Shown here piece by piece: positions 1-64,000 of a DNA stretch of 64,000 nt (within the stretch, counting starts at the first letter, position 1; every line of letters starts with the position of its first letter). The stretch is from Ignavibacteriaceae bacterium (GTDB lineage: Bacteria; Bacteroidota; Ignavibacteria; Ignavibacteriales; Ignavibacteriaceae). A program made the translations under genes and the position numbers. The DNA is taken from the NCBI GenBank assembly GCA_013388545.1, contig JACAFB010000047.1, positions 62,001 to 126,000 of the forward strand. The letters are read 5' to 3'. The notes beneath the pieces are model-generated. The model was not told the DNA's origin, ran no database searches, and saw nothing but the letters and a program-made list of their open reading frames with translations.

Positions 1-2796
1 TAAAATTTTAGAATCAATTTCGAAAATGTTTCCATTAGCAATAAATTTCTGCTGATTAAATAATATATATGCCAATGATAATTTACCATCCCTGCCAATT
101 CTTCCGGATTCTTGAATAAAGCTCTCAATTGAACTTGGAAAATTAAGGTGGATTGAAAAACGAATGTTGGGTTTATCAATCCCCATCCCAAAAGCTTTGG
201 TACAAACTAAAAGATTCAACTTATTAGAAATAAACTTGTCCTGATTTTCAATATTATCTTTTTCTACTTGCGAATTATCTTTATCGTCTTCATCGTTCGT
301 ACCTATAAATGTACCAGCAAATCGCTTCAAATCTTTTTCTAAATTATCATAGACACCCATTTTTTCCCTGTTGTTCTGATTATATCTATCAGTGACTCCA
401 AATACCCACCCACGATGCGGACAAAATATAATACTGGCATTAAAACAATTATTATTATAAAAATTATCTAATATAATTTCTGACAACCTAATTTTTTGTA
501 ATTCATCCGCTAAAATGAATTCACCATACTTGATAATTCTTTGTGGATCATTGATATAGGCATCATTAAATATATCATTCTCATTTAAATTGAATAACTG
601 TAATTTTTCAGGAATCTGTCTCAGAATCTGATTAACAATCTTGTGTTTTTCTATACCAAGTTGCTTCTTAATGTCTAATTCGTTGTTTCCAAAAAAGTTA
701 ATATTAATTTCTTTAACTTCATACTGAATTTCTGGTCTGTTGGTCGTTTCATAACGAATAATAGCATCTGAATCTAGTGGATTATTTACAGTCGAAATTT
801 CTCTTAGAATATCAGAAAGTACATCGAAAGAAGCTGTCGCAGTAAGTCCAAATAAAGTAACAGGAGAACCATCCTTTGTTAAACAGTATCTGATTGCATT
901 TTCTCCAAGCCTTAAGTATGAGGTTCGGAAATCATGCCCCCATTCAGACACACAATGTGCTTCATCGATAACGCAATAACTGAAGTAAATTTTTTTCTCA
1001 TTCATTGAATTAAGTAACTGCCGAAATTCAGTTATTTGCAGACGTTCCGGAGAGACAAACGCAAACAACACCTCACCATTTTGTAATCGGTACTCTGCAC
1101 TTTCACGTTGAACATGATTCATTGTAGAATTAATAAACAAGGAATTGTCAATTAAATTCCTCCTTAAAGAATCGACTTGATCTTTCATCAATGATTTAAT
1201 AGGATCTACAATTAGAGTAACTCCCGCCTGTAGAAGCGCTGCCAACTGATATGTGAGCGATTTACCTCCACCCGTCTGAAGTAATCCAATGACACTTTCT
1301 AATTGAATGGCTCGGTTTAAAATAGGAAGTTGACCTAATCTGAATTCCTCCTTCCTAAAAATATCTCTTAGTAAATTTGTAAGTATTACTTTTCTTTCTT
1401 CAATTTCTTCGAAGTTATCATTAGGAAGTCTCTTACAAACCGGTTGATATTTTATTCTGTCAGAGCAATGAATTTTTCTGAGTGATTTAATTGAATGAAT
1501 TGATCTGATAGATCCGAAATTTTTCGGGGCTTTTGGAAATTTAACTCGTTTAGTAAGACCATCCCTTTCTAGCATCGAGATATCTAAAACTAAATCGTAC
1601 TCAGTTTCGTCTTTTATGACATCATCTTTTAATCTTAATTTGTCTATTACAGAACCATTTAATGATGATAATCGAAATTCATCAGTTGTATAAACCTGCA
1701 GATCAATCTTAGGGGGTCTGAATTCCTTACCTTGAAGAGAATAAATATTTTGTAATAGATACAAAGTATCTTCAATTGCTAATGATGCACAAGAAACGTC
1801 CTTTTCAATAACTGCAATCTTCCATTTTTCATCTGAGAGATTCAACGCTCCTCTTATTATGAATTCTATAAGAGTTTTTTGTATCCTTGCAATTGCAAAA
1901 GGTGTTAAAACTAAATGAAAAGCATCTAAAACTTCAGGGGTATTTAAAAAATTATTTGAATAATTTTTTTTAATTTGTGAAAAGTAATCAGATTGAAAAA
2001 CATTTGCGAGTGGTTGCAATAATTCATTTAATTGAGACCAATGTGACGTTTTTATTCTTATAGTTTCCCAACCACATTCCATAGCTTTGTTTGTTCTTTG
2101 AATATCTAATTCTCTTTGATTTGCTTCTTCATGATGAAATCCATCAATTTCAATAATTAAACCTCTTAAATTACTGCTGTTTATTCGCAGCGGGAATTCT
2201 ATTGAAAAATCTACCCGTTGATTCTTAAAATTTTCTTCATAAGCAGAAGGTATTTCATTTAATCGTAATAGTTCAGACAATGACCTCTGATTCTCGATTA
2301 ACTGAATTATGAAATCTCCATTTTCACCAAAGATCTCTGGCAATTTTTTGTATAAGAAATCCTCTTCAAACTCACTGTTTAGCTGCTCCCAACTTTTTTT
2401 ATATTCTATTTCTATATTTTCTCTTGTTAATCGCGGTTCAATCAAGTGCATCGACTTAAATAGTGTTGAGATAAATTCCGGATTACCTTCCTTTATTCTG
2501 CTCTTAAAGGAACCATATTCAGAATATTTTTCAAACCTATTGGAAGCATCCAAAATCTTATTCTCAAGCCAATAATTTAACCGAGTTGGTAGTCCTCGTG
2601 TAATTATGTTATTTGCTACCGCAAGCGTGGGCTCTATTTCGAAAAGATTTTCATTGAAATTAAGATTTGATGTTAATTCAAAATGAGATAATTGAAAGAG
2701 AATCTTATTTACTAATTCTTCTTTTTCAGGAAAATATTTATTTATAGCATCCTTTACAGATTCTATAATATAGCCGGCTTGAAGTTGAGTTTTCAT
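1..2796 (-). CDS. RecQ-like DEAH helicase with N-terminal nuclease-like region (3' end outside window)
   Basis: Open reading frame of 932 codons from ATG at 2796 to the left window edge, with no in-frame stop when read codon by codon. Residues about 505-905 carry SF2 RecQ-family motifs: Walker A TGGGKS (Lys512), DEAHC at 611-615, and motif VI QESGRIGRDG at 895-904. Residues about 208-250 resemble the DUF559/Vsr-like nuclease core: EIDG at 216-219, a His pair, then spaced Arg/Asp residues and a GWETIRIK strand. The first 190 residues and the linker 250-500 are unrecognised. No RQC or HRDC domain is visible before the edge. It starts 20 bp after a truncated HsdR gene on the same strand, which suggests a defence island. 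The helicase call is firm. The nuclease call is moderate, and a role in phage defence is inference. Confidence 0.85.
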   Translation of the reverse strand, partial: MKTQLQAGYIIESVKDAINKYFPEKEELVNKILFQLSHFELTSNLNFNENLFEIEPTLAVANNIITRGLPTRLNYWLENKILDASNRFEKYSEYGSFKSRIKEGNPEFISTLFKSMHLIEPRLTRENIEIEYKKSWEQLNSEFEEDFLYKKLPEIFGENGDFIIQLIENQRSLSELLRLNEIPSAYEENFKNQRVDFSIEFPLRINSSNLRGLIIEIDGFHHEEANQRELDIQRTNKAMECGWETIRIKTSHWSQLNELLQPLANVFQSDYFSQIKKNYSNNFLNTPEVLDAFHLVLTPFAIARIQKTLIEFIIRGALNLSDEKWKIAVIEKDVSCASLAIEDTLYLLQNIYSLQGKEFRPPKIDLQVYTTDEFRLSSLNGSVIDKLRLKDDVIKDETEYDLVLDISMLERDGLTKRVKFPKAPKNFGSIRSIHSIKSLRKIHCSDRIKYQPVCKRLPNDNFEEIEERKVILTNLLRDIFRKEEFRLGQLPILNRAIQLESVIGLLQTGGGKSLTYQLAALLQAGVTLIVDPIKSLMKDQVDSLRRNLIDNSLFINSTMNHVQRESAEYRLQNGEVLFAFVSPERLQITEFRQLLNSMNEKKIYFSYCVIDEAHCVSEWGHDFRTSYLRLGENAIRYCLTKDGSPVTLFGLTATASFDVLSDILREISTVNNPLDSDAIIRYETTNRPEIQYEVKEININFFGNNELDIKKQLGIEKHKIVNQILRQIPEKLQLFNLNENDIFNDAYINDPQRIIKYGEFILADELQKIRLSEIILDNFYNNNCFNASIIFCPHRGWVFGVTDRYNQNNREKMGVYDNLEKDLKRFAGTFIGTNDEDDKDNSQVEKDNIENQDKFISNKLNLLVCTKAFGMGIDKPNIRFSIHLNFPSSIESFIQESGRIGRDGKLSLAYILFNQQKFIANGNIFEIDSKIL

Positions 2797-2816
2797 ACTT
2801 TTTACAAAAATTTATT

Positions 2817-3446
2817 TTAGTCTTTTCTCTTAGCCTTTGCAAATTTCAACAAACTATAAACAGCAGTGATTGCAGTATAAGTTTTTCCTGCACCTGTTGC
2901 CATTTGGATAAGTGCGCGGGGTTTATTCTGAGCGAAAGAATTTTCAAGATTTAAAATTGCATTAACCTGGCAAACACGAAGTCCGCTGGAGTTAAGTGTA
3001 GGAAACTTTTTTAACCTTGCACGCAGAGTTTCTTCCTGCTTTAACCATTCGTAAAGAGTTTCTGGTTTGTGGAAATGAAATACCTCACGCTGTCTTGGTG
3101 AAGGATCTCGTGCATCAGTAAAATAGGTTTCGGTTCCTGTGGATTCATACTGGAACGGAAGGATTTCATCTTTGCGAATATATTTTAAATTATCAGCGGA
3201 ATATCGTGTAGTTTGATCGTGCACCTGACTTAAGGTATGCCCTTCTTTCTTTGCTTCAATTACACCAACAGGTTTTCTATCAATGAAAAGAATATAATCG
3301 GCAGCACCAGATTCGGTTGGATATTCACGAACAGCAACTCCTAATCCGGCTGAAGGATTGAAATCTTTTAAGTCCTGTACAATCCATCCGGCTAGTTGGA
3401 GTTGCTTGTCAATTTTTTGACGTGCTTGTTGTTCCGGTGTCAGCAA
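2817..3446 (-). pseudogene. hsdR: Type I restriction enzyme R subunit (HsdR), 5' fragment
   Basis: A 209-residue remnant of a subunit that is normally several times longer. It keeps the N-terminal HSDR_N nuclease domain (PD-(D/E)xK-type Asp50 and E64-A-K66) and the first motor motif MATGAGKT (183-190). It then stops at KFAKAKRKD, where intact homologues continue into the helicase core. The break maps to about 2826, 30 bp from the start of the downstream helicase. The start is TTG at 3446, preceded by an AAGGA Shine-Dalgarno-like sequence. No HsdM or HsdS is in the window. It may still make a nuclease-only protein, but loss of the motor makes restriction unlikely. Confidence 0.8.
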
Positions 3447-3484
3447 TCAATTCCTTAAAATTTTTTTTAACTTTTAATTGAAAC

Positions 3485-3580
3485 CTGCTTTAACAACCAA
3501 CTCACCACCCTCGAAAAAGAAATGAAAAAGGAAGGGAGTGTAATTTTCTTATACGTGGTCTTAACGTTTTCAAAATTACA
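3485..3580. repeat. Diverged direct repeat, copy 1 (upstream of the HsdR fragment)
   Basis: About 95 bp that aligns with a second copy at 4897-4992 in the same orientation. Shared blocks in order are AACCAA near the left end, CACCCCT/CACCCT, GAAGGGAGT, TTTCTTA, and a GTTTT-AAAATTACA right end. Read on the minus strand, each copy lies about 35-40 bp upstream of a start codon. The ends of this copy are imperfectly complementary (TTAACAACCAAC on the left, GTGGTCTTAA on the right). It could be a promoter or leader duplication, or a cassette-type recombination site. A good attC consensus could not be fitted. Confidence 0.5.
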
Positions 3581-3630
3581 CATTAAAAATAGCTATTTAA
3601 TTAAAGTATGGCTAATAAAATCTTAGATAT

Positions 3631-4863
3631 TCACCTGGGATTTATTTTTCTGCTGCTTGTTCTTAACCATTCTTCTGCCATCGCGTTTAGTTCCGGTGAG
3701 ACTTTAAAGTTTCGGAAGCCGTTTAGTTCGGCGATAGAAAATATTCCTTTTTCCTTTACAACTTCCAGCGTTGCTTCTTCATCTTTGTAAATAACTCTGT
3801 AAAAATAACATTTACCGCTGCGTATTCTACCAGCATAACTGCGAATACAATTCTGCTGTCGTTTTGCCCACGAGATCAACTCTGTTTCTGTGGTAATTGC
3901 TGTAATGTATTCGTTTTCTTCAATCGGAGGTTTAGGGAATATTTCACGTTTTTCCCATTTACTTTTTACTTTTTCATCAAACTTTTTCTTTGCTTCATCA
4001 AGTCGGGATATTGAAATACTTTTTGGAAGTGCAACCTTCCATTGTTTTGATTTATGGTGCATCTGCAAAAGCATTGACGCTTTAAGTGCATAGCGCTCAT
4101 CTGCAGCTAATTCAAATACAAGTCTGTCATTAATACTTTCAAGAACTTCTGTATAAACAGAAACAAAATGAATGAGTTTTTTATTGATTTTCTTGGCAAA
4201 TGAAAGTACCTGTAAAATTCTTTCTTTTATTTCGGCTTTAGCCATCAAAACTTTTTTAAGCCGCAAAAGAAGTTTAATATCCAGCATATTGGGCTGTACC
4301 TTAGAAAATATTTTTACCATTCTTGCTTCTTCAGGAAATCCGCAAAGCCCTATTACTTCTTTTCGCTTTGTCTTTATCATTCTCTGAAAGAGATCAATGT
4401 TAGCATAGTACAGAAAAGACGGATTAAACTTCTCCATATTGACAATGATATATGCAAGTGCTGGATTTGTTTTCATAAGAGAAATAAAATCATCACCAAT
4501 CATTTTAACAGCACCGACAAGCTCCCAATGTGAGTCCGGAAAACGAGATACCTGTTCAATTATCTCAGTCGGAATTGAAAGAAAGAATCTCCTAATTACT
4601 TCCGGATCAATTTCTTCTTTTTTCTTTTCCTTTTGTTCCAGCTCTTTCTCAAATAAATGTATCTGCTGCGGTTTCTTTTTTTTCTTAGGAAGGATTATTG
4701 CTTTTTTAGTTACATCAATTGAAGGAAAAATTTCTATCCATATATCTGTATCTGCAGCGGAGACAAATCCTCGCCATATTGGATAGCCTGCTACAACTAA
4801 AACGTAGTCTTCACTCTTAATCACAAATAAGTTCGTTTTGTCGAATGATTCGAAAGGATTCAT
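3631..4863 (-). CDS. PcfJ-like protein
   Basis: A 410-residue protein of unknown biochemical role. The C-terminal third resembles the PcfJ-like domain first named on enterococcal conjugative plasmids: residues about 325-400 contain ELISWAKRQQNCIRSYAGRI, then GKCYFYRVIYKDEEATLEV and a conserved SIAELNG strand. The middle (about 100-300) looks helical, and a Lys/Glu-rich stretch lies near 60-85. No membrane segment or signal peptide is visible. The gene stands alone, with about 180 bp before the HsdR fragment, and is bracketed by the two repeat copies, which suggests arrival as a cassette. Family assignment is moderate; the function is unknown. Confidence 0.65.
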   Translation of the reverse strand: MNPFESFDKTNLFVIKSEDYVLVVAGYPIWRGFVSAADTDIWIEIFPSIDVTKKAIILPKKKKKPQQIHLFEKELEQKEKKKEEIDPEVIRRFFLSIPTEIIEQVSRFPDSHWELVGAVKMIGDDFISLMKTNPALAYIIVNMEKFNPSFLYYANIDLFQRMIKTKRKEVIGLCGFPEEARMVKIFSKVQPNMLDIKLLLRLKKVLMAKAEIKERILQVLSFAKKINKKLIHFVSVYTEVLESINDRLVFELAADERYALKASMLLQMHHKSKQWKVALPKSISISRLDEAKKKFDEKVKSKWEKREIFPKPPIEENEYITAITTETELISWAKRQQNCIRSYAGRIRSGKCYFYRVIYKDEEATLEVVKEKGIFSIAELNGFRNFKVSPELNAMAEEWLRTSSRKINPR

Positions 4864-4896
4864 ATTCTTCGTAACAAATTTTAATTAAGTGATAAG

Positions 4897-4992
4897 CACC
4901 AACCAAATTGGCACCCCTGTTAAAAAATTGAAAACATGAAGGGAGTTTACTTTCTTAAAATTAACTATGTACAATTAGTTTTAAAATTACAA
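4897..4992. repeat. Diverged direct repeat, copy 2 (upstream of the PcfJ-like gene)
   Basis: Second copy of the repeat at 3485-3580, about 1.41 kb away in the same orientation. GAAGGGAGT followed by a TTTCTTA block, and the right-end AGTTTTAAAATTACAATTA, are the best-preserved parts. It ends about 35 bp before the PcfJ-like start codon on the minus strand. The spacing to the start codon matches that of copy 1 to the HsdR fragment. Confidence 0.5.
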
Positions 4993-5075
4993 TTATAATT
5001 AGGAAAATGATTCAACTAAGTCTAACATAAAATATTATATACCTTGATAGTGAATTTTTGTCCAATGATACGCAA

Positions 5076-5960
5076 TCATAAATCAAAAAATCCTGAAGAG
5101 ACAAATAAATTACGTAGCTGGTTAAACTGATTTTCATTTAATTTCTTTAGAGGAAGTCTTGGTTCGCCTCCAAAGTAACCCGCCATATCCATTGCGGCTT
5201 TCAGTCCCGCTACTCCATAAACAGAAGTAACAGCCCGATTAAGCTGAACTAATTTATTCTGCAGAGCCAACGAATCCCCAAGCTTACCCTTGTTATAAAG
5301 TTCAATAACATCAATACACTGTTTTGGAAGAACGTTTGCAAGCGCTACTATACCGCCTTTTGCACCGACACATAAACCTGAGTAAATAATTGAAGCTGTA
5401 CCAACCAGAACATCAAAATTATTTTCAGTCATCGAAACATATTCAATAATCTGAGTTATTACCTCACTGCTGCTTTTTATACCGGCTATGTTTTTATGTT
5501 GAGCTAAGGCTGCAACTGTTTCAGGTTCAATTGTCACATTGGTGAATTTTGGGACGTTATAGATTATCAATGGTACTTTTATCGAATCCGCAATCGCTTG
5601 AAAATAACTCAGAAGCTGATCGTGTTTCATTTCATTTTTATAAAAAGATGGTGTTAATACAAGTACATAGTCTGCTCCTTCATCTGCTGCGATATTACTG
5701 AGTCTGATGGTATCCTTAATTGAATCTGAACCGGTGCCGGCAATCAAAGTTTTATCAGGAGATGAAAATTCTTTCACTTTGCTGATGAAAGCAACTTTCT
5801 CATCAAAAGTAAGAAAAGCGCTCTCACCATTTGATCCGAGAGCAACATATCCAGAAAGATTGGTTTCATTTAACTTATCAATGTTGAATTTTAGCTTTTC
5901 AAAAGATATTTCACCATTAATAAAAGGAGTTGTTATCGGGGGATAGATTCCTTTAAGCAT
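5076..5960 (-). CDS. 4-hydroxy-2-oxoglutarate aldolase (DapA superfamily)
   Basis: A 294-residue TIM-barrel lyase of the DapA/NAL superfamily. GSNGES (42-47) is the carboxylate-binding loop, Tyr134 (YNVP) the catalytic Tyr, and Lys162 (AGIKSSS) the Schiff-base Lys. Segments such as GGIVALANVLPKQC and GYFGGEPRLPL are closer to animal mitochondrial HOGA than to bacterial dihydrodipicolinate synthase. HOGA splits 4-hydroxy-2-oxoglutarate into pyruvate and glyoxylate, the last step of hydroxyproline breakdown. The gene follows a proline-dehydrogenase-like gene by 12 bp, which fits that role. A generic pyruvate aldolase or DapA remains possible. Confidence 0.8.
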   Translation of the reverse strand: MLKGIYPPITTPFINGEISFEKLKFNIDKLNETNLSGYVALGSNGESAFLTFDEKVAFISKVKEFSSPDKTLIAGTGSDSIKDTIRLSNIAADEGADYVLVLTPSFYKNEMKHDQLLSYFQAIADSIKVPLIIYNVPKFTNVTIEPETVAALAQHKNIAGIKSSSEVITQIIEYVSMTENNFDVLVGTASIIYSGLCVGAKGGIVALANVLPKQCIDVIELYNKGKLGDSLALQNKLVQLNRAVTSVYGVAGLKAAMDMAGYFGGEPRLPLKKLNENQFNQLRNLFVSSGFFDL

Positions 5961-5972
5961 AATTTCATTTTT

Positions 5973-6902
5973 CTATTTATTAAAAATGTTTTTTATAACG
6001 AACCAAATATTAGCCGGTCTTTCTGCAAGGCGCCGAACGTACCAGGGATACCATGCTTTACCATAACTTATAAGGACGTAAAAATTATACCCTTCCTTTG
6101 CAAGACGTAATTGCTCATTCACTTTTATACCATAAAGCATCTTAAACATCAGAGAATTGCGTTGAAGATTTTTTTGCTTGGCATAAAGTTCAATACGGGA
6201 TATTAAATTGCTGTCGTGCGTAGCAAATGCCGGAGATAAATTGTGTGTAGAATATGCATCAATCATTTTTTTTGAAAGCGAAAAGAAATTCTCATCTACA
6301 TCTGTTTTTTTAGTAAAGGCAATCGTTGCAGGTTCGCGGTAAGCACCTTTTACAAGTCTGATCAAAGGAGAATACTCAAGTAATCTTTTCAGATCAGAGT
6401 CAGTTCTGAAAAGATATGCTTGCAAACATAAACCAACATTTGAGTAGTTATTTTTAATTTGGCAATAAAATTCGATTGTCCTATCAACATAGCTGCTTTG
6501 TTCCATATCAATCCAGACAATATTATTAAATTGCTTTGCTTTCTCAGCAATTACTTTAAAATGTTCATAAGCCGCGTCGAATGAAATATCGAAGCCAAGC
6601 TGTGTAAGCTTAAGAGAAATTTCGGTTGCCAAATTGTTTTTATTTATCTCAGCAAGAGCGGTCAGGTAATTCTGAGTTACGATTTCGGCTTCTTTCAGTT
6701 CTGTTACATTTTCTCCAAGGTAAGTGAAAACTGTTTTTATTCCGATCTCTTTAAGTTTTTTTGCTTCGCAAATTGCATCTTCTAATTCTTCGCCGGGCAT
6801 AAACCGCCTGACTGCTTTTTTCACAAATGACCATTGAGGTACGTTCTTTTTCAACCATTCATTTTGTGAACACCACAGAAGTATATTTCTTGAAATGCTC
6901 AT
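5973..6902 (-). CDS. Proline (or hydroxyproline) dehydrogenase
   Basis: A 309-residue FAD-dependent TIM-barrel enzyme of the monofunctional ProDH type; there is no P5C dehydrogenase domain. VKGAYREP (184-191) and the C-terminal RRLAERPAN (290-298), whose Arg pair and Glu hold the substrate carboxylate, are both present. Three residues before the Arg pair is Trp287, where many proline dehydrogenases have Tyr. A change at this site is linked to hydroxyproline use in the animal enzyme PRODH2. It is the first gene of a two-gene unit with the HOGA-like aldolase, so hydroxyproline is a reasonable alternative substrate. Confidence 0.85.
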   Translation of the reverse strand: MSISRNILLWCSQNEWLKKNVPQWSFVKKAVRRFMPGEELEDAICEAKKLKEIGIKTVFTYLGENVTELKEAEIVTQNYLTALAEINKNNLATEISLKLTQLGFDISFDAAYEHFKVIAEKAKQFNNIVWIDMEQSSYVDRTIEFYCQIKNNYSNVGLCLQAYLFRTDSDLKRLLEYSPLIRLVKGAYREPATIAFTKKTDVDENFFSLSKKMIDAYSTHNLSPAFATHDSNLISRIELYAKQKNLQRNSLMFKMLYGIKVNEQLRLAKEGYNFYVLISYGKAWYPWYVRRLAERPANIWFVIKNIFNK

Positions 6903-6940
6903 ATTATTTTAGACATAATGAATTAGTGATGATCATTATT

Positions 6941-7822
6941 TCATTTTAAAATAACATCAATTACTACCGGCATGTGATCGGATGGAAATTTTCCATTAAA
7001 TGTTTCGCCAATCACAGCATGCTGAATAACTTCTACTTTATCATTGATAAAAATATAATCAATTTTATTTCCGGGAATTAATTCGTTGCTGAATCCGTTG
7101 TAAGTTATATCCGAGCCATATTTATAAAAAACAGATTTATCTTCAGAATCATAAAGTTTGATCTTGTTATTTTCTTCATTTGAATTTGTAATTATGTGAT
7201 AAACGTCTGAATCTTTTAATGAGTTAAAATCCCCTGTTAAAATTAAAGGAATGTCTTCAAGCTCAGATATAAGATTTATAATAAATGAGGCACTATTTTT
7301 TCTTGCCTCAATGCCGACATGATCTAAGTGAGTATTAAGAAAATAGAACTCTTTTGCCGGATTTATTCTTAATATTTTTGAAACTGTAATTATTCGTTTA
7401 CACACAGCATCCCAGCCCATCGAAACTTTATCCGGGGTTTGAGAGAGCCAGAAGGTTTTATAGTCAAGCACTTTAAATTCAGAATGTTTATAAAGCACAG
7501 CCGAGAATTCTCCTGAAAGATTACCGTCATCTCTTCCAACTCCGATCCATTTATAATCAGGAAGCATCGCTGTTAAATCCTCGAGCTGATTTAACAAGGC
7601 TTCCTGAACTCCAATAATATCCGGCGAATGGAACCGAATAACAGAAGCAACCAGTTCCCGCCGGTTCTTCCATGAATTAGTATTAGATTCGTTTTTATCA
7701 TCATACCTGATGTTGTATGACATCACTCTAAGCTTATCCTGAGCTGAAGACTCCGCCGAAAGGCTTATAATGAATGCAATGAATAACAGATAAATTAAAG
7801 AAGAATTAAACGCTGATTTCAT
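6941..7822 (-). CDS. Secreted endonuclease/exonuclease/phosphatase-family protein
   Basis: A 293-residue EEP-fold hydrolase with a signal peptide (hydrophobic 9-22, cleavage near SSAQ). Catalytic motifs in order are SYNIRYD (metal-site Asn), QEAL (metal-binding Glu), the LDHVG loop, GDFNS and the terminal SDHMPV His/Asp pair. The full active site looks intact. Such exported proteins act as phosphodiesterases or phosphatases on nucleic acids, sugar phosphates or lipids, and the substrate cannot be told from sequence. It lies 38 bp upstream of the ProDH gene and may share its promoter, but no metabolic link is clear. Confidence 0.85.
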   Translation of the reverse strand: MKSAFNSSLIYLLFIAFIISLSAESSAQDKLRVMSYNIRYDDKNESNTNSWKNRRELVASVIRFHSPDIIGVQEALLNQLEDLTAMLPDYKWIGVGRDDGNLSGEFSAVLYKHSEFKVLDYKTFWLSQTPDKVSMGWDAVCKRIITVSKILRINPAKEFYFLNTHLDHVGIEARKNSASFIINLISELEDIPLILTGDFNSLKDSDVYHIITNSNEENNKIKLYDSEDKSVFYKYGSDITYNGFSNELIPGNKIDYIFINDKVEVIQHAVIGETFNGKFPSDHMPVVIDVILK

Positions 7823-8158
7823 AAATATTCATTTTTTCTTTAAAGAATTTTTTTTATGTTTGCTTTGAGAGCTTGAGAGCAATTGTGTCATTTTTAATCA
7901 TTCTCAGTCAAAAATAACCAACGAATCAAAATAAGAAAAGTAATTCTGTACTTTTTTGCTATTATCATTAAGTAAAAAGTACGTACTAAAAATTCAAAGT
8001 CAAGTTGATTCGTTAATTAGTGATTAAAAATAAGCACATCAAAAACTCTCTGAATTGGTACTTTCTTTGAGGTAAATTAAATCAAATTTATTAGTTGAGA
8101 GTTTCTCTCCGACCGAAGGGTTACTCAATAAGTCAAAGTAACACGGAGCATTTTAAAT
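7823..8158. other. Divergent intergenic region (336 bp)
   Basis: Gap between the EEP gene (minus) and the curlin-repeat gene (plus). It must hold both promoters. Its main visible content is the nested inverted repeat at 7890-8031. An ACGGAG ribosome-binding-like sequence lies about 11 bp before the ATG at 8159. No small ORF with a convincing start was found. Confidence 0.6.
7890..8031. repeat. Nested imperfect inverted repeat
   Basis: Three arm pairs share nearly one centre (about 7961-7967). ATTTTTAATCA at 7890-7900 pairs with 8021-8031 (11 bp). AACGAATCAA at 7920-7929 pairs with 8005-8014 (10 bp). GTACTTTTT from 7948 pairs with AAAAAGTAC ending at 7982 (9 bp). The whole could fold into a long hairpin with internal loops. 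It may be a MITE-like remnant, a structured leader RNA or an operator cluster. Confidence 0.55.
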
Positions 8159-9085
8159 ATGCATTTCATACTCAAATTAGCGGCTGCTTCGCTTCTTATC
8201 ATTACTTCTCTCTCCGCCCAAAACCAACAAAATATTTTTCAGTCTGATATAAACGATGTAACTTTAATTACTCAGGAAGGCTCTTTAAACAAAGCAACAG
8301 TAGAGCAATTAAATTCAAGTCTTCATCAGGAAAAGTTATTCACCTATATTCATCAAAATGGTGTAGGTAACGAAGCCGAAGTAAAAATAGCCGGAGTGGG
8401 CAACCAATTCAGTGAAGTTTATCAGACAGGTGATTTTAACAAAGCGGTGATAACTCAGATTGGTGAATCGAACATAACAAAAATTGTACAGGAGAGCGAT
8501 CAGAATTTTGCCGAAATAAAACTTTTCGGCTTACAAAATACGGCCAGGATTTTTCAAATCGGATTCAGCAATAAAACATTACAGGAACTTGGCTCAGTCC
8601 GCAAACCACCAGGTTCGGATAATCTTTTTGAAATTTCGCAGATCGGCAATTTGAATGATGCAAAACAAATTTTAAGAGCTTCTTCAAGTTTTGCAAACAG
8701 CTACAACACTGCAATTATTAAACAAAAAGGAAATCAAAATACTGCTTTTCAACAAATCGGAACTGAATCAGAAATCTCCTCCAACAATATCTTAACAATC
8801 AATCAAACAGGCTCAGAAAACATATCCCAGCAGGTTATTCATTTTGGCAAAAACAATTCAGTGTTTTCATTCCAGGATGGAATTGGAAATGAATCCTATG
8901 TTTTTCAGCTTGGAAATATGAATGATGCGGAGGTATATCAATACGGAAGTTTAAATTATTCTTTCATCAATCAAAATGGCACCGAAAACTTTGCTTACGT
9001 TTTTCAAAGTGGTGACGGTAATTTTTCAAGGATAAACCAGGTTGGTTCTTCGAATTATGCCAGTGTAATTCAGAAATCATTTTGA
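8159..9085 (+). CDS. Curlin-repeat (functional-amyloid-like) secreted protein
   Basis: A 308-residue protein with a signal peptide (1-20, ending SLSAQ). More than ten degenerate curlin-type repeats follow, with pattern Q-x-G-x-x-N-x-A-x-[VI]-x-Q; examples are TQEGSLNKATVEQ, YQTGDFNKAVITQIG and NQVGSSNYASVIQ. Each repeat would form one strand-loop-strand turn of a beta-solenoid amyloid, as in CsgA/CsgB. The repeats are more diverged than in E. coli CsgA. At 308 residues it is about twice the usual curlin length. No csgE, csgF or csgG export genes are in the window, so secretion would rely on genes elsewhere. A terminator follows at 9114. Confidence 0.8.
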   Translation: MHFILKLAAASLLIITSLSAQNQQNIFQSDINDVTLITQEGSLNKATVEQLNSSLHQEKLFTYIHQNGVGNEAEVKIAGVGNQFSEVYQTGDFNKAVITQIGESNITKIVQESDQNFAEIKLFGLQNTARIFQIGFSNKTLQELGSVRKPPGSDNLFEISQIGNLNDAKQILRASSSFANSYNTAIIKQKGNQNTAFQQIGTESEISSNNILTINQTGSENISQQVIHFGKNNSVFSFQDGIGNESYVFQLGNMNDAEVYQYGSLNYSFINQNGTENFAYVFQSGDGNFSRINQVGSSNYASVIQKSF

Positions 9086-9113
9086 TTACAAATTAAATAG
9101 GATTTATTATCAG

Positions 9114-9134
9114 CCCCGCACTGCGGGGTTTTTT
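9114..9134 (+). terminator. Rho-independent terminator after the curlin-repeat gene
   Basis: Stem CCCCGC (9114-9119), loop ACT, stem GCGGGG (9123-9128), then a run of six T. It sits 28 bp after the stop codon. Confidence 0.85.
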
Positions 9135-9242
9135 ATTCCACCAACTATTTGATTATTATTCTGAAAAACCTATCTTAGCCGCAGCTTATTAAATCCTCAA
9201 ACGGGCATAAATAATTATCAAACACAATTAAGGAGATCTTTA

Positions 9243-9825
9243 ATGAGAAGGATTTATTTTTTCATTTTCGTAACAATAATTTTTCTTTATTCACAGGCAA
9301 TATTCTCACAAGAGACTGATGAAGTTTCTGCCGAGATGATGAAAGTGTGGATGGAATATATGACTCCCGGGCCTATGCATGAAATGATGGCAAAAAAATG
9401 TTGGTGATTGGAAAGTAAATACAACCATGTGGATGTACCCTGGAGCAGAGCCAACTTATTCGGAAGGTACTGCTACCGCTGAGATGATTCTGGGAGGCCG
9501 GTATTTAAAGATGGTTAACAAGGGGATGGTTATGGGAATGCCGATGGAAGGTTGGAGCCTTGAATGTTACGACAATGGTAAAATGGAATTTACTAATATC
9601 TGGATCGACAATATGGGAACAGGTATGGCTATCAGTAAAGGTAAATGGAATGAAGCCGACAATACCATAACTTATGAAGGTACTATGTATGATCCGATCG
9701 AGAAAAAGGAAATGCCCTTTACTTCTTTGGCAAAGAAGTTAGATGATAATAACAGCTTATTTGAAATGTATATGGAATATCAGGGACAAAAATTTAAAAG
9801 TTTGGAAATAAAATACTCCAGATAA
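9243..9825 (+). pseudogene. DUF1579-family secreted protein, frameshifted
   Basis: AAGGAGA at 9230-9236 precedes ATG at 9243, which opens a signal peptide and the DUF1579 N-terminus (MMKVWMEYMTPGPMHEMMAK). That frame stops at 9405-9407. The continuation (VGDWKVNTTMWMYPG, then LGGRYLKMVNKG and WIDNMGTGMAI) runs in the +1 frame to 9825. The break is a run of seven A at 9392-9398, and six would restore one protein of about 193 residues. The ATG at 9427 opens the remaining frame but lacks the signal peptide and domain start. It may be a sequencing error, a true pseudogene or a slippery site. DUF1579 proteins are beta-barrels of unknown role. Confidence 0.8.
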
Positions 9826-9837
9826 TCAAATCTGAGT

Positions 9838-9872
9838 GGGGATGAGAAAATATCATCCCCCCTCTCTCTTTT
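9838..9872 (+). terminator. Terminator after the DUF1579 gene
   Basis: GGGGATGA (9838-9845), a 7-nt loop, TCATCCCC (9853-9860), then a pyrimidine-rich tail with TTTT. It starts 12 bp after the stop. There is no T run on the minus side, so it serves the plus strand only. Confidence 0.65.
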
Positions 9873-9874
9873 AT

Positions 9875-11113
9875 TTATTCTATTACCGGGCCCAGGTTCG
9901 TAGCACCAGGGTAAAACAAAAATGCAATCGCAAATGCAAGTACGGAAATAATTATTCCATACATAAAGATGTTGTAGCAGATACGAAGGTTTTTATATTT
10001 AAGTCCAAGAATCTGACCGAGATAGTAAAAATCTTTTATCATACTTTCGTAAAGGTAATCTTTATCGTTGATCACCTGTTTCATTCCCCATGAAAAATCT
10101 TCAAGTTTCATATTATAGAAATTTCCAAAGAACATCAGGTTTGCCCTCTTATGTTCAATATCTTCTTTTGTGAATCTCCCAGATGTAATTTTCGGGCGTG
10201 TCACAATTATTGCATAAATCAGGGTTGAAAGACTGGTTAGAGTCAGTATTAAAGTTGGTATGATAAGATGTGGATTTGCTTCGAGCTTTCTTAACATTAA
10301 ACTAACAATGATTGTAATTATCAAAGTATTAATACTAATCATAATATTGGCTTTGTTATCGGCCATACTGCTGAAGTCAACGTGAGTCCGCATTACGTTT
10401 CTGAACATCGTCTCAACGCCTCGCTCAGTTTTTGGTTCTTTATCTTTCTTGGCCGGATTAATTTCATGATCACTCATAATTTTTTCCTCGCTGCGATTCT
10501 TTCCATTTGATTTTTTTAATTCTTTCAGGTACTTCTTTTCCATCTTAAAAACATTTTCATTCTTTGTTTCACCATACTGATTTCTGGCATATTCAGTAAA
10601 AAAATGATGATCCTTCATGAATTTAATATTGATCTTATACCACTCTTCATCTGAAAAAACTTTATTACCTTTTTTTTCAAGTTCCATTCTGAGCAGAAGA
10701 TTTTTTTCCTTGAAGTGTTTTGTTCCGAGATGAATTAAATCAGCATCACAGATAACTTCTTCCAATTTATTTTTCGGCTTATGAGGAATACGTGTGGCGT
10801 TAATGCATCCGATTACTTTTTCAATTTTATCTTCAGGATAATAGTTTTTCTGAAGAAAATCTTTTGCATATCGGATGCTTACATTTTCATGCCCTTCACA
10901 TAATTCAACATACCCCACGTCGTGAAACAACGCAGATATTTTAGCGATCTCAATTTCTTCATCGGTTAATCCAACACTCCTGCCAATTTCTGTTATTACT
11001 CCGACTACCTCAATTGTGTGTGCTAGATTATGATAGAAATTATTACTTGTATCATTAGTTCTGAAAATATTATTGATGTGTTCTTCAACTTTTTTAAGAA
11101 TCTCAGAATTCAT
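9875..11113 (-). CDS. HD-domain protein fused to a Pycsar-effector-like (PycTM/DUF5706) membrane domain
   Basis: A 412-residue, two-part protein. Residues 1-200 form an HD phosphohydrolase domain with metal ligands His32, His64-Asp65 and Asp125 (HNLAHT, FHDVGY, DADLIHL). After a charged linker (200-230), residues 232-412 match the Pycsar membrane-effector type: MRTHVDFSSMADNKANIMIS leads into TM helices at about 256-275 and 283-304, with a third at 383-401. In Pycsar, such effectors damage the membrane when they bind cCMP or cUMP. HD fusions have been proposed to sense or degrade nucleotides. No cyclase gene is adjacent. The nearest cyclase, at 17.4-19.4 kb, is of a different architecture. 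Confidence 0.8.
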   Translation of the reverse strand: MNSEILKKVEEHINNIFRTNDTSNNFYHNLAHTIEVVGVITEIGRSVGLTDEEIEIAKISALFHDVGYVELCEGHENVSIRYAKDFLQKNYYPEDKIEKVIGCINATRIPHKPKNKLEEVICDADLIHLGTKHFKEKNLLLRMELEKKGNKVFSDEEWYKINIKFMKDHHFFTEYARNQYGETKNENVFKMEKKYLKELKKSNGKNRSEEKIMSDHEINPAKKDKEPKTERGVETMFRNVMRTHVDFSSMADNKANIMISINTLIITIIVSLMLRKLEANPHLIIPTLILTLTSLSTLIYAIIVTRPKITSGRFTKEDIEHKRANLMFFGNFYNMKLEDFSWGMKQVINDKDYLYESMIKDFYYLGQILGLKYKNLRICYNIFMYGIIISVLAFAIAFLFYPGATNLGPVIE

Positions 11114-11192
11114 AATTTTTATACGGCTTGTTTTTGTTATGAAAGAATTATTTATTCCTAACTTAAATTACATAAAAGAATTTGTTAGAACT

Positions 11193-11216
11193 TGTGACAC
11201 ATATCAAGCCTTGATA
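11193..11216. promoter_or_regulatory. Candidate operator in a divergent promoter region
   Basis: TATCAAG-C-CTTGATA (11202-11216) is a palindrome with 7-bp arms. It overlaps TTGTGACACATATCAAG at 11193-11209, which partly resembles a CRP/FNR-family site. It sits between the divergent HD-effector gene and the PAP2 gene. By-eye match only. Confidence 0.3.
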
Positions 11217-11258
11217 AATAATGATTAAAGGCAGCTTAAAATCTGATAAAATTAATTT

Positions 11259-12122
11259 ATGAGGTTAAGCATATATAAATATTTAACGTTAGTTCTTATG
11301 CTAATTTTAATAAGCTTGTTCAACATTGGAATTACTGCTCAGCAAATTAGTAATGATAGTACTTCAAACGAAAATATTTTACTTAATGATGGCAGAGCTA
11401 TTGTAGATGATGCTGTATCATATTTTATCTCACCACTTAATTTTGATTTATCTGAATGGATGAAATTCGCAGCAATTTCAGCAGGGACAGTAATGCTGAT
11501 TACCCGGGATGAAGCAATAAGAAAATCTATAGGGAGAAATACTATTAAAAGTTTGAACAATGATCTCTGGGATATCCCCACAAAATATGGAATCATCACT
11601 TATGCAAATATTATTAGCGGCGTAGTTTATTTGACCGGTTTAGCAGCAGAAGATAACGAAATAAGAATTACCGGCAGACTTATGTTTGAGAGTCTTACCT
11701 ATTCCGGATTGACAGTTATGGCGGTGAGGTATTTAGCTGGCAGAGTAAGACCCTATTATGAAAAAGGCGCATGGGAATTTTTAGGATTTCAAACCGATAA
11801 TGAATTCCAATCATTTCCATCAGGTCACACTGTAGTAGCTTTCTCACTTTCAACAATTCTTGCGGAAAGAATAGATACCTGGTGGTCAAGAATTTTCTTT
11901 TACGGATTAGCCGGAATGACTGCATATGCACGTGTTATTAACAACCAGCATTTTGCTTCGGATGTTTTTAGTGGTGCAATGCTCGGTCTGTTTTCCGGGT
12001 TATTTGTGATTAGTAAAGAAAAAGAACGTGAATATTCATTGTCTGTTTCCGGCTCTGAATCTGAATCCGGATTTTATATTTTTCCTGCAATTAATAGAAT
12101 AAATTTGTTATATTCATTTTAG
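11259..12122 (+). CDS. PAP2-family lipid phosphatase
   Basis: A 287-residue membrane-associated acid phosphatase with an N-terminal hydrophobic segment or signal (9-28). The three catalytic motifs are present: KxxxxxxRP-like (AGRVRPYYEKG), PSGH (SFPSGHTVVAF) and SRxxxxxHxxxD-like (ARVINNQHFASDV). The family removes phosphate from lipid phosphates or diphosphates such as undecaprenyl pyrophosphate, outside the cytoplasmic membrane. A SixA-like phosphatase gene follows after 9 bp and is probably co-transcribed. The substrate is not determined. Confidence 0.85.
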   Translation: MRLSIYKYLTLVLMLILISLFNIGITAQQISNDSTSNENILLNDGRAIVDDAVSYFISPLNFDLSEWMKFAAISAGTVMLITRDEAIRKSIGRNTIKSLNNDLWDIPTKYGIITYANIISGVVYLTGLAAEDNEIRITGRLMFESLTYSGLTVMAVRYLAGRVRPYYEKGAWEFLGFQTDNEFQSFPSGHTVVAFSLSTILAERIDTWWSRIFFYGLAGMTAYARVINNQHFASDVFSGAMLGLFSGLFVISKEKEREYSLSVSGSESESGFYIFPAINRINLLYSF

Positions 12123-12131
12123 GAAAATACC

Positions 12132-12638
12132 ATGAAAAAAATTTTTCTGATCAGACATGCAAAGTCGAGCTGGAAAGAACCATATTTATCGGATTTCGAC
12201 AGACCCTTGAACAAGCGCGGTAAAACCGATGCACCTTTTATGGGTGAATTATTAGCTCAGAAAAAAATATTACCGGATTTAATTCTTTCCAGCCCCGCAA
12301 AACGTGCAATCAGAACTGCTGAAGAAATTGCAAAAAAAATAAATTATAATTTATCTGCAATTAAAGCTGATGAAAGAATTTATGAAGCCTCAAGGAATGA
12401 ATTATTAAAAGTTTTAAGAGAGATTGAAAAAGACGTCGATGTGATTTTTTTGGTTGGACATAATCCGGGATTGACCTTCTTTGCTAATTTCCTTTCCGGA
12501 TCTGAAATAGAAAATATTCCAACCTGTGGTATTGTAGAATTCAATTTTAAAGGTTCGGATTGGGAAGATCTTGATATTGATTCGTGCAGTCTTGTTTCTT
12601 TTGAATATCCCAAAAAATATTTATCAAAAAATCAATAA
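12132..12638 (+). CDS. SixA-like histidine phosphatase
   Basis: A 168-residue phosphoglycerate-mutase-fold phosphatase. LIRHAKSSW (6-14) holds the catalytic RHxK of the SixA subgroup, and VGHNPG near residue 103 supplies the second catalytic His. The length matches SixA, which dephosphorylates His on phosphotransfer domains; other members act on small molecules. It is preceded by AGGAAA and probably co-transcribed with the PAP2 gene. Its stop lies 7 bp from the convergent barrel gene, so there is no room for a separate terminator. Confidence 0.85.
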   Translation: MKKIFLIRHAKSSWKEPYLSDFDRPLNKRGKTDAPFMGELLAQKKILPDLILSSPAKRAIRTAEEIAKKINYNLSAIKADERIYEASRNELLKVLREIEKDVDVIFLVGHNPGLTFFANFLSGSEIENIPTCGIVEFNFKGSDWEDLDIDSCSLVSFEYPKKYLSKNQ

Positions 12639-12645
12639 TAATTTT

Positions 12646-15297
12646 TTAGAACATCATCGCGGTTTGAAAATAAAAAATTGTCCTTTCGGGTGAATTGGCT
12701 ATACAGACCGAGAAAACCAATCCTCTTTTCAGATAACCGAGCCATATTCCTCCTCCAAGTGAAGGATGCCATTTTTTTGATTTTATATTTTCAACCCATA
12801 CTCTTCCGGTTTCAGCAAAAATAGAGATGCCTGCTTCGCCTTTCAGTATAAATTTTATCTGTGTAAGTGAGCTTCTTATTTCAGACTGAAAAAATAATTT
12901 TGAATCTCCTGCAAACCTTTCACTGCTATAGCCGCGGAGATTATCTGCACCGCCAAGAAATGCAAACTCATAAAATGGCATTCGACCCCAAATTTTTTCA
13001 GCACCAATCCGTAAAGCAAAAGTACTTTCTGTAAAAAAAATAAAGCCAACATACTTTCTCACATCAATTGCTGCTTTGCTGAAAACAAATTTATTTTTAA
13101 AAACAACCGGTGTTAACTGAGCAGAAATATTTAAGTACATCCCTTCTGTTGGGAAACGCAGATTATTTCTTGTATCATAATTCAACGACGAGAATATACT
13201 TAAAGAAGTAAAACCATTTAAACTATAATTATCTAATCCACTTCCAATGTATTTCGTATTTATAAACGGTTTAATTATATCCTGGTTATTAATTTGAGTG
13301 GATGAAAGACTAAATAATGGGCCAGCTTTAAATGACAAATTATCAATCAAATAAAATTCAAGCAAAGCCGAGCAATTAATGAATCGGCGTTTGATAAAAT
13401 AAAAATCCTGCTCTTCAAGATTTCTTTCATAGCCGGTTTCATTTCCAAATCCAAAATAATTTGCATAGTACCTGTTGGCTGCTGAAATTTCCAAAAGAAA
13501 ATTTACATTATCGGATAGTGCTTTCGATTTATAATTGATAGAGGAGAATATTCCTCTTGAAATCGAAGTGTAATAAGCAGAAGCCTTCAAATAATATTCA
13601 TAAGGAGATTTCCTGAAGTTAAAGTGAGTATGATCAATTGTTCCTCCGATAGAAATTCCATTGCTGCCGTTATAATCCAGGTATGGAAGTAGCATTGTTC
13701 TTGAGTAACGGTCTTCCTGCAACGGTTCAAATTTTTGAGAATCATCTTCAGGGTCCGGTATTTCTGAATCGTTATAAATTGTTCCAGGGCCAAAAACGAT
13801 TTCAGTTTTTTTTCCGTGATCATAAATCAAAGTTTTATTTTCAGAATCCTGAAATGGTAAAACGAGAAGTAAGTGTCCCTCAACTTTTGATACATCCACA
13901 AAATGATCTGCACCATCGCCGCCAATGATTCTGATCAAAGGAGAAGAATATACAGTACCTGATACAAATACCGAATCATCTCCATCAAGGCAGTGAATCC
14001 TTATTTCTTTTGTTATTGCATTATCAAATGTTTTTTGGAAATAAAATTCCCTTTTGATAAAAGGGTCTTTGTCCTTTTTGTAGAATGTAACTCTTGTTTC
14101 TTTATTGCTAAGTCTTTCAACCAGAAAGAAATCATTTTTAATGCTGCCGAAAACATCCACAATTTCGTTTATGTGATTGTAATAATCATAAATAATTTTA
14201 GAAAGATTATTTCTTCTTACATTCAATTTACTTCTTATTTCATCAGCACATATTTCATAATGCTGAGGAGGAAGTTTCTTCAAAGCTCTCTCTATTAACT
14301 CATCAGAGAATTTATTACTGACAAAGGCAGCGATTGAATCCCACTGACTTCGATTTAGTTCAGGAAGTATTCGCCTGTCCAAATACCTTCCGTTCCAGGT
14401 TAGAAATTTTATATCGGGGAATTCATAATCAAAATGGTTAAGCTGAGGAACAAAATATTCAGCAATTGATGGAAGCAGACCATCAAATTTAGAAAATGCC
14501 TGATCACGATCACGAGGAATTGGTTTCCAGATTTCTTTCCCGTCAAGATTATATTTTGCCCACCTCCACTGATCCATATGACGATCCCAATCGCCAATAA
14601 TAAGGTCAATTATTCTGGCCTTTAAATAATCTTTCGCATCAATTTGTTCATTTCGCTTTTCTTCAAGACGATTAAGTAATTTATAAGTGCCCATAATTTT
14701 TTCAGCACCTTTGAAGAACTGTTGCGAGTTATCTTCAGTTTCGTCAGGATGAATTTCAAGAGTTCCTAGCAAACCACCAAAATCATTTCTGAACTCACCA
14801 AGCAGTGAATCATCAGGTAAATAATAAATTGCAGGCGGTGAATGAAGTAAATTCATTGCATCCAGTATCTCGGAAACAATCAATGAAGCACCTGGATGTG
14901 ATGAACTGATCTGATCTTGAAGTATTTCTTCTACAATTGATTCTCGTAATTCGGGAGATAAAATTTTTTCAGGGTTTTTATCGATTGATCGGAACTTCCA
15001 AATGTTTTTGTCAGCATCCTGAAATCTTAGTGAGAGCGTTTGCATCCCACCTCCCCTTTCAATTGGCTTCAATCCGCCTGCAAATTGTTTAAGGTCAAGA
15101 ACTTCAACACTTAATTGACTGATCCACAAGTCACGCCAATGTTCCCCAAAAATAAATTTATGCAGACTACCTGCCTGGTATTCAGGATTTGGGATGATTT
15201 CAATTACCTGAGTTGAATCATCCTTCGGGAATGTATTTTTATTAAAACAAATTAAAGAGCAAATCAAAAAAATCAGAACCATTTTATTCTTTTGCAT
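12646..15297 (-). CDS. Outer-membrane D15/BamA-like barrel with periplasmic kinase-like domain
   Basis: An 883-residue exported protein (signal peptide about 5-24). The C-terminal 350 residues form a surface-antigen (D15/Omp85-type) barrel, including GGADNLRGY. The N-terminal 380 residues contain DLIIGDWDRH (231-240) and PRDRDQAFSK (261-270). These align with the catalytic Asp loop and metal-binding Asp of FAM20/HipA-type atypical kinases (pattern G-[ND]-x-D-R-H, then D-x-x-x-[AG]-F). Upstream, IWKFRSIDK (99-107) could supply the nucleotide-binding Lys. It is 15 bp downstream of a lipoprotein phosphoesterase, and the two probably act together at the outer membrane. The barrel call is strong; the kinase idea is inference from motifs. 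Confidence 0.75.
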   Translation of the reverse strand: MQKNKMVLIFLICSLICFNKNTFPKDDSTQVIEIIPNPEYQAGSLHKFIFGEHWRDLWISQLSVEVLDLKQFAGGLKPIERGGGMQTLSLRFQDADKNIWKFRSIDKNPEKILSPELRESIVEEILQDQISSSHPGASLIVSEILDAMNLLHSPPAIYYLPDDSLLGEFRNDFGGLLGTLEIHPDETEDNSQQFFKGAEKIMGTYKLLNRLEEKRNEQIDAKDYLKARIIDLIIGDWDRHMDQWRWAKYNLDGKEIWKPIPRDRDQAFSKFDGLLPSIAEYFVPQLNHFDYEFPDIKFLTWNGRYLDRRILPELNRSQWDSIAAFVSNKFSDELIERALKKLPPQHYEICADEIRSKLNVRRNNLSKIIYDYYNHINEIVDVFGSIKNDFFLVERLSNKETRVTFYKKDKDPFIKREFYFQKTFDNAITKEIRIHCLDGDDSVFVSGTVYSSPLIRIIGGDGADHFVDVSKVEGHLLLVLPFQDSENKTLIYDHGKKTEIVFGPGTIYNDSEIPDPEDDSQKFEPLQEDRYSRTMLLPYLDYNGSNGISIGGTIDHTHFNFRKSPYEYYLKASAYYTSISRGIFSSINYKSKALSDNVNFLLEISAANRYYANYFGFGNETGYERNLEEQDFYFIKRRFINCSALLEFYLIDNLSFKAGPLFSLSSTQINNQDIIKPFINTKYIGSGLDNYSLNGFTSLSIFSSLNYDTRNNLRFPTEGMYLNISAQLTPVVFKNKFVFSKAAIDVRKYVGFIFFTESTFALRIGAEKIWGRMPFYEFAFLGGADNLRGYSSERFAGDSKLFFQSEIRSSLTQIKFILKGEAGISIFAETGRVWVENIKSKKWHPSLGGGIWLGYLKRGLVFSVCIANSPERTIFYFQTAMMF

Positions 15298-15312
15298 AAG
15301 AATAACGTTAAT

Positions 15313-16515
15313 CTAATTTGAATGTTTTTTGAAAGTAACAAGATTCGTTGCAAAATAACTAAATATCTTATTTAGTTTTTGATCGTCATCAACAGAATAA
15401 ACATTCAAAATCACCTGACCGTTAGAAAGAAAATCTAGACCAATAAAACCTGGCTGATATGCAGCAAGAATCGTACTTTCGTTTTTTGTAACAGGATTCC
15501 TGTGAGCGGATGTGCCAAACCCGCTAACAAGATAGAGATTCTCATTTGGGGCTTTCAATATCTGAAGTGTATGTTCGTGACCGGAAGCAACAACCACACC
15601 TGAATAATCATCAATTACACTTTCTAGTTTTTTGATATAATTCTGATATGTACCGGATGATAAATCCTGATCGCTAACTCCAAGATTCCGGACAAGCGGA
15701 TAAAGAGAACCTATCACAGGAAGTGGAATCCAGAGATAATCACTTAATTCTGTCAGAGGGAAAAGATGTGCCTGCCAGTTAAAGAATCCGCCATGAGGTC
15801 CGTAGCTCTTAAGCGGATGATGAGCCGCAATAATCAGATGTTTACCATTAAAACTATCAATCGACTCTTTTATTTCAGCTAAAAGTATCTGTTCTTCTGA
15901 TTCCCGACAGCTTTTTTTGTTTGACTTGTCATTGAAAAACCATTGGCTGTCGATAATTACTAATCTGATATCATCAGAGAAGTCAACAACCGAAGGACCG
16001 GGACAACCGCTGTCAGGAAGAAATTCTATTTTCAAATCGTCAAAACTCTCAATCAAATTTTCCTGCCTTAAAATATTCAGGTAACCGATTGATTTTCCTT
16101 TTGCCCAATCATGATTTCCGGGAATGAAGATTCCTGTGGCATCGGAGTTTTGAATTACTTTTACCTGCTCAATTAAACGATTTTTATAAACAGAATAATC
16201 CGGATTGCTTTTATCGGGAAGCCCCGAAGGATAAATGTTATCGCCGAGAAAAATTATGGTTGTACTGTCAGGCTTTCTCGAAGCGATCATCTCAAGATAT
16301 TTTAATACCGGTTCGCGTTGATCCAATGAAGGTTCACCGGCATCACCAATAAGAAGAATTCTTTTCGACACTTTTGATTCATCAACAGAATTTGAATAAA
16401 GTTCGTAGCCTTCCTTAATATAAAATCCGGTAACACCACAGCTTGTTGTTAATAAAATAGTCAGATAAAGAATTGAAAACATCACTAATAAATAAATTTG
16501 TTTAACGTTTCTCAT
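15313..16515 (-). CDS. Calcineurin-like metallophosphoesterase lipoprotein
   Basis: A 400-residue protein with a lipobox (LTTSCG, Cys at about 26), so it is probably anchored in a membrane facing the periplasm. Metallophosphoesterase motifs are complete: GDAGEP (metal Asp), GDNIYPSG, GNHDWA, the HHPLKSYGPHG His motif and GHEH near the C-terminus. The set resembles purple-acid-phosphatase-type enzymes. It is the first gene of a pair with the barrel protein 15 bp downstream. Related Bacteroidota proteins are, from memory, sometimes single phosphoesterase-barrel polypeptides. Confidence 0.85.
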   Translation of the reverse strand: MRNVKQIYLLVMFSILYLTILLTTSCGVTGFYIKEGYELYSNSVDESKVSKRILLIGDAGEPSLDQREPVLKYLEMIASRKPDSTTIIFLGDNIYPSGLPDKSNPDYSVYKNRLIEQVKVIQNSDATGIFIPGNHDWAKGKSIGYLNILRQENLIESFDDLKIEFLPDSGCPGPSVVDFSDDIRLVIIDSQWFFNDKSNKKSCRESEEQILLAEIKESIDSFNGKHLIIAAHHPLKSYGPHGGFFNWQAHLFPLTELSDYLWIPLPVIGSLYPLVRNLGVSDQDLSSGTYQNYIKKLESVIDDYSGVVVASGHEHTLQILKAPNENLYLVSGFGTSAHRNPVTKNESTILAAYQPGFIGLDFLSNGQVILNVYSVDDDQKLNKIFSYFATNLVTFKKHSN

Positions 16516-16548
16516 ATAGTTTTGCGCAAGGGATCCTGTTTTACTTTT

Positions 16549-17433
16549 TTATTTATTTTTATAAAAGGTAAGAATAGCTTTCCCATCTCCACCTTCATCT
16601 GAGATGACCATAGTGCGATCATTAAGAAATGTAATTCCTTCGGGTTGGGGATGAAAATCAGAATTTAGTTTTCGACAATCGAGCACATTTCCATCACGAG
16701 AAAGCTCAAGAACTGATTTACTATCGGAAGAAAGTACGAAAATAGTTTTTACTGAAGGATGTATTTCAATTCCGGAGGGAGAAAAGTTTTTTAACCCATA
16801 TTTTTTTTTAAGATCATCCAGTGAAATTAGGAACCGTGGCTGCTTGAGTAATTTTTTTTCAGTCAGGCTGAAGGAATAAATTGCTTTTCTGCCTTTAAGA
16901 TTTTTACCGGCAATTCCTTTGCAAGCTATTAACAAAGAGTAGGTTTCGCTATCATAACATAGTCCTTCGACATCGAAATCTGAAATTAATCCGGTATCAA
17001 AAATCCTATAGTCCGAATATCCATTGTTTTTCTGTTCAGTGAATTCAATAATCTTTCCTGAACTTGTAATAATGTAAAAAGCCCTTGTGGCAATTGCGAG
17101 TCCTTCAAAATCACCTCTGACAGTTTCCTTCCCTATTCTGAATTTTTTAATAATCTTACCATTTTCCTCATCCAATTCATATACAACACCTTTTTCATCA
17201 TTGTGTGCAAAGAGTCTCCCATCAACGCTTAATGCTAAACCGGATATTTCCCTAAGATCATTATCGAGAAAATATTTTTGTTGATCTGCCGAATTAAAAT
17301 TATATCTTGAAAGCCAGGATTTTTCTGTCTGCGTTGGTCCGGAAAATATAAAGGAAAAAGAAGAAGAAATTAAAAAAAATATCAACAAGCCTTTGGTTAT
17401 AAAATGTAAGTTAAGGAAATCAGGAATTTTCAT
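16549..17433 (-). CDS. SdiA-regulated-like beta-propeller protein
   Basis: About 295 residues with an N-terminal signal or anchor (about 10-32). The repeated strand pattern fits the SdiA-regulated/phytase-like propeller family: LREISGLALS, GDFEGLAIA, DVEGLCYD, SPSGIEIHP and QPEGITFL each begin a blade. Such proteins may bind or hydrolyse phosphate esters, but no catalytic residues can be assigned. The start is taken as ATG 17433; a GTG at 17448 is also in frame. Either start overlaps the upstream cyclase gene, so the two are translationally coupled. Confidence 0.7.
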   Translation of the reverse strand: MKIPDFLNLHFITKGLLIFFLISSSFSFIFSGPTQTEKSWLSRYNFNSADQQKYFLDNDLREISGLALSVDGRLFAHNDEKGVVYELDEENGKIIKKFRIGKETVRGDFEGLAIATRAFYIITSSGKIIEFTEQKNNGYSDYRIFDTGLISDFDVEGLCYDSETYSLLIACKGIAGKNLKGRKAIYSFSLTEKKLLKQPRFLISLDDLKKKYGLKNFSPSGIEIHPSVKTIFVLSSDSKSVLELSRDGNVLDCRKLNSDFHPQPEGITFLNDRTMVISDEGGDGKAILTFYKNK

Positions 17434-19366
17434 TATAAACACCAACACGTCTCATTAGATCTATAAACCTGTCATTTTCAAAAAGTTTTTTGTACTGAGG
17501 ATTTTGATGAATGAATATCAGACCACCAAGCCGTTCTTCAAAAGCTTTTTCAAGGTATTCAAACGCTTTATCATTTTCTTCCAGGGCAAAATAAAAAAGT
17601 GCAAAATCCAGATTAAGGGATGTATCCTTCTCGCTTACACTTCTGATCTTAAGCTTTCTGAGATAATCTTTTGCTTCTTTGAGTCTGCCGCTTTTTGCAT
17701 AAAGAATTCCAAGCTGAGTTACGGCTTTAAGTTCACTTCCTGCGAGGTTTTGGGCATGTTTAACTGTTGAAATGGCATCATCAATTTTTCCTAAAGCAAA
17801 CAGCGCCCAGGCTTTTATATAAAGCGCAAGCCTGAAAGTCGGATCAATTTCAAGTGCTGTATTTGCTATCCGAAGAGATTCAGAATAATTCTCATTAAAA
17901 AAATATCCTTCTGATAAAGTAACTATGATCGGCAAGTTAAAAGGATCCTGATTGTAAGCAAGCTGAATTTCTTCCAGGGCCAATTCCTTTTTTCCCTGAG
18001 ATAAATAAAAAAGATAAAAAACGTGATGAACATCGGCAGAACCGGGACTTAAACTAACAGCTTTTCGGAATTCCAGCTCTGCCTCCTTGAAATCCCATTC
18101 GTAAAAAAGTTTAACTAAGGCAAGTGAATAATGTGAAGCAGCAAGCTCGCTGTCAATTTCCATTGTTTTTAATGCATAACTTTTAGCCAATGGGTAAGCC
18201 TCTTTAGGTCTGAGAATTCCAGTTGCTCCCATAAAGACATAACAAGTTGCAAGTGCTGCATAAGGATATGCGAATTCAGGTTCAATTTCAATTGCTTCGC
18301 GGAACAGCTCGACAGCTTTTTTAACAGATTCTGGATTCCATTTATTCCAATAAAATCTGCCTCTAAGAAAAATGTTATAAACCTCCATATTTTTTGTTGG
18401 AGTTTTTATCATCGGAGCGTGACCTTCCTCAGCAGTAAGTTTTTCTCTCATTTTCTTTGCAATTGTCCTTGAGATTTCATCCTGAACTTTGAAGATATCT
18501 TCAAGGTCACGATCATAGGTTTCTGACCACTGATGGTAACCATCGTTTGTAGTAATCAATTGGGCTGTAATTCTAACCTTATTTCCCTGCTTTCTCACGC
18601 TTCCTTCAAGGACAGATTGAACGCCAAGTTGTTTCCCGATTTCCCGAATATCTTTCCTGGTGCCTTTAAATGCAAAAGATGATGTTCTTGAAGTCACAAG
18701 AAGTCCATCAACTTTAGAGAGTGCATTAAGAATTTCTTCAGTTATACCGTCGCTAAAATATTCATTTTCCGGATCAGGACTCATATTTACAAACGGCAGT
18801 ACTGCAATAGATTTCTTTTTATCGACTTTTTTTCCTCTGATTAGCGTCGGGTCAGGAATAACGATTCCATCAGCCTCAACAGCGTAAACTTTAACAGGAT
18901 CTTTAACATTTTTAAGCTCAAAACTTCCCAGGAATAATGAATGAATTGATTTTTGATTTTTTAATTCATCATTTACTTTATCTGAGATCAAGACTGAACC
19001 ACCAACAGCAAGCGATTCAATTCTTGAGGCCACATTAACTCCATCACCAAAAACACCTTCGTCGTCATAAACAACATCCCCAAGGTGAATACCTATTCTT
19101 ATCGGAATAACTGGCTTCTGCTGTAGTTCCTGTTGAATTCTAATAGCTGCATTCACCGCTTCAATAACGCTTCCAAAAATAGAGAGAGTGCCATCGCCAT
19201 AATATTGAAGGATCTGCCCCTGATGTTCGAATACAACTCTTTCAAGCACCTGTTTATGTTTATCTCGTAATGTTCGCGCCAGCTTTTCATTTTCCTGCAT
19301 CATGGCAGTATAACCGACAATATCGGTAAACATTATTCCTGCCAGCATCCGAATTTGTTTATTCAT
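17420..19366 (-). CDS. Class III nucleotidyl cyclase with TolB-like and TPR domains
   Basis: About 648 residues in three parts. The first is a class III adenylate/guanylate cyclase domain (about 5-165): FTDIVGYT and YYGDG supply the two metal Asp, and GDGVNVASRI supplies transition-state Asn/Arg. The second is a TolB N-terminal-like domain (about 185-300; AVLPFVNMS, YFSDGITEE, VLEGSVRK). The third is a C-terminal array of TPR repeats. No membrane segment is evident, so it is probably cytoplasmic. ATG 19366 is preferred over TTG 19375. The product (cAMP or cGMP) cannot be fixed from sequence. It overlaps the propeller gene downstream. Confidence 0.85.
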   Translation of the reverse strand: MNKQIRMLAGIMFTDIVGYTAMMQENEKLARTLRDKHKQVLERVVFEHQGQILQYYGDGTLSIFGSVIEAVNAAIRIQQELQQKPVIPIRIGIHLGDVVYDDEGVFGDGVNVASRIESLAVGGSVLISDKVNDELKNQKSIHSLFLGSFELKNVKDPVKVYAVEADGIVIPDPTLIRGKKVDKKKSIAVLPFVNMSPDPENEYFSDGITEEILNALSKVDGLLVTSRTSSFAFKGTRKDIREIGKQLGVQSVLEGSVRKQGNKVRITAQLITTNDGYHQWSETYDRDLEDIFKVQDEISRTIAKKMREKLTAEEGHAPMIKTPTKNMEVYNIFLRGRFYWNKWNPESVKKAVELFREAIEIEPEFAYPYAALATCYVFMGATGILRPKEAYPLAKSYALKTMEIDSELAASHYSLALVKLFYEWDFKEAELEFRKAVSLSPGSADVHHVFYLFYLSQGKKELALEEIQLAYNQDPFNLPIIVTLSEGYFFNENYSESLRIANTALEIDPTFRLALYIKAWALFALGKIDDAISTVKHAQNLAGSELKAVTQLGILYAKSGRLKEAKDYLRKLKIRSVSEKDTSLNLDFALFYFALEENDKAFEYLEKAFEERLGGLIFIHQNPQYKKLFENDRFIDLMRRVGVYNENS

Positions 19367-19570
19367 AAAAATCAAATGAAAAAATCATTATAACTTTAAA
19401 CTAAAATTAATTATGAAAATCTTAAAGAAAAGCACTGATTGATGACCGTAATTAAACGATGATCAAAGTGAGAAATCCCCCGTCAAAAATTGCTGAAAGA
19501 GAAAAAACAAAAGTTCAACAAATCTGCCGTAGGGATTTCCGGAAAAATATCAGATCACATCGCTTTAATA

Positions 19571-21820
19571 TTATTTTTTATTAGCATCAACCACCGCAAT
19601 TGCAGACATGTGAATAATATCCTCAACTGTTGCACCTCGCTGTAAAACATGAACTGGTTTACGCATACCCATAAGAATAGGTCCAATTACCGTTGCCTGA
19701 CCGATTTTTGCCATAAGCTTGTAAGCGATATTAGCAGAGCCAAGATCAGGAAATATTAGTATGTTCGGTTTGCCCTTAAAGGAACAGAATGGAAATACTT
19801 TATCAAGAATTTCAGGAACAACAGCAGTATCAGCTTGCATTTCTCCGTCAATTATAAGTTCCGGTCTCTTCTGTCGAACTAATTTCACGGCTTCTTTAAC
19901 CTTTATAGATTCCGGATAAGGTGCACTTCCAAAGTTGCTGAAAGAAAGCATTGCAATTTTAGGAATCAGATCAAATTCTTTAACAGTATCAGCAGCAGAG
20001 ATAGCGATCTCCGCAAGCTGGTCAGAGTTTGGATTAACATTAACAGTACAATCTGCAAAGAAGAATGTATCCAGCTTTGTAATTACTATATAAAGACCTG
20101 AAACAATATTAAATCCTTCACGGACACCAATACTTTGAAGTGCAGGTCGGATTGTGTTGGGATAACTTGTACTGTACCCGCTTATCAAAGCGTCAGCATC
20201 GCCCATTTCAACCATCATCGAACCGAAATAATTTGGTTTGAGAATAAGCTCCATAGAGTCCTTCATTGTAGAACCTTTTCTCTGTCTCCTTTTAAAGAAT
20301 GCTTCGGCATACAGAGAAATTTTATCACTGTCTTTCGGTTCGATTATAGTGAATTCTTCAAGATCATAGCCAAACCTAATGATTTCTGATTCAATGACAG
20401 ATTTCCTTCCAAGAAGAATTGGTTTTGCAATATTATCATTGAATACTGCGTGAGCTGCCCTTATTATATTTTCTTCCTCTCCTTCGGGATAAACAACTCT
20501 CATCGGTTTTTTCTGAGCTTTGTGAATCATCACTCTGACAATTTCTTTCGACAAGCCCAACCGCTCTTTGAGCTCTTCTTCGTATGTATCCCAATTCATT
20601 TCAGTAATTTTAGCTACACCTGTTTCAATTGCAGCCTTTGCTACTGCAGGAGCAACATACCATAGGACACGGGGATCAAATGGCTTAGGAATGATATAGT
20701 TCTTACCAAATTCAAATTCCTCTCCACCATATGCACGAATAACCATTTCAGGAACTTTTTCTTTTGCAAGCCTTGATAAAGCTTTGGTTGCAGCCATTTT
20801 CATTTCATCATTTATTGCAGTTGCTCTGACATCCAACGCACCGCGGAAAATGAACGGGAATCCCAGAACGTTATTAACCTGATTTGGAAAATCACTTCTT
20901 CCGGTTGCCATAATAATATCATCTCTGACTGAAACGGCTTCATCATACATAATTTCCGGATCGGGATTAGCCATTGCGAACACAATTGGATTATCAGCCA
21001 TTGACTTAACCATGTTTTTATTTACCACGCCACCAACAGAAAGCCCAATAAAAACATCAGCACCTTTCATAGCTTCTTCAAGTGAGTTATATCCCTTTTC
21101 CTGGGCAAATGCCTTTTTGTATTTGTTAAGATCGGTTCTGTCTTTTGTTATACATCCCTTTGTATCGAATAAATAAATATTTTCACGTTTTACACCTGCA
21201 CGAATATAATGTTCACAGCAGCTGATTGCTGATGCGCCTGCACCATTTACAATAATCCGGATTTTATCAAGCTTCTTACCGGCGATTTCACAAGCGTTGA
21301 TTAATGCAGCGCAGGAAATAATTGCTGTTCCGTGCTGGTCATCATGGAAAACAGGAATGTTCATAGTTGCTTTGAGAACCTCTTCAATCTCAAAACACTC
21401 CGGAGCTTTTATATCTTCTAAATTTATTCCTCCGAAAGTTGGTTCAAGCATCTGAGTCAATCTTATAATTTCTTTGGGATCGTGAGATGCAACTTCGATA
21501 TCAAATACATCAATGTCTGCAAATCTTTTAAATAGAACTCCTTTACCTTCCATAACAGGTTTTCCTGCTTCAGGGCCAATGTCTCCAAGTCCCAGCACGG
21601 CTGTCCCGTTTGAAAGAACTGCTACAAGATTTCCTTTTGCTGTGTATTTATAAACATCTTCAACATTTTTATGAATATAACGGCATGGCTCGGCAACTCC
21701 GGGTGTATATGCTAGTGATAAATCCCTTGAAGTAAGGCACGGCTTGGTGGGAATTACCTCTATTTTACCCTTTCGACCGGTACTATGATAGTTTAGTGCT
21801 TCTTCAACACTTAGTTTCAT
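19571..21820 (-). CDS. maeB: NADP-dependent malic enzyme with C-terminal phosphotransacetylase-like domain
   Basis: A 749-residue MaeB-type fusion. Residues 1-430 are malic enzyme: [30 protein letters not shown], metal site [12 protein letters not shown], nucleotide fold NGAGASAI. Residues about 430-749 are a phosphate acetyltransferase-like domain ([39 protein letters not shown]). It decarboxylates malate to pyruvate in the cytoplasm. The PTA-like part is usually an allosteric acetyl-CoA-sensing domain rather than an enzyme. The length is normal, and it is a single gene with GGAGCTAAAAATG at its start. Confidence 0.95.
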
Positions 21821-21968
21821 TTTTAGCTCCTGGTAAATTATGCTTTGAAATAGAAATGTTTAAATTAACTTTTGACTGCGATTTTAAATTTGAACTGAAT
21901 AGAAAATTTGAACAGAGGATATTTATTGAGAATTCGGATTTTATTTTGTGAAACAATTTATTCTCCTA

Positions 21969-21982
21969 TTCGCCTAGGCGAA
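21969..21982. repeat. Perfect 14-bp palindrome
   Basis: TTCGCCTAGGCGAA, GC-rich in a very AT-rich gap about 150 bp upstream of maeB. It could be an operator or the core of a hairpin. Confidence 0.4.
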
Positions 21983-22082
21983 GCCGAATATCTAACTCAG
22001 AAAATCAATAATTACTATTGTAAAAATAAACAGATTTTGTGAGCGTTACTAATAAATAGGCTGGTTTCAGGGAAAAAATTTG

Positions 22083-22111
22083 TTGACAATTGGAAAATTT
22101 TCAATTATGAT
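22083..22111 (+). promoter_or_regulatory. Sigma-70-like promoter match pointing into a minus-strand gene
   Basis: TTGACA (22083-22088), a 17-bp spacer, then TATGAT (22106-22111): an exact -35 and a near-exact -10. Transcription would run rightward, antisense to the transporter gene ending at 22125. The match may be chance in AT-rich DNA. Confidence 0.35.
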
Positions 22112-22124
22112 TCTGCTGCAAGAA

Positions 22125-22883
22125 CTATTTCAATGTGGCTTCGTGCATAAGTTTTTCGGAAAGCTCCTTCCCAAGATATTTATCAATCACTGAATGCAGA
22201 AAGTATAAAATCGGTGTCAACAAAACAGCAACAAGAAATTTATAGAAATAATTAACGACCCCTATTGCCAGCACGGTTACTATATTCCAACCGGCGCCAA
22301 TATAAAAAGCAATGAAAAGCACAACAAAGCTGTCGATAAATTGTGAAACAAGTGTTGAACCTGTTGCCCTCAACCAGATTTTTGAGTTACCGGTAAACGA
22401 TTTGAAATAATGGAATACAATAACATCAACTAGCTGACCGACCAAAAATGCTACAAGTGAACCAATTATTATCCACAAGCCCTGACCGAATATCGTATTA
22501 AAAGCAACATCCATATTTAATGTTCCTGCACCGGTAGTGCGGTTAATCCAAAAATCAGCTGGAGAAAGAGTCATAGCAAAGTACACCATTAAATAAGCAT
22601 ATGTGATCAGAATTGCAGCAGTAAAGGATAGAAATCGTACACCTCTCTTACCAAAATATTCATTTATTATATCAGTCATTATAAAAACAACAGGCCAAAG
22701 TAAAACTCCGGCACTAAGATTAAATGCGAGATTTGGCACATCAAACAGAGTAAAACTAACAGGAGTTAATCCTAAAGATTTTTCAAGAGAGAATATTTTA
22801 ACACCGATGAATTCTGCAAGGATTGCATTTGCCACAAAGAATGATCCTAAAATGTAAAAAAGCCTTGTTGCTTTGTCTTTCAT
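22125..22883 (-). CDS. Queuosine precursor transporter (YhhQ/VUT family)
   Basis: A 252-residue integral membrane protein with about six TM helices. Family landmarks are ILAEFIGVKIFS near the N-terminus, then FIMTDIINEYFGKRGVRF and a second half with SLVAFLVGQLVDVIVFHYFK and STLVSQFIDSFVVLFIAFY. Members take up queuine, preQ0 or preQ1 for tRNA modification. The length is typical. AAGAGGAAAT precedes the start. No preQ1 riboswitch-like element is visible in the short leader, which has only an AAATTTATTCT-type direct repeat. Confidence 0.9.
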   Translation of the reverse strand: MKDKATRLFYILGSFFVANAILAEFIGVKIFSLEKSLGLTPVSFTLFDVPNLAFNLSAGVLLWPVVFIMTDIINEYFGKRGVRFLSFTAAILITYAYLMVYFAMTLSPADFWINRTTGAGTLNMDVAFNTIFGQGLWIIIGSLVAFLVGQLVDVIVFHYFKSFTGNSKIWLRATGSTLVSQFIDSFVVLFIAFYIGAGWNIVTVLAIGVVNYFYKFLVAVLLTPILYFLHSVIDKYLGKELSEKLMHEATLK

Positions 22884-22928
22884 ATTTCCTCTTAAACTTT
22901 ATACTAAATTTATTCTAAATTTATTTGC

Positions 22929-22960
22929 AAAAAAAATAGCTCCGGCATTCACCGGAGCTA
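22929..22960 (-). terminator. Rho-independent terminator of the DUF6600-like gene
   Basis: On the minus strand: TAGCTCCGG, a 6-nt loop, CCGGAGCTA, then a run of eight T. Both arms are 9 bp with no mismatch. It lies about 43 bp past the stop codon at 23004. Confidence 0.9.
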
Positions 22961-23003
22961 ACCATCATATAGGAGAGGAGTAGTATGCTAAGGAGCGGGG
23001 GTT

Positions 23004-24446
23004 TTATCTGCTTTTTTGTCTTGTTTTATTTTCGTTATTCCTGTTTGAATTAAAGTTCCGATTAGAGTTATCATTGCTCCTGTTATTATTACTTTCGTTT
23101 CTTTTCACATTTTGCTGTTTCCAGGTATCGAATTTCGGAGTTTCAGTATTTCTCTGCTGAGTAGTGTACTGCCTTGGCTGTTCATCATTACGTTTTTGAA
23201 TATTAAAACGATTCTGATCATTCTGATTATTTCTTTGAGTGTAGTTTTCTCTGTTAATTTCATTTCTTTTTTCTACTGTAACATCTCTCTTGAAAATGTT
23301 TGAATCGTTTCTTTTTTCCTGGAACTCCCGATTCCTGTTATCATTCTGATTTCTCTTTATTTCAGGAGTATTATTCTTCTGATCATTTTTGTTCTGGTTG
23401 AATTTATTATCACGTCTTTTATCAGATTCATCATTTCGCTGAACGTTCTTTTTATTTTCAAAAATATTCCTGTCATTTTCATTTCGTTTATTCTGATCTC
23501 TGTTTGTATACTGTTCCCTATCCTTCGAGTCATTACGCGTTACTTCTTTTTTCTTATCCAGATCTCTGTTCAAATTGTTGTCTCTTGAATTTTTATCAGA
23601 GAATTCACGTTTTCTATCTCCAATTTCAATCTTATCAATATTCATTGTTGTTTTACGTTCCGATTTTTCAAATTGAACGTTACGAACATTATCTCTAGTA
23701 AGTTCATCCCGGGAAGCAACAAATGTTCTAATCTGATCTCTTTCTCTGTTTGTGGTATTATCAAGCTGCCCCGGATCGTTAACGCGTATTATATCCCTTT
23801 CACGAAGTTCATTTCCGGTTCTCTGCCGGACATAATTAATGTCAACTCCGCGATTCCTGATATTTCCATTGTAATAATCGAATTCATTTCTGTACCTTGT
23901 GTTAGAGTAAACACGGTATCTGTATGTTGGACCAACATAATAGTTATACAGATAAGGATCACAGAAATGTCTGTATCTAACAAAGTTCCAATGGTAATAA
24001 GGAGTGTAGTAGTCCATCGAAAAATGAATACCGATAGAAATTGAAAATACAGCATATGGAGGAAGCGGAGCCCATCCTATATAGTCATCATCATATCTCC
24101 ATTCAACCCACGAAGGAGCATAATCATAATCAGGAATCCAGATCCATCCATAATAGTCATCGTAGTACCATCTTCCATAATGGTAAACGACATAACCAAA
24201 TGGCTCATAAGAATCCCAATACCAGCCATCGCTTGTCCAGAACCATCGACCCTGTCTGTATGGACTCCAATCAACGCGAATGATTGTAGGTCTCCAAACT
24301 ACCAGGCCATAATCAAGTTCAACCCAGCTTCCATAAGGAGATAGTGCATTATAAAACTGAACTGAAACTCCAACAGGCGGTTTTGCCTGTGTATTTGTAA
24401 TTGATAATAAAACTAATACTAAAGAACCGAATATTAACTTTTTCAT
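23004..24446 (-). CDS. Secreted DUF6600-like protein with YxxW-rich domain and N/R/Q-rich tail
   Basis: About 480 residues. GGAGGTG eight bases before ATG 24446 fixes the start and opens a clean signal peptide (KKLIFGSLVLVLLSITNTQA); an in-frame ATG-like start at 24482 lacks this. Residues about 25-180 are rich in Trp/Tyr repeats of the DUF6600 type (YGSWVEL, GRWFWTSDGWYW, GRWYYDDYYGWIW, WRYDDDYIGWAPLPP). The C-terminal half is low-complexity Asn/Arg/Asp/Gln/Lys and probably disordered and positively charged. The function is unknown; it may be a surface or periplasmic matrix protein. It stands alone between its own terminator and an upstream gap. Confidence 0.75.
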   Translation of the reverse strand: MKKLIFGSLVLVLLSITNTQAKPPVGVSVQFYNALSPYGSWVELDYGLVVWRPTIIRVDWSPYRQGRWFWTSDGWYWDSYEPFGYVVYHYGRWYYDDYYGWIWIPDYDYAPSWVEWRYDDDYIGWAPLPPYAVFSISIGIHFSMDYYTPYYHWNFVRYRHFCDPYLYNYYVGPTYRYRVYSNTRYRNEFDYYNGNIRNRGVDINYVRQRTGNELRERDIIRVNDPGQLDNTTNRERDQIRTFVASRDELTRDNVRNVQFEKSERKTTMNIDKIEIGDRKREFSDKNSRDNNLNRDLDKKKEVTRNDSKDREQYTNRDQNKRNENDRNIFENKKNVQRNDESDKRRDNKFNQNKNDQKNNTPEIKRNQNDNRNREFQEKRNDSNIFKRDVTVEKRNEINRENYTQRNNQNDQNRFNIQKRNDEQPRQYTTQQRNTETPKFDTWKQQNVKRNESNNNRSNDNSNRNFNSNRNNENKTRQKSR

Positions 24447-24587
24447 TTCACACCTCCGTTGAATGCAATAATAGTAAACCAACGGATGTGCCAGATGAAA
24501 AAAGAACCAAAAACTTAATATTTAATAGAAAAGAGAAAGCAGGCGTATTGTTTAATGAACAGTAAGAAGAATGCGACTGGACAGATA

Positions 24588-25724
24588 CTATCTCTTAAGC
24601 TGTCTTCCCTTCCAATTAAAATCGCCGAAAAGGCCCGAAACAGAAGTTATTAAAATGTAAGGAATATGGAGGAGTTGAGCCAGAAAAAACTGTTCTTTAA
24701 TATCTTCGCCTAAAAGTTCTTTTGCGCCTTTTTTAATAATTAAGTACTCAAAAATAATTTTTAGGAGAAATGACAGCGCAAAAGTCAAGAGCAGTTTACT
24801 GTAAACTGTAAAAGCTAAAATAAACTGTACAGGAAATGATAAATAAAATAAAAAAATCAGTATAAGTTTTAAGATTAGCAGCTTGTCCGAGTAAAATAAT
24901 CCTTTGCTTGCCCAACGTTTTCTTTGATTATAAAAATTCTTCAGATCAGAGTTAGCTTCAGTGTAGACTATAGCATCCCGATCATAACAGAACTTAATAT
25001 CATATTTTTTTAGTTTAAATATTTTTTGCATAAGCAGTTCATCATCGCCGGATGAAAGATTGAATTGATCCTTAAAACCATCAACTTCGTTAAATACACT
25101 TCTTCGATAAGCTAAATTTGCACCATTGCAAATGGTTGGTTTATTTATTCCGATTAAACCAGCGCCGGTTAATACTAATCCAGCAAACTCAACTCTCTGC
25201 AGTTTCTTGAACAGTGATTTGCTTTTATTAAAAACAACGGGACCGGAAACAAATCCCGTGTGTTCGGAAAAACAGGATACCATTTTGGAAATCCAATTAC
25301 TGTTGTGAACACAATCGGCATCGGTTGTAACTATAATTTCACCTGAAGAGTTATCAATTCCAAATCTTATGGATTTTTTCTTGTGAGCTTTTGGAGAAAA
25401 GTTTTCAGGCACGCTTATAACTTTGATATTATTCTTCTTAATAGATGATCTTAATACTTTTTCTGACTCATCTTCAGAATCATCATTAACATAAACCACC
25501 TCAAGTAAATCTGATTCGTAATCCTGTGCCTCAATTGACCTGAGATTTTCTAAAATATTTTCAGCTTCATTTCTAAAAGGAATAATAATTGAAACCAAAG
25601 GCCTGGATTTAAGGGATGAGAAATTACTCCGGAGTTTTGTTAAACCGGTCAGAATGCTAAGAAGAAATATTAAATAGTAAATAGATAAAGCCAGAAATAA
25701 TAAAAACAAAATTGTTTCAATCAT
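24588..25724 (-). CDS. Membrane glycosyltransferase, family 2
   Basis: A 378-residue GT2 enzyme with one N-terminal TM helix and a C-terminal cluster of TM helices (about 270-370). Catalytic features are IIIPFRNEAENI, VYVNDDSEDES, DADC (the DxD metal site), SGDDELL and QRKRW, the last typical of processive or polyprenyl-linked GT2 enzymes. The active site faces the cytoplasm. It overlaps the upstream flippase-like gene by 8 bp and forms a three-gene unit with that gene and a radical SAM gene. The acceptor is unknown. Confidence 0.85.
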   Translation of the reverse strand: MIETILFLLFLALSIYYLIFLLSILTGLTKLRSNFSSLKSRPLVSIIIPFRNEAENILENLRSIEAQDYESDLLEVVYVNDDSEDESEKVLRSSIKKNNIKVISVPENFSPKAHKKKSIRFGIDNSSGEIIVTTDADCVHNSNWISKMVSCFSEHTGFVSGPVVFNKSKSLFKKLQRVEFAGLVLTGAGLIGINKPTICNGANLAYRRSVFNEVDGFKDQFNLSSGDDELLMQKIFKLKKYDIKFCYDRDAIVYTEANSDLKNFYNQRKRWASKGLFYSDKLLILKLILIFLFYLSFPVQFILAFTVYSKLLLTFALSFLLKIIFEYLIIKKGAKELLGEDIKEQFFLAQLLHIPYILITSVSGLFGDFNWKGRQLKR

Positions 25725-26703
25725 CGACTTTTCTGAGGAAAAGAAATAATCCGATTAAAGAGGGAATGAGAACATTAATCATAAATAAAAATATTGAGGC
25801 ATTAAATCCAACTGCAGCCAGTTCGCCGAATCTGCCTGCAAAATAAACCGAAGCACCCTCGCGAACCCCCATCTCACCAATCGAGACTGGTGGTATAATA
25901 GTTTTCGAAAACATCACAAGATTCCCAATCCACAAATAATCTAAATAATTTGTGTGATGAGAAAAAGCAGCAATCAAAAAAGCAAACTGAATTAAAAAGC
26001 AAGCATAAAAAAGGAAGGAGATAAAAATCATCTTTGCAGTATACCTTTTATCCAGTCCTTTAAGAGGCTTTAAATATTTCAGCAGCGGATAAAGCCTTTT
26101 TGATCTTCGCAATTTGTTGAAAATAAAGTTATCCCAGAATGATTCTTCAAATAACAGCAGAATGATAAAGTAGAAAAGAACCAGAAGCACCAAAATAAGT
26201 GATGCCGATAAATAGATAGTGATTCCTTCAAATAAGTATAAAAATATTACCGATGAGATTGAACCAAACAGCACCACGATTAAAAGCGGGAAATATTTAT
26301 CGATCAAAGTAGCAATTGTAATCTGAATTATAGATTTGTCTCTATAAGCTATTGCTCTTCCAAAATACTCTCCGATTCTGATTGGAGTAAAAACTCCCGC
26401 AGTGAATCCATAAAAAAGTGATATAAAATTCTTTTTCCCGTTTGTCTCAGATAATATGATCTTGCAGGTCAAATTCCACTTAAGGTACTGCAGGTAAATA
26501 TTAAAAATACTCAATAATGTCGGAATGAATAAAAGAGAAAGATCTGCTTCTTTAAGAGACAAAACTATTTCATTAATATCAACAAAAAAAACAATGCTCA
26601 TAATCAGAAATAGTGTAATACCAATTTTGAAGCCAATAAGGACATAGTTACGGTATTTCGCCCACCATCTTAGAATCTTATTATCTTTAGTGTTTTCAAT
26701 CAT
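25717..26703 (-). CDS. Lysylphosphatidylglycerol synthase TM-domain family (flippase-like) protein
   Basis: A 328-residue polytopic membrane protein with about eight hydrophobic helices. It matches the AglD/MprF N-terminal TM family: GFTAGVFTPIRIGEYFGRA, ATLIDKYFPLLIVVLFG and the late PPVSIGEMGVREGASVYF motif. Members are putative lipid or lipid-linked-sugar translocators and often sit beside glycosyltransferases, as here. It overlaps the GT2 gene and follows the radical SAM gene by 8 bp. The transported molecule is unknown. Confidence 0.85.
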   Translation of the reverse strand: MIENTKDNKILRWWAKYRNYVLIGFKIGITLFLIMSIVFFVDINEIVLSLKEADLSLLFIPTLLSIFNIYLQYLKWNLTCKIILSETNGKKNFISLFYGFTAGVFTPIRIGEYFGRAIAYRDKSIIQITIATLIDKYFPLLIVVLFGSISSVIFLYLFEGITIYLSASLILVLLVLFYFIILLLFEESFWDNFIFNKLRRSKRLYPLLKYLKPLKGLDKRYTAKMIFISFLFYACFLIQFAFLIAAFSHHTNYLDYLWIGNLVMFSKTIIPPVSIGEMGVREGASVYFAGRFGELAAVGFNASIFLFMINVLIPSLIGLFLFLRKVDD

Positions 26704-26711
26704 TATAAATT

Positions 26712-27728
26712 TTACTGCTCAATTTTCATAATGTTGATTTTTAATCCTTCAGTGCAGTTGGTACACATACTAACAGATTTCCTGTTTTGAAGAACTTTAT
26801 TCCTGAACTGTTGATATTTATCTGCTTTCCAAATATCTGAAAAAGATTTTCCATTCAGAATTCCTAATTCATAATCAGCATCCTTATCGAAGCAGCAAGG
26901 CACAACTTTTCCATCCCAGGTGATTACAGACGTTCGCCACAAAGCGAAGCAATGATCTTTAAGCTTATTTTTTATCCTGAATGTTTCTTCATCAACTAAA
27001 TACCGCCTGAATTCCGGATTTTCAGGAAGGTATTCGATTGCATTTTTAAAAGAAGTTACCTGCATTGTCTTGAATACAACTTTATCGACACCAGTTTCTT
27101 TGGCATATTTTTTAACTTTATCAATTTGATCTTCATTCTGTTTCATAACTATGAATTGAAGTTCAACGAAAGGTCTTTTAAGCTTGCGTAATTTCTTTCT
27201 TTCCGTTAATGCACGAAGTCCTTCATCCGCCTGTTTAAAGGTTCCTCCGACCCGATATTTTTGATAAGATTCTTCATCCAGTCCATCTATTGAAAAAATC
27301 AGTTTATCGGGAGCGTTATCAAGTATTTTATCAGCATTTTTCTCAGTAATGAAATGACCATTAGTGCTTATTGAAACATAGATTTTATTAAGCTGAGCAT
27401 ATTTAATCATTTCTGGAAGATGTTTATTTAAATAAGGTTCTCCCTGAAAAAATAACTGAATATAAAACCCGGAATTTTTTATTTCATCAACCAGCTTTTT
27501 AAACTCTTGAAACTTCAGCAGTCCCAATGGTCTTGTAAGTGATCCAAGCCCTGATGGGCACTCAGGGCATTTTAGATTGCAATGATTTGTTGGTTCAATA
27601 GAATATGAGATTGGCATTCCCCAAACAACGGGTTTGCGCATTATCTTCGATAGAATGAAAGAACAAACCACTTTTATGATGTTTTGAATGCGTTTGAATG
27701 AGAGATATTTTATTAAATTTATTTCCAA
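26712..27728 (-). CDS. Radical SAM protein with SPASM-like C-terminal domain
   Basis: A 338-residue enzyme. The radical SAM 4Fe-4S motif is CNLKCPEC (CxxxCxxC) at about 53-60. Partial TIM-barrel motifs follow (QLFFQGEPYLN, VSISTNGHF, LIFSIDG). C-terminal cysteines (VVPCCFDKDAD and MCTNCTEG) suggest a SPASM auxiliary cluster. It is the first gene of an operon with a flippase-like protein and a GT2, so it may modify a lipid-linked or surface molecule. The substrate cannot be told. The start is ATG 27728; a divergent promoter region is shared with bshC. Confidence 0.85.
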   Translation of the reverse strand: MEINLIKYLSFKRIQNIIKVVCSFILSKIMRKPVVWGMPISYSIEPTNHCNLKCPECPSGLGSLTRPLGLLKFQEFKKLVDEIKNSGFYIQLFFQGEPYLNKHLPEMIKYAQLNKIYVSISTNGHFITEKNADKILDNAPDKLIFSIDGLDEESYQKYRVGGTFKQADEGLRALTERKKLRKLKRPFVELQFIVMKQNEDQIDKVKKYAKETGVDKVVFKTMQVTSFKNAIEYLPENPEFRRYLVDEETFRIKNKLKDHCFALWRTSVITWDGKVVPCCFDKDADYELGILNGKSFSDIWKADKYQQFRNKVLQNRKSVSMCTNCTEGLKINIMKIEQ

Positions 27729-27870
27729 TAATGATCAATAAAATTTTAGAGCGAAATTAACTAAATATTCATTATGATTAAATATCAGGATGGTCGAAAA
27801 ATACAGGATAAATTGTTAAGGATATTTCTTTTCATTACTTTTTATCAGCAAATTTTTAACTATTGGAGAA

Positions 27871-29499
27871 ATGATGTTCGTTTCCTTTGGTGATATTCCG
27901 GGCCATTACAATTTATTTCTTGATTATCTTCACGAATTTGAAAACGTTAAAGATTTTTATCCATACAGTTTTAAGGAGAAAGAAGAATACAGAAAAGTCT
28001 TCAAGTCAATAAGCGATAGTGAAAGACCATCCCGGCTTACTATTAAATCCATAATTGAGAAACAATATCACGGTTTTGATCTTCCCCCCAAATTGCAAAA
28101 CAATATATCAGCACTAAGTTCTCCAAAAACTCTTGCGGTTTGTACCGGTCAGCAGCTTGGTTTATTAGGAGGACCTCTTTATACTTTTTATAAAATAATC
28201 ACAGCAATTAAGCTGAGCAAGAATTTATCTGAACGACATGATGATTATCAGTTCATTCCTGTTTTCTGGCTCGAAGGCGAGGATCACGATTTCAATGAAA
28301 TCAGGTCAATCAATTTATTGAATGATATGAATGAGCTGACAACTGTTAACTATGGCGAGGAAATTCCCGATGATGACATTAAAGTAAGTGTGGGCACCTT
28401 AAAGCTGAATCAATCAATCAACCAGGTATTCGGACAGCTTGAAAGTGTTTTGAGAGAAACTGAGTTCAAAGCCTCAATTATCAGCCAGTTAAAATCTTTT
28501 TACAGAGAAGGCGAGACGATAAAACAAGCTTTCAAAAATCTTCTTCATTCAATTTTTGCAGAATATGGTTTGATAATATTCGATCCGCAGGATAAGGATA
28601 TCAAAAATCTTCTAAGACCAGTTTTTTTGAATGAAATTCAGAATTTCAGAACCAATACAGAAAAGCTTGTAAATGTAAGTGCAAAGCTGGAAGAGCTTTA
28701 TCATGCTCAGGTAAAAATCAGACCTATAAATTTTTTCTACTCAACCGACGAAGGAAGATATGCAATTGAACCCTATGAAAATGAGTTCCGTTTAAAGCGT
28801 AAAAGAAAAAGTTTTACTTATGATGAACTTATTGCACAAATAGAAAATGAACCTGAACGATTCAGCCCAAATGTTTTGCTCAGGCCTATATGTCAGGATT
28901 ATTTGTTCCCAACTGCATTCTATGTTGGGGGCCCGTCAGAGGTTGCATACTTTGCTCAGGTAAATGTGCTTTATAAATCTTTCAACATTGTACCGCCAAT
29001 AGTTTATCCCAGAGCTTCTGCGACAATCGTTGAAAAATCAATTTTATCTTCTCTTGAAAAATTTAATCTTCAGATTACTGACGTTTTCCGCGACCCTGAA
29101 GTTCTTAAGAATAAAATTATTCAATCTGTTTCTGAAACTTCTGTTGATGATGCATTTCTCGATTTGACTAACCAGATTGATTTATCATTTGACCGGTTGA
29201 AAGAAAAGCTTTTCGATATTGATAAAACAATGAGCGATTTGAGCAATAAATACCGAGAAAAGATATTTTCATACATCGAAGAGCTTAAATCAAAAGCAAT
29301 TCAGGCAGAGAAAAAGAAGCACGAAACAACTCTCAGGCAAATTGATAAAGTATCAAACTCTTTGTACCCGAATCAGGCTTTGCAGGAAAGAGAGATGAAT
29401 TTTATTTATTTCGTTAATAAATACGGTATGGATTTTCTTAAAAAAATCTATGATGAGCTTGAAATAAATAAATTTGAGCATCAAATAATTAATATCTGA
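27871..29499 (+). CDS. bshC: Bacillithiol biosynthesis cysteine-adding enzyme BshC
   Basis: A 542-residue cytoplasmic enzyme that adds cysteine to glucosaminyl-malate to give bacillithiol. Family motifs are CTGQQLGLLGGPLYTFYK, FWLEGEDHDFNEI and GGPSEVAYFAQ, and the C-terminal third contains a coiled coil (about 425-500). The length is typical. Two ATGs are adjacent (27871 and 27874); GGAG at 27863 gives better spacing to the second. bshA and bshB are not in the window. It converges on aroA with only 8 bp between stops. Confidence 0.93.
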   Translation: MMFVSFGDIPGHYNLFLDYLHEFENVKDFYPYSFKEKEEYRKVFKSISDSERPSRLTIKSIIEKQYHGFDLPPKLQNNISALSSPKTLAVCTGQQLGLLGGPLYTFYKIITAIKLSKNLSERHDDYQFIPVFWLEGEDHDFNEIRSINLLNDMNELTTVNYGEEIPDDDIKVSVGTLKLNQSINQVFGQLESVLRETEFKASIISQLKSFYREGETIKQAFKNLLHSIFAEYGLIIFDPQDKDIKNLLRPVFLNEIQNFRTNTEKLVNVSAKLEELYHAQVKIRPINFFYSTDEGRYAIEPYENEFRLKRKRKSFTYDELIAQIENEPERFSPNVLLRPICQDYLFPTAFYVGGPSEVAYFAQVNVLYKSFNIVPPIVYPRASATIVEKSILSSLEKFNLQITDVFRDPEVLKNKIIQSVSETSVDDAFLDLTNQIDLSFDRLKEKLFDIDKTMSDLSNKYREKIFSYIEELKSKAIQAEKKKHETTLRQIDKVSNSLYPNQALQEREMNFIYFVNKYGMDFLKKIYDELEINKFEHQIINI

Positions 29500-29507
29500 T
29501 TACAGCT

Positions 29508-30785
29508 TTAGCTTTTGATAGAACTGAGTTGATTCAGAAATTCCGGGTTCGATATACTGACACAATCAAAATTACTAACTTCACCTCCCTGCTGATTTAA
29601 AGAAGATAAAACAGCAAACGCCATTGCGATCCTGTGATCATTGAAGCTTTGAAAAACAAAACTCATTGGTTTGATTTTGCCTTCAAATGCAAATCCATCG
29701 TGATATTCTTCAACATCGATTCCGGTTAATATCAAATTATTTATAATTGAGCGGATCCTATCTGATTCTTTTTTTCTAAGTTCACTGGCTCCCGAAATTC
29801 TAAATTCTCCTTCTGCAAAAAGCCCTGCAACCGCCAGAACAGGAATTTCGTCAATAATATTAGGAATAATACTTTCGTCAATTTTAACATTTTTAAGATA
29901 GCTTTTTCGAACAACAACATCACCGGCAGGTTCATTCATATAGTTAGTCATATTTTCAATTTCTATTTGTGCACCCATCTGTTTAAGAATTGCAATCATT
30001 CCGGTTCTTGTTGGATTCAGGGAAAGGTTTTTGATTCGAATTGAGGGGGAAGCCTTAAATAGTGCAAGCACAATAAAAAATGATGCAGTAGAAATATCTG
30101 AAGGGATGAAATACTCTTTCGGTTCGGGATAATTCCCCATTGAGACTGAAATTATTTTTTTTTCATTTTCCCTGGTGACTTTTAATCCAAGCATTCTTTC
30201 AGTATGGTCCCTGGTTATTTCCTTTTCAATAACTGAAGTGTAGTCGTCAAGATGAATGCCGGCCAATAAGATCGAACTTTTCACTTGAGCACTTGCAACA
30301 CTTAATTGATACTCAATTGCTTTCAATTGATCTGAAGGATTTATCAGCAGCGGCAGTTTCCCATTATTTGATTCAATATTTGCACCCATCAATTTCAGAG
30401 GAGTAATTACTCTTTCCATCGGTCTGGCTGATAAAGACTCATCTCCTGTTATTCGAGCAGAAAAATTCTGAGCACACAAAACGCCGGAAATAAGTCTGGC
30501 AGTAGTTCCAGAATTTCCGGCATCCAATGATACTTCAGGAGCTTTAAATCCTTTAAATCCACATCCATTAACCCGGAGACAATCAGCTTCATCCTTGAAA
30601 ACAACACCAAGAGATTCAAAACATTTGCGAGTTGATTTCACGTCCTCACCGGAAGACAGATTGTAGATTTTTGATTCACCTTTAGACATTGATGAAAACA
30701 TTACTGCCCGGTGTGAAATTGATTTATCCCCGGGTAGTTCGAGGTTTCCGTTTACTTTTTCAATGTAATCAAACTTTTGATTCAT
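29508..30785 (-). CDS. aroA: 3-phosphoshikimate 1-carboxyvinyltransferase (EPSP synthase)
   Basis: About 425 residues. LPGDKSISHRAVMFSS near the N-terminus, DAGNSGTTARLISG (the PEP-binding loop), the ITGDESLSARPM segment and the terminal FNDHRIAMAFAV are all present. It makes EPSP in aromatic amino acid synthesis. The start is taken as ATG 30785, coupled to the upstream stop by TAAAGATG; an ATG at 30803 is also in frame but overlaps TrmH. No other aro genes are nearby. It is translationally coupled to the methyltransferase. Confidence 0.95.
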   Translation of the reverse strand: MNQKFDYIEKVNGNLELPGDKSISHRAVMFSSMSKGESKIYNLSSGEDVKSTRKCFESLGVVFKDEADCLRVNGCGFKGFKAPEVSLDAGNSGTTARLISGVLCAQNFSARITGDESLSARPMERVITPLKLMGANIESNNGKLPLLINPSDQLKAIEYQLSVASAQVKSSILLAGIHLDDYTSVIEKEITRDHTERMLGLKVTRENEKKIISVSMGNYPEPKEYFIPSDISTASFFIVLALFKASPSIRIKNLSLNPTRTGMIAILKQMGAQIEIENMTNYMNEPAGDVVVRKSYLKNVKIDESIIPNIIDEIPVLAVAGLFAEGEFRISGASELRKKESDRIRSIINNLILTGIDVEEYHDGFAFEGKIKPMSFVFQSFNDHRIAMAFAVLSSLNQQGGEVSNFDCVSISNPEFLNQLSSIKS

Positions 30786-30787
30786 CT

Positions 30788-31378
30788 TTATTTCTTGCAC
30801 CATTCATCAATCAAAGAATTAATCTGAGCTACGGTAAGCTCTGAATTTTTATAATAACCTGCTGTAAATCTTTGTCTGAAAGCTTCGTAAAGTGCAACGG
30901 CTGCTGCAACCGAGACATTCAGGCTTTGCACCATTCCGAACATTGGGATTGTAAACAATTCATCAGCATTGGCTGCAGCTTCATCAGAAACGCCCCTGTG
31001 TTCATTACCAAATACAAGTGCAGTTTTACCGGTCAAATCTAGGTCATACAATGATTTTGATTCGGACCTTAATGCGGATGCATAAATTTTATAATTGTTT
31101 TTTCTCAAATGATCATAACATTCAGCAACTGACTTAAACTTTTCTTTTTCAACCCACTTGAAGGCACTTGCAGAAGATTTTTTGCCAATCTTCGGAAATT
31201 TTTCTATAGTATAAATTAAAGATACAATTGGAATACCGACTGCGTCACAGGTTCTTAATATCGCACTTACATTATGAGGATCGTGAATATTTTCAAGAAT
31301 CATTTTTAATGAAAATTGGCGTGCCTTTATTACTGCTTCAATCTTCCGGAGTCTTTTTTGAGATTTGAAATTTCGCAA
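30788..31378 (-). CDS. SpoU/TrmH-family RNA 2'-O-methyltransferase
   Basis: A 196-residue SPOUT-fold methyltransferase. Motif 1 is ENIHDPHNVSAILRTCDAVG (Asn/Arg), motif 2 ALVFGNEHRGVS, motif 3 MVQSLNVSVAAAVALYE. The short length and N-terminal helix fit TrmH, which methylates G18 of tRNA in bacteria, but another tRNA or rRNA site is possible. It lies in a tight minus-strand run (small HicB-like gene, trmH, aroA) with 2-bp gaps. Confidence 0.88.
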   Translation of the reverse strand: MRNFKSQKRLRKIEAVIKARQFSLKMILENIHDPHNVSAILRTCDAVGIPIVSLIYTIEKFPKIGKKSSASAFKWVEKEKFKSVAECYDHLRKNNYKIYASALRSESKSLYDLDLTGKTALVFGNEHRGVSDEAAANADELFTIPMFGMVQSLNVSVAAAVALYEAFRQRFTAGYYKNSELTVAQINSLIDEWCKK

Positions 31379-31380
31379 TG

Positions 31381-31605
31381 TTAATTCTTATCGAATACAA
31401 GCTTGTAAATTGTAACATTCTGCTCGCGCCGGGATTTATCGAGTTTGAACTTCTTTGAATCTATTTGCAAATAGAACGAAGCAAGCTCAAGAATTTTATC
31501 AAGAGCATCCTCTTCATTCTTTGCCCAGCACTCGCATAATTTTAACGATGGTATATCAGCAATAAACCCATCATCAGTCCCGGTAATTACTAAGTCTAAA
31601 ACCAT
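31381..31605 (-). CDS. Small HicB-like-fold protein
   Basis: A 74-residue protein. The pattern DGFIADIPSL-x-CECWAKNEEDALDKILEL resembles the HicB/UPF0150 fold (degraded RNase H-like), in which a beta-hairpin precedes a helix. There is no DNA-binding extension and no neighbouring HicA toxin, so an antitoxin role is unlikely. It sits 8 bp after deoC and 2 bp before trmH, suggesting a conserved housekeeping accessory of unknown role. Confidence 0.6.
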   Translation of the reverse strand: MVLDLVITGTDDGFIADIPSLKLCECWAKNEEDALDKILELASFYLQIDSKKFKLDKSRREQNVTIYKLVFDKN

Positions 31606-31613
31606 AGAAAAAT

Positions 31614-32480
31614 TTAATATGAACCTTTTGCTGTTTCGCCGCTGATTATTTTAACGCTGGCGCTAGCTCCGATTCTATCAGCTCCGCTTTTCACCATTGC
31701 CTCGGCATCCTCTCTTGATCTTATACCACCCGAAGCTTTTACTCCCATCGATGAGCCCACGACGTACTTCATTAAGGCAATATCACCAGTTGTTGCCCCG
31801 CCTTTACTGAAACCGGTTGATGTTTTAACAAAATCAGCTTTTTCATTTTTGCAAATAATGCATGCTTTAATTTTTTCTTCATCTGATAAAAGGGCTGTTT
31901 CAAGAATTACTTTTACCAGAGCACCTTTGCTTTTAGCGGAAGCGACCACGGCTCTTATATCTGAAGCTACGTAATCATAGTTGCCTGATTTCAATTGTCC
32001 GATATTAATTACCATATCAATTTCCTGTGCGCCGTTTCTTACAGCTTCTTCAGTTTCGTGCTTTTTGTTTTCAGTAGTGCTGGCACCTAACGGAAAACCG
32101 ATAACTGTGCAAACCTTAACTTTTGTGTTACTGAGCATCTCAGAACAAAGTTGAACATAACATGGGTTTACACAAACTGATGCAAAGCTGTACTTCCGCG
32201 CTTCATCACAAAGAGCTTTAATTTCATCAATAGTTGCATCAGGTTTAAGCAGAGTATGATCAATCATTGCAGCAAGTTTTTTATCGTTAAGATGATCACC
32301 AACGCCCGGTCCGGCCGCGATTCTTGAAGCACCTGAATTAACTATATTTTTTACAGCGTTTGGCTGAGTAATTACATTTGTCTCCCAGCCTTTGCAGGAT
32401 TCATCTCTGTAATAGAAATCTTTAAGAGTCTTTTCGAGAAACTCTTTTGATACAGATTCTTCTCCGATTGAGTATTTCAT
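31614..32480 (-). CDS. deoC: Deoxyribose-phosphate aldolase
   Basis: About 288 residues. It splits 2-deoxyribose 5-phosphate into acetaldehyde and glyceraldehyde 3-phosphate. Motifs are [19 protein letters not shown], the [12 protein letters not shown] strand, the Schiff-base Lys in [14 protein letters not shown], and VKASGGIRS. The N-terminal extension of about 60 residues is longer than in E. coli DeoC. The start is ATG 32480, 4 bp after the folD stop; an upstream in-frame start at 32534 would overlap folD. It is co-transcribed with folD. Confidence 0.93.
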
Positions 32481-32484
32481 ATAT

Positions 32485-33360
32485 CTAACTGTATTTAATG
32501 AATGCTTCAAAAGTATTTTTAAGCAACATAGCAATAGTCATAGGGCCAACTCCTCCGGGAACCGGTGTAATAAAGGAAGCTTTTTTTGAAACATTAGCAA
32601 AGTCAACATCTCCAACAACTTTATAACCTTTGGGGCTGGCAGGATCATCGACACGATTTATCCCAACATCAATTACAACTGCATTTTCCCTTACCATATC
32701 TGCTTTAACAAACTCGGCTCTTCCAATTGCAGCAATCAGGATATCTGCTTGTTTCGTATAGTATGAAAGATCTCCCGCGGCTGAATGACAGACAGTAACG
32801 ACCGCATTAGCATTTTCTTTTTTCTGAAGAAGAATGTTTGCTATCGGTTTACCAACAATATTGCTTCTTCCAAGAACGACAACGTGCTTTCCGGCAATTT
32901 CAATTTTATAACGTACCAGCAATTCCTGAATTCCTGCAGGAGTACAGGGATAAAATGTTTCTTTTCCTATTACAAGATTACCAACACTTGAGGGATGAAA
33001 TCCATCAACATCTTTAAAGACAGAAATTGATTCGATTATTTTTTCTTCGTTGATATGTTTAGGCAGCGGAAGCTGAACTAATATGCCATGGAAATTTTTC
33101 TCGAGGTTGTATGATTCGATTATCTTTAAAAGTTCAGACTCGGAAATGTTTGCCGGGAAACTTTCAGTTTTTCCTGTAATACCAATCTCTGCGCAGGCTT
33201 TGCTTTTACTGGAGACATAAATTTTTGAAGCTGGATTCTCACCCACAAGAATTGCAACGAGCCCCGGCCTTCTACCGGTTATTGCAAATTGCTCATCAAT
33301 TTTTTGTTTAAGCTCAGCTTTTATTTCGGCTGCAATTTTTTTTCCGTCTAAAAGAACCAT
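32485..33360 (-). CDS. folD: Bifunctional methylene-THF dehydrogenase/cyclohydrolase
   Basis: A 291-residue cytoplasmic enzyme of one-carbon metabolism that interconverts 5,10-methylene- and 10-formyl-THF. Motifs: [14 protein letters not shown] (with the catalytic Lys), [32 protein letters not shown] (nucleotide binding) and the C-terminal [15 protein letters not shown]. It heads the run folD-deoC-hicB-like-trmH-aroA, with gaps of at most 8 bp. Confidence 0.95.
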
Positions 33361-33397
33361 TATTAAAATCCACTCTGAATTCTAATGAGAATAATCT

Positions 33398-34210
33398 TTA
33401 ATTATTATTACCGGTTTTCTTAACAAATTCCGGAAAAAGGATACTTTCAATCTCTGTTGTCTTACCGCTTTCTGTATCTGTTTTGAAGAACACACCGGCT
33501 AAATGCACCTCATTTTCGGCTGTTTCATACTTCTGAGGAGTTTGGTATAAGAACCTATTTATTGCTGCGACAGATTTCATACCAATTACTGAATCATAGG
33601 GACCACTCATACCTACATCAGTAATGTACCCTGTGCCGCCGGGCAAAATCCTTTCGTCTGATGTTTGTATATGCGTATGAGTTCCTATCACAGCACTGAC
33701 TTTTCCGTCAAGAAAATTTGCGAGTGCCATTTTCTCTGCGGTAGCCTCGGCATGAAAATCAATTATAACAATTTTGGTTTCTGTATTCAGCTTTTGAATT
33801 AACCATTCGGCTGTTCTGAATGGACAATCAATTGCTGCCATAAAGGTTCTTCCTTGTAAACTAATAACTGCAGCTTTCCCTTTTGGAGTATTGATCACTA
33901 TATAACCGTTTCCATGAGAACCTTTAGGATAATTGAACGGTCTGAGAGATCGGGGTTCTTCTTTAAGATAATCCTGAGACTGGTGCTTATCCCAGGTGTG
34001 ATTTCCTCCTGTTATTACATGAACACCCAGATCAAAAAGTGTTTTACCCTCTTTTACAGTACAACCTTTACCGTCAGAAGCATTTTCGCCATTGGCAATA
34101 ATCAAATCAGGTTTGTATTTCTGAATCAAACTGGGCAGCCACATTTGAACAAGCGACATTCCCGGCTTGCCAATGATATCACCTATAAAAAGAGTATTTA
34201 ATGAAGGCAT
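33398..34210 (-). CDS. YmdB-type metallophosphoesterase (TIGR00282 family)
   Basis: A 270-residue protein with FIGDIIGKPGMSLV at the start, NGENASDGKG, GGNHTWDKHQ, DFHAEATAEK and GTHTHIQTSD. These are all five metal-site motifs of the YmdB 2',3'-cyclic nucleotide phosphodiesterase family, implicated in RNA-related signalling. There is no signal peptide; it is cytoplasmic. It lies 37 bp upstream of folD and diverges from the DnaQ-GIY-YIG gene. The length is typical. Confidence 0.9.
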   Translation of the reverse strand: MPSLNTLFIGDIIGKPGMSLVQMWLPSLIQKYKPDLIIANGENASDGKGCTVKEGKTLFDLGVHVITGGNHTWDKHQSQDYLKEEPRSLRPFNYPKGSHGNGYIVINTPKGKAAVISLQGRTFMAAIDCPFRTAEWLIQKLNTETKIVIIDFHAEATAEKMALANFLDGKVSAVIGTHTHIQTSDERILPGGTGYITDVGMSGPYDSVIGMKSVAAINRFLYQTPQKYETAENEVHLAGVFFKTDTESGKTTEIESILFPEFVKKTGNNN

Positions 34211-34283
34211 GTTTTCACTATTTTTGCGATGTAATATATCTAAATTTGAAGTAAATAAAAATCAATCGCCATTGTGATTTAAA

Positions 34284-36020
34284 TTGATGTTCGATAAACT
34301 GAATAAAGAGTATGATTTCTTAAAAACGCCGGTTACTAAAGCTAAATTTTGTGTAGTTGATGTTGAAACTACAGGGCTGTCTGCTCTTAAAAACCGAATA
34401 ATTGAAATTGGAATTGTAAAAATTTCACAGATGAAAATAACTGATAAGTTTCACTCTTTCATAAATCCGCGCACATCTATCCCTGCCTTCATAACTTCTT
34501 TAACCGGAATTTCGGACGAGGATGTAGCTGACGCACCTTCATTTGATGATATTGTCTTTAAAGTCAGGGATTTTATTTCGGACAACCTGATCGTTGGACA
34601 CAACCTTTCATTTGATATCGGTTTCTTAAATCACGAGTTCTTACTCTCCGGAGTGGAACCGCCTGCAAATCATCAAATATGCACTCTAAAACTCAGCCGG
34701 AATTTATTTCCGGATCTTAAAAGCAAATCACTGAATTCTGTCAGCAGCCATTTAAGGATAAGAAACAAATCTGCACACAGAGCTTTAGCTGATGCAGAGA
34801 CAACTGCAAAAATATTTTTGAAGATCGCAAAAAAAATTAAAACAGATAACAAATCACTTTTGATTTCAGATTTAATCAATTTACAGAATGTAAACCAGGT
34901 TAAGTCACAGGTTCTTGCCCGAAAACCAAAACTTGAAAATGATTTACTTTCTGTTCCAAATAATCCGGGAATATATTTCTTTCTTAACTCGAAGAATGAA
35001 ATTATTTATGTTGGTAAAGCAAAATCTTTGAGAGAGCGGGTTAAGAGTTACTTTACATTAAATGCGTCACGAAAGGCAAAAAAAATAATTAACCAGGCTG
35101 CGAGGGTTAAAGTTGAAGTTACAAACACCGAATTAACCGCTCTTTTAACCGAAGCTGAGGCAATTAAAATTATCAATCCGAAGTACAACTCCTTTCTTAA
35201 GGATTATGGAAGTAAATATTTTATTGTTGTGAATAAGAATAAAACATTTTCTGATTTGGCTATTTCAAACAATTTTAATTTTGATGGGAATGATTACTTC
35301 GGATTATTTCTTTCAAGAAGAAAGGCTGCCAAACTGGTTGAGATAATCAACAAAACTTTTCAGCTAAGAGAATGCAGTGATAAAGAATTCGAAAAAGGCA
35401 AAGCTTGCTTTCTTCATGAAATTGAGAGATGCACTGCCCCCTGCATCAATAATGACAATCAAAAATATTCCTTTGAGCTTGAGAGAGTTTATGATTTTCT
35501 ATACGGTAAGAATCAGTTCGCATTAAACAGAATGTTAATTAAGATGAAAGAATTTTCAGCCCGACAAAGGTATGAAAAAGCTGCAGAAGTTAAACAGACA
35601 GTTGATTCAATTTTAAGCCATATAAACAAATCAGCTCTTCTATCAGAACCAGTAAACCGTGCCAGAGTTTTATTCCGGATTGAAGGAAAATTTGAAAACG
35701 ATTTTATTTTAATGATTGATGGGAAAATTTATATTAAGAAATATTCGCTAAGCAGCGGTGACAAATTTGAAACAGCAATTAATGACTACTACGAAGGAGT
35801 TATTTCAAGAACTAATTTCCCCGATGAAGAAGACCTTGAAAAAATGAAAATAAGCTTAAACTGGTTAGCACGAAACCGTGAAAGAGTGAAAGCATTTTAT
35901 CTTCGTGATTACAAATCTAAAGACGAATTATTCAGCGCTTTATCAAAAAATGATTTCGGCACGAATGATTACTATCAGGGTGTTTACGATGTAAAGGAGT
36001 TAACAAGAATTTTATCATAA
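34284..36020 (+). CDS. DnaQ-like exonuclease fused to UvrC-like GIY-YIG nuclease
   Basis: A 578-residue fusion. Residues about 20-190 are a DEDDh 3'-5' exonuclease (DVETTGL, GHNLSFDIGFL, HRALADAETT). Residues about 225-310 are a GIY-YIG nuclease (NPGIYFFLN, IIYVGKAKSLRERVKSYF). The C-terminal region holds a CxxxxxxxCxxxC UvrC-type cluster region (KACFLHEIERCTAPC) and a UVR-like helix pair (RQRYEKAAEVKQ). It lacks the RNase H-like and HhH parts of full UvrC. Similar fusions (polymerase III epsilon/UvrC type, Cho-like) are thought to act in DNA repair. The 3' end is 9 bp from the convergent MATE gene. Confidence 0.88.
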   Translation: MMFDKLNKEYDFLKTPVTKAKFCVVDVETTGLSALKNRIIEIGIVKISQMKITDKFHSFINPRTSIPAFITSLTGISDEDVADAPSFDDIVFKVRDFISDNLIVGHNLSFDIGFLNHEFLLSGVEPPANHQICTLKLSRNLFPDLKSKSLNSVSSHLRIRNKSAHRALADAETTAKIFLKIAKKIKTDNKSLLISDLINLQNVNQVKSQVLARKPKLENDLLSVPNNPGIYFFLNSKNEIIYVGKAKSLRERVKSYFTLNASRKAKKIINQAARVKVEVTNTELTALLTEAEAIKIINPKYNSFLKDYGSKYFIVVNKNKTFSDLAISNNFNFDGNDYFGLFLSRRKAAKLVEIINKTFQLRECSDKEFEKGKACFLHEIERCTAPCINNDNQKYSFELERVYDFLYGKNQFALNRMLIKMKEFSARQRYEKAAEVKQTVDSILSHINKSALLSEPVNRARVLFRIEGKFENDFILMIDGKIYIKKYSLSSGDKFETAINDYYEGVISRTNFPDEEDLEKMKISLNWLARNRERVKAFYLRDYKSKDELFSALSKNDFGTNDYYQGVYDVKELTRILS

Positions 36021-36029
36021 ACTATTCAA

Positions 36030-37370
36030 CTACTTTACTTCTATTAAATTCTTACTTTTTTGATTGAACCTAAGAGTCAACAGAACCGCAGAACAGGTTA
36101 AACCAATAAGTAATCCGATCCAGATTCCTTCAACACCAAGATTAAAAATAAATCCCAGCAAGTATCCGCATGGTAAACCAATAATCCAGTAAGCCACAAA
36201 CGTAATTATTGTCGGGGCTTTAACGTCAGTTAATCCCCTGAGAACTCCGATACCAACTGCTTGTGTTCCATCAGATAGCTGAAAGAGCGCAGCAATTATC
36301 AGCAGCTTTGATGCAATTGAGATAACATTTGGATCACTAATGTACAGGCCCGGTAATAAATCATTTAGTGTAATGAATATTACACCGGCAAAAAACATAA
36401 CCGAAGCACCTAAACCAATTGCTGTAAATCCTGCTTTTCGTGTTTCAACAATATTTTTTCTGCCCACTGCATTGCCAACTCTTATTGAACCTGCAAGTGA
36501 TACTCCTAACGCAGCCATAAATGAAACGGAAGCCAGGTTAATTGCTATCTGATGAGCAGCCTGAGCTTCAGATCCAATCCAACCAATCATAATAACAGCA
36601 AAAGAAAATGCGCCAACTTCAAAAAAATATTGAATACCACTTGGCAGCCCGATACGAAGGATTCTTTTAATAACTGGTAAATCAAAGTCCTTTAGTTTAA
36701 TAGATAAATCAAATTCTTTGAAGTAATTGGATTTTAATACGTAAATGATAATCACCACAGCCATAAACAAACGTGAAATAAAAGTTGCCAATGCTGAACC
36801 AGATAAACCGAATTCAGGAAATCCGAGTTTGCCATAAATCAAGATCCAATTGAAGAGCAAGTTGATTAAATTTGCAAGTATTGCAATTATCATTGCAGGA
36901 CGCATGATCGAAAATCCTTCAATGAATTGTTTGAAGGTTTGAAATAACAAAATTGGAATAGCAGAAAATCCTAAAATTCTTGTAAATGTAATTGCCTGTT
37001 CAATTACTTCTTCCGGCTGATCAAAAGTCCTGATCAGCAAAGCTCCGAAATAAATAATTGCTACAATAATTACAGCAATAGTCATATTTATTTTAGATGA
37101 TTGCCTGAAATAAACTCCGCACTCTTCATATTTATTAGCGCCAACTGAAATTGCAACTAAGGGTGTCACAGCCATCGAGATACCGATTCCGACAATCAAT
37201 ACTATTATGGTCAAACTATTACCAATGGATGCTGCGGCAAGTGGAATATGACCAATTCCTCCAACCATAATGATATCAACAACACCCATCATAATAAACC
37301 CAAGCTGACCAATAATTACAGGTACAGCGAGTTTAATAGTATATTTAATATGATTTTTTACTGAAAGCAT
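36030..37370 (-). CDS. MATE-family multidrug/cation efflux protein
   Basis: A 446-residue protein with about 12 TM helices in two homologous halves. Features are the early GQLGFIMMGVVDIIMVGGIG, the mid-protein AHQIAINLASVSFMAALG and GSIRVGNAVGR. It exports drugs or metabolites by Na+ or H+ antiport. It is a single gene with no adjacent regulator. The length matches NorM-type proteins. Confidence 0.92.
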   Translation of the reverse strand: MLSVKNHIKYTIKLAVPVIIGQLGFIMMGVVDIIMVGGIGHIPLAAASIGNSLTIIVLIVGIGISMAVTPLVAISVGANKYEECGVYFRQSSKINMTIAVIIVAIIYFGALLIRTFDQPEEVIEQAITFTRILGFSAIPILLFQTFKQFIEGFSIMRPAMIIAILANLINLLFNWILIYGKLGFPEFGLSGSALATFISRLFMAVVIIIYVLKSNYFKEFDLSIKLKDFDLPVIKRILRIGLPSGIQYFFEVGAFSFAVIMIGWIGSEAQAAHQIAINLASVSFMAALGVSLAGSIRVGNAVGRKNIVETRKAGFTAIGLGASVMFFAGVIFITLNDLLPGLYISDPNVISIASKLLIIAALFQLSDGTQAVGIGVLRGLTDVKAPTIITFVAYWIIGLPCGYLLGFIFNLGVEGIWIGLLIGLTCSAVLLTLRFNQKSKNLIEVK

Positions 37371-37431
37371 ATAAAAATTTTCTGACTAAAAAATAGTGAA
37401 TTAAAAACTGTATGGAAAGAAATGTTGAAAC

Positions 37432-37464
37432 AAAAAAGCTGATCCATCTTATTGATGAATCAGC
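37432..37464 (-). terminator. Terminator of the HEAT-repeat gene
   Basis: Minus strand: GCTGATTCATC, short loop, GATGGATCAGC (one internal mismatch), followed by TTTTTTG. It lies about 35 bp past the stop at 37499. Confidence 0.8.
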
Positions 37465-37498
37465 CGTAGTATGCGGACGAACATTATAGAGGAGTCAA

Positions 37499-37912
37499 CT
37501 ATAATTCCTTGTTTTCAATCTGCTTAATAAGATATTCTTGGTAAAACTTTTTGCAGGTCTTGCTAACTCTTTCGCTGTCATCAAATTTAATCGCTTGTTT
37601 AATTGCATATATTCCTCTCTGATCTCCGATCTTTAGAAGAGATAAAGCTGCAAGAATCCTGGTATCTTCATTTTCACTGCTTTTTAATAATTTCATCAAT
37701 GGAATCACTGATTTATCGGCTTTCAATTCACCAAGCAGAAAAACAGATGAATTTTTTAATCCCTGATTATCAGACTTTAAACCGACCATCAGATTTTCTA
37801 TTGCTGCGATGCGCTTGGTTTCAGATAGGTTTTTTAAGGGATTTTTTGCAAATGCCGAATTGATCAACAGAACTGAGAGCAAAACAACAAAAATTATAAG
37901 TGTCTTTTTCAT
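37499..37912 (-). CDS. Exported HEAT-repeat protein
   Basis: About 137 residues. The start is taken as ATG 37912, which opens a clear signal peptide (KKTLIIFVVLLSVLLINSAFA); the upstream in-frame start at 37960 would bury it. Two to three HEAT/PBS-lyase-type helical repeats follow (LKNSSVFLLGELKADKSVI, EDTRILAALSLLKIGDQRGI). It is probably a periplasmic or secreted scaffold, and no catalytic residues are seen. A single gene with its own terminator. Confidence 0.7.
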   Translation of the reverse strand: MKKTLIIFVVLLSVLLINSAFAKNPLKNLSETKRIAAIENLMVGLKSDNQGLKNSSVFLLGELKADKSVIPLMKLLKSSENEDTRILAALSLLKIGDQRGIYAIKQAIKFDDSERVSKTCKKFYQEYLIKQIENKEL

Positions 37913-38053
37913 TTTCTTAGCCTTTCTTTTTTTACAGCAGAAAGTTACAATTGATATCAACGTCCATTAATCAATTTGGGATGAAAGGTAATCTAAACAG
38001 ATAAAATGATTTTATTCGATTTGGTTTTTAGATGGTATGAATCCGGGGAATAA

Positions 38054-38269
38054 TTATCTCACCACTGAATTCTGATAAGTGAAAGAAAGATTATTAACTG
38101 CAGAAAGACTATCTATCTGGCGCATAGATAATTTGGAGATATCACTCGTAATTGGCTTAACTTTTACTTCAGAGAATTTGAATAAATTTCCTCTAGATAC
38201 TTTATAAGTTGCAGCTCCTAAACCAATAATCAATAAAACAAAAATTGAAAACAAAGTAATTTTTCGCAT
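38054..38269 (-). CDS. Small single-pass or secreted protein of unknown function
   Basis: A 71-residue ORF with GGGAG 7 bp before its ATG and a hydrophobic N-terminus (ITLFSIFVLLIIGLGAATY) that could be a signal or anchor. The remaining 45 residues are polar and unrecognised. A hairpin-forming repeat lies in its leader. It is supported by the ribosome-binding site and signal; no family was recognised. Confidence 0.5.
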   Translation of the reverse strand: MRKITLFSIFVLLIIGLGAATYKVSRGNLFKFSEVKVKPITSDISKLSMRQIDSLSAVNNLSFTYQNSVVR

Positions 38270-38295
38270 AGCAAACTCCCGGTAAAATTAAACAC

Positions 38296-38319
38296 GCAGT
38301 TTATCCTCTGCTAAACTGC
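38296..38319. repeat. Inverted repeat in a divergent leader
   Basis: GCAGTTTA (38296-38303), an 8-nt spacer, TAAACTGC (38312-38319). It lies 27 bp upstream of the small protein start and 126 bp upstream of the UroD-like start. It could be an operator or an RNA hairpin; there is no T run. Confidence 0.4.
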
Positions 38320-38444
38320 CAATAAATAAATAAAATTTCAATACCCTAATACAAAACATTATTTTATAGATTATTGCAGCCCAATGTTCCAACAAATAAG
38401 GATTTTACTAATTTTGTAAAAAGAATCTACCTCAATATTTTTTT

Positions 38445-39491
38445 ATGCAAACTAAACTTAAAGTCAAACCAAACATTGAAGAGCTCGTAAAAACTATAAA
38501 ACGGGGAAAAGGCTCTTTTATTCCTATTGCTGAACTTGGTGTTCATCCGCTGATAAAAGAAAAATTTATAGGAAGAAAAATAACCACACTTGAAGACGAA
38601 ATTGAATTCTGGTATGGTGCGGGTTACGACTATATCAAGCTTCAGCCTGTAGCAGACTTCAATCCGGCAAAAATCGGAATAGAGAATAATCTTATGTTAT
38701 TTAAAGATGGAACATCAATCCGAAAGTGGGCATCAGAAAAAAAAGGAGTTATCACAAACATAAAAGAATATGAAAGCTACTTATTCCCATCTTCTTCAGA
38801 TTTCAATTACAAAAACTTTGAACTTGTCAGTACAATACTACCCGAAGGAATGGGAGTGATTGGTCAGTACGGCGATATTTTTACAATGACCTGGGAAATG
38901 ATGGGGTTTGAAGCTTTCTCTTTTGCACTCTATGAAAATCCCGAACTTGTTTATGAATTAAATAACAAGCTTGGTGAATTAGTCGTAAGCATGTTCGAAT
39001 TTTTTGCACAATCAGACATTGTCAACATTCTCTGGTATAGTGATGATATCGCTTATAGAAATGGTTTACTCGCTTCACCTGAAGTTTTAGACGGATTATT
39101 TTTTAGGTGGCTAAGAAAAATTGGAAAACTCTGCAAAGAATATAACAAACCTTTAATTTATCATAGTGACGGAATTTTATTTCCAATAATGGAAAATATT
39201 ATCGAATGCGGAGTTGATGCTCTTCATCCGATTGAACCAAAAGCAATGTCAATTGTTGAGGTTAAGGAAAGATATGGAGATAAATTAAGCTTAATCGGTA
39301 ATATTGAAGTTGATTTACTTGCAAGAGGTACACCAGAAGAAGTGAAAAAAAGTGTTTTGAAAAATATTGAACTTGTAGGAATGAACGGAGGTTACTGCGT
39401 TGGTTCATCAAATTCAATTCCCGAGTATATTAATTTTGAAAATTATATAACAATGATAAGAACAGTTAAAGAATTTTCTTTCGGGAGTTAA
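38445..39491 (+). CDS. Uroporphyrinogen-decarboxylase-like methyltransferase
   Basis: A 348-residue UroD-fold protein of the MtaA/CmuA type rather than haem-pathway HemE, since the porphyrin-binding N-terminal motif is missing. Likely zinc ligands are His in LIYHSDG and Cys in GGYCVGSSNS; LIGNIEVD is a further family motif. Such proteins move methyl groups to or from corrinoid proteins. Its 3' end overlaps the last 4 bp of the convergent homocysteine-methyltransferase gene of a corrinoid cluster, which supports that reading. The methyl donor is unknown. Confidence 0.78.
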   Translation: MQTKLKVKPNIEELVKTIKRGKGSFIPIAELGVHPLIKEKFIGRKITTLEDEIEFWYGAGYDYIKLQPVADFNPAKIGIENNLMLFKDGTSIRKWASEKKGVITNIKEYESYLFPSSSDFNYKNFELVSTILPEGMGVIGQYGDIFTMTWEMMGFEAFSFALYENPELVYELNNKLGELVVSMFEFFAQSDIVNILWYSDDIAYRNGLLASPEVLDGLFFRWLRKIGKLCKEYNKPLIYHSDGILFPIMENIIECGVDALHPIEPKAMSIVEVKERYGDKLSLIGNIEVDLLARGTPEEVKKSVLKNIELVGMNGGYCVGSSNSIPEYINFENYITMIRTVKEFSFGS

Positions 39492-40384
39492 ATTATTTGT
39501 AAATGTTCATCAACAAGTTTTCTGATCACTCTGATATGTTCAGGAGTTGTTCCGCAACATCCACCAATAATATTTACATTTAACTCAAGCAAATCCCTAA
39601 CTGAATTTTCAATCCTATCAGGTGATTCACTGTAAATTAATTGACCATTAATTATCTGAGGTAAACCGGCATTTGCCTGTATGATCAGAGGAATCCGAGC
39701 ATTTTTTAACCTGAACTTTTCTGCAACGCGGACAATTTGCTGAAATCCGTTTCCGCAGTTTGATCCAATTATATCTGCGCCTGAATCTAATAATTCACTA
39801 AGAACAGTTTCAGGTGATAATCCCATCATCGTTTTATAATTGCCATCGGTTGTTTGATCGAAAGTAAATGAGCAAATAATTTCAAGAGCGGTATTTTCTT
39901 TTGCGGCTTTTATTGCACACTTAGCTTCGTCAATATCATAAAAAGTTTCGAAACAAACTGCGTCTGCACCACCTTCTTCAAATGCTGCAGACTGTTTTGT
40001 AAATGTCTCATATAAATCATCAAAAGTCACTTCTCCGGTAATTAAGAATTTGCCGGTCGGTCCTGTAGAACCAATAACCAAAACATCGTTCCCTGCAGCT
40101 TCTCTGGATATTTCAGCAGCAGTTTTATTGATTTCAAAAATCTTTTCACTCAAATTAAAATGAGAAAGCTTAAAAATATTGGCTCCGAAACTATTGGTCC
40201 CAATTATATCTGCACCTGCATCAACATAATTTTTTGCGACACTATAAACGATATTTTTGTTGGTGATATTCCAAATTTCAGGACATTGACTGCTTTCCAG
40301 GCCAAGCTTCATTAGTTGAGTGCCCCAGGCTCCATCTGAAACCAAAAATCTTTTTCGCTTTAATAACTCGAGCAGCTTACCCAT
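39488..40384 (-). CDS. Homocysteine S-methyltransferase-like protein (MetH N-terminal type)
   Basis: About 298 residues, a single-domain Zn-dependent methyltransferase. SDGAWGTQL opens the barrel, and the zinc Cys set is GSNCGNG plus GGCCGTTPEHI. It matches the homocysteine domain of cobalamin-dependent methionine synthase without its folate, cobalamin or activation domains. The corrinoid and activation functions are encoded by the two genes just upstream. ATG 40384 is preferred over an in-frame TTG at 40399. It could make methionine, or demethylate another thiol. Confidence 0.82.
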   Translation of the reverse strand: MGKLLELLKRKRFLVSDGAWGTQLMKLGLESSQCPEIWNITNKNIVYSVAKNYVDAGADIIGTNSFGANIFKLSHFNLSEKIFEINKTAAEISREAAGNDVLVIGSTGPTGKFLITGEVTFDDLYETFTKQSAAFEEGGADAVCFETFYDIDEAKCAIKAAKENTALEIICSFTFDQTTDGNYKTMMGLSPETVLSELLDSGADIIGSNCGNGFQQIVRVAEKFRLKNARIPLIIQANAGLPQIINGQLIYSESPDRIENSVRDLLELNVNIIGGCCGTTPEHIRVIRKLVDEHLQII

Positions 40385-40415
40385 GCAAAAATTTCTCAAA
40401 TACTTTCTGAATCTG

Positions 40416-41144
40416 TTATTCTGTTTTATTTGATTGATGCTTTCTCTTATAGCAAAAATCTAATTCACATAAAGAACAATTATAACTTTCCTTTTTAACA
40501 TTTTTTCCTATCCCAATTACACCACTTACAGATTTAACGGGAATCATTAATGAACTCTCTGTTAAAACTATTCCTAAAAACTTATCGGGGAAAAAAGAAA
40601 ATAATTTCTGCTGGTCTGTCACACTCCATCCACAATATCCGGGACTGAATCGGTTTGTAATATGCAAATTTTCAGCAGATACTAATTCATCTATTTTCAT
40701 TTCGAGTAAATCAACTGTTCTTTCGGCAAGTTCTGAGAAAATTAAATCAGCTGTAAAGCCTTTCAACGAATCGCCCTCATCGAAGCATTTCTTACAGAGA
40801 GCTTCAGCTGAAGGCCCGATTGTAGAGGCAAATAATATCAGAGAATCCGCATTGCTGAGTTGATTTGCAATTATCGGTTTACATTCGAAAGACACACCAT
40901 CAATTATAAATTTATCATTTTTAATAACTATAGAAGATTGACTGAATGAAACAAATCCTGCTGAAGCATCTATCAGGCCCGGTATTTTTTCGAACAATTC
41001 TTCAACTACCTCCTTTATAGTTTCAGGAACAGATTCGGCAGTGTAACCCAATAATTCAATGGTATCCTTTATTGTGATGAATAACTCATTTTCTTGAAAT
41101 TTGAATTTAAATTGTTTGATTAAAACAGGTTTACCTGAATTCAC
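40416..41144 (-). CDS. MetH activation-domain-like protein
   Basis: A 242-residue protein resembling the AdoMet-binding reactivation domain of methionine synthase, as an independent polypeptide. RFSPGYCGWSVTDQQKLF is the AdoMet-site motif, followed by LTESSLMIPVKSVSGVIGIG. A short Cys motif (CSLCELDFC) ends the protein. Thermotoga is known for a separately encoded reactivation protein of this kind. It would re-methylate oxidised cobalamin on the neighbouring corrinoid protein. It overlaps that gene by 4 bp (ATGA), so the two are translationally coupled. Confidence 0.8.
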   Translation of the reverse strand: MNSGKPVLIKQFKFKFQENELFITIKDTIELLGYTAESVPETIKEVVEELFEKIPGLIDASAGFVSFSQSSIVIKNDKFIIDGVSFECKPIIANQLSNADSLILFASTIGPSAEALCKKCFDEGDSLKGFTADLIFSELAERTVDLLEMKIDELVSAENLHITNRFSPGYCGWSVTDQQKLFSFFPDKFLGIVLTESSLMIPVKSVSGVIGIGKNVKKESYNCSLCELDFCYKRKHQSNKTE

Positions 41145-41821
41145 AGTTCACCATTTAAATACTTCGAATCCACATAATGAAGCATACCGGCCGGATCCGG
41201 AAAATAAGCATCAGCATTAATTTCATCAGCAAAAGATTGATTCACAGGCGCACCTCCGATAACAATGAGCAATCCGGGAAATTCTTTTTTCAACCCAGCA
41301 ACTATTTCTTTCATGTTTAGCATCGTTGTGGTTAATAAAGCACTTAGCCCAACAAACCGGGCTGGATTATTTTTTACTGCCTCAACAAATTTTTCAACTT
41401 TTACATCAACTCCAAGATCGATTACTTCCCAACCGCCGCCTTCAAGCACCATTTTTAGCAGGTTCTTTCCTATGTCGTGCAAATCACCAGTTACAGTTCC
41501 AAGAATTATCTTCCCTTTTAATTTTAATTCGCCTGAAATGAAATAGGGTTTCAGGATTTCCATTGAAGCATTCATCGCTCTCGATGCTATGAGAACTTCC
41601 GGAATAAATATTTTTGAATCACGAAACTTTTCGCCAACTGATTGCATTGCAGGCAGCAAAGCAAGATTTAAGATATCCCAGGGAGAAATATTTTGATTTA
41701 ATGCAGATTGAGTAAGCTCCGCGGCGCCATCAGTCCCGGCTAAATCGGCCGGATACTTTGAATCCCGATTAGTTTTACCGCGCTCGATACAGACAGCTAA
41801 TTGTTTCAGTACTTCCTGCAT
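41141..41821 (-). CDS. Corrinoid (cobalamin-binding) methyltransferase protein
   Basis: A 226-residue protein. An N-terminal four-helix cap (1-90) is followed by a Rossmann-like B12 domain with the base-off ligand motif DLHDIGKNL (DxHxxG), then GLSALLTTTM and IGGAPVN. It matches small corrinoid proteins such as MtaC/MtbC and the cobalamin module of MetH. It carries the methyl group between partner methyltransferases. It starts 8 bp after galK and leads the activation-domain and homocysteine-methyltransferase genes. Confidence 0.88.
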   Translation of the reverse strand: MQEVLKQLAVCIERGKTNRDSKYPADLAGTDGAAELTQSALNQNISPWDILNLALLPAMQSVGEKFRDSKIFIPEVLIASRAMNASMEILKPYFISGELKLKGKIILGTVTGDLHDIGKNLLKMVLEGGGWEVIDLGVDVKVEKFVEAVKNNPARFVGLSALLTTTMLNMKEIVAGLKKEFPGLLIVIGGAPVNQSFADEINADAYFPDPAGMLHYVDSKYLNGEL

Positions 41822-41829
41822 TAAATTAT

Positions 41830-42996
41830 CTATAAATTATTTTGAATAACCCTGGTTCCATCGGTGATTTCCATAAAATAAACCGGAAGTGAAGTATTAA
41901 AAACTTTAGCATAATTTTCTTTTATGTATAACGAAAATTCTTCAAGTTTTTCTTTTTGAACTATATTGATTGTACAGCCGCCAAAACCTCCTCCCATCAT
42001 TCTTGCCCCGAAGACGGAAGAATGTTTTGCTGCGGTTTCAACAAGATAATCGAGCTCAATACAAGATACCTGATATTTATCGCGCAGACCATAATGTGAT
42101 TCAAACAAGCATTTGCCAAAAGAATCAAAATCATTATTGAGTAAATTGCTGCAAGCAGATTCAACTCTAATATTCTCTTCAATAACATAATGACATCGGT
42201 TAAATGTTTCTTCATCCAGCATTTTTTTATTTTCCAATAATAAATCTAAACTGCAATCACGCAAACTCTTGATTCGGGGATCGATAGAAGAGAGTATTAA
42301 AGAAGCATTCTCGCATTGCAGCCTTCGCTTGTTGTATTCAGAGGAGGCAAGTGAGTGTTTGACTTTAGTATCGCACAAAACAATTTTTATTTTGTCATTG
42401 GTGAAAGGAAAATAATCAAAATCCAATGACCGGCAATCAAGTTTCAATAATTTGCCGGCTATTCCGTATATGTTTACAAATTGATCCATAATTCCACATC
42501 TTACGCCAACAAAATCATTTTCAGCTTGCCGAGCCATTTTTATTATTTCTAACTCTGTTAGTTTGAGATCGAATAAAATATTCAGAGCAAATAAAAAACC
42601 AGTTTCAATCGCTGCGGAAGAAGATAGACCTGCTCCAATTGGAATATTACCACCAAAAACACAGTTAAATCCAGGAATGGATTTGCCGGCTTTTTCTAAT
42701 TGGTCAATAACTCCTAACAAATAATTTGCCCAAAATTTATCACCGGGACTGATTTTAACTAAAGACATTTCCAATCTGTCATTCAGATCGTAAGCAATCA
42801 TAGAATATTTTTCATCATCTCTTGCAGATAAAACAAGGATAATATTTTTATTAACAGAAGCGGGCAGAACAAATCCTTCGTTGTAATCAGTATGCTCACC
42901 TATCAGATTAACTCTTCCCGGAGATTTGACAATTAGGTGATGTTCACCATAGAATTTCTTGAACTGTTCAGCTATCTGATTCAGAATATCTTTCAT
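41830..42996 (-). CDS. galK: Galactokinase
   Basis: A 388-residue GHMP kinase. SPGRVNLIGEHTDYNEGFVLP (galactokinase signature) lies at about 25-45. GAGLSSSAAIE is the phosphate-binding loop, and the C-terminal GARMMGGGFGGCTI completes the set. It phosphorylates galactose at C1 in the cytoplasm, the first step of the Leloir pathway. galT and galE are not in the window. It is directly downstream of a symporter and an aldose-epimerase-like gene, which together import and present galactose. Confidence 0.95.
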   Translation of the reverse strand: MKDILNQIAEQFKKFYGEHHLIVKSPGRVNLIGEHTDYNEGFVLPASVNKNIILVLSARDDEKYSMIAYDLNDRLEMSLVKISPGDKFWANYLLGVIDQLEKAGKSIPGFNCVFGGNIPIGAGLSSSAAIETGFLFALNILFDLKLTELEIIKMARQAENDFVGVRCGIMDQFVNIYGIAGKLLKLDCRSLDFDYFPFTNDKIKIVLCDTKVKHSLASSEYNKRRLQCENASLILSSIDPRIKSLRDCSLDLLLENKKMLDEETFNRCHYVIEENIRVESACSNLLNNDFDSFGKCLFESHYGLRDKYQVSCIELDYLVETAAKHSSVFGARMMGGGFGGCTINIVQKEKLEEFSLYIKENYAKVFNTSLPVYFMEITDGTRVIQNNL

Positions 42997-43003
42997 TGCA
43001 AAG

Positions 43004-43204
43004 TCAGACAGTCTTTGTCCTGTTAACGAGAATAAAAATCAATCCGCTTAAAGTCATAAAACTTCCCCACCATAAATCCGGATAAGTATGACCAAGAACT
43101 GTTTTATGAGTTTCACCGGAAGATAAAAGAGAAATTCCGGATACAACTAAAATTAGTCCCATCAAAAAGAGAATTAGTCCAACAAAATACCAGATAGGTT
43201 TCAT
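43004..43204 (-). CDS. Small two-helix membrane protein
   Basis: A 66-residue protein with hydrophobic helices at about 5-27 and 45-61 and a short loop with GETHKTVLGHTYPDLWWG. AGAGGAA precedes the ATG. It sits 14 bp after the symporter gene and 7 bp before galK, so it may be a symporter accessory. No family was recognised. Confidence 0.6.
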   Translation of the reverse strand: MKPIWYFVGLILFLMGLILVVSGISLLSSGETHKTVLGHTYPDLWWGSFMTLSGLIFILVNRTKTV

Positions 43205-43218
43205 AATTTATTCCTCTC

Positions 43219-44895
43219 TTACCAAAAGTAAATATTTAATAAAACCAGAATGATTAAAGAGATTACAGCCCAGAATTCTGGTTTCCTATAAACTGAAATA
43301 TTTAAATCTTTAGATTCAATCGTTAGTCCTTTTACAAGGCCAGTTAGTTCTTCTTTAGGTTTCTTTTTAGTGAAAAAACTTATAAAAATTGTAAGAACAA
43401 AACAGATGAGCCACGCCCACCAAGCCCGCCAAAAATTGATCGCCATATCGCTTGCAGTATCAGATAGAGTTAAGACAGTGTTATCAAACCAATTAAATTT
43501 TTGGGCAAGAAATAAAGTGAAAGAAGAAAGCATCCCGGCGATCAGTCCCCAAAAAGCTCCATTAGGAGTAATCCACCAGACAAACATTCCAAGAAGCATT
43601 GTTGCAAACAAAGGAGCATTTACCCAGGAGAATATTGCCTGCATATAATCCATAATGCTTGGAAAGCTCTTAGCCCAATATGCAGTTGCAACACTTATTA
43701 AAATGCCGACAATGGTTGCGGCGCGCCCCATCCAAAGCAAATGTGCATCTGAAGCTTTTTTATTAATTACCGATTTATAAATATCATAAGTCCACACCGT
43801 GTTGAATGCACTGACATTGCCTGCCTGTCCTGCCATAAATCCGGCAAGTAATGCAGTAATACCAAGCCCTATCAAACCTGCAGGATAATATCTTTTAATC
43901 AACATTGGTAAAGCTGAATCATAATTAACCTGATTGCCGTCTTTCAATAGTTGGAAACCACTTTGTGGATCATTGGCAAGGATGATTGCAATCAAACCGG
44001 CAAAGATTACAATAAAGGGTACAGCCATTTTAAAGAATGAAGCAAGAACGGGAGTCATTCTCGCTGCATGCAAATCCTTAGCTGAAAATGCCCTTTGGAC
44101 AACAAGAAAGTCAGTGGTCCAGTAACCAAAAGATAAAACAAATCCGAGCCCGAGTACTATTCCGGCCCAGCTGATTACCATACCATTCAAATTTGGATCT
44201 GTAGACGATGACCATAAAGTTGTATAAGAAACATTTTGATAAAGTTCAGTGACTCTTGATAGGATTTCATTCACACTTCCGATTTCGAGTAATCCGAGAA
44301 TTGAAACCAGAAAAAGTCCAAACCAAATAAGAAAGAACTGAATTATCTCAGTGAAAATTGCTGAAAGCAAACCACTCAGAGTAACATATGCCGCTACAGT
44401 TAATGCTGAGATCCACATACTGATATCCCAATTCCAGCCAACAAAGGTATGCAGCACAAGAGCCATTGCATAAAGATTAATTCCCGAAACCAGCAAAGTC
44501 ATCAAGCCAAATGCAATTCCATTAAGCACGCGGGTTTTCTCGTCGAATCGCAGCTTCAGGTAACCGGGCACTGATTTAATTTTGCTGCTGTAATAAAATG
44601 GCATCATGTAAATTCCAAGAAACAGCATAGCCGGAATTGCTCCTATCCAGTAAAAGTGTGCGACATACATACCATATTTAAAGGTATTTCCGGTCATACC
44701 AAGTAATTCAAGCGCACCAAGGTTTGCGGAAAGAAACGCCAGACCAGCAACCCAGGAGCTGTTTTTCCTGCCTGCGAGAAAAAAGTCTTCCTCGCTTTTA
44801 GTGAATCTTTTAAGATAAAAACCAATCCCAATTATGAAAAAAAAATAAACGATAATGATAAGCCAATCTGCAAGTGATAATCCGATTTGTTCCAT
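43219..44895 (-). CDS. Sodium/solute symporter (SSS/SGLT-like)
   Basis: A 558-residue protein with about 14 TM helices. SSS-family features are FFLAGRKNSSWVAGLAFLSANLG near the N-terminus, the TM5/6 region with SGLLSAIFTEIIQFF and LLAGFMAGQAGNVSAFNTVWTYD. Family members take up sugars (including galactose), myo-inositol or amino acids with Na+. The galK and epimerase-like neighbours favour a hexose such as galactose. The C-terminus is longer than in PutP-type members and matches SGLT-like transporters. Confidence 0.88.
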   Translation of the reverse strand: MEQIGLSLADWLIIIVYFFFIIGIGFYLKRFTKSEEDFFLAGRKNSSWVAGLAFLSANLGALELLGMTGNTFKYGMYVAHFYWIGAIPAMLFLGIYMMPFYYSSKIKSVPGYLKLRFDEKTRVLNGIAFGLMTLLVSGINLYAMALVLHTFVGWNWDISMWISALTVAAYVTLSGLLSAIFTEIIQFFLIWFGLFLVSILGLLEIGSVNEILSRVTELYQNVSYTTLWSSSTDPNLNGMVISWAGIVLGLGFVLSFGYWTTDFLVVQRAFSAKDLHAARMTPVLASFFKMAVPFIVIFAGLIAIILANDPQSGFQLLKDGNQVNYDSALPMLIKRYYPAGLIGLGITALLAGFMAGQAGNVSAFNTVWTYDIYKSVINKKASDAHLLWMGRAATIVGILISVATAYWAKSFPSIMDYMQAIFSWVNAPLFATMLLGMFVWWITPNGAFWGLIAGMLSSFTLFLAQKFNWFDNTVLTLSDTASDMAINFWRAWWAWLICFVLTIFISFFTKKKPKEELTGLVKGLTIESKDLNISVYRKPEFWAVISLIILVLLNIYFW

Positions 44896-44932
44896 AAATT
44901 TTCTTTCTGAATTTTTAATCTGAATAAAAATA

Positions 44933-45883
44933 TCAGTGGTTAATTACCTCTAAAATTATATCCCAACTCATTTGCGATTTCCCCTGCACAACTCCGGCTT
45001 CATTACGGCTTATCGCTTCAGCCAAAGAGTCAGGTCTTCCTATTGATGGTTCAATAGCAACAGTTAAATACTTTTTTTCAGAATCAACAGGCCAACCACC
45101 ATAACACAGCCACAACCCCATATATGGAATTTTATTAACGTCAAACTTGAAAACCAATTCTTCACTAGTTGCTTTGAAAAGAACCGAAGCTTTGCCTTCT
45201 TCAAGCTTTTCGGTAAATAGTTTAACAGCTTTGTCATAATTTATTTTTTGAACTATGGAAAAATCTTTTCGCTTTGAACCCGTTAAACAAGGCCAATTTA
45301 ACAAGTCAGAGTGACTACCTATTTTGTCGTCGGAACTCCAGTTTAGAAACATTTTTTGAACTGAACCAGGAAAAATAATTCTATCTTCAGGTTCAACTGC
45401 CAACAATGGATGAGCTGCCCAGAGAAAATAAAAAGTATCTTCTGAATAATTATTGATTAAATAACTTATAATAATCTTCTCTCCATCCAGTCTGATCCTT
45501 TTCTCAAATTTATAATGGAATGCAACGCCAGGAATTTCAAGGATAATTTCATCTTCAGTTAATTTATATTTCCACTCCCTGCTCCAAAGTTCACCGTGAT
45601 CAGGATAAATGAAATTCTTTTCATTAACTTCAAATGAACAGGCTGAAATTGTAGGGAGGCATTCATCAAACCCGCTCGGATCATACTTTGAATAATCTGC
45701 ACCATAAAAAGCTTTTTCGTAACTAACGGGATTTTGTCCCGGAGTAAGTAATAAATTGCTACCTGAAAATTTATTTTCAAGTTTTATAATTTTTCCGCCA
45801 ATCTCGGGAAGAATTATGAGAAGGACAGAGTCATTCTCAAGCAGCAAATGAGTTAATCCGTTTTCTATGTACTCGCGAGTCAA
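44933..45883 (-). CDS. Aldose 1-epimerase-like protein (galactose mutarotase fold)
   Basis: A 316-residue beta-sandwich protein. ILPEIGGKI, DECLPTI, DHGELW and WAAHPLLAVEPEDR match the galactose mutarotase-like superfamily, including the His/Glu positions. There is no signal peptide, so it acts in the cytoplasm on an imported sugar. The likely job is anomer interconversion ahead of galK. It may instead belong to a related DUF4432-like branch with a different sugar. It starts 1 bp from the end of the upstream M24 gene. Confidence 0.75.
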   Translation of the reverse strand: MTREYIENGLTHLLLENDSVLLIILPEIGGKIIKLENKFSGSNLLLTPGQNPVSYEKAFYGADYSKYDPSGFDECLPTISACSFEVNEKNFIYPDHGELWSREWKYKLTEDEIILEIPGVAFHYKFEKRIRLDGEKIIISYLINNYSEDTFYFLWAAHPLLAVEPEDRIIFPGSVQKMFLNWSSDDKIGSHSDLLNWPCLTGSKRKDFSIVQKINYDKAVKLFTEKLEEGKASVLFKATSEELVFKFDVNKIPYMGLWLCYGGWPVDSEKKYLTVAIEPSIGRPDSLAEAISRNEAGVVQGKSQMSWDIILEVINH

Positions 45884-45884
45884 T

Positions 45885-47195
45885 TTATTTTTCCGCTTCT
45901 ATTGTTCTAACTTCCTGTTTTATTATTTCACCACTGGCCTCATCTCGAATTAAAATATCGGGCTGGGGATAACTTTTTCCTTTAAGAACTACATTTATCA
46001 TTGGCCAATCTTCTGATTTTGTTATAACCTCAAATCCATCCTTGCTAACTATCATTGTTTCTTCAACCTTTGCACCTGTAATAGTTGGATTCCAGGCGAA
46101 TCCCTGAAACTCCTGAATGACATTTTCATTTTCGGGATAGTTAACATACTCGCGATCATCATATCCAATTGCGCCTCCCTGATGATGCTTCATCCATTCA
46201 TCGGTAAAGCCGGCTTCGCTGTACCAGCTTTTACATTCATCCCAAATATCTCTGAGTTTTTTGCCGGGAACTGTTGCTTCCTGATATTTTGCATTGATAA
46301 AGGCTGTTTTTTCAATTTTATTTTTTAGTTCAGGACTTAGTTTACCGAAATGAACAAACCGGGTAACTGCAACAGGCATTCCCCATTTTTCTGCGACTAC
46401 ATTTATCATTGCATATTTTTTTAATGAAGCACCATTTGGCAGGCAGTGCCGGTAACTAAAAATTCTTTCGTCAACACCGATTAGCAAAACAGTTGGAAAA
46501 ATTCCACGGGATCTTAATTCAGCAGATGTAATTGCTTCAATTTCAAATTCATTCATTCCGGGCTTTATGGTTTTACATATTTGTGCGACAGCTTCAGTAG
46601 TCTGCTGCCCGAGCCATTTATATCTTTTAATTTCAGAAGGAAGCAAAGAGTAACGCAACGGTTTAAATTTATCAGCCATTGCAACGGTGCCGGGAAACTG
46701 AGTATCACTCCCGATTCTTAGTTTTGCAGAAATTTCCCTGATGATTTCTTCTCTTACATCTTTAATAGAGTTAGCTTCATACCAGTTATATTGTTTCAAC
46801 TGGTAGCCGAGTTTTCCCAAAACCTCATCCATCAATCTTCCGGACTCACTTCCATTACAGATGAGATACTTTTTACCATCACGCATTATTAGTAGTGATG
46901 CAGCTCCAATATCTTTGTTCAATACTATTTGTGTATTAGCCAGTCCGGCTGTTATCCAGTTTACATTCCGGACCTGTGTAAAAAGCATTCCGCCAAGATT
47001 GTTTTCATCAAGAAATGAATTAAGCATTTCTAACTTCTGCTCAATTTCATCTTTTATCTCTTCATCTGTAAGGATATTTGAAGGAGGATTCTTCCAGATT
47101 TTTTCAGAAATGGAGCTTTGACCGTCACCTGATTTTTCACATGAAACCAGAAAGAAAGTAACTGCAGTCAATAAATAATAAATGTTTTTCTTCAT
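45885..47195 (-). CDS. M24-fold lipoprotein with altered metal site
   Basis: A 436-residue protein with a lipobox (LVSC, Cys19). Its C-terminal half has the creatinase/aminopeptidase (M24) fold: KHHQGGAIGYDD (about 337-348) and KVEETMIV (about 376-383). The usual paired metal-binding Asp appear to be Asn265 (MINVVAEKW) and Ala276 (PVAVTR). It may be a non-metal creatinase-like enzyme or a binding protein. It sits between a secreted glycosidase and the aldose-epimerase-like gene, which is unusual company for a peptidase. Confidence 0.75.
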   Translation of the reverse strand: MKKNIYYLLTAVTFFLVSCEKSGDGQSSISEKIWKNPPSNILTDEEIKDEIEQKLEMLNSFLDENNLGGMLFTQVRNVNWITAGLANTQIVLNKDIGAASLLIMRDGKKYLICNGSESGRLMDEVLGKLGYQLKQYNWYEANSIKDVREEIIREISAKLRIGSDTQFPGTVAMADKFKPLRYSLLPSEIKRYKWLGQQTTEAVAQICKTIKPGMNEFEIEAITSAELRSRGIFPTVLLIGVDERIFSYRHCLPNGASLKKYAMINVVAEKWGMPVAVTRFVHFGKLSPELKNKIEKTAFINAKYQEATVPGKKLRDIWDECKSWYSEAGFTDEWMKHHQGGAIGYDDREYVNYPENENVIQEFQGFAWNPTITGAKVEETMIVSKDGFEVITKSEDWPMINVVLKGKSYPQPDILIRDEASGEIIKQEVRTIEAEK

Positions 47196-47229
47196 TGTAT
47201 AACCCTATAAGTTATTCATTTGGTCGAGT

Positions 47230-49842
47230 TTAGTGTTGAATAATTATTCTGTGCTGCCTGAAATTATTCTTATCTTCATTTTTAATTTTAACCATTAATC
47301 TGTTTCCCTGAAGCTCTGCACCAATAACAGATTTTATCTTTTCGCTGTTTGTAACCCCGACATAATATTCTCTTTCGGCCAGCACTTCAACGTCAGTGAT
47401 TAATTTGTCGTTATCAGTTGACTGAGAAATAAATTTCAGACCGATATTTGGCTGCCCGATTTCAGTTTCATCGGAAATTAAATACAATTCAGGCACAGGA
47501 TAATAAGTAACCATAACTTTTGAACCGGAAACTATTTTGGAAATAAAAGAGATTACTTCGCCCTGGGATTTATGAATAACTCCGGCAGTTACTTCGTTTC
47601 CATCTTTATAAATTTTGAATCCTTTCGTGCCAGGAGAAAATACTGGTTCAAAGATGAAATCAATTTCCTGATTTTCCTGAACTTTGATTTCAATCTCAAT
47701 CTTTCCATCATATTTAGTATAAAACAAGTCAACTTTAGTTTGTCCAACTCTGATATTATTGATACTGACCTTATCCCAATCTGCAGGAAATTTAGGAGAG
47801 AACGAAAGTTTTTTCTTCGACGCATCAACCTTAATTCCCAGCAAACCATTCACAACCGGATATATAAATCCTGAATATGAAAAACCCTGGTTGTGATAAG
47901 CTTCGGCAAGTTTCTGATTAATCTCACCTGAAAATACTTCAGGTACGGTCCCTAATCCATTATCATAAAGATGATTCAAAGTTGCACGCAGGTTTTGGTA
48001 AGCGGGCAAATTAAAATAATAATTGTACTGCGCAGTAATGAAGAGCATAGAATTAAATGGCCATACAGTTCCATAGTTGTAGTTTGAAGGATGAAAAAGT
48101 TCAGAATTATTTGAAAGGTTTCTTATTCCCCAGTCAGTAACCATATCACTTGAATTGAAATGCCGGATAGTACGCTCCGATTTTTTTTCATCTAAAAGAT
48201 TGAACATTAAAGCGGATGATGAGAAAATTGATTTTTCTCTGACCTGCTGATCATTTTCATTTGCTCCGAAGCTGTAAAACTGCAAATCATCAATCCAGTA
48301 TAATTCATCAAGCCTTTTTTCCGCCATAGGAATAAGCCTGATAGTTTTTTCAAGTATTTCAGAATCTCCGATCTCTTCAGCCATCAACTTAAGAAATTTC
48401 AATCCCTGTAAATAGACTGCCTGGGTATAAATATCGTTATGAATCTTTACAAGTGAACCAAATTCCAGCACTCCTAATCCTGCACCTTTCAAATCCATAA
48501 GGCCATCATTGTCGCTGTCTTTACTCAAACACCAATCAAATGCCTTTACAATTGAGTCCCAGCTTTGTTTAATGAAATGAACATCGCCGCTTTGTACAAA
48601 ATAATTCCCAATCGCGACAAGATACCATGGAGTTGTATCTGCATGATTATAACCAAAATGATAGTCATTCCACCAATCACATAATCCGTCACTTTGCGAA
48701 AGTTCATGAGCCATCTTTCCAATATCTTTGGGTGGATCGGATTGATTCCTTTTTCGCACCGGATAATTCTCTTGCCTTTGCCATTTTTGAGTAAACCGGA
48801 GAGCATCTTTTACTGTTTCAAAATCCTGAAAACTGCATAATGAGAGTGAGTTTATAAAAGCATCCCCTCCAAAGAACCAGGAAAAGCCCGGTCTTCCGCC
48901 TCCTCCTGAAAGCCCATAACCTGCAACCAACCCCTTCCCTAAATTAGGATTATCAACCAGTAGATTGTACAAAGCAATTTTTCCATACCGAAAAGCTGAA
49001 TTTATTTTTTCATCAGGAGTTGTAAGATTAATGGTATTCTTTAATAACTCATTGTAATCAGAATAATTTTTCTCATAAAGGCGTTGAATATTATTGAGAA
49101 TGTAGTTGTAGTAAATTTTTACTGAATCGTATTTTGTTTTTACAGGACTTCCGCATATAATAATTGGCACGTAATGATTTTTGCATTCATCAGGATCTAT
49201 TTCAAGCTTAAACTGTAAAGGATTATCAGCGAACATATGTGCTGGCGGAGCAGACATTTGCTCTCCCAGAGGTGAGCCGCATAAAAACAATCCTCTTTGC
49301 TGAGATTCCGAAATAATAAAACATTTTATTTCATCATCCCAGTAACTGTACTGCCCTCCTATTCCAGCAGGCCACTGAGGCTGCATTACAGGAATGAAGC
49401 CCGGAACGATTGTCAAGGGTTCTGCTGTATTTATATCCAGCAGGAGAATTGCTGCAGCTTCTTCCCTGGGTAGAAGATAAATTACTTTTACCGAAAATGT
49501 TTCATAAGAATAATTAATAACAGTGACTTCGGGTGTTACGGAAATTGTTCTTACTATTTCAGAAGCATTAATCGGAATAGTCGAGGAAGGCCTAAAAAAC
49601 TGCAGATCAAAATTTCTTAAAACTTTCCATGGCCATATCCACATTTCAAAGCTTCCGTTTTCAAATCCCATTAAAGCTGCTTTTTTTCCTATCCTATCAA
49701 AATACTGGTTTGCTTGAGCAATTCTCTCCAGGTTCAAGTCGTTCTTGTGCAAATCAAAAACTGGTATCAAACCTTTTTGCTGAGCTGGAGTGATTTCAAA
49801 TATTAAAACTAAAAGAAGCAAAATCTTTAAAGTCAGTTTCAT
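47230..49842 (-). CDS. Secreted six-hairpin glycosidase, debranching-enzyme-like
   Basis: An 870-residue exported protein (signal peptide 1-20, ending TPAQQ). The alpha/alpha-toroid catalytic part covers about 280-680. RPGFSWFFGGDAFINSL, DTTPWYLVAIGNYFV and YNYGTVWPFNSML resemble glycogen-debranching (amylo-1,6-glucosidase) and GH15-type enzymes. A C-terminal beta-domain follows. It is related to the 1145-residue protein upstream in the same block. It probably removes alpha-linked sugars outside the cytoplasm. The exact linkage is unknown. Confidence 0.78.
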   Translation of the reverse strand: MKLTLKILLLLVLIFEITPAQQKGLIPVFDLHKNDLNLERIAQANQYFDRIGKKAALMGFENGSFEMWIWPWKVLRNFDLQFFRPSSTIPINASEIVRTISVTPEVTVINYSYETFSVKVIYLLPREEAAAILLLDINTAEPLTIVPGFIPVMQPQWPAGIGGQYSYWDDEIKCFIISESQQRGLFLCGSPLGEQMSAPPAHMFADNPLQFKLEIDPDECKNHYVPIIICGSPVKTKYDSVKIYYNYILNNIQRLYEKNYSDYNELLKNTINLTTPDEKINSAFRYGKIALYNLLVDNPNLGKGLVAGYGLSGGGGRPGFSWFFGGDAFINSLSLCSFQDFETVKDALRFTQKWQRQENYPVRKRNQSDPPKDIGKMAHELSQSDGLCDWWNDYHFGYNHADTTPWYLVAIGNYFVQSGDVHFIKQSWDSIVKAFDWCLSKDSDNDGLMDLKGAGLGVLEFGSLVKIHNDIYTQAVYLQGLKFLKLMAEEIGDSEILEKTIRLIPMAEKRLDELYWIDDLQFYSFGANENDQQVREKSIFSSSALMFNLLDEKKSERTIRHFNSSDMVTDWGIRNLSNNSELFHPSNYNYGTVWPFNSMLFITAQYNYYFNLPAYQNLRATLNHLYDNGLGTVPEVFSGEINQKLAEAYHNQGFSYSGFIYPVVNGLLGIKVDASKKKLSFSPKFPADWDKVSINNIRVGQTKVDLFYTKYDGKIEIEIKVQENQEIDFIFEPVFSPGTKGFKIYKDGNEVTAGVIHKSQGEVISFISKIVSGSKVMVTYYPVPELYLISDETEIGQPNIGLKFISQSTDNDKLITDVEVLAEREYYVGVTNSEKIKSVIGAELQGNRLMVKIKNEDKNNFRQHRIIIQH

Positions 49843-50146
49843 TGTTATTATATGATTTATTTTAATAATAATTAGATAACAGATTTACTTATTAATTTCA
49901 TTCGCAGCCTTGAATTCCAAATCACCCATTTATGAAATTGAAAATCATAAACAGGATTTGAATCAGTAGATACTTTCTAAACATCATCAGAATATTTTCA
50001 AATATATTTCTGAAATACCAGCCTTCAAGAGAATTTTTAACTACGCTAACAAATCCCCACACTATTTAAAAACTGCAAATATTAAAAAGTCTGTCCAATC
50101 AAAAACTTTTATGGTAACCGAACTAATTTTAATGTTATTGTTTCAT
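49843..50146. other. Intergenic region (304 bp) inside the glycosidase block
   Basis: The only large gap in the minus-strand sugar block. It is very AT-rich and probably holds a promoter for the 47.2-49.8 kb glycosidase and the genes after it. No palindrome, terminator or ORF stands out. Confidence 0.5.
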
Positions 50147-52300
50147 TCACCTAAAATGATATTTATCAATTAAAACTCTTGCGATAATTGAATCCCAGAT
50201 ATAGTTTGATGGAGAATTTATTGCTTCATTATCTGGACTGTAAGACTCCCAGAAATTATGATTTTTTTTCAACTGAGTTGTTACAGCGAGCAGCATTTTA
50301 TCGCCTAGCTGATCAGCGATTTCATGAAAACCATAAAGTTTCAATCCCTGAAAAACCATATAATTCCAAAGAAGCCAAACAGGTCCATTCCACTTGCAGC
50401 AATAATCAACATATGGTGAGTACCATTCATCATCGGCTGACAAAGTCGGTATTCCATATCTTCTCCAGAATTTATTTGTATCTAGAAGAACTTCAACAAG
50501 TTTTAATGCTCTTATAGAATCAACTGCCTCAGCCCATAAAGGAAGGAACCCAATAATTTCCTGTCTTCTTAAATCCCTTGTTAAAAACCTGAATGAATGA
50601 TCCTGCTTATTAATCGAATAGAAGAATTTTGTTTCATTGTCCCACATTCTTTCATTAATTAATTCAGAAAGATTTTCTGCTTTCTTCAAATAATCATTAG
50701 CTTCACTTTTTTTGCCGAGTTCTATGGCAATAGCTGCCAGTGATCTAATTTCTTTTAATACCATTAATGTTAAATCAAGACATTCAAGTTCATCTGAAAT
50801 ATCTTCTTTATCTACATCAAGAAATCTTTCGGCAGAAACCTGGAAGACCGCATTGTACCAATCGCGTACGTTTTCAATAATGCCATACGGTCCCCACTCA
50901 AAAGTTCCGTCGCGATCAAGATCCCGGTTTTCCAATAACCATTTAAGATATTCTTTCCCGGATTCATAAGCATCTGAAAGAAATTCAAGATCCTTACTAA
51001 CTTTATAAATTTCAAGATTTATCCAGTTAAAAAACGGTGCTGAAGTAGTAGACATATCTTTTCCAAGCACTTTGCTGAAATGCGGATAATCCTGAAGCCC
51101 GCGTGGTCCGTGCCTGTAAGCAATTAGCCCATTCTCTCGCTGCTGGTCGATATAAATATATTGGGATCCCTGTGCAGACCGGGGATCGAGAAAAACATAG
51201 GCAAGCATACTCAATGATTCATGCAAAACCTGGTGACCGTGTCCCCAGCCCCAAAGCGGTTCGCGTGAAAAAACATAGAAATTAGTTTTGGCCGAATCTG
51301 TCGGAGGAAGCATACATCCTCTTACAAGATTGAACGCACCGATATAGACAATTTTTTCTTCCTGATTATCAGACCTGATCCTTGGGATTTTACTGAAGAG
51401 TTTTACATTTTCATCAACATATTTTTGAAGATTTTCGTTTTTGAGTTTTTCAATCGCAGACATTAGCTTATTTTCATCTTCATCTTCGCTTTGCCAGCCG
51501 CGGGAATATCTGAAATTTATTTCTTCCCCAGGATTTAAGTAGTATTTGTTATGAAAGACTATGAAGTCAGTATAACCGCTCTTTTTATTATTTAGCGAGT
51601 CATTTCTATTTTCAGAGTAATAATCGGTTTTGATTGTCGAGTATAAATCCTGCAAACTTCCTGAATAGCCTCCGTAGGAATATGGTTTTGAATTGACTGA
51701 AAATATGTTTTCACAGTTTGTTGGATAAGGTGCATTTTTATACAAACTGCTTATTAACCGGTATTTCGATTCATAATGCGAAGCATGAAAAGAATTAAAC
51801 TCATCATTATAGTTTTTTATTAGCAATGAATCATTTCCAAGTTCAAGTATTGGATAAAGTTCAATTGAATGACTGACATTGTCAATGTTCTTAATTTGCA
51901 TACTTATAATCGCAATGGATGAACTGTAAACGAAAAAGGTCTCCTGAACCTTTATTCCTCTGAATGGTTCATATTCCATAAGGACAAGATCAGGAAATGA
52001 GGATGTTACAACGGGTTTAATCAGATACTCTCCTTTATTCAAAATTACTATCTGGTCAACTTTCCAGATGCAATAAAACTTTCCAGCCTGATCACCGGAA
52101 TAAGTTATTGGGCTGCAGTCAGAATAATAATCCATTTTATATCCTTTATCGCCATATAATTTTGAACGATCTATTGCGGCCGTATACGTTGTGTACAATG
52201 GCGATTTTGCATCTGCATCCAGAGAAAGATATGGATCAGATACAAATAGTTTCTGTGGAAAGATTGAAACAGTAAAAAGGAGGAAGTAAAAATATTTCAT
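50147..52300 (-). CDS. Secreted GH63/MGH1-like glycosidase
   Basis: A 717-residue exported protein (signal peptide about 1-16). N-terminal beta-sandwich, then an alpha/alpha-toroid from about 330 with FSREPLWGWGHGHQVLHES, DRDGTFEWGPYG, YNAVFQ and KWNGPVWLLWNY. These resemble the GH63/mannosylglycerate-hydrolase-like (MGH1) glycosidases that act on alpha-glucosides or related sugars. It is a close paralogue of the next upstream gene, with which it overlaps by 4 bp. The substrate is not determined. Confidence 0.78.
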   Translation of the reverse strand: MKYFYFLLFTVSIFPQKLFVSDPYLSLDADAKSPLYTTYTAAIDRSKLYGDKGYKMDYYSDCSPITYSGDQAGKFYCIWKVDQIVILNKGEYLIKPVVTSSFPDLVLMEYEPFRGIKVQETFFVYSSSIAIISMQIKNIDNVSHSIELYPILELGNDSLLIKNYNDEFNSFHASHYESKYRLISSLYKNAPYPTNCENIFSVNSKPYSYGGYSGSLQDLYSTIKTDYYSENRNDSLNNKKSGYTDFIVFHNKYYLNPGEEINFRYSRGWQSEDEDENKLMSAIEKLKNENLQKYVDENVKLFSKIPRIRSDNQEEKIVYIGAFNLVRGCMLPPTDSAKTNFYVFSREPLWGWGHGHQVLHESLSMLAYVFLDPRSAQGSQYIYIDQQRENGLIAYRHGPRGLQDYPHFSKVLGKDMSTTSAPFFNWINLEIYKVSKDLEFLSDAYESGKEYLKWLLENRDLDRDGTFEWGPYGIIENVRDWYNAVFQVSAERFLDVDKEDISDELECLDLTLMVLKEIRSLAAIAIELGKKSEANDYLKKAENLSELINERMWDNETKFFYSINKQDHSFRFLTRDLRRQEIIGFLPLWAEAVDSIRALKLVEVLLDTNKFWRRYGIPTLSADDEWYSPYVDYCCKWNGPVWLLWNYMVFQGLKLYGFHEIADQLGDKMLLAVTTQLKKNHNFWESYSPDNEAINSPSNYIWDSIIARVLIDKYHFR

Positions 52301-54387
52301 AGCAAACCTTTGTTATTAAGATCTATGAAAAACCGGGCAATCAGTCCTGTCCAGATATAAGTTTTATTCCAACCCGCATGGTAATCGTCTGCGCTGTAAA
52401 ATTCCCAGAACCAGTGATTATCTTTTAACTGAAATACAATATTATCTAAAATTCTTTTTGTAAGATCAGCAGCATCAAAATTATAACCATAATCCAGAAG
52501 CCCTCTGAAAATTAAATACTGCCAGGGGATCCACACCGGTCCGTTCCAATAACCAATCGGATTGTAGTATGAATCGTCAGCAGACAATGATGGCATGCCG
52601 AATCTTCTATAAAACTCATCTGGATTTCTAAAGTGTTCAAGAAGTTTTTCAGCTTGAAGCGAATCAGCAATACCCGCCCACAAAGCCAGAAAAGCAATCA
52701 TTTCTTTTCTTTTCAAATCATTTTCATTTTTGAATGAGAATGAATGAGTATTTTTTGTAATGTGATAATAAAATCCTGTTGCTTCATCCCACATAAACTC
52801 ATTTATAAGTTTTGAACGCCTTTCCGCATCAGCGATCCATTGATAAGATTCATGTTCAAGCCCTAGTATTTTAGCCATTTCGGAAAGTGATTTTGCTTCT
52901 TTGACAAGCATAATGTTGCAATCCAGCGCTTCAAAATTAGCCGGATCACCAACCTCATCCCAAACTGCAACTCGTGCATCTCTTACACTTTCAAGCACGG
53001 CATCCGCTCCCCATTCACACAATCCATCTTTATCCGAATCGCGGTTTTCAATGAAATAATAATAGAATTTTTTCCCGGATAAATAAGCCTCTTCTAAGAA
53101 CGAAGTATCCGAGGTTACTTTAAATATTTCAAGATTCTGCCAATTGAACCAAGGAGCTGATGTTGTGAACTGATCGTTAACTGGAATTGATTCATTCAGA
53201 TAAGGTCCGGTCCTATAATTTATGTAACCATTCTCATGTTGCCGTTCAAAAAATATTCTTTGAGAGTTCATGGCAGACTTAGGATCCATAAACGCATAAG
53301 CCAGCATAACAAGACTTTCGTGAAACACCTGTCCGCCATATCCCCATCCCCAACGTGGTTCTCTTGAAAAAACATAGTAATTGTAAGAGCATTCACCTTC
53401 AGGTGGAAGCATGCATTGCCTGATTAAATTAAATGAATTCCAGTAAACAGATTCATAGTCTGTATTCTTAAAATTAATTTTAGGAATGTTATCATACAGT
53501 TTTTCGTTTATAATCAGATAATAATCAAGATTTTCATTAAAAAGTTTTGTGCTCATATCTAACAGTTCATTTTCATCATTTTCATCTTCAGTCACGCCTC
53601 GTACTATACGAATTGTTATTGAATTACCTGCAGGTATTGTAAATACCTTTTGTAAAGATATCAATCCTGAGTTCTTTATCCGGAGGCTATTCAACTTTGC
53701 CGTTTGAATATCAGAAAGCAATGTGAATTTATTTTCATCATCTGATGAAGAAAACAAATCATATAATCCAAATGAGTCAAATGGTTCACTCAGCAGGAAA
53801 ACATTCCTTATTTTTTCCCGGAAAGGAATTTTATGTTCTTTCATCCAATTATCAGGAAATTCATAATGAGTAAAAAACATTCCTTCACTATCAGGTAAAA
53901 TTTTGATATTCTGATAATCTTGTTTAGAATTTTGAATGGATGGATAAACCTCCAGTTTCATTTCAGAAGTACCTAAGTTGAACAGCTTCATTTCCTGAAC
54001 AGCAAATCTTGATGAATAAACCAGGAAATAATTTTCTGAACGCAAGTCCCTGAATGGATAATAAAAGAACTTTACCATATCACTGTAAGAAGCAGTAATG
54101 ACTGGCTTCTGATAATATTGTTTAAGCTGCGATCTGATTTCATCTCCTCTTTTGAAAATAACAGACCAGCTCCCCCACTGCTGAGAATCAAAACTCACAG
54201 GCTTTTCCGGATCAAACCATACCATTTGATATGATTGGTTCAGAATGTATTCGGATCTTTCCAGTGAAGCTGCGTAGGTTGAATAGACAGGATTATCCTC
54301 ATTAAAAAAGATATTTGATAAATATGCCTGGGAATACATAAAATTACCAAACGGTAAAAAGAAAATGAGCAAGTATTTTGTAATCAT
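52297..54387 (-). CDS. Secreted GH63/MGH1-like glycosidase (paralogue)
   Basis: A 696-residue exported protein (signal peptide 1-20). It shares layout and motifs with the downstream paralogue: FSREPRWGWGYGGQVFHES, DSDKDGLCEWGADA and YWNGPVWIPWQYL. One clear difference is GGQ where the paralogue has GHQ in the first motif. The pair probably arose by tandem duplication. It starts 3 bp after the large upstream glycosidase and is co-transcribed with it. Confidence 0.78.
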   Translation of the reverse strand: MITKYLLIFFLPFGNFMYSQAYLSNIFFNEDNPVYSTYAASLERSEYILNQSYQMVWFDPEKPVSFDSQQWGSWSVIFKRGDEIRSQLKQYYQKPVITASYSDMVKFFYYPFRDLRSENYFLVYSSRFAVQEMKLFNLGTSEMKLEVYPSIQNSKQDYQNIKILPDSEGMFFTHYEFPDNWMKEHKIPFREKIRNVFLLSEPFDSFGLYDLFSSSDDENKFTLLSDIQTAKLNSLRIKNSGLISLQKVFTIPAGNSITIRIVRGVTEDENDENELLDMSTKLFNENLDYYLIINEKLYDNIPKINFKNTDYESVYWNSFNLIRQCMLPPEGECSYNYYVFSREPRWGWGYGGQVFHESLVMLAYAFMDPKSAMNSQRIFFERQHENGYINYRTGPYLNESIPVNDQFTTSAPWFNWQNLEIFKVTSDTSFLEEAYLSGKKFYYYFIENRDSDKDGLCEWGADAVLESVRDARVAVWDEVGDPANFEALDCNIMLVKEAKSLSEMAKILGLEHESYQWIADAERRSKLINEFMWDEATGFYYHITKNTHSFSFKNENDLKRKEMIAFLALWAGIADSLQAEKLLEHFRNPDEFYRRFGMPSLSADDSYYNPIGYWNGPVWIPWQYLIFRGLLDYGYNFDAADLTKRILDNIVFQLKDNHWFWEFYSADDYHAGWNKTYIWTGLIARFFIDLNNKGLL

Positions 54388-54390
54388 CTT

Positions 54391-57300
54391 CTAATTAGTT
54401 TTCAGATTTGTGAGAGAAAATACGATTGTATTTCTTTCATACTTATTGCCGGCATTCATAAAGCGTGTCTCCAAAGTATAAATCCCATTTTTCACAGAAA
54501 TAATTTTTGCATTAGTGCAATCAATAATTTTCGTTCCGGGCGAATACACAGAAAAAGTCTCAAGGCTTCCACTTTTGCCTTCCAGATCAACAATATATTT
54601 ATTCCGCATAAAAGCTGAATTTAAAATTCTAAACCCATTTGATTTTGAACCGGGATTTGGGAAACATACTAATGGCAAAATACTAATTCCATCCGTATAA
54701 TAGATTTGAACAGAGGCTTCTGACTTAAGCTCAAAATCAATTTTAAGGATCGTTGAATTCATGTTTTCATCAGTTATAAATTTAACCTGTTCATTATTAA
54801 TCATAACACTTTGAATTTTTGTACCCGGTGGTAATTCAGGATTGAATGAAATTTCAATTTTATCTTTGCCTTTGTTTTTGAATTTGTACTCTATACTACT
54901 TTTATTTCTCTGCATTGAAAAGGAAACTGAGTTATGAGCACCAATACGAATATTTGTAACATCAATCCAATCCCAGTTTGCAGGCAGTTTTGGTGAAAGT
55001 GATAAGAATTTTTTTAGCGCATTCACTTTCACACCAATCATTCCCTCAATTGCAGGCTGCAGCACCATTGTTTCAGACCAGCATTGATGCGGGCACACAC
55101 CAGCAGGTCTGTACTCTTCACCATGCATCACTTCTTCAACATAACCTTTATTCCAATTTTTATAAATGAGAAGATTTGACATTAGATGAAAATAACCTTG
55201 AAGAGAATTTCCGTATTTATATTCAGCCAATGATACCCATCCTGTAAACAAAGGCCATACACTTCCAGTGTGATAACCACGCGGATTATAAATTGGACTT
55301 TCCTCACTCAAAATTCTTACTCCCCAATCTGATGAAAAATCATTAGCAGCAAAATGATCAATTACCAGTTTTGATTTTGCCGAATCCACCAGATCAAAAA
55401 GAATCGGAACAGCAGAAAGAACTGTTTTTTCTGAATTGAAGGAACCATCTTTCAATTTAGAAAAATTCAGAAAAGTGTTTTCTTCATTCCAGAATTTCGT
55501 ATTGATTATTTTAGTAACCAGCTGAGATTCATATTTATATATCTCGGCAGCTTCTGAAAAGCCTAAGATTTGAGCAATGTAAGCTGCTTCCTCTAATGCC
55601 TTTGCCCAACAACCAGCAAGGTATAACTCCGTGTGAGCGGTATATAAACCACCGCCTTCAACCCAGCCGTGACCAACCAAAGTATTTTCAATAAGGTGGT
55701 CACCATCAGTGTCAGTAGAAAAACAAAAATCAACAGCTCTCTTAATGTTATTCCAGATCTTACGAATGAACTCAATATCACCTGAATTTTTAAGATAGTG
55801 ACCTGCAAGAATTATGTAGAGAGGAGTTGCATCAGATGCATCATAATGTACCGCACCGCTTGTAGTTAATTCATGAAATATTTTTCCATTCAAATCCTGA
55901 TATTTACTGAACATCATCAAAACATTTTTGACTTTTTCAAAATCACCATAATCTGTTACAGCTAATCCGCTCCATTGTCCATCTCTGCCGAAGTACCAGC
56001 CATAACCGGGCCTGCCATTTATCCGGTGACCACCATCCCAGCCTTTTTCAGTAGTAGAATAACCTGCAACTAATGACGAACCAATTCCGGGAGTATTCAC
56101 ATAAAATTTATCGGTGCCAATTAAAGCCCACCGATAACCTTCATTAAAAATACTGTCCGGTGTAGTAATCAAAAGAGAATTAGCCAATAATGAATCGTAA
56201 TACTGAAAACTTTTTAGAAAAACCTTTTTCGGTTTGCTAAAGGCATCTTTGTAGGATTCAATTGCCTCTTCTTTGCTCTCGCCGGAACCAGAGACAATCA
56301 CATCGAAATTATCATTCATCTTAAGTTTTTTCATGATGAGAAAAGAAGCTTGAGAACTGGTTGAATCAACTCCAATAAATGTACTATCAACTTCAACAAA
56401 CGTATTAAATGGGCCGGCAGTTTTTTGATCAACTATTTTATTTATCCCAATTATAGAGTGGTAATTATCTCTTTCATCATTGAACCTGAAAGCATTCAAG
56501 CCTTCATCCCAGCCATAATAAATTGTGCCGAGAACATTTTCAGAGTAGGGCCACATAATTCGCAGATTAGATTTGCCTCTAATAACAATTTCAGCAGGAT
56601 ATACTCCACGATATTCATAGTGAATTACTGCCAAAGGCTCCTGAACAGAAGGAGTAATAAATTCAGTAATATATGCTCGTGGAAATTTATATGTCCTGAT
56701 TAAAGATTCCGGGTTTACTTCGATTCGTGGAGTCTGATCTTTGAGCCAGTAAATAGTATCCTTATATGAAAATCGAATACCAACCTCATAATCTCGCAAA
56801 GCCATGAAAGGATGTATCCAGATTTCATCAATGCCTGCCTTCTCTTTTCCAGTCACAAGTATCCTTTGTCCGGCAACGTCGAAGAAATTATCTGAGGCAT
56901 GCCTGAAATGCAGATTAAAAGGTTTCCGATTTATTGACCAGGTTTCGGATGCGGAAATTTCAATTTGTTGTGAAGAAAATTTTTTTTCAAGAACTTTTGG
57001 TGAATGATAAGTCCAGAAATTTGTTTGTTCGTTAAATTTAATTCCAGCGAGATAGCGGATGCAATTATTTGTGAATAATTCAAGATGAAGCCTGTTAAAA
57101 TTCTTTTGATCATAAATAGTATATGCTCCGACCGCTAAGATCTTTCCTTTACCCAAATCATAATCAATAACCAATCTGGAATTTTCTTTTAGATGAATGT
57201 ATGACCAATCAACAGCAGCAACTTTTCCATTTTGCGGAAGTGATTCATCAAAAAATCCAATTTGACGACTAATCTGATCATAAGCAGGAGCCCAAATGTA

Positions 57301-57828
57301 AGCGCCGCCATTCAATCCTGAAAAAATCGGATGTGAACGATAGGAGTGTAAGCCAAGTTTCCTGCCATAACCCTCATCAATTGCTTTAACATAGCGGACA
57401 GTTGGAATTTCAATCTCCACCCCCAGCAAATTAATATATCGTAAAGCGTCAAGTGTTAATAGTAATCCGCCTCCATTAGAAACAAAATTTTTTAAGGCTG
57501 CAACAATCTTATCATTCTTTTCAACAGACAAAAAATCACTCGAGTCAGGTCGGTGAATCCAGATAACATCAAAACCGGAAAGCAAATCAGAATCTTTTAG
57601 TAATTGATTAAAATCAATCAGTTCGGTTGAAAAATCTGAATTAGCTTTCAAAAAATTAATTGCGGCATTCAATTCAGACACAGATAAATTGACCCTGTCA
57701 ACAGTCAGAAATCCGATTCGAATAGTAGATGATTTTGATTGAGAAGAGATAGTAAAAGAGATGAGAGTAATAAGAAAGCCTGCCCGGATAAATACTCGAA
57801 GCAGATGTCTGTAGTTAATAAAATTCAT
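54391..57828 (-). CDS. Large secreted glycosidase with N-terminal GATase1-like domain
   Basis: A 1145-residue exported protein (signal peptide about 10-30). Residues about 33-260 look like a class I glutamine-amidotransferase-like fold (IRIGFLTVDRVN, WIHRPD, FVSNGGGLLLTLDALRY) without an evident catalytic Cys. The middle is beta-rich. Residues about 590-950 form a debranching-enzyme-like toroid (GRPGYGWYFGRDGQWSGL, DASDATPLYIILAGHYL, YHTGSVWPLFTGW). Two or more beta-domains end the protein. It is the first gene of the sugar block. The N-terminal fold may be a carbohydrate-binding or lost-enzyme module. Confidence 0.75.
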   Translation of the reverse strand: MNFINYRHLLRVFIRAGFLITLISFTISSQSKSSTIRIGFLTVDRVNLSVSELNAAINFLKANSDFSTELIDFNQLLKDSDLLSGFDVIWIHRPDSSDFLSVEKNDKIVAALKNFVSNGGGLLLTLDALRYINLLGVEIEIPTVRYVKAIDEGYGRKLGLHSYRSHPIFSGLNGGAYIWAPAYDQISRQIGFFDESLPQNGKVAAVDWSYIHLKENSRLVIDYDLGKGKILAVGAYTIYDQKNFNRLHLELFTNNCIRYLAGIKFNEQTNFWTYHSPKVLEKKFSSQQIEISASETWSINRKPFNLHFRHASDNFFDVAGQRILVTGKEKAGIDEIWIHPFMALRDYEVGIRFSYKDTIYWLKDQTPRIEVNPESLIRTYKFPRAYITEFITPSVQEPLAVIHYEYRGVYPAEIVIRGKSNLRIMWPYSENVLGTIYYGWDEGLNAFRFNDERDNYHSIIGINKIVDQKTAGPFNTFVEVDSTFIGVDSTSSQASFLIMKKLKMNDNFDVIVSGSGESKEEAIESYKDAFSKPKKVFLKSFQYYDSLLANSLLITTPDSIFNEGYRWALIGTDKFYVNTPGIGSSLVAGYSTTEKGWDGGHRINGRPGYGWYFGRDGQWSGLAVTDYGDFEKVKNVLMMFSKYQDLNGKIFHELTTSGAVHYDASDATPLYIILAGHYLKNSGDIEFIRKIWNNIKRAVDFCFSTDTDGDHLIENTLVGHGWVEGGGLYTAHTELYLAGCWAKALEEAAYIAQILGFSEAAEIYKYESQLVTKIINTKFWNEENTFLNFSKLKDGSFNSEKTVLSAVPILFDLVDSAKSKLVIDHFAANDFSSDWGVRILSEESPIYNPRGYHTGSVWPLFTGWVSLAEYKYGNSLQGYFHLMSNLLIYKNWNKGYVEEVMHGEEYRPAGVCPHQCWSETMVLQPAIEGMIGVKVNALKKFLSLSPKLPANWDWIDVTNIRIGAHNSVSFSMQRNKSSIEYKFKNKGKDKIEISFNPELPPGTKIQSVMINNEQVKFITDENMNSTILKIDFELKSEASVQIYYTDGISILPLVCFPNPGSKSNGFRILNSAFMRNKYIVDLEGKSGSLETFSVYSPGTKIIDCTNAKIISVKNGIYTLETRFMNAGNKYERNTIVFSLTNLKTN

Positions 57829-57921
57829 AATCTGTTAGTAATAAGAATTTATAACAGAGCTAATTATTCTAAACCTGAATGAGGTTAAAAATCTAATTAT
57901 TTAAAGACTTCAGATTATAAA

Positions 57922-59340
<1,419 letters not shown>

Positions 59341-59382
59341 TCAGTTTCCTATTCGATTTGATTAGTTAAGAATTAAGATGGT

Positions 59383-60237
59383 TTATGTACGAGCCTCTTC
59401 AAAAGCTTTATCGATGTGACACTGAAAGCTGTGATAAGAAGTCTCTTCCATTTCTTTGTAAGTTTTATTTCTTCTCTCAAGAGTTGCAAAATCAACTTTA
59501 TGTGCATCGAATTCAGGCCCATCGACGCAGACAAATACGGTTTTATTGTCCACAGTAGCTCTGCAGCCTCCACACATTCCTGTACCATCAACCATTATTG
59601 GGTTTAGGCTCACAACTGTTTTGATTCCATAAGGTCTTGTAGTTTCAGCAACTGCTTTCATCATTGGAATTGGTCCAATTGCTAATACAAAATCAATCTT
59701 TCGACCTGAATCAATCAATTCTTTTAGCTTAGCAGTGACAAATCCTTTAAAGCCATATGAACCATCATCTGTAGTTGGATAAACCTCATCACAAACTTTT
59801 TTCATTTCATCTTCCAGAATTACAAATTCTTTTGTTCGTCCGCCGATAATGGCAATTGTATAATTTCCCGCATCTTTAAGAGCAACAGCAGTCGGAAACG
59901 CAATTGCTGTTCCTACTCCACCGCCAATACTTACAGCAGTTCCAAAATTTTCAATGTGAGAAGCTTTACCCAATGGTCCAACAACATCCGTTATATAAGA
60001 ACCAGTAGTAAGTTGGTTTAGCTCATTAGTGGTTTTACCCACACCTTGAACAATTATGGTAATTGTGCCAAGCTCCTTATCTGAATCGGCAATCGTTAAT
60101 GGAATTCGTTCACCATTTTCGTTAATTCTAATGATAACAAACTGCCCTGCTTTTCTTTTTTGTGCGATCTTTGGAGCTTTGATAATGAATTTTTTTACGG
60201 ATGGGGCTATAAATTCAGCTTTAATGATTTCGTACAT
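59383..60237 (-). CDS. nfnA: NfnA-like ferredoxin-NADP reductase subunit
   Basis: A 284-residue protein related to dihydroorotate-dehydrogenase electron-transfer subunit PyrK. It has an FAD-binding barrel (VIRINENGERIPLTI), an NAD-binding region (SIGGGVGTAIAFP) and a C-terminal 2Fe-2S Cys set (GTGMCGGCRATV and FVCVDGPEFD). With NfnB it would balance NADH, NADPH and reduced ferredoxin in the cytoplasm. It is the first gene of the pair, with a 250-bp divergent region upstream. Confidence 0.87.
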   Translation of the reverse strand: MYEIIKAEFIAPSVKKFIIKAPKIAQKRKAGQFVIIRINENGERIPLTIADSDKELGTITIIVQGVGKTTNELNQLTTGSYITDVVGPLGKASHIENFGTAVSIGGGVGTAIAFPTAVALKDAGNYTIAIIGGRTKEFVILEDEMKKVCDEVYPTTDDGSYGFKGFVTAKLKELIDSGRKIDFVLAIGPIPMMKAVAETTRPYGIKTVVSLNPIMVDGTGMCGGCRATVDNKTVFVCVDGPEFDAHKVDFATLERRNKTYKEMEETSYHSFQCHIDKAFEEART

Positions 60238-60378
60238 TGAATTTCCGTACTAATTATAAAAAAATGATTGATTCAAACAACTTTAATTTTACTTCCTAAA
60301 CTTATCAATTTTTTATGTGAGTATTAACCTTTATACTTTATTTTTTTTGAGTTAGATACATTTATTTGCTACTTTAGG

Positions 60379-60400
60379 AAAGTATAAGAATCAATACTTT
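60379..60400. repeat. Inverted repeat in a divergent promoter region
   Basis: AAAGTAT (60379-60385), 8-nt spacer, ATACTTT (60394-60400). It lies about 140 bp upstream of nfnA and 88 bp upstream of the symporter gene. A possible operator. Confidence 0.3.
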
Positions 60401-60487
60401 TCTATTATGAACGCTGAGGGTATTTTTTTCAATTATTTAATCAATCAATCTTTTCTCTAAAATTATTTTGGGAAATACTTATTTGGA

Positions 60488-61795
60488 ATGAAGCTTCATA
60501 CAAAAATTTTTATTGGCTTATTCTTTGGGGCGGCTCTGGGTTTACTGGCAAATTTTTTTATTTCTGACAAATCAACTATTGAATGGATCGTCAATAATAT
60601 TTCTTATCCAATAGGTCAGATCTTTTTGAGATTGATTTTTATGGTTGTCATTCCCCTGATTTTTGTAGCAATCGTCCTGGGAATTTCGGACTTCAGAGAT
60701 ATTAAAAAAATTGGACGTATTGGAATTAAAGCTTTACTTTTTACTTTCTTCATTACTTTGCTGTCAGTGCTAATCGGAATAGAAATGGTTAACATTTTTC
60801 AGCCAGGTTTGAATATTGCTGAGACTGAAAGAGCTGCTGTGATTCAGTCATTGTCAGGAAATCAGTCTGTTACGGGAATAATAACAACTGCAAAAGAATC
60901 AAAAAGCTTTGTGCAGATTCTGGTTGATTTGATTCCACGCAATCCATTTGCAGAAATAGTTTTTGCTTTTGATCCGAATTACAGGGGCGGAGGATTGCTG
61001 GCACTTATGTTCTTTGCTTGTATTTTCGGTGTGGCAATGGCGCTTGTTGATTCAAAGAAAGTGCAGGCGTTGACATCAACATTTCAAGGTATATATGATG
61101 TCCTGATGAAAATAATTGATTTTGCTATGAAGATCGCGCCTATCGGTGTAGCTGCATTGATTTTTTCTTCAACCTCTCAACTTGGATTTCAAGTTATCGC
61201 TTTGCTCCTGCAATATGTACTTGTTGTTTTAGGGGCACTTATAATTCACATAGTTTTAACCTACGGATTTATTATTAAATATTTTATAAAGAAAAATCCA
61301 CTTCATTTTTTCAAGTTAATCTCTGAAGTCATTATTACTGCTTTTTCAACCAGCTCGTCAAATGCTACTTTGCCAACATCAATAAGGGTCTCGATTGAAG
61401 AACTTAAAATTGATAAAGACGTGAGTAATTTTGTATTAACTGTCGGCTCAACAGCCAATCAGAACGGAACTGCGCTTTACGAAGGAATTACAGTTCTATT
61501 TCTTGCACAGTTCTACGGTATTGATTTGACAATATCTCAACAACTAGTGGTTGTATTACTTTCAATTTTAGCGGGAATTGGTACTGCAGGAGTACCAGGC
61601 GGATCATTACCATTAGTTGTTATAGTCCTTCAAACCGTTGGGATCCCAATTGAAGGAATAGGAATTATTCTTGGTGTTGACAGAATCTTAGATATGTCCA
61701 GAACTGTTGTTAATGTTACCGGAGATATAATACTGGCAGCCTGGATTGACGAGAGTGAGAAAAAGAACTCATTGGGTTTAGCAAACCTAAATTAA
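60488..61795 (+). CDS. Dicarboxylate/amino acid:cation symporter (DAACS)
   Basis: A 435-residue membrane protein with eight TM helices and two re-entrant loops. Signature parts are STSSSNATLPTS, NQNGTALYEGI, AGVPGGSLPLVVIVL and GVDRILDMSRTVVNVTGD. Members import glutamate, aspartate or C4-dicarboxylates with Na+ or H+. A single gene with a bidirectional terminator downstream. The exact substrate is not determined. Confidence 0.92.
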   Translation: MKLHTKIFIGLFFGAALGLLANFFISDKSTIEWIVNNISYPIGQIFLRLIFMVVIPLIFVAIVLGISDFRDIKKIGRIGIKALLFTFFITLLSVLIGIEMVNIFQPGLNIAETERAAVIQSLSGNQSVTGIITTAKESKSFVQILVDLIPRNPFAEIVFAFDPNYRGGGLLALMFFACIFGVAMALVDSKKVQALTSTFQGIYDVLMKIIDFAMKIAPIGVAALIFSSTSQLGFQVIALLLQYVLVVLGALIIHIVLTYGFIIKYFIKKNPLHFFKLISEVIITAFSTSSSNATLPTSIRVSIEELKIDKDVSNFVLTVGSTANQNGTALYEGITVLFLAQFYGIDLTISQQLVVVLLSILAGIGTAGVPGGSLPLVVIVLQTVGIPIEGIGIILGVDRILDMSRTVVNVTGDIILAAWIDESEKKNSLGLANLN

Positions 61796-61806
61796 GGTTC
61801 AAATAA

Positions 61807-61863
61807 AAAAGCTAAGACTCAACTACGTAATCACTTATAAATAATAACTGAATCTTAGCTTTT
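61807..61863. terminator. Bidirectional terminator between convergent genes
   Basis: AAAAGCTAAGA (61807-61817) pairs with TCTTAGCTTTT (61853-61863) around a 35-nt loop, with extra partial pairing inside. The minus strand continues into a T run; the plus strand has T within the stem. It serves the DAACS gene (plus) and the pyrophosphatase gene (minus). Confidence 0.6.
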
Positions 61864-61902
61864 AATAATAAAACTATCTGAATCGAACAAAATCTTGATT
61901 TT

Positions 61903-64000
61903 TTACTTTATTTCAGATCTCATACTATAAAAAGATCTCCAGGCGAAGACCATTCCTACTACAAAAAATACGAAGCCTACAATCGGAGCAGAGTGTCTGA
62001 ATGATTCTGAAATAGAAATTTCCATAGCTAACAGACCAAACAATGTTGTGAATTTAATAATGGGATTTAAAGCAACAGAGGAAGTATCTTTAAAGGGATC
62101 ACCTACTGTGTCCCCAACAACTGTTGCGGCGTGAAGATCAGTTCCTTTTTCCTTTAAATCTACTTCAACTACCTTTTTTGCATTATCCCATGCACCGCCG
62201 GCATTTGCCATAAAAACTGCCTGAAACAACCCAAATACAGCAATCGAAATCAAAAAACTTATAAAAAATGTGACAGGGGCTGTGGAATAGCCGGGAGCTG
62301 AGAATAATGCAAATGCTAGTGCAAAACTGAATATAGTTATAAATATGTTCAACATTCCCTTTTGAGCATATTGAGTACAAATTTTAACAACCTCCTTGGA
62401 TTTCTCAATTGATGCACTTTTACTTGCTGTTTCATCTAATTGAATATTTTTCTTTATATACTCAACAGCCCGATGTGCTCCGGTTGTTACTGCCTGAGTT
62501 GAGGCACCAGTGAACCAATAAATAACCGCACCGCCGACTATAATGCCCATACTTGCATACGGATTAAGCAGGCTTAAAATAGATGCCGGATCAATTCCTA
62601 ATGTTTGTTTTAATAGTAGAATTATCGAAAAGATCATAGCTGTAGCACCAACAACGGCTGTACCGATTAATACTGGCTTAGCCGTAGCTTTGAAGGTATT
62701 TCCTGCGCTATCATTTGCTTCAAGGTAATGTTTTGCTTTTTCGAAATCGGGTTTAAAGCCGTAATCTTTTTCAATCTCTTTATCAATTCCTTTTATTTCC
62801 TCAATGAGTGATAATTCATAAATTGATTGGGCATTATCTGTTACCGGGCCATAACTGTCTACAGCAATTGTAATTGGTCCCATTCCCAGAAAACCAAAAG
62901 CAACCAATCCAAATGCAAAAATTGATGGGTAAGCAATAAAGTCAGCCAAAGTGCCTGCACTTGAGACGTAAGCGACAAACATTAATCCGGCAAATACCAG
63001 CCCCATCCAAAATGCGCTGAAATTTCCAGCCACGAAACCGGATAAAATTGTTAGCGAAGCACCCCCCTCTCTTGAAGAGGAAATGATTTCTCTTACATGT
63101 TTAGATTTTGTGCTTGTAAATACTTTTGTGAATTCAGGGATAAGAGCTGCACCTAGTGTTCCGCAGCTTATTACGGTTGAAAGAGTAATCCAAAGATTGT
63201 TTGGCAGATGACCGATCAGTAAATAACTAAGAACATATGTTACAGCAATAGAAAGTATTGAGGTTATCCAAACAAGCATTGTTAAAGGCACCTCAAAGTC
63301 CAGTTCATCTTTCTTAGAATAGCGTAAATGAGTAATTCCTTTGTTTATAAAAAATGAGCCTATGGAAGTAATAATCATCATAATTCTCATCGCAAATATC
63401 CAGGTAAGAAATTCTTTCTGATATGTAACCTCTGTTACTGCAAGAACAATTAAACTAATCAAAGCAACACCCGTTACACCATATGTCTCAAATCCATCTG
63501 CGGTAGGCCCAATGCTATCGCCTGCGTTGTCACCGGTGCAATCTGCAATTACTCCGGGATTTCTTGGATCGTCTTCTTTAATTTTGAAGACTATTTTCAT
63601 CAGGTCAGAACCGATATCGGCAATCTTTGTAAATATTCCTCCTGCGATTCTTAATGCGCTCGCTCCTAATGATTCACCTATTGCAAATCCGATAAAACAA
63701 GCACCTGCAAATTCCCTGGGAATAAAGAGAAGTATAATTAACATCATTATCAGTTCAACGCAAATAAGCATTACTCCAATGCTCATTCCTGATTCCAGAG
63801 GTATAAAAGATAATTTAATCGGCTTTCCTTCGAGAGAAGCAAATGCCATTCTGCTGTTTGCAAGTGTATTCATTCTAATACCGAACCAAGCAACGCTGTA
63901 AGATCCCAGGATACCAACTATAGTCCAGGTTAGAATTAACAAAACACCGCCGAAACTATTATGAGTTATAAATCCGAAATAAAAAACTATACAAGCTGCC
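61903..64000 (-). CDS. hppA: Membrane-bound pyrophosphatase, probable proton pump (5' end outside window)
   Basis: The frame stays open past the right edge, so the start is missing; a TTG at 63942 is only an internal candidate. The visible 699 residues have about 14 TM helices. Catalytic loops are EDDPRNPGVIADCTGDNAGDSIG, DSYGPVTDNAQSI, and GDTVGDPFKDTSSVALNP near the C-terminus. The GNTFKAT motif has Lys where K+-dependent enzymes have Ala, which points to a K+-independent, proton-pumping form. It couples PPi hydrolysis to ion export across the inner membrane. Confidence 0.92.
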   Translation of the reverse strand, partial: AACIVFYFGFITHNSFGGVLLILTWTIVGILGSYSVAWFGIRMNTLANSRMAFASLEGKPIKLSFIPLESGMSIGVMLICVELIMMLIILLFIPREFAGACFIGFAIGESLGASALRIAGGIFTKIADIGSDLMKIVFKIKEDDPRNPGVIADCTGDNAGDSIGPTADGFETYGVTGVALISLIVLAVTEVTYQKEFLTWIFAMRIMMIITSIGSFFINKGITHLRYSKKDELDFEVPLTMLVWITSILSIAVTYVLSYLLIGHLPNNLWITLSTVISCGTLGAALIPEFTKVFTSTKSKHVREIISSSREGGASLTILSGFVAGNFSAFWMGLVFAGLMFVAYVSSAGTLADFIAYPSIFAFGLVAFGFLGMGPITIAVDSYGPVTDNAQSIYELSLIEEIKGIDKEIEKDYGFKPDFEKAKHYLEANDSAGNTFKATAKPVLIGTAVVGATAMIFSIILLLKQTLGIDPASILSLLNPYASMGIIVGGAVIYWFTGASTQAVTTGAHRAVEYIKKNIQLDETASKSASIEKSKEVVKICTQYAQKGMLNIFITIFSFALAFALFSAPGYSTAPVTFFISFLISIAVFGLFQAVFMANAGGAWDNAKKVVEVDLKEKGTDLHAATVVGDTVGDPFKDTSSVALNPIIKFTTLFGLLAMEISISESFRHSAPIVGFVFFVVGMVFAWRSFYSMRSEIK

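What the first reader, a model, noticed from the sequence alone, without database searches (positions are those of the whole stretch)
14488..14607. FAM20/HipA-like catalytic motif in an outer-membrane barrel protein
GDWDRH followed about 25 residues later by RDRDQAF matches the catalytic and metal-binding Asp pattern of FAM20C (GNMDRH then LDNGRGF) and HipA-type kinases. Here it sits in the periplasmic part of an exported D15-type barrel. An extracytoplasmic kinase-like domain on such a barrel would be new to my knowledge, and a phosphatase lies beside it.
Basis: partly seen in the sequence, partly recalled or inferred. Interest (0 to 1): 0.7.

Follow-up and report, generated by a model that had tools for sequence, protein, structure and literature searches.

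The report
Kinase-like outer-membrane barrel with phosphatase partner
A bacterial Omp85-type outer-membrane protein carries a domain predicted to fold like the FAM20/CotH/PI4K kinases and likely facing the periplasm, and the gene next to it (fused to it in many relatives) encodes a phosphoesterase-family protein, so the pair would add and remove phosphate outside the cytoplasm, a system I found described in no paper.

Summary
The 883-aa protein at 12646-15297 (-) carries GDWDRH (235-240) and RDRDQAF (262-268). An AlphaFold2 model of residues 30-400 (pLDDT 93.8) is kinase-like; the best solved matches are CotH, PI4KII, CtkA, HipA, actin-fragmin kinase and FAM20. The residues R103, K107, D128, E181, D238, H240, D263 and D265, which lie in kinase order, are all kept in 117 of 131 distinct relatives; relatives that lose some mostly lose several. 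No curated Pfam family covers the region at its cut-off. The C-terminus is a predicted 16-stranded Omp85 barrel without POTRA domains. The adjoining gene is a metallophosphoesterase whose six PDB matches at E<=1 are all TRAP/purple acid phosphatases (weak). The modules form one ~1,250-aa polypeptide in 66 of 135 distinct family ORFs and three adjacent genes in one genome. Most likely this is an extracytoplasmic, membrane-tethered kinase opposed by a phosphatase. The beta3 lysine position holds a conserved Arg; activity, phosphate donor and substrate are untested. Heinz and Lithgow (2014) described Omp85 'Metallo' and 'noNterm' subfamilies without mentioning a kinase.

The parts
12646..15297 (-). 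Kinase-like / Omp85 barrel protein, 883 aa
   Evidence: ORF; PF01103 5.9e-14; full-length AF2 model pLDDT 84.4, pTM 0.78; 4,021 homologues at E<=1e-3 among 7,994 scored candidates
15226..15297 (-). Predicted N-terminal signal sequence (about residues 1-24)
   Evidence: Charged start then hydrophobic run seen in the sequence; model helix 3-16 of low confidence. By a crude hydropathy score 40 of 46 unfused kinase-barrel ORFs with a Met before the domain have a hydrophobic N-terminus, 9 more had no Met to score
14164..15207 (-). Kinase-like domain, residues 31-378
15040..15054 (-). Glycine-rich loop GGGMQ (82-86) at predicted beta1-beta2
   Evidence: G82, G83, G84 and Q86 invariant in A1; strands 77-82 and 87-93 in model
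14977..14991 (-). Beta-3 strand R103...K107, Arg where kinases have the ATP-binding Lys
   Evidence: R103 122 of 127, K107 124 of 127 distinct relatives; strand 99-107
14914..14916 (-). D128, acidic residue in the predicted alpha-C helix (121-131)
   Evidence: 125 of 128; helix
14755..14757 (-). E181 in the predicted hinge strand (176-182)
   Evidence: 126 of 127
14566..14595 (-). Catalytic-loop motif GDWDRHMDQW (235-244), D238 = predicted catalytic Asp
   Evidence: D238 121 of 130, H240 119 of 130; loop between helix 221-234 and strand 244-251; aligned to CotH GxWD and HipA DDHxKN loops
14494..14520 (-). DFG-position motif IPRDRDQAF (260-268), D263/D265 predicted metal ligands
   Evidence: D263 123 of 130, D265 121 of 130; CotH consensus iPyDyDntfG
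13705..14163 (-). All-beta linker domain, residues 379-531, with GGDGADHFV (459-467)
   Evidence: Secondary structure; invariant R456, D464, D468 in A1
12649..13704 (-). Predicted 16-stranded Omp85 barrel (532-883), no POTRA
   Evidence: 16 strands of 9 or more residues from 532 to 881 counted; Foldseek BamA 6.5e-14, TamA 9.7e-12
15313..16515 (-). Metallophosphoesterase (400 aa), 15 nt upstream, same strand; all five metal-site motifs present
   Evidence: PF00149 2.7e-8; six PDB matches at E<=1, all TRAP/purple acid phosphatase, E 0.0066-0.035; motifs
16549..17448 (-). SdiA-regulated/phytase-like beta-propeller, conserved upstream neighbour
   Evidence: PF06977 4.9e-10; member in 37 of 100 loci, 35 of them upstream on the same strand within 400 nt

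Best explanation
This gene encodes an Omp85 barrel protein whose N-terminal ~350 residues are predicted to fold as a FAM20/CotH/PI4K/HipA-type kinase that would face the periplasm and likely phosphorylates an envelope substrate, likely opposed by the metallophosphoesterase encoded by the adjoining gene and fused to it in many relatives. Shown here: the sequence motifs, their conservation, the barrel and phosphoesterase homology, and the repeated linkage of the modules. Predicted: the kinase fold, the 16-stranded barrel and the signal sequence. Inferred: the barrel (or, in barrel-less relatives, a lipid anchor or a transmembrane helix) pins the kinase at the membrane; D238 is the catalytic base, D263/D265 bind the metal and nucleotide phosphates, and R103-D128 take the role of the usual Lys-Glu pair; the TRAP-like phosphatase reverses the mark, giving a local on/off switch outside the cytoplasm. 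The phosphate donor (ATP or something else) and the substrate (protein, lipid or glycan) are unknown.
Against: No biochemistry. TM-scores to solved kinases are modest (TMq 0.26-0.40 in the ten best Foldseek rows) and identity is 5-14%. HipA is not above control families by HH score (15.6), and only 11 of 30 HipA domains returned a profile score, no better than neighbours. One unrelated neighbour ORF scores 8.8 bits, above 19 of the 21 CotH domains. No Pfam kinase family reaches its cut-off in any of 87 members; the only kinase-clan name seen is DUF4135, one member, E 0.036 (its clan from PMC9758233). The canonical beta3 Lys is replaced by Arg, and the usual metal-binding Asn after the catalytic Asp by Gln (Q243); both could mean a non-kinase reaction or binding only. 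ATP is scarce in the periplasm (general knowledge). 14 of 131 distinct relatives have a changed octet, 12 of these among the 44 found by profile search (part of these 44 I had fetched because they were barrel-less or low-scoring). The phosphatase is not obligatory: among 55 unfused kinase-barrel ORFs only five have it directly alongside (many loci hold too little flank to tell), and only 53 of 75 MPE domains or fragments match all five motif patterns. 126 of 198 genomes of the phylum lack the family.
Confidence: 0.62

Rival explanations
1. The domain has the kinase fold but does another ATP- or nucleotide-dependent transfer (AMPylation, glutamylation, or phosphotransfer from a lipid pyrophosphate or other donor), since extracytoplasmic ATP is scarce and the beta3 Lys is Arg.
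For: Conserved R103 instead of Lys and near-invariant Q243 instead of Asn (86 of 88); kinase-fold enzymes with other chemistry are known (SelO, SidJ; recalled). Predicted periplasmic location.
Against: CotH, PI4KII, CtkA, FAM20 and HipA, the nearest folds, are kinases; the D238...D263/D265 set is kept in most relatives; the recurrent partner is a phosphoesterase.
Confidence: 0.2
2. It is a pseudokinase: a kinase-fold binding module that senses a nucleotide or phosphorylated envelope component and gates the barrel or scaffolds the phosphatase.
For: Beta3 Lys absent; some paralogues keep the fold's sequence but lose D238, H240, R103 or D263/D265, so non-catalytic use may occur in the family.
Against: In 117 of 131 distinct relatives all eight putative active-site residues are kept; losses are correlated, as expected for a catalytic site released from selection.
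Confidence: 0.13
3. It is mainly an Omp85 assembly or translocation factor and the N-terminal domain is a POTRA substitute that handles substrate chains; the kinase resemblance is structural heritage.
For: Barrel closest to BamA/TamA; general role of Omp85 proteins; hypothesis of Heinz and Lithgow 2014 for 'noNterm' (section 10 read).
Against: 15 of 135 distinct ORFs have the kinase-like domain without a barrel on the same frame (L031, L047 and L059 of these lie at contig or locus ends or in broken frames); the putative active-site residues are among the most conserved.
Confidence: 0.05

Closest known systems
CotH spore-coat/secreted kinases (PF08757; PDB 5jd9, 5jda)
   Different: No Pfam CotH match at cut-off in 87 members; different N-lobe signature (GGGxQT...RSxxKDP, against CotH RGN...KK); fused to a barrel and a phosphatase
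FAM20C / Golgi casein kinase and FAM20A
   Different: No Fam20C Pfam match at cut-off; outer-membrane barrel anchor; Arg at the beta3 Lys place
Type II phosphatidylinositol 4-kinases
   Different: Substrate class of this family unknown; no PI4K among the profile matches to PDB sequences
HipA / CtkA
   Different: HipA_C profile not matched; HH score no better than controls; HipA is cytoplasmic (recalled)
Omp85 'Metallo' and 'noNterm' subfamilies (Heinz and Lithgow 2014, PMC4104836)
   Same: Omp85 barrel without POTRA; PF00149 domain N-terminal in 'Metallo'; barrels of the two related (section 10 read)
   Different: Authors call PF00149 a metalloprotease and name no kinase (0 occurrences of 'kinase' in the main text); identity of their members with this family not tested (supplements not readable here)
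TRAP/ACP5 purple acid phosphatase
   Same: The only PDB matches of the adjoining gene product at E<=1 (E 0.0066-0.035); GDNxY, GNHD, GHxH motifs
   Different: Lies on or beside a kinase-barrel; weak similarity only

Membership tests
Protein-kinase-like fold, FAM20/CotH/HipA/PI4K branch | Bilobal kinase fold | tested here: met
Protein-kinase-like fold, FAM20/CotH/HipA/PI4K branch | Catalytic Asp and DFG-position Asp conserved in the right order and place | tested here: met
   D238 121 of 130, D263 123 of 130, D265 121 of 130 distinct rows with a residue there; positions after the catalytic helix and beta hairpin
Protein-kinase-like fold, FAM20/CotH/HipA/PI4K branch | Beta3 ATP-binding Lys | tested here: not met
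   R103 at the predicted position in 122 of 127 rows; K107 four residues on, 124 of 127. Placement of R103 rests on strand order; no superposition was seen
Protein-kinase-like fold, FAM20/CotH/HipA/PI4K branch | Phosphotransfer activity | not testable with these tools
   needs biochemistry
CotH (PF08757) | Match to the Pfam CotH profile at its cut-off | tested here: not met
   Window domain matched only DUF6765 at E<=1; not among the 25 of 36 families shown for 87 members, the rest being single-member matches weaker than the last shown (0.17); full protein none at E<=10
CotH (PF08757) | GxWD and IPxDxDxxF signatures | tested here: met
   consensus of 30 CotH ORFs of the phylum
FAM20C (Pfam Fam20C) | Match to the Pfam Fam20C profile at its cut-off | tested here: not met
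   same scans
HipA (PF07804) | Profile-level similarity to HipA | tested here: inconclusive
   HH score 15.6, within the control range 13.2-16.7, although catalytic loops align in register
Omp85 superfamily | 16-stranded Omp85 barrel | tested here: met
   PF01103 5.9e-14; 16 predicted strands; BamA 6.5e-14
BamA/TamA proper | N-terminal POTRA domains | tested here: not met
   No POTRA family in the Pfam scan; N-terminus is the kinase-like domain
Purple acid phosphatase / TRAP | Metal-site motifs GD.G, GDN.Y, GNHD, HHP-like, GH.H (pattern recalled) | tested here: met
   All five in the window protein; 53 of 75 domains or fragments

The most novel reading that the evidence does not exclude
Bacteria of several phyla own a dedicated extracytoplasmic phosphorylation switch: a new kinase family built into an outer-membrane barrel, with its opposing TRAP-like phosphatase on the same polypeptide, a bacterial counterpart of the FAM20C-ACP5 pair of animal secretion, working without the canonical beta3 lysine.
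Probability: 0.5. Interest if true: 0.9.

Novelty: new variant of a known kind. Interest (0 to 1): 0.75.

Why it matters
Few kinases are known to act outside the bacterial cytoplasm (general knowledge). If this domain is a kinase, 72 of 198 sampled genomes of the window's phylum, plus MAGs labelled Gemmatimonadetes, Calditrichaceae and Deltaproteobacteria, would carry an unrecognised envelope kinase, many with the phosphatase on the same chain. It would likely explain two orphan Omp85 subfamilies, give a bacterial relative to the FAM20/CotH secretory kinases, and raise the direct question of which phosphate donor exists in the periplasm. Exported Bacteroidota proteins are known to be phosphorylated by kinases not yet identified (gingipains; PMC10202324 section 18); whether that organism has this family was not tested. 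The barrel-less paralogues give lipid- or helix-anchored domains suited to structure and assay.

Tried and rejected
POTRA or other assembly-factor N-terminus: rejected, the predicted fold is kinase-like. K101 as the ATP-binding lysine: rejected, Lys in 16 of 88 rows, Val in 41. HipA membership by profile: not supported, HH score equals controls. DUF6765 weak Pfam match of the window domain (E 0.029): treated as chance. PDB matches 3f44, 4s3k and 1x87 were treated as chance; their E-values (0.18, 0.28, 1.7) are like that of CtkA (0.21), so CtkA by sequence alone is only suggestive. F. johnsoniae BAM complex (PMC12611786, passages) and TamL (PMC12045153, passages): the words phosphatase, metallo-, phosphoesterase and kinase do not occur in their main texts. 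R. anatipestifer OMP76 (PMC10281475, passages): a TonB-receptor-like barrel, not this family. Legionella pan-kinome (PMC9758233, passages): a FAM20/CotH cluster is discussed; I saw no Omp85 fusion. Review of bacterial phosphorelay (PMC12189002, passages): CotH and HipA discussed, no Omp85 kinase in the passages seen. A cited R. anatipestifer metallophosphoesterase paper (PMC8208144) is not held, so whether it concerns a member of this family is open. Literature searches that showed no description of an Omp85 kinase: (open-licence PMC only; listings seen, most listed papers not opened).

Bias told: the 80 genome-contig loci were found with the patterns DWDRHxDQ and WxPIPRDRD, so conservation of those motifs there is partly by selection. 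The other set comes from a profile search, with A2 itself built from the selected set: its 30 best loci plus 20 regions that I chose because they were barrel-less, low-scoring or next to CotH; 32 of its 44 distinct rows have the full octet. Of 587 relatives the best 80 were kept; of 4,021 the best 120 were listed and 44 aligned. Row L029:2886-3740 (285 aa, partial) was dropped before A2 (87 of 88 used). Four of the 135 distinct ORFs (the window's own copy and three whose twins had been removed as duplicates) are missing from the 131 rows. The 100 neighbourhood loci include one contig twice (L003 and L188).

Full report
OBSERVATION. Window 14607-14488 (-) reads DLIIGDWDRHMDQWRWAKYNLDGKEIWKPIPRDRDQAFSK, residues 231-270 of an 883-aa ORF at 12646-15297 (-). 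Pfam sees only an Omp85 barrel at residues 594-843 and a sub-threshold ShlB match; NCBIfam only Omp85/BamA models below cut-off. A regular expression for the motif pair matched 0 of 4,907 stop-to-stop ORFs outside the family.

ACTIVE SITE. In the full-length model (pLDDT 84.4) the conserved residues lie in kinase order: GGGMQ at strands 77-82 and 87-93; R103 and K107 in strand 99-107; D128 in helix 121-131; E181 in strand 176-182; D236/D238/H240 after helix 221-234; D263/D265 after the hairpin 244-251/254-261. In 131 distinct relatives R103 is kept in 122 of 127 rows that have a residue there, K107 124 of 127, D128 125 of 128, E181 126 of 127, D238 121 of 130, H240 119 of 130, D263 123 of 130 and D265 121 of 130; all eight in 117 of 131. 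The 80 loci were found with patterns that contain two of these motifs; among the 44 distinct rows from the profile search instead (part of them chosen for being odd), 32 have the full octet. Of the 14 that do not, ten have a residue at all eight places, and nine of these ten have lost two or more (listing). Among 40 complete rows of the profile set, R103 and D265 are lost together in 5 and never singly (Fisher p=1.5e-6, not corrected for kinship). I read this as a catalytic site that decays as a whole in some paralogues. K101 is not conserved. Arg at the beta3 position in place of Lys, paired perhaps with Asp128 in place of Glu, is an inference from strand order.

RELATION TO KNOWN KINASES. 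No Pfam kinase family reaches its cut-off in any of 87 members; 25 of 36 weak families were shown, among them DUF4135 (kinase clan by PMC9758233) in one member at E 0.036. The consensus of 30 CotH ORFs from the same phylum contains GxWDxY...iPyDyDntfG, the counterpart of GDWDRH...IPRDRDQAF. HH comparison gives CotH 28.3 (21 domains), HipA 15.6 (30 domains), and six unrelated control families 13.2-16.7. Scored with the family profile, 21 CotH domains average 3.2 bits against -2.1 for the 587 of 972 neighbour ORFs that returned a score (p=3e-13, rows not independent); the 11 of 30 HipA domains that returned a score do not differ from neighbours; one unrelated neighbour reaches 8.8 bits, above 19 of 21 CotH domains. 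Two of the higher 'neighbour' scores are themselves one CotH gene held twice (L188 and L003). A profile search of PDB sequences gave four matches at E<=10; one is CtkA with DRH loops in register (E 0.21). So the domain belongs to the FAM20/CotH/PI4K/HipA branch by predicted fold, is nearest CotH by motif, and is not a member of a curated family. CotH itself is described as an atypical, Fam20C-related kinase with an unusual ATP site (PMC12189002, passage).

BARREL AND LOCATION. Sixteen strands of nine or more residues run from 532 to 881 (counted); Foldseek of the whole model gives BamA 6.5e-14 and TamA 9.7e-12. There is no POTRA match. A hydrophobic N-terminus follows the start codon. With an even number of strands and an exported N-terminus the kinase-like domain would lie in the periplasm; this is inference. 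Residues 379-531 are predicted all-beta with GGDGADHFV, which resembles an RTX repeat (recalled).

PARTNER PHOSPHATASE. The gene 15 nt upstream (15313-16515, -) is a metallophosphoesterase (PF00149 2.7e-8). Its six PDB matches at E<=1 are all TRAP/purple acid phosphatases (E 0.0066-0.035), and it holds all five metal-site motifs; 53 of 75 MPE domains or fragments scanned do. Among 135 distinct family ORFs 66 are MPE-kinase-linker-barrel, 51 kinase-linker-barrel, 3 kinase-barrel without a scored linker, and 15 kinase without barrel (10 alone, 5 with linker); of the last, L031, L047 and L059 lie at contig or locus ends or in broken frames. In the profile search of 198 genomes of the phylum 72 have the family; of the 90 match rows listed (89 reading frames, one frame giving two rows) 51 frames are at least 1,200 aa long, the length of the fused form (recount). 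In L178 (a genome of the same class) the three modules are three adjacent genes: kinase-linker 4449-6185, MPE 6178-7410 and barrel 7389-8594, with lipobox-like N-termini LAGC and ALSC on the first two. Two genes, one gene and three genes for the same modules argue that they act together. Against this, only five of 55 unfused kinase-barrel ORFs besides the window have the MPE directly alongside, many loci having little flank.

NEIGHBOURHOOD. A SdiA-regulated (phytase-like propeller) gene lies in 37 of 100 loci and upstream on the same strand within 400 nt in 35 of them, as in the window. An HD-PycTM protein (window 9875-11113) occurs in 47 of 100 loci, within 400 nt in 14.

PRIOR WORK. Heinz and Lithgow 2014 (PMC4104836, section 10 and passages read) defined Omp85 'Metallo' (PF00149, which they call a metalloprotease) and 'noNterm' subfamilies with related barrels; the word kinase does not occur in the main text. 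These are likely the fused and unfused forms here, but I could not check their member lists. Ten literature searches showed no report of a kinase domain on an Omp85 barrel; only open-licence papers are held and most listed papers were not opened. A review of type IX secretion notes that exported P. gingivalis proteins are phosphorylated by kinases not yet identified (PMC10202324, section 18 read); whether that species has this family was not tested.

VERDICT. By my judgement the fold is near certain (about 0.97), catalysis likely (about 0.65), the kinase-phosphatase switch plausible (about 0.55). Donor and substrate are open.

Noticed in passing
window 9875-11113 (-) and 17420-19375 (-): An HD-domain protein with a PycTM (Pycsar effector) domain and a class III nucleotide cyclase with TPRs (weak PycC matches) flank the locus; the HD-PycTM gene recurs in 47 of 100 loci. 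A cyclic-nucleotide link to the kinase-barrel locus is possible.
   Followed up: partly
window 16549-17448 (-): SdiA-regulated/phytase-like beta-propeller, upstream on the same strand within 400 nt in 35 of the 37 loci that have it: a likely third part of the operon.
   Followed up: partly
L177:3436-5091 (-) and 5162-6775 (+); L176:3629-8648: Adjacent barrel-less kinase-like genes; some copies keep DWDRH, a neighbour has DWSRR with RDRD kept, like an active kinase beside a pseudokinase partner (compare FAM20C/FAM20A, recalled).
   Followed up: partly
L059, L065, L073: Rufibacter fused proteins match none of the five phosphatase motifs while the kinase octet stays, and a second kinase-like gene lies about 2-6 kb away.
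   Followed up: partly
L188:6572-7705 (same contig as L003) and L189: A small CotH kinase gene lies about 1.3-1.9 kb from the kinase-barrel gene, divergently, in two genomes of the window's order.
   Followed up: no
window 13897-13923 (residues 459-467): GGDGADHFV in the linker domain fits the RTX nonapeptide pattern (recalled); a calcium site may order the linker.
   Followed up: no
window 8159-9085 (+): 308-aa exported-looking protein with curlin-like Q-x-G-x-x-N repeats seen by eye.
   Followed up: no
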